From positions 1 to 9,084 of the forward strand of contig JAFGIT010000235.1 in NCBI GenBank assembly GCA_016929465.1: 9,084 nt of DNA. The letters run 5' to 3'. Source of the stretch: JAFGIT01 sp016929465 [NCBI: Candidatus Coatesbacteria bacterium] (GTDB taxonomy: Bacteria; B130-G9). Both the position numbers and the translations under genes were made by a program. A model generated the notes under the pieces. That model saw only the letters and a program-made list of their open reading frames with translations. It made no database searches and was not told the DNA's origin. Position 1 is the first letter of the stretch. Every line of letters begins with the position of its first letter. Below, in pieces: positions 1 through 9,084 of the stretch.

Positions 1-162
1 GGCCTCGAAGCTCAGCGTGACCGGCAATCGCTCGAGCAAGGCGAGAGCCTCCGATTCGGAATAAAAGAAGCCCTCGGAAGACGCGATGATGCGAGCCGCC
101 GCTTCCATGGCAGAGGGTGAGGGCGTCCCGGATATCGTCACCGAGAATCGCGAGGGCGTCAA
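1..162 (-). CDS. bL12-CTD-like membrane protein, fourth tandem paralog (partial, cut by window edge)
   Basis: This is the first 54 codons of a fourth member of the tandem family that occupies 159-2288; the rest lies beyond the left edge. The visible part matches the N-terminal domain of its neighbours: a strand (FSVTISG), then ARIIASSEGFFYSESEAL, a leucine-rich LLERLPVTLSFEA, with the same spacing. I chose a TTG start at 162-160 because it gives an N-terminus only two residues longer than the paralogs. It also overlaps the upstream TGA stop (shared bases 160-161) and has AAGGAG at 176-171, eight bases upstream. An internal ATG (codon 19) would delete the first strand and is less likely. The function is unknown. 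By analogy it should continue into a linker and about four membrane segments. Confidence 0.8.
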   Translation of the reverse strand, partial: MTPSRFSVTISGTPSPSAMEAAARIIASSEGFFYSESEALALLERLPVTLSFEA

Positions 163-863
163 TTGAACCACTCCTTGATCGGCCGGTGCATCAGCGTGCA
201 AAAGAGGTGGAAGCACATTATGCAGACCATGATCGAGGCGACGAACAAGCCGAAATCGGATGGACCGAAGAGCCCCACCAGGAGGTAACACCCGACTACG
301 AGGGCAGAGGCCAGCACACCTATCATCGATGCAACGACGGCCAACGCGTAGCCCTCTGTTCCTCTGACGCTGATCGCTGCCAGGGCGGGGAATACAAACG
401 CCATCAATAGCGCCGGATATGACGAAATTACTGCCATTGAAGGAGCGATGAAACTCCCTATCCAAAGGGTCAGAGCGGACCACACGACGATGCTCCAGAG
501 TATCTTCGGTATCCTATTGAACCGCTTCTCGTATCGCTCCAGCTGCTCATCCGTGAAGTGCTTTTCGAGGCCGAATCTCGGAATGGGATTGCAGACGGAG
601 AGGTCCCCCGACCGGTTGTCCCCCGTCTCGGAGTTCCTCACAGCATAGCTCAGCTCGCAGCCGGCCTTGTGTAGCGCGGTAAGCGTCTCCTCCCCTTTCT
701 TCTGCTCTGTCTCGAACGTGAGCTTGAGCGGAAGCGTCCCGAGTATCTCCATTGCCTCCTTCTCGCCATAGAAGAAGCCGGGCGAGCTCGCAATTATCCG
801 TGCAATATGCTGCCTCGCAGCGTAGGATGCGACCTCGGTGATCGTTACGGTGAACTCAGCCAT
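159..863 (-). CDS. bL12-CTD-like membrane protein, third tandem paralog
   Basis: This 234-residue protein has a soluble N-terminal domain (about 1-75) and a hydrophobic C-terminal half. The N-domain runs strand (EFTVTI), helix (AARQHIARIIASS), helix (EKEAMEILGTLP), strand (KLTFETE), helix (GEETLTALHKAGC), strand (ELSYAV). This order and the residue pattern resemble the C-terminal domain of ribosomal protein bL12, which is inference from pattern only. A linker (about 76-104) leads to FTDEQLERYEKRFNRIPKILW, a juxtamembrane block shared by the family, then about four membrane segments (roughly 121-140, 147-166, 172-198, 204-225). It ends in a basic-aromatic tail (RPIKEWFN). ATG lies three bases after the previous stop with no clear Shine-Dalgarno, suggesting coupled translation. 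Its tail is the most diverged of the three complete copies. I do not recognise a named family. Confidence 0.82.
   Translation of the reverse strand: MAEFTVTITEVASYAARQHIARIIASSPGFFYGEKEAMEILGTLPLKLTFETEQKKGEETLTALHKAGCELSYAVRNSETGDNRSGDLSVCNPIPRFGLEKHFTDEQLERYEKRFNRIPKILWSIVVWSALTLWIGSFIAPSMAVISSYPALLMAFVFPALAAISVRGTEGYALAVVASMIGVLASALVVGCYLLVGLFGPSDFGLFVASIMVCIMCFHLFCTLMHRPIKEWFN
171..176 (-). promoter_or_regulatory. Ribosome binding site supporting the TTG start of the fourth paralog
   Basis: AAGGAG sits eight bases before TTG (162-160), within the Lys-Glu codons near the end of the third paralog. It is the only clear Shine-Dalgarno among the four paralogs and supports the overlapping TTG start. 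Confidence 0.65.
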
Positions 864-896
864 CTATCAAGAGAACCAACGGCGTACGGGCTTTTT
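850..896. repeat. Direct repeat copy A at a paralog junction
   Basis: This 47-base segment spans the end of the second paralog (KKPVRRWFS, stop) and the start of the third (MAEFT). It matches the segment at 1546-1592 at 43 of 47 positions. It looks like a remnant of tandem duplication. Confidence 0.8.
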
Positions 897-1559
897 GAGC
901 AACAAGATAAAGAGATATCCGCAGATGATAATCGCGATTAAGTTGCAGAAGAGGATGACCCAGCCTATGACATCGCTATATGGAGAACTGATGATTTCAA
1001 TGGCCCAATTGAGCATGAAGACATTGATTAAAAAGCCCAATAGACTGGCGCCCAAGCAGGTGACGTAGCCCCATAGCTCTGCACCCTTGGCCCCGATTGC
1101 TGCGAAGCCAAATAATGCGACCTGAATGGGGGCAGCGATCATCATCGGCATTACCCACAGCCAGATCCCAAGGACCCAGCCAATAACAAAGAAAAATGCT
1201 GCAAGAGACCAGAAGACCTTAGGGAGCCATCCAAATCGTGACTCCATGGCCTCAAGTCTCTCCTCACTGTAATCTGAGATCAGGCTTCGCTCCGCAAATT
1301 GGCCCCCTCTCTTGTGCTCCCATACATCTTCGTCAACAATGAATGAGAGATCGCAGCCAGCGTCCTTCAGTCTCTTGATGGTCTCCTGGCCCTCCAAATG
1401 CTCCGATTCAAACGTCAGCGTTGCCGGGAGCATTGCTAGGAGCTCTCTCGCTTCATCCTCGTTTATGAAAAAACCCTCCGAAGTGGCAATAATCCGCACG
1501 GCTCTCGCCTTGGATGCGTCAGACTTGAAGCCCATTATGGATAGCGTGAACTCAGCCAT
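867..1559 (-). CDS. bL12-CTD-like membrane protein, second tandem paralog
   Basis: This 230-residue paralog has the same architecture. The N-domain at 1-76 has EFTLSIMGF, a helix with ARAVRIIATSEGFF, EDEARELLAMLP, LTFESE, then IKRLKDAGCDLSFIV; the Gly-Cys pair near 68-69 is kept in all complete copies. The juxtamembrane block is SDYSEERLEAMESRFGWLPK. About four membrane segments follow (roughly 116-135, 139-157, 162-186, 197-221). The C-terminal tail KKPVRRWFS is identical to that of the first paralog. The start ATG is three bases (GAG) after the upstream TGA, and the only possible ribosome site is a weak GAGAG touching the start. The gene ends TGA-TAG just before the next ATG. Function unknown; its position downstream of the two ATPase genes suggests a membrane partner of that machinery. 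Confidence 0.83.
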   Translation of the reverse strand: MAEFTLSIMGFKSDASKARAVRIIATSEGFFINEDEARELLAMLPATLTFESEHLEGQETIKRLKDAGCDLSFIVDEDVWEHKRGGQFAERSLISDYSEERLEAMESRFGWLPKVFWSLAAFFFVIGWVLGIWLWVMPMMIAAPIQVALFGFAAIGAKGAELWGYVTCLGASLLGFLINVFMLNWAIEIISSPYSDVIGWVILFCNLIAIIICGYLFILLLKKPVRRWFS

Positions 1560-1592
1560 CTCTCAAGAGAACCAGCGGCGCACGGGTTTTTT
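1546..1592. repeat. Direct repeat copy B at a paralog junction
   Basis: This is the partner of 850-896, spanning the end of the first paralog and the start of the second. The four differences are three synonymous changes in the tail codons and one change in the three-base spacer. Confidence 0.8.
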
Positions 1593-2288
1593 CAGTAGCG
1601 TGAAGACCAGATGCAGTGTGAATACAAACGGCACGGCTGCACTCACGACAAAAGCCCAGTTCATAACCGCGATCGGCCCTATTTGAGCAATTCGCACCCT
1701 AATCTGTCCGCTGTATATCGCGAAAATAGCTCCCCCAATAAGCCCCCAACTCACGAATGTAGCGAGTATTGTTGACAACAAAGCAAGCACGTAGCCGCTC
1801 AATCCCTGATTTGATACTCCAAATATTGCCAATAGAAGCAGCACAAGAAGAACTGGGCACGTAAAGGCAACGCCATAGGCCCCCAGAAGGGTTGCCTGAA
1901 GGGCAATCACAAACGTCCAAGCGAACAATCCCCACAGGATTCGGGGCATACGGTTTAGAGCCCTTTCGGCAATGAATAGCTGCTCCTCGTTGTAATCGCT
2001 CTCGAGCGGCTTCTTGCCAAGATATCGCTGCGGCTCTGGCCGTGCTTTCTCGGGCTCAGCTTCGACTCGATACGACATCCGGCACCCCATCTCCTGCAGC
2101 GACCGGAGAATCTCCTCGCCCTTGCCTCTTTCCACATCGAACGCAAACTCAACTGGTAATGAGCCAAGCAGATCCAATGCCTCGGTTTCGGAAAGCGCGA
2201 ATCCCGGCGAGCTAGCGATTATTCGAGCCGCGGAGGCCTTTGCATCGTCCGAGGCGAAGCCTGCGATGCTGATGAGGAATTCGGTCAT
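1563..2288 (-). CDS. bL12-CTD-like membrane protein, first tandem paralog
   Basis: This 241-residue protein is the promoter-proximal and longest complete member of the family. The N-domain is at 1-75: EFLISIAGF, helix with ASAARIIASSPGFALSETEA, LLGSLPVEFAF, then helix GEEILRSLQEMGC and strand RMSYRVE. A charged linker (76-96) is rich in Glu, Pro, Lys and Arg. SDYNEEQLFIAERALNRMPR precedes about four membrane segments (roughly 116-135, 140-157, 164-192, 205-231), and the tail is KKPVRRWFS. ATG lies 12 bases after the stop of the PilT-like gene, with no recognisable Shine-Dalgarno. The bL12/ClpS-type fold serves elsewhere as a docking module (bL12 for translational GTPases, ClpS for a AAA+ unfoldase). 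A docking role here is inference. Confidence 0.83.
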   Translation of the reverse strand: MTEFLISIAGFASDDAKASAARIIASSPGFALSETEALDLLGSLPVEFAFDVERGKGEEILRSLQEMGCRMSYRVEAEPEKARPEPQRYLGKKPLESDYNEEQLFIAERALNRMPRILWGLFAWTFVIALQATLLGAYGVAFTCPVLLVLLLLAIFGVSNQGLSGYVLALLSTILATFVSWGLIGGAIFAIYSGQIRVRIAQIGPIAVMNWAFVVSAAVPFVFTLHLVFTLLKKPVRRWFS

Positions 2289-2300
2289 ATCGAAGAGGCG

Positions 2301-3368
2301 CTACGCATTTCTGAAGCCGGCAGGATTCCGGGCGTTGTTGATCGCGGTGTCGTACGAAATCACTCCGCGCTGATAGAGGTTCTTCAGGCAGCGGTCCATG
2401 CTGATCATCCCCTCGCCGGTTCCGGTAAGCAGTATGTTGTCCAATGCCTGCAGCTTACCGTCTCTGATCACGTTCCTGACCGCCTGGTTCGCGATGAGTA
2501 TCTCGTAGGCGAGTACCCGCCCCCTACCATCGAGGGTGGGCACCAGGAGCTGTGAAATGACTGCGACCAGCGAAGACGCGAGCTGTGCCGCTATGTGGTT
2601 CCTCTCCTGCGCGGGGTAGGCATCGACTATCCTATCGACGGAGCCGGTCGCGCTTTGCGTATGAAGCGTGGCCAGCACCAGGTGCCCTGTATCCGCAGCA
2701 AGGAGGGTGGTCGTGATCGTCCCGAGGTCCCGCATCTCCCCGACGACAATCACGTCGGGATCCTGCCGCAGAACGTGTACCAGGCCGGTGTTGAAGTCGT
2801 CGAAATCGGTGAGCATCTCCTGTTGGACAACGATACTCCTCTGATGCTTGTGGTAGTATTCGATAGGGTCCTCCAGCGTCACGATCTTGCTCCGGCGTGT
2901 GGAGTTGATCGAGTTGATCATGGTATTCAACGTGGTCGTCTTTCCCATGCCGGTCGCGCCGGTAACGAGTATGAGTCCAGCCTTCCTATCGATCATCTCG
3001 TTGACGAAGTTCGGAAGCCCAAGCTCGGAGACCGAGACTATATCGCTAGTTGCGAGCCTTATGGCCGCCTCGACGTTGCCTTTGCTCCTATATAAGGTCA
3101 CACGGCCGTAGCCTATTCCCTCGAAGTAGATCGACACACACAGCCGTTCCTGCTGGTCGAAGCTCTGCCACAGAGATTCCGCTATGATGTCCTTCAAAAG
3201 GTCCTTGATCTCACCGGGCTTGAACGGCGCCCCCGGCATTCGGGCGATCTCCCCATGTGACCGCATCATGGGCGGCGCGTCGGTCACCAGATGCACGTCG
3301 GATGCACATGCCTCGGAGGCGAATTTCAGAATCTCTGCTAGTGATTGAGTGCTCAGTGAATCAGTCAA
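2301..3368 (-). CDS. pilT: PilT-type secretion/twitching ATPase
   Basis: This 355-residue protein has the usual length of PilT, the hexameric type IV pilus retraction ATPase. An N-terminal PAS-like region (about 1-105) begins with the typical pattern of a helix and ASDVHL. The ATPase core has Walker A GATGMGKTTT (137-146), Asp box VTLEDPIEY (163-171), Walker B VIVVGEMRD (206-214) and His box HLVLATLHTQSA (229-240). A C-terminal AYEIL...AVRNVIRDGK block (287-305) matches the PilT AIRNLIRE region. All catalytic motifs look intact. The start is TTG, eight bases inside the end of the zinc-ribbon gene. AGGAGG seven bases upstream and the correct family N-terminus support it. No pilin, PilB, PilC or secretin gene is in view, so the ATPase may drive something other than pilus retraction. 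The family call is firm; the role is open. Confidence 0.92.
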   Translation of the reverse strand: MTDSLSTQSLAEILKFASEACASDVHLVTDAPPMMRSHGEIARMPGAPFKPGEIKDLLKDIIAESLWQSFDQQERLCVSIYFEGIGYGRVTLYRSKGNVEAAIRLATSDIVSVSELGLPNFVNEMIDRKAGLILVTGATGMGKTTTLNTMINSINSTRRSKIVTLEDPIEYYHKHQRSIVVQQEMLTDFDDFNTGLVHVLRQDPDVIVVGEMRDLGTITTTLLAADTGHLVLATLHTQSATGSVDRIVDAYPAQERNHIAAQLASSLVAVISQLLVPTLDGRGRVLAYEILIANQAVRNVIRDGKLQALDNILLTGTGEGMISMDRCLKNLYQRGVISYDTAINNARNPAGFRNA

Positions 3369-4371
3369 CTAAGAACCTCCTGGATTGTGGTGGCAGAATG
3401 ACTCCTATCGGCTTTCCCATGAGCTCATCCCTAGTAACGATCCAGCCAACGCGGCCAGAAACGATAAAATACTCGTTCTCGTTGAGAGATATATCAAGCT
3501 CTACAGTCGGCTGCCAGTCGGGATGAAGCTCAACTGGGACCATGAAATTCACGGGATTGCCGAGAATCGAGTCGCCTTTGATACTGAAAATCTGAATTCT
3601 GCGTCTCCCTGTTACCACACGCTCGCCGGGCAGTCCCACTATGCGGCCGAGATAATAACCGAGCCGGCCTGCGATCCGAAAGTGAGGATTAGCAGCGAAT
3701 CGCCTTGTTACCCCGCGATGCAGAACTATAGTTCCTCTATCGAAGCTTTCGTATGGGAGACCGCTGATCCGCACGACCGCTTCCTCTCCGTGCATCAGGA
3801 GGGGGGCCAGATTGTCGGACCGGACCTCGACCGCGCGGAAATTTTCGCCAACCAACCACCAGCCCAGGATTATTACGATGAGAAGCGGTAGCACAACCAA
3901 AGCCCCATGGTCTTTTCTCGTGGCTTGCTTACGCGAGGCAATCGCGCCAGAGTATGCCGCTGAGAAAAGGGGAAAGAAAACGAGAAGCAATGCAGTCAGG
4001 TTGGAGAAGGGCTGGTACCAGAATAGTGCGCTAAGCCCGGCCAGCGTGAGGAATATGCCAAAGAAAAAGACTGCTTGGCGCGGTTTGCCGAGAAGAAGAT
4101 GGCCAAGGCCCGGTATAAAGCCCAGGCACGTGACTAATACGGTCCTGAGCTGTACGGGAGCGCTCAACTCGAACCTCTTGGGCTCCAACCTCTTCGAAGC
4201 TCCGCGGCGGCCCTGGCTCCCGAAAAGGCGGCTTAAGAAGCTGGTTCGCCCCTTTCGTCCGGCCCTTGGCGGGTATGTGCGATCGAGGGGCCTCGCGTTG
4301 AAATCAAAGCCGCAGACGGGACATGTCTTTGTCCCGGGGACACTCTCCCATTCGCAGTTGGGACACTCCAC
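3361..4371 (-). CDS. Zinc-ribbon membrane protein with a catalytically dead signal-peptidase-I-like domain
   Basis: This 336-residue protein starts with a CPNC...CPVC zinc ribbon (Cys 3, 6, 17, 20), then a basic stretch with FLSRLFG (45-51). About four hydrophobic segments follow (roughly 76-96, 99-118, 124-145, 157-175). Residues 181-330 look like the peptidase S26 fold of signal peptidase I. VRSDNLAPLLMHGEEAVV aligns with the SGSMxPTLxxGDxV box, GRIVGLPGERV with KRxxGLPGDxV, and NENEYFIVSG...ELMGKPIGVI with the last conserved box. The nucleophile Ser is replaced by Asn187 and the general-base Lys by Gly242, and the GDNRxxSxDSR stretch is missing. It is therefore probably a substrate-binding pseudoenzyme. 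GTG is the start, with CAGGAG nine bases upstream; an ATG nearby would cut the ribbon. Alternatively the match is only to the S26 beta-fold. Confidence 0.85.
   Translation of the reverse strand: MECPNCEWESVPGTKTCPVCGFDFNARPLDRTYPPRAGRKGRTSFLSRLFGSQGRRGASKRLEPKRFELSAPVQLRTVLVTCLGFIPGLGHLLLGKPRQAVFFFGIFLTLAGLSALFWYQPFSNLTALLLVFFPLFSAAYSGAIASRKQATRKDHGALVVLPLLIVIILGWWLVGENFRAVEVRSDNLAPLLMHGEEAVVRISGLPYESFDRGTIVLHRGVTRRFAANPHFRIAGRLGYYLGRIVGLPGERVVTGRRRIQIFSIKGDSILGNPVNFMVPVELHPDWQPTVELDISLNENEYFIVSGRVGWIVTRDELMGKPIGVILPPQSRRFLVD
3376..3381 (-). promoter_or_regulatory. Ribosome binding site that fixes the TTG start of the PilT-like gene
   Basis: A full AGGAGG Shine-Dalgarno sits seven bases before the TTG start at 3368-3366, inside the last codons of the upstream zinc-ribbon gene. 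It is the strongest ribosome site in the operon and supports the non-ATG start and the 8-base gene overlap. The ATPase may be made at high level, or the strong site may compensate for TTG. Confidence 0.75.
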
Positions 4372-4390
4372 AGTACTCTACTCCTGGCAA

Positions 4391-4624
4391 TCAGGTGGTC
4401 TTGACCTTGCCCTCAATTTTCTCAGAGGCTTCAGTCTCGATTCGCACCTCACCATCGTAATATTCGTGGGTGAACTCGGTGTCGCCATCGGCGTTGAGGG
4501 CCTTCTTTATCGCCTCGGCATATTCGAGGCATCCCTTTCCCTTGATACCGGAGACCTTGAATTCGACCCTTCCGTCAGGCTGGATCTCTATGTCGATGTC
4601 AACTCGCTTGTCCTTTCTGATCAT
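4391..4624 (-). CDS. DUF2997-like small protein
   Basis: This 77-residue protein opens with two strands (VDIDIEIQPDGRVEFKVSG), then GIKGKGCLEYAEAIKKAL, a helix starting at the Gly-Lys-Gly-Cys-Leu turn, and an acidic segment with HEYYDGEVRIETE. The DG-V hairpin, the GKxCL helix start and the EYY motif are the hallmarks I know for DUF2997. In other bacteria this family sits beside DUF1257 and Ycf46-type genes, which is also the case here. Its biochemical role is not known to me. ATG is five bases after AAGGAG, and the gene lies 20 bases after the TPR gene and 19 bases before the zinc-ribbon gene. It is slightly longer at the C-terminus than the shortest family members I recall, ending in a lysine-rich tail. 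Confidence 0.82.
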   Translation of the reverse strand: MIRKDKRVDIDIEIQPDGRVEFKVSGIKGKGCLEYAEAIKKALNADGDTEFTHEYYDGEVRIETEASEKIEGKVKTT

Positions 4625-4644
4625 AGCCTCTCCTTATCCCAAAT

Positions 4645-5427
4645 CTAACCAAATAGCCTCTTGAGAAAACCTCCGAAGCCCCCTGTGGTCACAGCAAGTT
4701 CCCTTTGAAGCTGTTGAGCCTCTCTCGATGATGGCTCGAGCTCGAGAACCCGCTCTAACGCCTGCTCAGCCTGTCGAATGTGCCCCATGCCCCTGTAAGC
4801 GAGACACAGATTCAGCCATATATTGCAGTTCGAGGGGCACTTCTGCGCAGCCTCGTCCAGATACTTAACGGCCAGTAGGAACTTACGCAGACACAAACAC
4901 GATCGGCCAATAGCGAGGTGGGCGCGAAAACCTGAACCCGGAACCGCTGCGGCCTGGGAGATGCAGAGCTCAGCATTTCCCTTCCCGCCGGTCTTGATCA
5001 AAAGCTCCGCCCTCGATAGCCAGGCCATCATCGCAAAGCGGTCCTCTCGCTTGTGAGAGCATGAAACCGCCTTGTCCACCCAGAGCATCGCCTCTCTCGT
5101 GAATCCCTGACGGCTGAGCAAGCTCGCCTTGCCGGCGAGAATCCCCGGCGTCTCCCCCAGCTCATTCGACCCGCGGTCTGCCCAGACATCTGCCTCATAG
5201 AGCTCATTCATTTCGATCAGGCACCATACCTGTCCAGACCAGGCCGTCGGATTCAGATACTGGTGCCGCAGAACGCGCGAGTAGGTCCTTAATGCGCTCT
5301 CGAATGATCCTTTCCAATAGAGGTCCCACGCTGTATCGAGAAGCAGCTCGGGAGTCTCCTCGGGCGAATCATCCCCCGACAGGAAGGGATTTTTGCGGTC
5401 AAATTCCAGATACTCGAATCTACCCAT
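4645..5427 (-). CDS. TPR-repeat protein
   Basis: This 260-residue protein is almost entirely helical-hairpin repeats. Clear TPR-like units are at about 27-60 (ending LNP), 61-92, 133-163, 167-199 (ending CPSN) and 201-233 (ending LELEPSS). The last is the most canonical, with the small residues and the Pro expected of a TPR. The N-terminus MGRFEYLEFDRKNPF has no repeat. The C-terminus is a glycine-rich linker followed by FLKRLFG, a short amphipathic end that recurs inside the zinc-ribbon protein. No signal peptide or membrane span is visible, so it is probably a cytoplasmic scaffold. GGAG eight bases before ATG supports the start, and it lies 13 bases after the DUF1257-like gene. TPRs give no substrate information, but the setting suggests it bridges complex members. 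Confidence 0.85.
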   Translation of the reverse strand: MGRFEYLEFDRKNPFLSGDDSPEETPELLLDTAWDLYWKGSFESALRTYSRVLRHQYLNPTAWSGQVWCLIEMNELYEADVWADRGSNELGETPGILAGKASLLSRQGFTREAMLWVDKAVSCSHKREDRFAMMAWLSRAELLIKTGGKGNAELCISQAAAVPGSGFRAHLAIGRSCLCLRKFLLAVKYLDEAAQKCPSNCNIWLNLCLAYRGMGHIRQAEQALERVLELEPSSREAQQLQRELAVTTGGFGGFLKRLFG

Positions 5428-5440
5428 ACATCAAGCTCCG

Positions 5441-5911
5441 CTAGCTCAATCTCCGTGCCTTGATTCGTATCCGATGGCTCTCGTCCAATTCCTCCTCGAC
5501 AATGTTGAATCCCCTCGACCGGAGTTCCTTCATCACCTTGGAGTACGCATATTGCTGGACCATCTGGTTCAGGAAATCCTGTCCGATCTGTCTCAGCTCG
5601 ACGGCCGACTTCCCCTCTCCCTCCACGCAGACCTTGAACCTTCCCCCGAGATCGGCGGTGAAATTTAGCGTGATATCGCCGCGCCTAACGACAAAGCCCT
5701 CTTTCGGAGCGACCTGCTCTCCCGCGAGCTCCGAGTTCTGAAGCTCCAGATCAACTTTCGTGGATTTCTTGACGGTAGTATCCTCGGTCAGCCTCTTGTC
5801 GCTGCACGCAACTTCATACCCGAGCTTGGCGGCAGCAGCGGCTGCGACTCCGCATAGGATTGGCCATCCAGATATAATCACAGGGACTGCTACGACACAG
5901 ATACAGGACAT
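5441..5911 (-). CDS. Ycf35/DUF1257-like protein
   Basis: This 156-residue protein carries the C-terminal signature of the DUF1257 (Ycf35) family: QDFLNQMVQQYAYSKVMKEL (111-130), then RGFNIVEEELDESHRIRI and a final basic-aliphatic strand. Family members typically read FLxxxxQxYAYxxVxxxxxxxGF(x)xxEE...DGxIRLxxxRW. The middle (about 66-97) has paired strands such as RRGDITLNFTADLGGRFKV. The N-terminus is unusual: residues 1-31 are hydrophobic and alanine-rich with Cys 3, 5 and 20, unlike the MSHFxxxxT start I know for Ycf35. It could be a divergent first strand-helix unit or a membrane contact. ATG follows AGGAG by seven bases, and the gene is 27 bases downstream of the Ycf46 gene, its usual partner. 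Function is not established. Confidence 0.8.
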   Translation of the reverse strand: MSCICVVAVPVIISGWPILCGVAAAAAAKLGYEVACSDKRLTEDTTVKKSTKVDLELQNSELAGEQVAPKEGFVVRRGDITLNFTADLGGRFKVCVEGEGKSAVELRQIGQDFLNQMVQQYAYSKVMKELRSRGFNIVEEELDESHRIRIKARRLS

Positions 5912-5938
5912 TTCTACACTCCTATCATCGAATCCAAA

Positions 5939-7489
5939 TTACAGCTCCAAACGCCGGCCTCGCGCTTCTGCCTTCTCGTCCTCGTTTAATGATGCTGGTC
6001 TTGTCCTTGCAGAAGCCCAATCTCGAAGCTCGTCGATACGCTCCTGCATCATCCGCGAGAGCGGGATCAGCTCGCCCATACTCTTTATGATAGCCTCCTC
6101 ATTAAGGTCCTTGCCCTGGTCAAAAACGTCGTAGAGCGCGGAGACGATGCACTGCTCTATTTCTGCCCCGCTGAATGCTGGGCACTTCTGTGCGAGGATT
6201 GGCACGTTGAATTCCCTCGGGTCTCGATCGCGCTTCTTCAGATGTATGCCGATTATCTCCTCCCTCTCTCTCTGCGAGGGGAGGTCAACGAAGAATATCT
6301 CGTCGAGTCGCCCCTTTCGCAGAAGTTCAGGAGGGAGGCTCGAGATGTCATTAGCCGTCGCAATCACGAACACCGGGGAGGTCTTCTCCTGCAACCAGGT
6401 CAGGAAAGTGCCCAGCACACGCGAGGCCGTTCCCGCATCGGAAGCACCTCCGCCTGCCATCCCGGCGAAAGACTTGTCGATTTCGTCGAGCCAGAGGATC
6501 GCTGGCGCAACTGATTCCGCGACATCTATCGCCTTACGCATATTCTCCTCCGAGGAGCCAACGAGCGAAGAGAACACCTTGCCCATATCGAGCCGCGTCA
6601 ATGGGACACCCCAGACCGAGGCGACCGCCTTGGCGCAGAGACTCTTACCGCAGCCCTGGACTCCTATCAGCAGTATGCCTCTGGGCGCTGGCAGACCGAA
6701 TTGCTTTGCCTTAATCGAGAAGGCAGCAGCTCTCTTGCCGAGCCAACCTTTGAGCTCCTCCAGCCCGCCGATGTCGCCGAAATTCTCTCCGGCCGGATAG
6801 TAATCGAGAACACCCGACTTGCGGATGATCTGCTTCTTCTCCTCCAGGATGTCAGCTATGTCATCCTCGTCGAGGCGTCCACCGGTCACAATCGACTTCG
6901 CGAAGACGTTCTCGGCTTCGAGGAGCGTCAATCCCAAGGCAGCCTGGGTGATCTTCTCCTTGATAGGATCGGACGGCGCTATCTTAAGATCGGTGCTCTT
7001 GTTCACATCCTCGATAGTGGCATTGAGAAGCTGCATCAGCTCTGATTGGTCCGGCAGGCCGAATTCGATCTCGGTTATTTCCTTCTCCAGTTCAGAGGGA
7101 ATCGCGTCCTGGGACGACATGATGAGGACCGTGTTGAAGCTCGACTTCAGGAAAGCAAACAGGTCCCTGGTCTTGCGGATGATCTCTGGGTCCTTCAAAT
7201 ATGGATGGAAGTCCTTGAGCAGAATGAGGCTGGGATCGTTCTGATCGAATACCCACTGCAGGACGCTCAGCGGGTCCTTGGTGCTCTTGTTCTCCTTCTG
7301 TGGAGCAACCCTGGAGCCGATGCCACCGTCGTGGATTCCACGAGTGATCGTCCAGCAGAAGAATTTCTTGCCCCGCTTCGCAGCTATCTCGGCAAGTATC
7401 GTCTCGACCCTCTGCTCCTCCCAGGTCTTGATATAGATCAGCGGGTATCTTGCCCTTATCAGAACATCAAGGTCTTCCTTGAATCCCAT
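5939..7489 (-). CDS. ycf46: Ycf46-type AAA+ ATPase
   Basis: The protein is 516 residues, a typical Ycf46 length. The N-terminal half begins with the family pattern EDLDVLIRARYPLIYIKTWEE (5-25). It then runs through WTITRGIHDGG, SLILLKDFHPYL (87-98) and VLIMSSQDAIPSELEKEI, which read like Walker B and sensor 1 of a degenerate AAA domain without a Walker A. The C-terminal AAA core has Walker A GVQGCGKS (276-283), Walker B ILWLDEID (331-338), sensor 1 FVIATAND (374-381), Arg-finger region RKGRLDE (391-397) and sensor 2 region SGAEIEQ (440-446). The frame is open 35 codons further upstream. I place the start at the ATG at 7489 because AAGGAG is nine bases before it, family homology begins there, and the radical-SAM stop is one base away. 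Ycf46 has been linked to photosynthesis regulation in cyanobacteria; the role here is unknown. Confidence 0.93.
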   Translation of the reverse strand: MGFKEDLDVLIRARYPLIYIKTWEEQRVETILAEIAAKRGKKFFCWTITRGIHDGGIGSRVAPQKENKSTKDPLSVLQWVFDQNDPSLILLKDFHPYLKDPEIIRKTRDLFAFLKSSFNTVLIMSSQDAIPSELEKEITEIEFGLPDQSELMQLLNATIEDVNKSTDLKIAPSDPIKEKITQAALGLTLLEAENVFAKSIVTGGRLDEDDIADILEEKKQIIRKSGVLDYYPAGENFGDIGGLEELKGWLGKRAAAFSIKAKQFGLPAPRGILLIGVQGCGKSLCAKAVASVWGVPLTRLDMGKVFSSLVGSSEENMRKAIDVAESVAPAILWLDEIDKSFAGMAGGGASDAGTASRVLGTFLTWLQEKTSPVFVIATANDISSLPPELLRKGRLDEIFFVDLPSQREREEIIGIHLKKRDRDPREFNVPILAQKCPAFSGAEIEQCIVSALYDVFDQGKDLNEEAIIKSMGELIPLSRMMQERIDELRDWASARTRPASLNEDEKAEARGRRLEL

Positions 7490-7490
7490 C

Positions 7491-8501
7491 TTAAGTAACT
7501 CCTTTTGTTGGAAAAGCAACCGATCGCAGCGAATCCGCAATCTCCGGAACCGACGGCGACTGAGACTCGAAGACCACGGTGCCATCACTATCAATAGTCA
7601 TCTCGAGCAGCTCGTCCGACGCTGCATCTATTTTATATCGAGGCGATTCATCTGTCGCTCCGCGCCCAATTAGGCTGAATTCGATCCCGCTCTCTGTCAA
7701 TAGCGACTCTGCGTTTTCTATCTCCTCATCGGACAGCGGCCCCCAACTGCCCGATCTCGATATATCCACGTCGTAGGGGGAGAAGTTCGTGAGGAGGCTG
7801 AACTTCCGCGCGGGAATTCGGCTTGCGATATTTACTACTCCACGGAGGCAGCACTCGCCATGCCCTGGCAGCAAAAGGTGACGAAGCAGGAGCTTATCGG
7901 CTTCGATCCGCTCCAGGTTAGCGTTGAGTACTTCGAGGTAGCCGGGCATGTTCGCAATCTCTTCTGCGCAGCGATCATTGCCGAAGTGCACATCGACTAT
8001 GAATATATCCGCGACGCTCTTAATCAGCTCCAATGCCTCATTTACTACATAGAGGTTCGTGTTCCATACGATCGGAACCATGCCCTTGAACCTCCAGGCC
8101 AATTCGAGCGAGCCGTTGAGCGAAACCGATGGCTCGCCGCCTATGATGCTAACGGTTCTGACTGTCCCGCTCTCGACAAGCGTCTTCGCCTCCGCGATCG
8201 CCAAATCGAGGTCCGCCAACGTCAATCCGCTCTCGAGCTGGGCGGTCCGCGTCGAACAGAAGCTGCATGCCATATTGCAGCCCGAGAACCAAAAGGCGTA
8301 CGTCGGAGATATTTCCGGCTCTTCTCCTATGAGCAGGCCGGAGCGAAAGACGCGTCCCGAGGACGACGCGCCGCAGAAGCCGACCTCGGACCTGTCTCTG
8401 TGGACCTCACAGCCCCTCGGGCAGACTACGCAGGGCGAAGTCAGCTCACGGGCCCGTTCTAGTATCGACCCAATTTGACCAGCATATCCGTGCGCTGTCA
8501 C
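7491..8501 (-). CDS. PflX-like radical SAM protein with C-terminal extension
   Basis: This 336-residue protein has two cysteine clusters. The N-terminal one is C24xxC27PRGC31 followed by VGFCG with Cys43, the CPRxC...GxCG pattern of the PflX/COG1313 branch of radical SAM proteins. The radical SAM motif is GC75NMAC79SFC82, a canonical CX3CX2C for the [4Fe-4S] cluster that cleaves S-adenosylmethionine. GGEP (121-124), WNTN (146-149) and DVHFGND fit the barrel. After about residue 280 comes an unusual tail with EMTIDSDGTVVFE, a beta-hairpin and a helix. GTG is the start, with AGGGAG eight bases upstream. It is the first gene after the promoter, and its stop is one base from the Ycf46 start. The substrate is unknown: it may modify a partner protein or carry redox chemistry, in a position where other Ycf35 clusters have, as far as I recall, a ferredoxin. 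Confidence 0.87.
   Translation of the reverse strand: MTAHGYAGQIGSILERARELTSPCVVCPRGCEVHRDRSEVGFCGASSSGRVFRSGLLIGEEPEISPTYAFWFSGCNMACSFCSTRTAQLESGLTLADLDLAIAEAKTLVESGTVRTVSIIGGEPSVSLNGSLELAWRFKGMVPIVWNTNLYVVNEALELIKSVADIFIVDVHFGNDRCAEEIANMPGYLEVLNANLERIEADKLLLRHLLLPGHGECCLRGVVNIASRIPARKFSLLTNFSPYDVDISRSGSWGPLSDEEIENAESLLTESGIEFSLIGRGATDESPRYKIDAASDELLEMTIDSDGTVVFESQSPSVPEIADSLRSVAFPTKGVT
7499..7504 (-). promoter_or_regulatory. Ribosome binding site that decides the Ycf46 start
   Basis: AAGGAG lies nine bases before the ATG at 7489-7487, within the last codons of the radical-SAM gene. It argues for the 516-residue form over a 551-residue form whose extra 35 residues are an arginine-rich run translated from the other frame of the upstream gene. 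Confidence 0.75.
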
Positions 8502-8509
8502 CGGGAATT

Positions 8510-8515
8510 CTCCCT
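8510..8515 (-). promoter_or_regulatory. Ribosome binding site for the first operon gene (GTG start)
   Basis: AGGGAG lies eight bases before the GTG at 8501-8499. Its GGGA can pair with TCCC four bases later, forming a small 4-base-pair hairpin that would hide the site. The hairpin is weak and may be chance. Confidence 0.6.
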
Positions 8516-8552
8516 AACTATCCATGCCAAGAACCAGCTTTTAATTAATTTG

Positions 8553-8581
8553 ATTATCGGTCAAGCCTTGCGGCTTTTCAA
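8553..8581 (-). promoter_or_regulatory. Predicted sigma70-type promoter of the operon
   Basis: On the minus strand, TTGAAA (8581-8576) and GATAAT (8558-8553) are separated by exactly 17 bases, each matching five of six consensus positions. Transcription would begin near 8546, about 45 bases before the GTG of the radical-SAM gene. No other gap in the gene run is long enough for a comparable promoter, so the following genes are probably one transcript. Confidence 0.62.
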
Positions 8582-8589
8582 TAGCCGCA
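8569..8589. repeat. Inverted repeat TGCGGC-N9-GCCGCA over the promoter -35 box
   Basis: A perfect 6-base-pair dyad with a 9-base centre that contains the predicted -35 hexamer. It could be a repressor operator. It could also be a stem of an ispE transcript terminator, since a second short pairing (GCCT with AGGC) flanks it, but no run of T follows on either strand, so termination is doubtful. Confidence 0.5.
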
Positions 8590-8654
8590 TTCTAAAGGCC
8601 GAATCTGACAGAGGGAGATGCCGTCCGAGCGGCGATTGATGCGCAGGTCTGGGG

Positions 8655-9084
8655 CTATCGGGTCAAACCGACAAAGCGACGATATTCATCGCGGCCAACG
8701 CTCCGACAGCACGCTGCCCAGAAGCCCGCCGTCTGGAGTCTGACAACCAGTTCTTTCCCTTCCTCAAGAGAGGCGACGGGAGCGAATACGCTTGCTCCGC
8801 TGCCAGAGAGCATCGCATACTCGACGCCGAGCCCAGCGAACGCCTCGAAAACTTCATCAATGCTAGGATAGAGACGGCGCGCAACCGATTGAAGGTCATT
8901 CCGCATGAGTCCCCATTTTCCAGCGGCTTCGGCAGCGCCTACAAATACAGCAGAGCGGTTCTCGTCCGTGGGACTTTTTCCTCCTTCCCCTCCGAAACCG
9001 AGGCCAGAATAGACGCGGCCGGTCTCGACCATGACGTGCGGATTGGCGAGAACGAACGACGCCTTGGGGAGGTCTGCCATTCCC
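8655..9084 (-). CDS. ispE: 4-diphosphocytidyl-2-C-methyl-D-erythritol kinase, C-terminal half (partial)
   Basis: These are the last 142 residues of a GHMP kinase; the frame stays open past the right edge, so the N-terminal half with the ATP-binding motif is outside. IspE phosphorylates the 2-hydroxyl of CDP-methylerythritol in the isoprenoid pathway. The visible part follows the IspE order: VLANPHVMVETGRVYSGL (like LVNPxxxVSTxxVYxxL), a glycine-rich spacer, RNDLQSVARRLYPSI (the NDLE...P block), then AMLSGSGASVFAP, the third GHMP glycine motif. A full protein would be near 290 residues. It ends in TAG at 8657-8655, 153 bases before the operon start codon. It is likely a separate housekeeping transcription unit. 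Another GHMP kinase is possible but less likely. Confidence 0.82.
   Translation of the reverse strand, partial: GMADLPKASFVLANPHVMVETGRVYSGLGFGGEGGKSPTDENRSAVFVGAAEAAGKWGLMRNDLQSVARRLYPSIDEVFEAFAGLGVEYAMLSGSGASVFAPVASLEEGKELVVRLQTAGFWAACCRSVGRDEYRRFVGLTR

Follow-up and report, generated by a model that had tools for sequence, protein, structure and literature searches.

Ycf46 and Ycf35 are conserved from bacteria to red algal plastids, and DUF2997 proteins occur in bacteria. To our knowledge, no mechanism is known for any of the three. For other AAA+ machines, docking motifs of adaptors are known, as in SspB on ClpX and the SHP and VIM peptides on p97.

In Synechocystis, as far as the available excerpt of one paper goes, the DUF2997 gene adjoins ycf35 and is clustered with ycf35 and fed7 (PMC4284462). 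In many freshwater red algal plastids, pbsA, ycf34, ycf35 and ycf46 are jointly missing, again according to an excerpt (PMC5940233). Ycf46 was the subject of work by Jiang et al. (2015, Planta), as cited in an excerpt of PMC7496141. The locus described here carries the same three families as the cyanobacterial and plastid genes, and its Ycf46 is 44-45% identical over ~500 residues to named cyanobacterial Ycf46 proteins. It differs from the cyanobacterial loci that were fetched in its further genes, since the PilT, S26-like and radical-SAM profiles of the present module matched nothing near Ycf46 there.

Gene row of the contig

The window, meaning the whole stretch of DNA analysed (9,084 bp), spans the whole of contig C374, from a MAG of 423 contigs that is 86% complete, and the gene row therefore runs off the contig before its end. 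Downstream of ispE and a 153-bp space lie ten genes in full and the beginning of an eleventh, every one on the minus strand (Table 1). From the radical-SAM gene to M3 they are separated by 1, 27, 13, 20, 19, -8, 12, 3 and 3 bp. An earlier note on this DNA had described at least ten co-directional, nearly abutting genes, which agrees with this count and with gaps of -8 to 27 bp; each gene that it named was recovered on the minus strand by ORF and profile matches. The note had also assumed one promoter. The sigma-70-like site listed in Table 1 is a plausible candidate, but the window total of such sites is at chance level (six found vs 4.4 expected), and a single promoter stays an assumption. 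Contamination of the MAG was considered as the source of the contig. This appears unlikely because the ispE sequence is closer to those of two family-mates (50% and 45% identity) than to those of two other matching genomes (24% and 28%); ten genomes were searched and five matched, its own genome counted.

Table 1. Features of the window (letters in brackets are those used for gene orders in the text).
Feature	Position	Strand	Remarks
Sigma-70-like promoter candidate	8553..8581	-	between ispE and radical-SAM gene; 10/12 consensus matches
Radical-SAM protein (R)	7491..8501	-	PF04055, E 9.6e-14; CxxxCxxC and N-terminal CxxCxxxC motif
Ycf46-type AAA+ ATPase (Y)	5939..7489	-	PF00004, E 9e-30
DUF1257/Ycf35 protein (D), hydrophobic N-terminal segment	5441..5911	-	PF06868
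TPR protein (T)	4645..5427	-	TPR families; N-terminus MGRFEYLEFD (RFxxLE motif)
DUF2997 protein (d)	4391..4624	-	PF11211, E 7.3e-14
Zinc-ribbon and S26-like protein (Z), catalytic pair absent	3361..4371	-	profile and alignment
PilT-clade ATPase (P)	2301..3368	-	TIGR01420; AVRNVIR (AIRNLIRE-like) motif
Membrane protein M1, L7/L12-CTD-like domain and four long hydrophobic helices	1563..2288	-	
Membrane protein M2, M1 paralogue	867..1559	-	
Membrane protein M3, M1 paralogue	159..863	-	
M4, partial fourth paralogue, cut by contig end	1..162	-	TTG start inferred; overlaps M3 TGA stop

The AAA+ ATPase, which we take to be Ycf46 although none of its Pfam or NCBIfam matches bears that name, has a C-terminal AAA domain, a Ycf46-type N-terminal region and, in the alignment, intact Walker A (GVQGCGKS) and Walker B (LWLDEID) motifs. 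Its ORF as listed begins 105 bp further upstream than the start in Table 1. The AAA domain also matches IetA models (8.2e-25), which would allow an IetAS-like anti-phage system in which Ycf46 replaces IetA. IetAS joins the IetA AAA protein to the subtilisin-like IetS, however, and the IetA-like match stands alone in the window, with no IetS subtilase among the window genes; moreover, the match spans the AAA core common to CDC48 and FtsH. Such a defence role was rejected for lack of IetS in the window and is extremely improbable.

DUF1257 (PF06868, 30.8 bits vs a cut-off of 22.2, residues 109-150), DUF2997 (51.8 vs 24.1 bits) and PilT/PilU (TIGR01420, 390.9 vs 319.1 bits, residues 10-349) were each assigned above their cut-offs. 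The radical-SAM protein presumably resembles PflX/COG1313. Hydrophobic segments, probably membrane segments, were judged by eye. The DUF1257 model found no fold match among PDB and viral models at E <=0.001, and its fold was dropped as a functional clue.

Recurrence of the seven-gene module

In 104 loci scanned with seven profiles, from which a 25-locus table was picked, all seven families (radical-SAM, Ycf46, DUF1257, TPR, DUF2997, S26-like and PilT) were found together 14 times, once with Ycf46 cut by the contig end (L043). Partial sets comprised three loci with six genes, four with five or six, and one with three. Among named phyla, seven or six module genes occur in Planctomycetota, Verrucomicrobiota and, at one six-gene locus, Chloroflexota. 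The Ycf46 loci sampled were the best 80 of at least 580 confirmed matches, and frequencies among these are not prevalences. The earlier note had proposed to look for neighbourhoods that combine Ycf46 and DUF1257 with a zinc-ribbon S26 protein and a PilT-like ATPase, and this association does recur in unrelated lineages.

Gene order varies by lineage (RYDTdZP, RYDdZTP, RYDTdPZ), and among 386 genomes Ycf46 was found in 55 and the module was seen in seven. Both observations might be read as a mark of co-transcribed housekeeping neighbours that share no function. Chance adjacency would not, however, bring seven families together in distant lineages with their order shuffled and their PilTs clustering. 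A chance gene cluster is rejected on account of the recurrence, and the housekeeping explanation, which we regard as very improbable, is largely refuted by it. On comparative genomic evidence, genes one to seven of the row make up a conserved, putatively membrane-associated AAA+ module, because they recur together in unrelated lineages and the module PilTs cluster. In the open-access literature searched, represented mostly by listings and the opening lines of abstracts, no description of the seven-gene set or of the RFxxLE motif discussed below was found.

The tandem membrane proteins M1-M4 behave differently. No homologue was found in the 59 other genomes or 103 other loci scanned, and family M was rejected as part of a conserved system as it was found on this contig only. 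Judged by this distribution, these tandem proteins with the L7/L12 fold are accessories of local occurrence and lie outside the conserved module. The larger system envisaged in the earlier note thus holds for its two motor ATPases, its membrane proteins and its S26 protein lacking the catalytic pair, but not for its variable membrane family, which no other contig showed in a survey of 60 genomes and 103 other loci.

In the model of M1 (pLDDT 75.6), the N-terminal domain has the beta-alpha-alpha-beta-alpha-beta topology of the L7/L12-CTD fold. Its best PDB match was 1ctf (L7/L12; TM 0.76 on target, E 0.018), with no match in the PDB under E 0.001, and the sequence match of family M to L7/L12 is very weak. 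The predicted fold is like that of the L7/L12 C-terminal domain and of ClpS; unlike in these, the M1 domain precedes four long hydrophobic helices.

The S26-like protein and the module PilT

A profile of 14 S26-like homologues matches signal peptidase IB (SpsB) across the beta domain (E 2.8e-7), and in L075 the module profile picks up a complete signal peptidase of the ordinary kind that has both catalytic motifs (1.8e-35). The window protein alone falls just under the Pfam cut-off (21.6 vs 22.9). Unlike signal peptidase I, the module proteins have an added zinc ribbon and hydrophobic segments, and the catalytic Lys is absent from all 19 with a readable site, the site in L088 being read by eye; this count excludes two homologues without an S26 part (L041 and L070) and the ordinary signal peptidase of L075, which served as positive control. 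The Ser is replaced by Asn in the window protein, yet it is retained in two homologues (L042 and L056, read by eye). The "dead protease fold" of the earlier note is accordingly accurate as regards the catalytic Ser-Lys pair, which the window protein lacks.

Like PilT and PilU of type IVa pili, the module PilT is a full-length TIGR01420 member with Walker motifs and an AIRNLIRE-like motif. Unlike them, it adjoins Ycf46 genes, is not accompanied by pilus genes and clusters apart. All 18 module-adjacent PilTs cluster in a tree whose comparison proteins came from 30 loci only (SH-aLRT 80, or 95 with one further PilT of G163). The 27 other family members in that tree, taken from ten genomes and in part PilB-like neighbours, fall outside this cluster. 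Support for the grouping is modest.

A PilT of this family might point to accessory genes of a type IV pilus or type II secretion system. The module PilT would then be a PilU-like second retraction motor, and control of pilus assembly or pilin turnover would fall to Ycf46, the TPR protein and the S26-like protein. Consistent with this, every one of the 22 module-bearing genomes checked encodes, in addition to the module PilT, one or more PilTs that pass the cut-off, as compared with any PilT in 309 of 386 genomes (80%), and a second DUF1257-DUF2997 pair of G131 (L045) lies near secretion- or pilus-type genes. With PilT in 80% of genomes and a count that ignores phylogeny, co-occurrence is weak as proof of a pilus role. 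Furthermore, pilin, PilB and PilC are neither encoded in the 9,084 bp of the window nor present among the seven recurrent families, so the locus is not a type IV pilus gene cluster; Ycf46, DUF1257 and DUF2997 are also found in loci lacking PilT, and three family-mates have PilT without a DUF2997 or S26-like match. We consider the pilus accessory role possible but doubtful. In G397, the sole extra PilT is cut by the contig end, and its position suggests a non-module copy.

RFxxLE tag and a proposed mechanism

The N-terminal RFxxLE motif of Ycf46 neighbours is a new observation that the earlier note had not anticipated. All 22 module TPR proteins begin with RF-x-x-L-E (20 by pattern and two by eye; L134, which lies outside any module, is excluded), and the TPR protein of the window carries the motif in its first residues, the position proposed in this analysis as the mark of a tagged Ycf46 neighbour. 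In a set of 129 Ycf46 loci, of which six have <400 bp of downstream sequence, an RFxxLE start on the same strand was found beside Ycf46 downstream at 39 and upstream at two, with none in antisense controls. The upstream case in L073 is probably due to chance, and L104 is open to doubt. The 39 do not include L043 (where Ycf46 is cut), L076, L082 or L089, which have the motif or a close form by other readings.

The first motif rule was loose and picked post hoc. A strict rule was then applied to 40 loci fetched after the motif had been noticed, and it was also run on both locus sets with antisense controls. In the second set, N-terminal RFxxLE was found in 5 of 213 downstream ORFs vs 0 of 659 others (Fisher P 0.0008, or 0.011 when two internal matches among the other ORFs are counted); these neighbourhood ORFs are mechanical calls of at least 110 aa and are not mutually independent. 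Ycf46 needs no linked tagged partner, because the strict start is lacking downstream at 90 of the 129 loci; the same holds for 35 of the 40 in the second set.

The 39 tagged loci count homologous TPR proteins repeatedly, and the independent evidence lies in five kinds of protein body: TPR, NHL propeller, double zinc ribbon, SNF2 helicase and a Myxococcota family. These carriers are of unrelated kinds, one without a Pfam match; 17 of them were compared by BLAST. The non-TPR kinds span five named phyla, or eight with TPR kinds included. The SNF2 kind was also found among the cyanobacterial loci, near Ycf46 in MAG RYN_339 (L121). A genome-wide RFxxLE regulon is unsupported: one restricted DNA pattern for MxRFxxLE gave 24 matches in 17 genomes vs 19 for the reversed control. 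Six of these 24 matches fall in TPR genes of the module type, and the pattern takes Arg as CGN only, so that the window's own AGA-coded tag falls outside it.

Judging from these neighbourhoods, RFxxLE may serve as a docking peptide for Ycf46, borne by a partner that differs from lineage to lineage and is the TPR protein in this module. As with SspB on ClpX and SHP or VIM peptides on p97, a short terminal peptide is common to unrelated partners of one AAA+ ring; unlike in those cases, RFxxLE on Ycf46 is deduced from genomes. The module could thus be a membrane-tethered AAA+ remodelling module with partner docking through RFxxLE, a reading to which we give about an even chance, the docking and the substrate being its conjectural parts. 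In this reading, the Ycf46 ring would be anchored to the inner membrane by DUF1257, whose N-terminus is hydrophobic, together with DUF2997 and the inactive S26 membrane protein. These three would also retain a substrate uncut, which Ycf46 would then remodel or extract. A second motor would be the PilT-type hexamer, working on a platform in the membrane that most likely belongs to the type IV pilus or type II secretion machinery of the host itself. This pilus link derives from PilT family membership.

An iron or redox stress system has also been considered, in which Ycf46, DUF1257, DUF2997 and the radical-SAM protein would tend a membrane target of iron-sulphur or redox type. The fed7 cluster of Synechocystis and the joint gene loss in red algal plastids fit this proposal, as do two older works as cited in the excerpt of PMC7496141. 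It leaves PilT, the inactive S26 protein and RFxxLE partners such as the SNF2 helicase without a role, however, and the window holds no ferredoxin gene; we judge it rather unlikely.

The docking proposal can be extended, tentatively, to Ycf46 as an AAA+ machine widespread in prokaryotes and plastids that is retargeted by partner swapping through the common RFxxLE, with the module as a two-motor envelope complex in which S26 recognises, Ycf46 unfolds or extracts, and PilT drives the platform. If this held, it would mean that bacteria have a membrane-remodelling machine of a new kind. Binding of RFxxLE to Ycf46, if it takes place, would make Ycf46 an AAA+ machine programmed by its partners, and Planctomycetota, Verrucomicrobiota and others would possess a new membrane system in the form of this module. 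The extended conserved module supplies concrete partners for Ycf46, Ycf35 and DUF2997. In the family-mates G001 and G002, Ycf46 is present and DUF2997 and S26-like matches are absent. The host genome itself (G000) has a second Ycf46 copy on another contig (C359), separate from the module.

A conserved gene row around Ycf46

The whole window is a single complete contig, C374 (9,084 bp), from a 3.19 Mb MAG in 423 contigs. Ten genomes were searched for its ispE: two family-mates matched at 50% and 45% identity, and the two other genomes with a match at 24% and 28%. Placement of the contig in its own MAG is therefore most likely correct. The minus-strand row after ispE encodes a radical-SAM protein (R), a Ycf46-type AAA+ ATPase (Y), DUF1257 (Ycf35; D), a TPR protein (T), DUF2997 (d), a zinc-ribbon protein with an S26-like domain (Z), a PilT-family ATPase (P), and three complete and one partial paralogous membrane proteins (M1-M4). 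Gaps in this row are at most 27 bp, and two gene pairs overlap. Parts of the core have been described before. Synechocystis has a DUF2997-ycf35-fed7 arrangement (PMC4284462), and PMC7496141 cites work on a stress-induced operon including ycf46 and on a mutant in which an extracellular carbonic anhydrase is less active. Many freshwater red algal plastids lack ycf34, ycf35, ycf46 and pbsA (PMC5940233).

Coordinates of features in the window and in compared loci
Locus	Feature	Position	Remark
Window	ispE, 3' part	9083-8655	Then a 153-bp gap before the radical-SAM gene
Window	Candidate sigma-70-like promoter	8581-8553	Possible; such sites not above chance frequency
L080	DUF1257 gene, tandemly duplicated	5034-6002	Within module
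L044	ILPDGRI-like small protein	12255-12488	
L057	ILPDGRI-like small protein	5524-5739	
L061	ILPDGRI-like small protein	3453-3638	
L094	ILPDGRI-like small protein	5470-5757	No Pfam family match (the one tested)
L046 (G264)	Module PilT with in-frame stop	6734-7795	Either decaying gene or assembly error
L267 (window genome G000, C359)	Second Ycf46	3425-4690	Another contig, outside module
L212 (G163, C25)	Second RFxxLE TPR protein	78785	Module type by eye; elsewhere in G163

The earlier note had read the row as a Ycf46/Ycf35/DUF2997 core within a larger membrane-associated system, and the observation was confirmed. A DUF2997 family search found 22 carriers among 386 genomes. Loci around these carriers, together with one locus from an S26-like protein search, revealed the set in six further genomes, one from each of six other families (G163, G221, G304, G275, G264 and G131, the last having five of the genes). 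The module was observed in 7 of 386 genomes, and Ycf46 in 55 at the threshold used. Named genomes were also scanned with a Ycf46 alignment, yielding 80 loci, the best 80 of at least 580 confirmed matches. When scanned with seven family profiles, 14 of 104 loci had all seven genes (the window, L041, L042, L043, L044, L058, L061, L062, L066, L080, L081, L086, L088 and L094), counting L043, where Ycf46 is cut by the contig end. Six genes were found in L046, L070 and L082, five or six in L056, L073, L074 and L089 (the last three cut by contig ends), and three in L090; L057, L059 and L069 have radical-SAM and Ycf46 without the full set. The named host phyla are Planctomycetota and Verrucomicrobiota, and Chloroflexota with six genes. 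The differing gene orders (RYDTdZP, RYDdZTP, RYDTdPZ) favour retained linkage over recent copying. With all seven genes recurring in differing lineages, they form a genuine conserved module. The host phylum has only four genomes in the set examined, and neither DUF2997 nor the S26-like protein gave a match in the three family-mates of the window genome.

Two further genes were seen at some loci. A rhomboid/DUF1751-like membrane protein lies directly upstream of the radical-SAM gene in L057 (where the rhomboid match itself is below the cut-off), L058, L080 and L088; in some lineages the module may thereby include a protease. Small proteins of 62-96 residues with an ILPDGRI-like start, perhaps also present in L082 and L045, are encoded either between R and Y or at another place in the locus.

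Components of the module

Ycf46 occurs in family-mates G001 and G002 and was not found in family-mate G003. In the Ycf46 tree, a single 26-row clade with support 90 holds the sequences of 18 module loci, with L042, L070 and L082 outside it. The 18 PilTs adjoining module genes also cluster together (SH-aLRT 80, or 95 with one further G163 PilT), separate from 27 other proteins of ten genomes, some of them PilB-like neighbours. The PilT of L087, 7 kb from Ycf46, falls with those 27. Besides the module's own, a PilT above the family cut-off was present in all 22 module-bearing genomes checked (a cut one in G397), compared with 309 of 386 genomes that have any such PilT; this fits a pilus or secretion partner and does not prove one. 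In G131, which has five module genes elsewhere, a second DUF1257-DUF2997 pair lies near secretion/pilus-type genes (L045).

A profile of 14 S26-like homologues matched signal peptidase IB over the beta domain (E 2.8e-7), and the module profile also matched an ordinary signal peptidase in L075 with both catalytic motifs (1.8e-35). The description of this protein as a dead protease holds for the catalytic pair: the Lys site is not Lys in any of the 19 module proteins in which it is readable. The Ser site is Asn in the window protein and, by eye, still Ser in L042 and L056. The S26 part is absent in L041 and L070. A zinc ribbon was found in 16 of 21 proteins (15 by pattern, L062 by reading) and was not seen in the four from Verrucomicrobiota or in L070.

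The tandem membrane family was not borne out as part of the module. M1-M4 were seen on this contig only, with no homologues elsewhere in 60 genomes or in the loci scanned with profiles, and are a local addition. The M1 model (pLDDT 75.6) has a beta-alpha-alpha-beta-alpha-beta order followed by four long helices. Its best PDB match was the L7/L12 C-terminal domain (1ctf, TM 0.76, E 0.018; none below E 0.001), L7/L12 entries or ribosome chains filled the next five places, and ranks 31-32 were ClpS; a likeness to an AAA+ adaptor is suggestive only.

An RFxxLE motif beside Ycf46

The most testable new lead is an N-terminal RFxxLE motif. It starts 22 of 22 module TPR proteins (20 by pattern, L082 and L089 by eye) and also unrelated proteins adjoining Ycf46 at loci without the module. 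Counted strictly (within 3.5 kb downstream, same strand), the start was found at 39 of 129 Ycf46 loci: 34 of 89 in a first set and 5 of 40 in a second, collected once the motif had already been spotted. Upstream it was found at two of 129, L097 being convincing and L073 probably chance, and on antisense strands at none. In the second set, N-terminal RFxxLE occurred in 5 of 213 downstream ORFs vs 0 of 659 others (Fisher P 0.0008, or 0.011 counting two internal matches among the others). The motif precedes TPR proteins, an NHL propeller (Armatimonadota type), a double zinc ribbon (L068 of Omnitrophota, L076; the motif or a close variant occurs twice), an SNF2 helicase (Chloroflexota, a cyanobacterial MAG) and a family that matches nothing in Pfam (Myxococcota type). 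BLAST among 17 carriers linked these kinds by no more than one 23-residue match. Non-TPR carriers span Armatimonadota, Myxococcota, Chloroflexota, Cyanobacteriota and Omnitrophota; TPR carriers add Planctomycetota, Verrucomicrobiota and Hydrogenedentota.

The other 90 of 129 loci have no strict downstream tag. A restricted DNA form (Arg coded by CGN and preceded by a single residue) gave 24 matches in 17 genomes, hardly above the 19 of the reversed control; six of the 24 were module-type TPR genes. Both results argue against RFxxLE as a general rule.

The earlier idea of a membrane complex is plausible but unproven. Judged from its parts, the assembly would sit at the membrane by way of the hydrophobic N-terminus of the module DUF1257 and the S26-like protein, the TPR protein would dock on Ycf46 through its RFxxLE peptide, the inactive S26 domain would bind and not cut, and Ycf46 and the PilT-type ring would supply force. 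The hydrophobic N-terminus is missing in 7 of 10 non-module DUF1257s aligned; orphan copies in L003 and L045 do have it. L068, L076 and some carriers of the Myxococcota type (L063 and L244, for example) have a second RFxxLE-like copy within one protein, which would point to more than one docking site.
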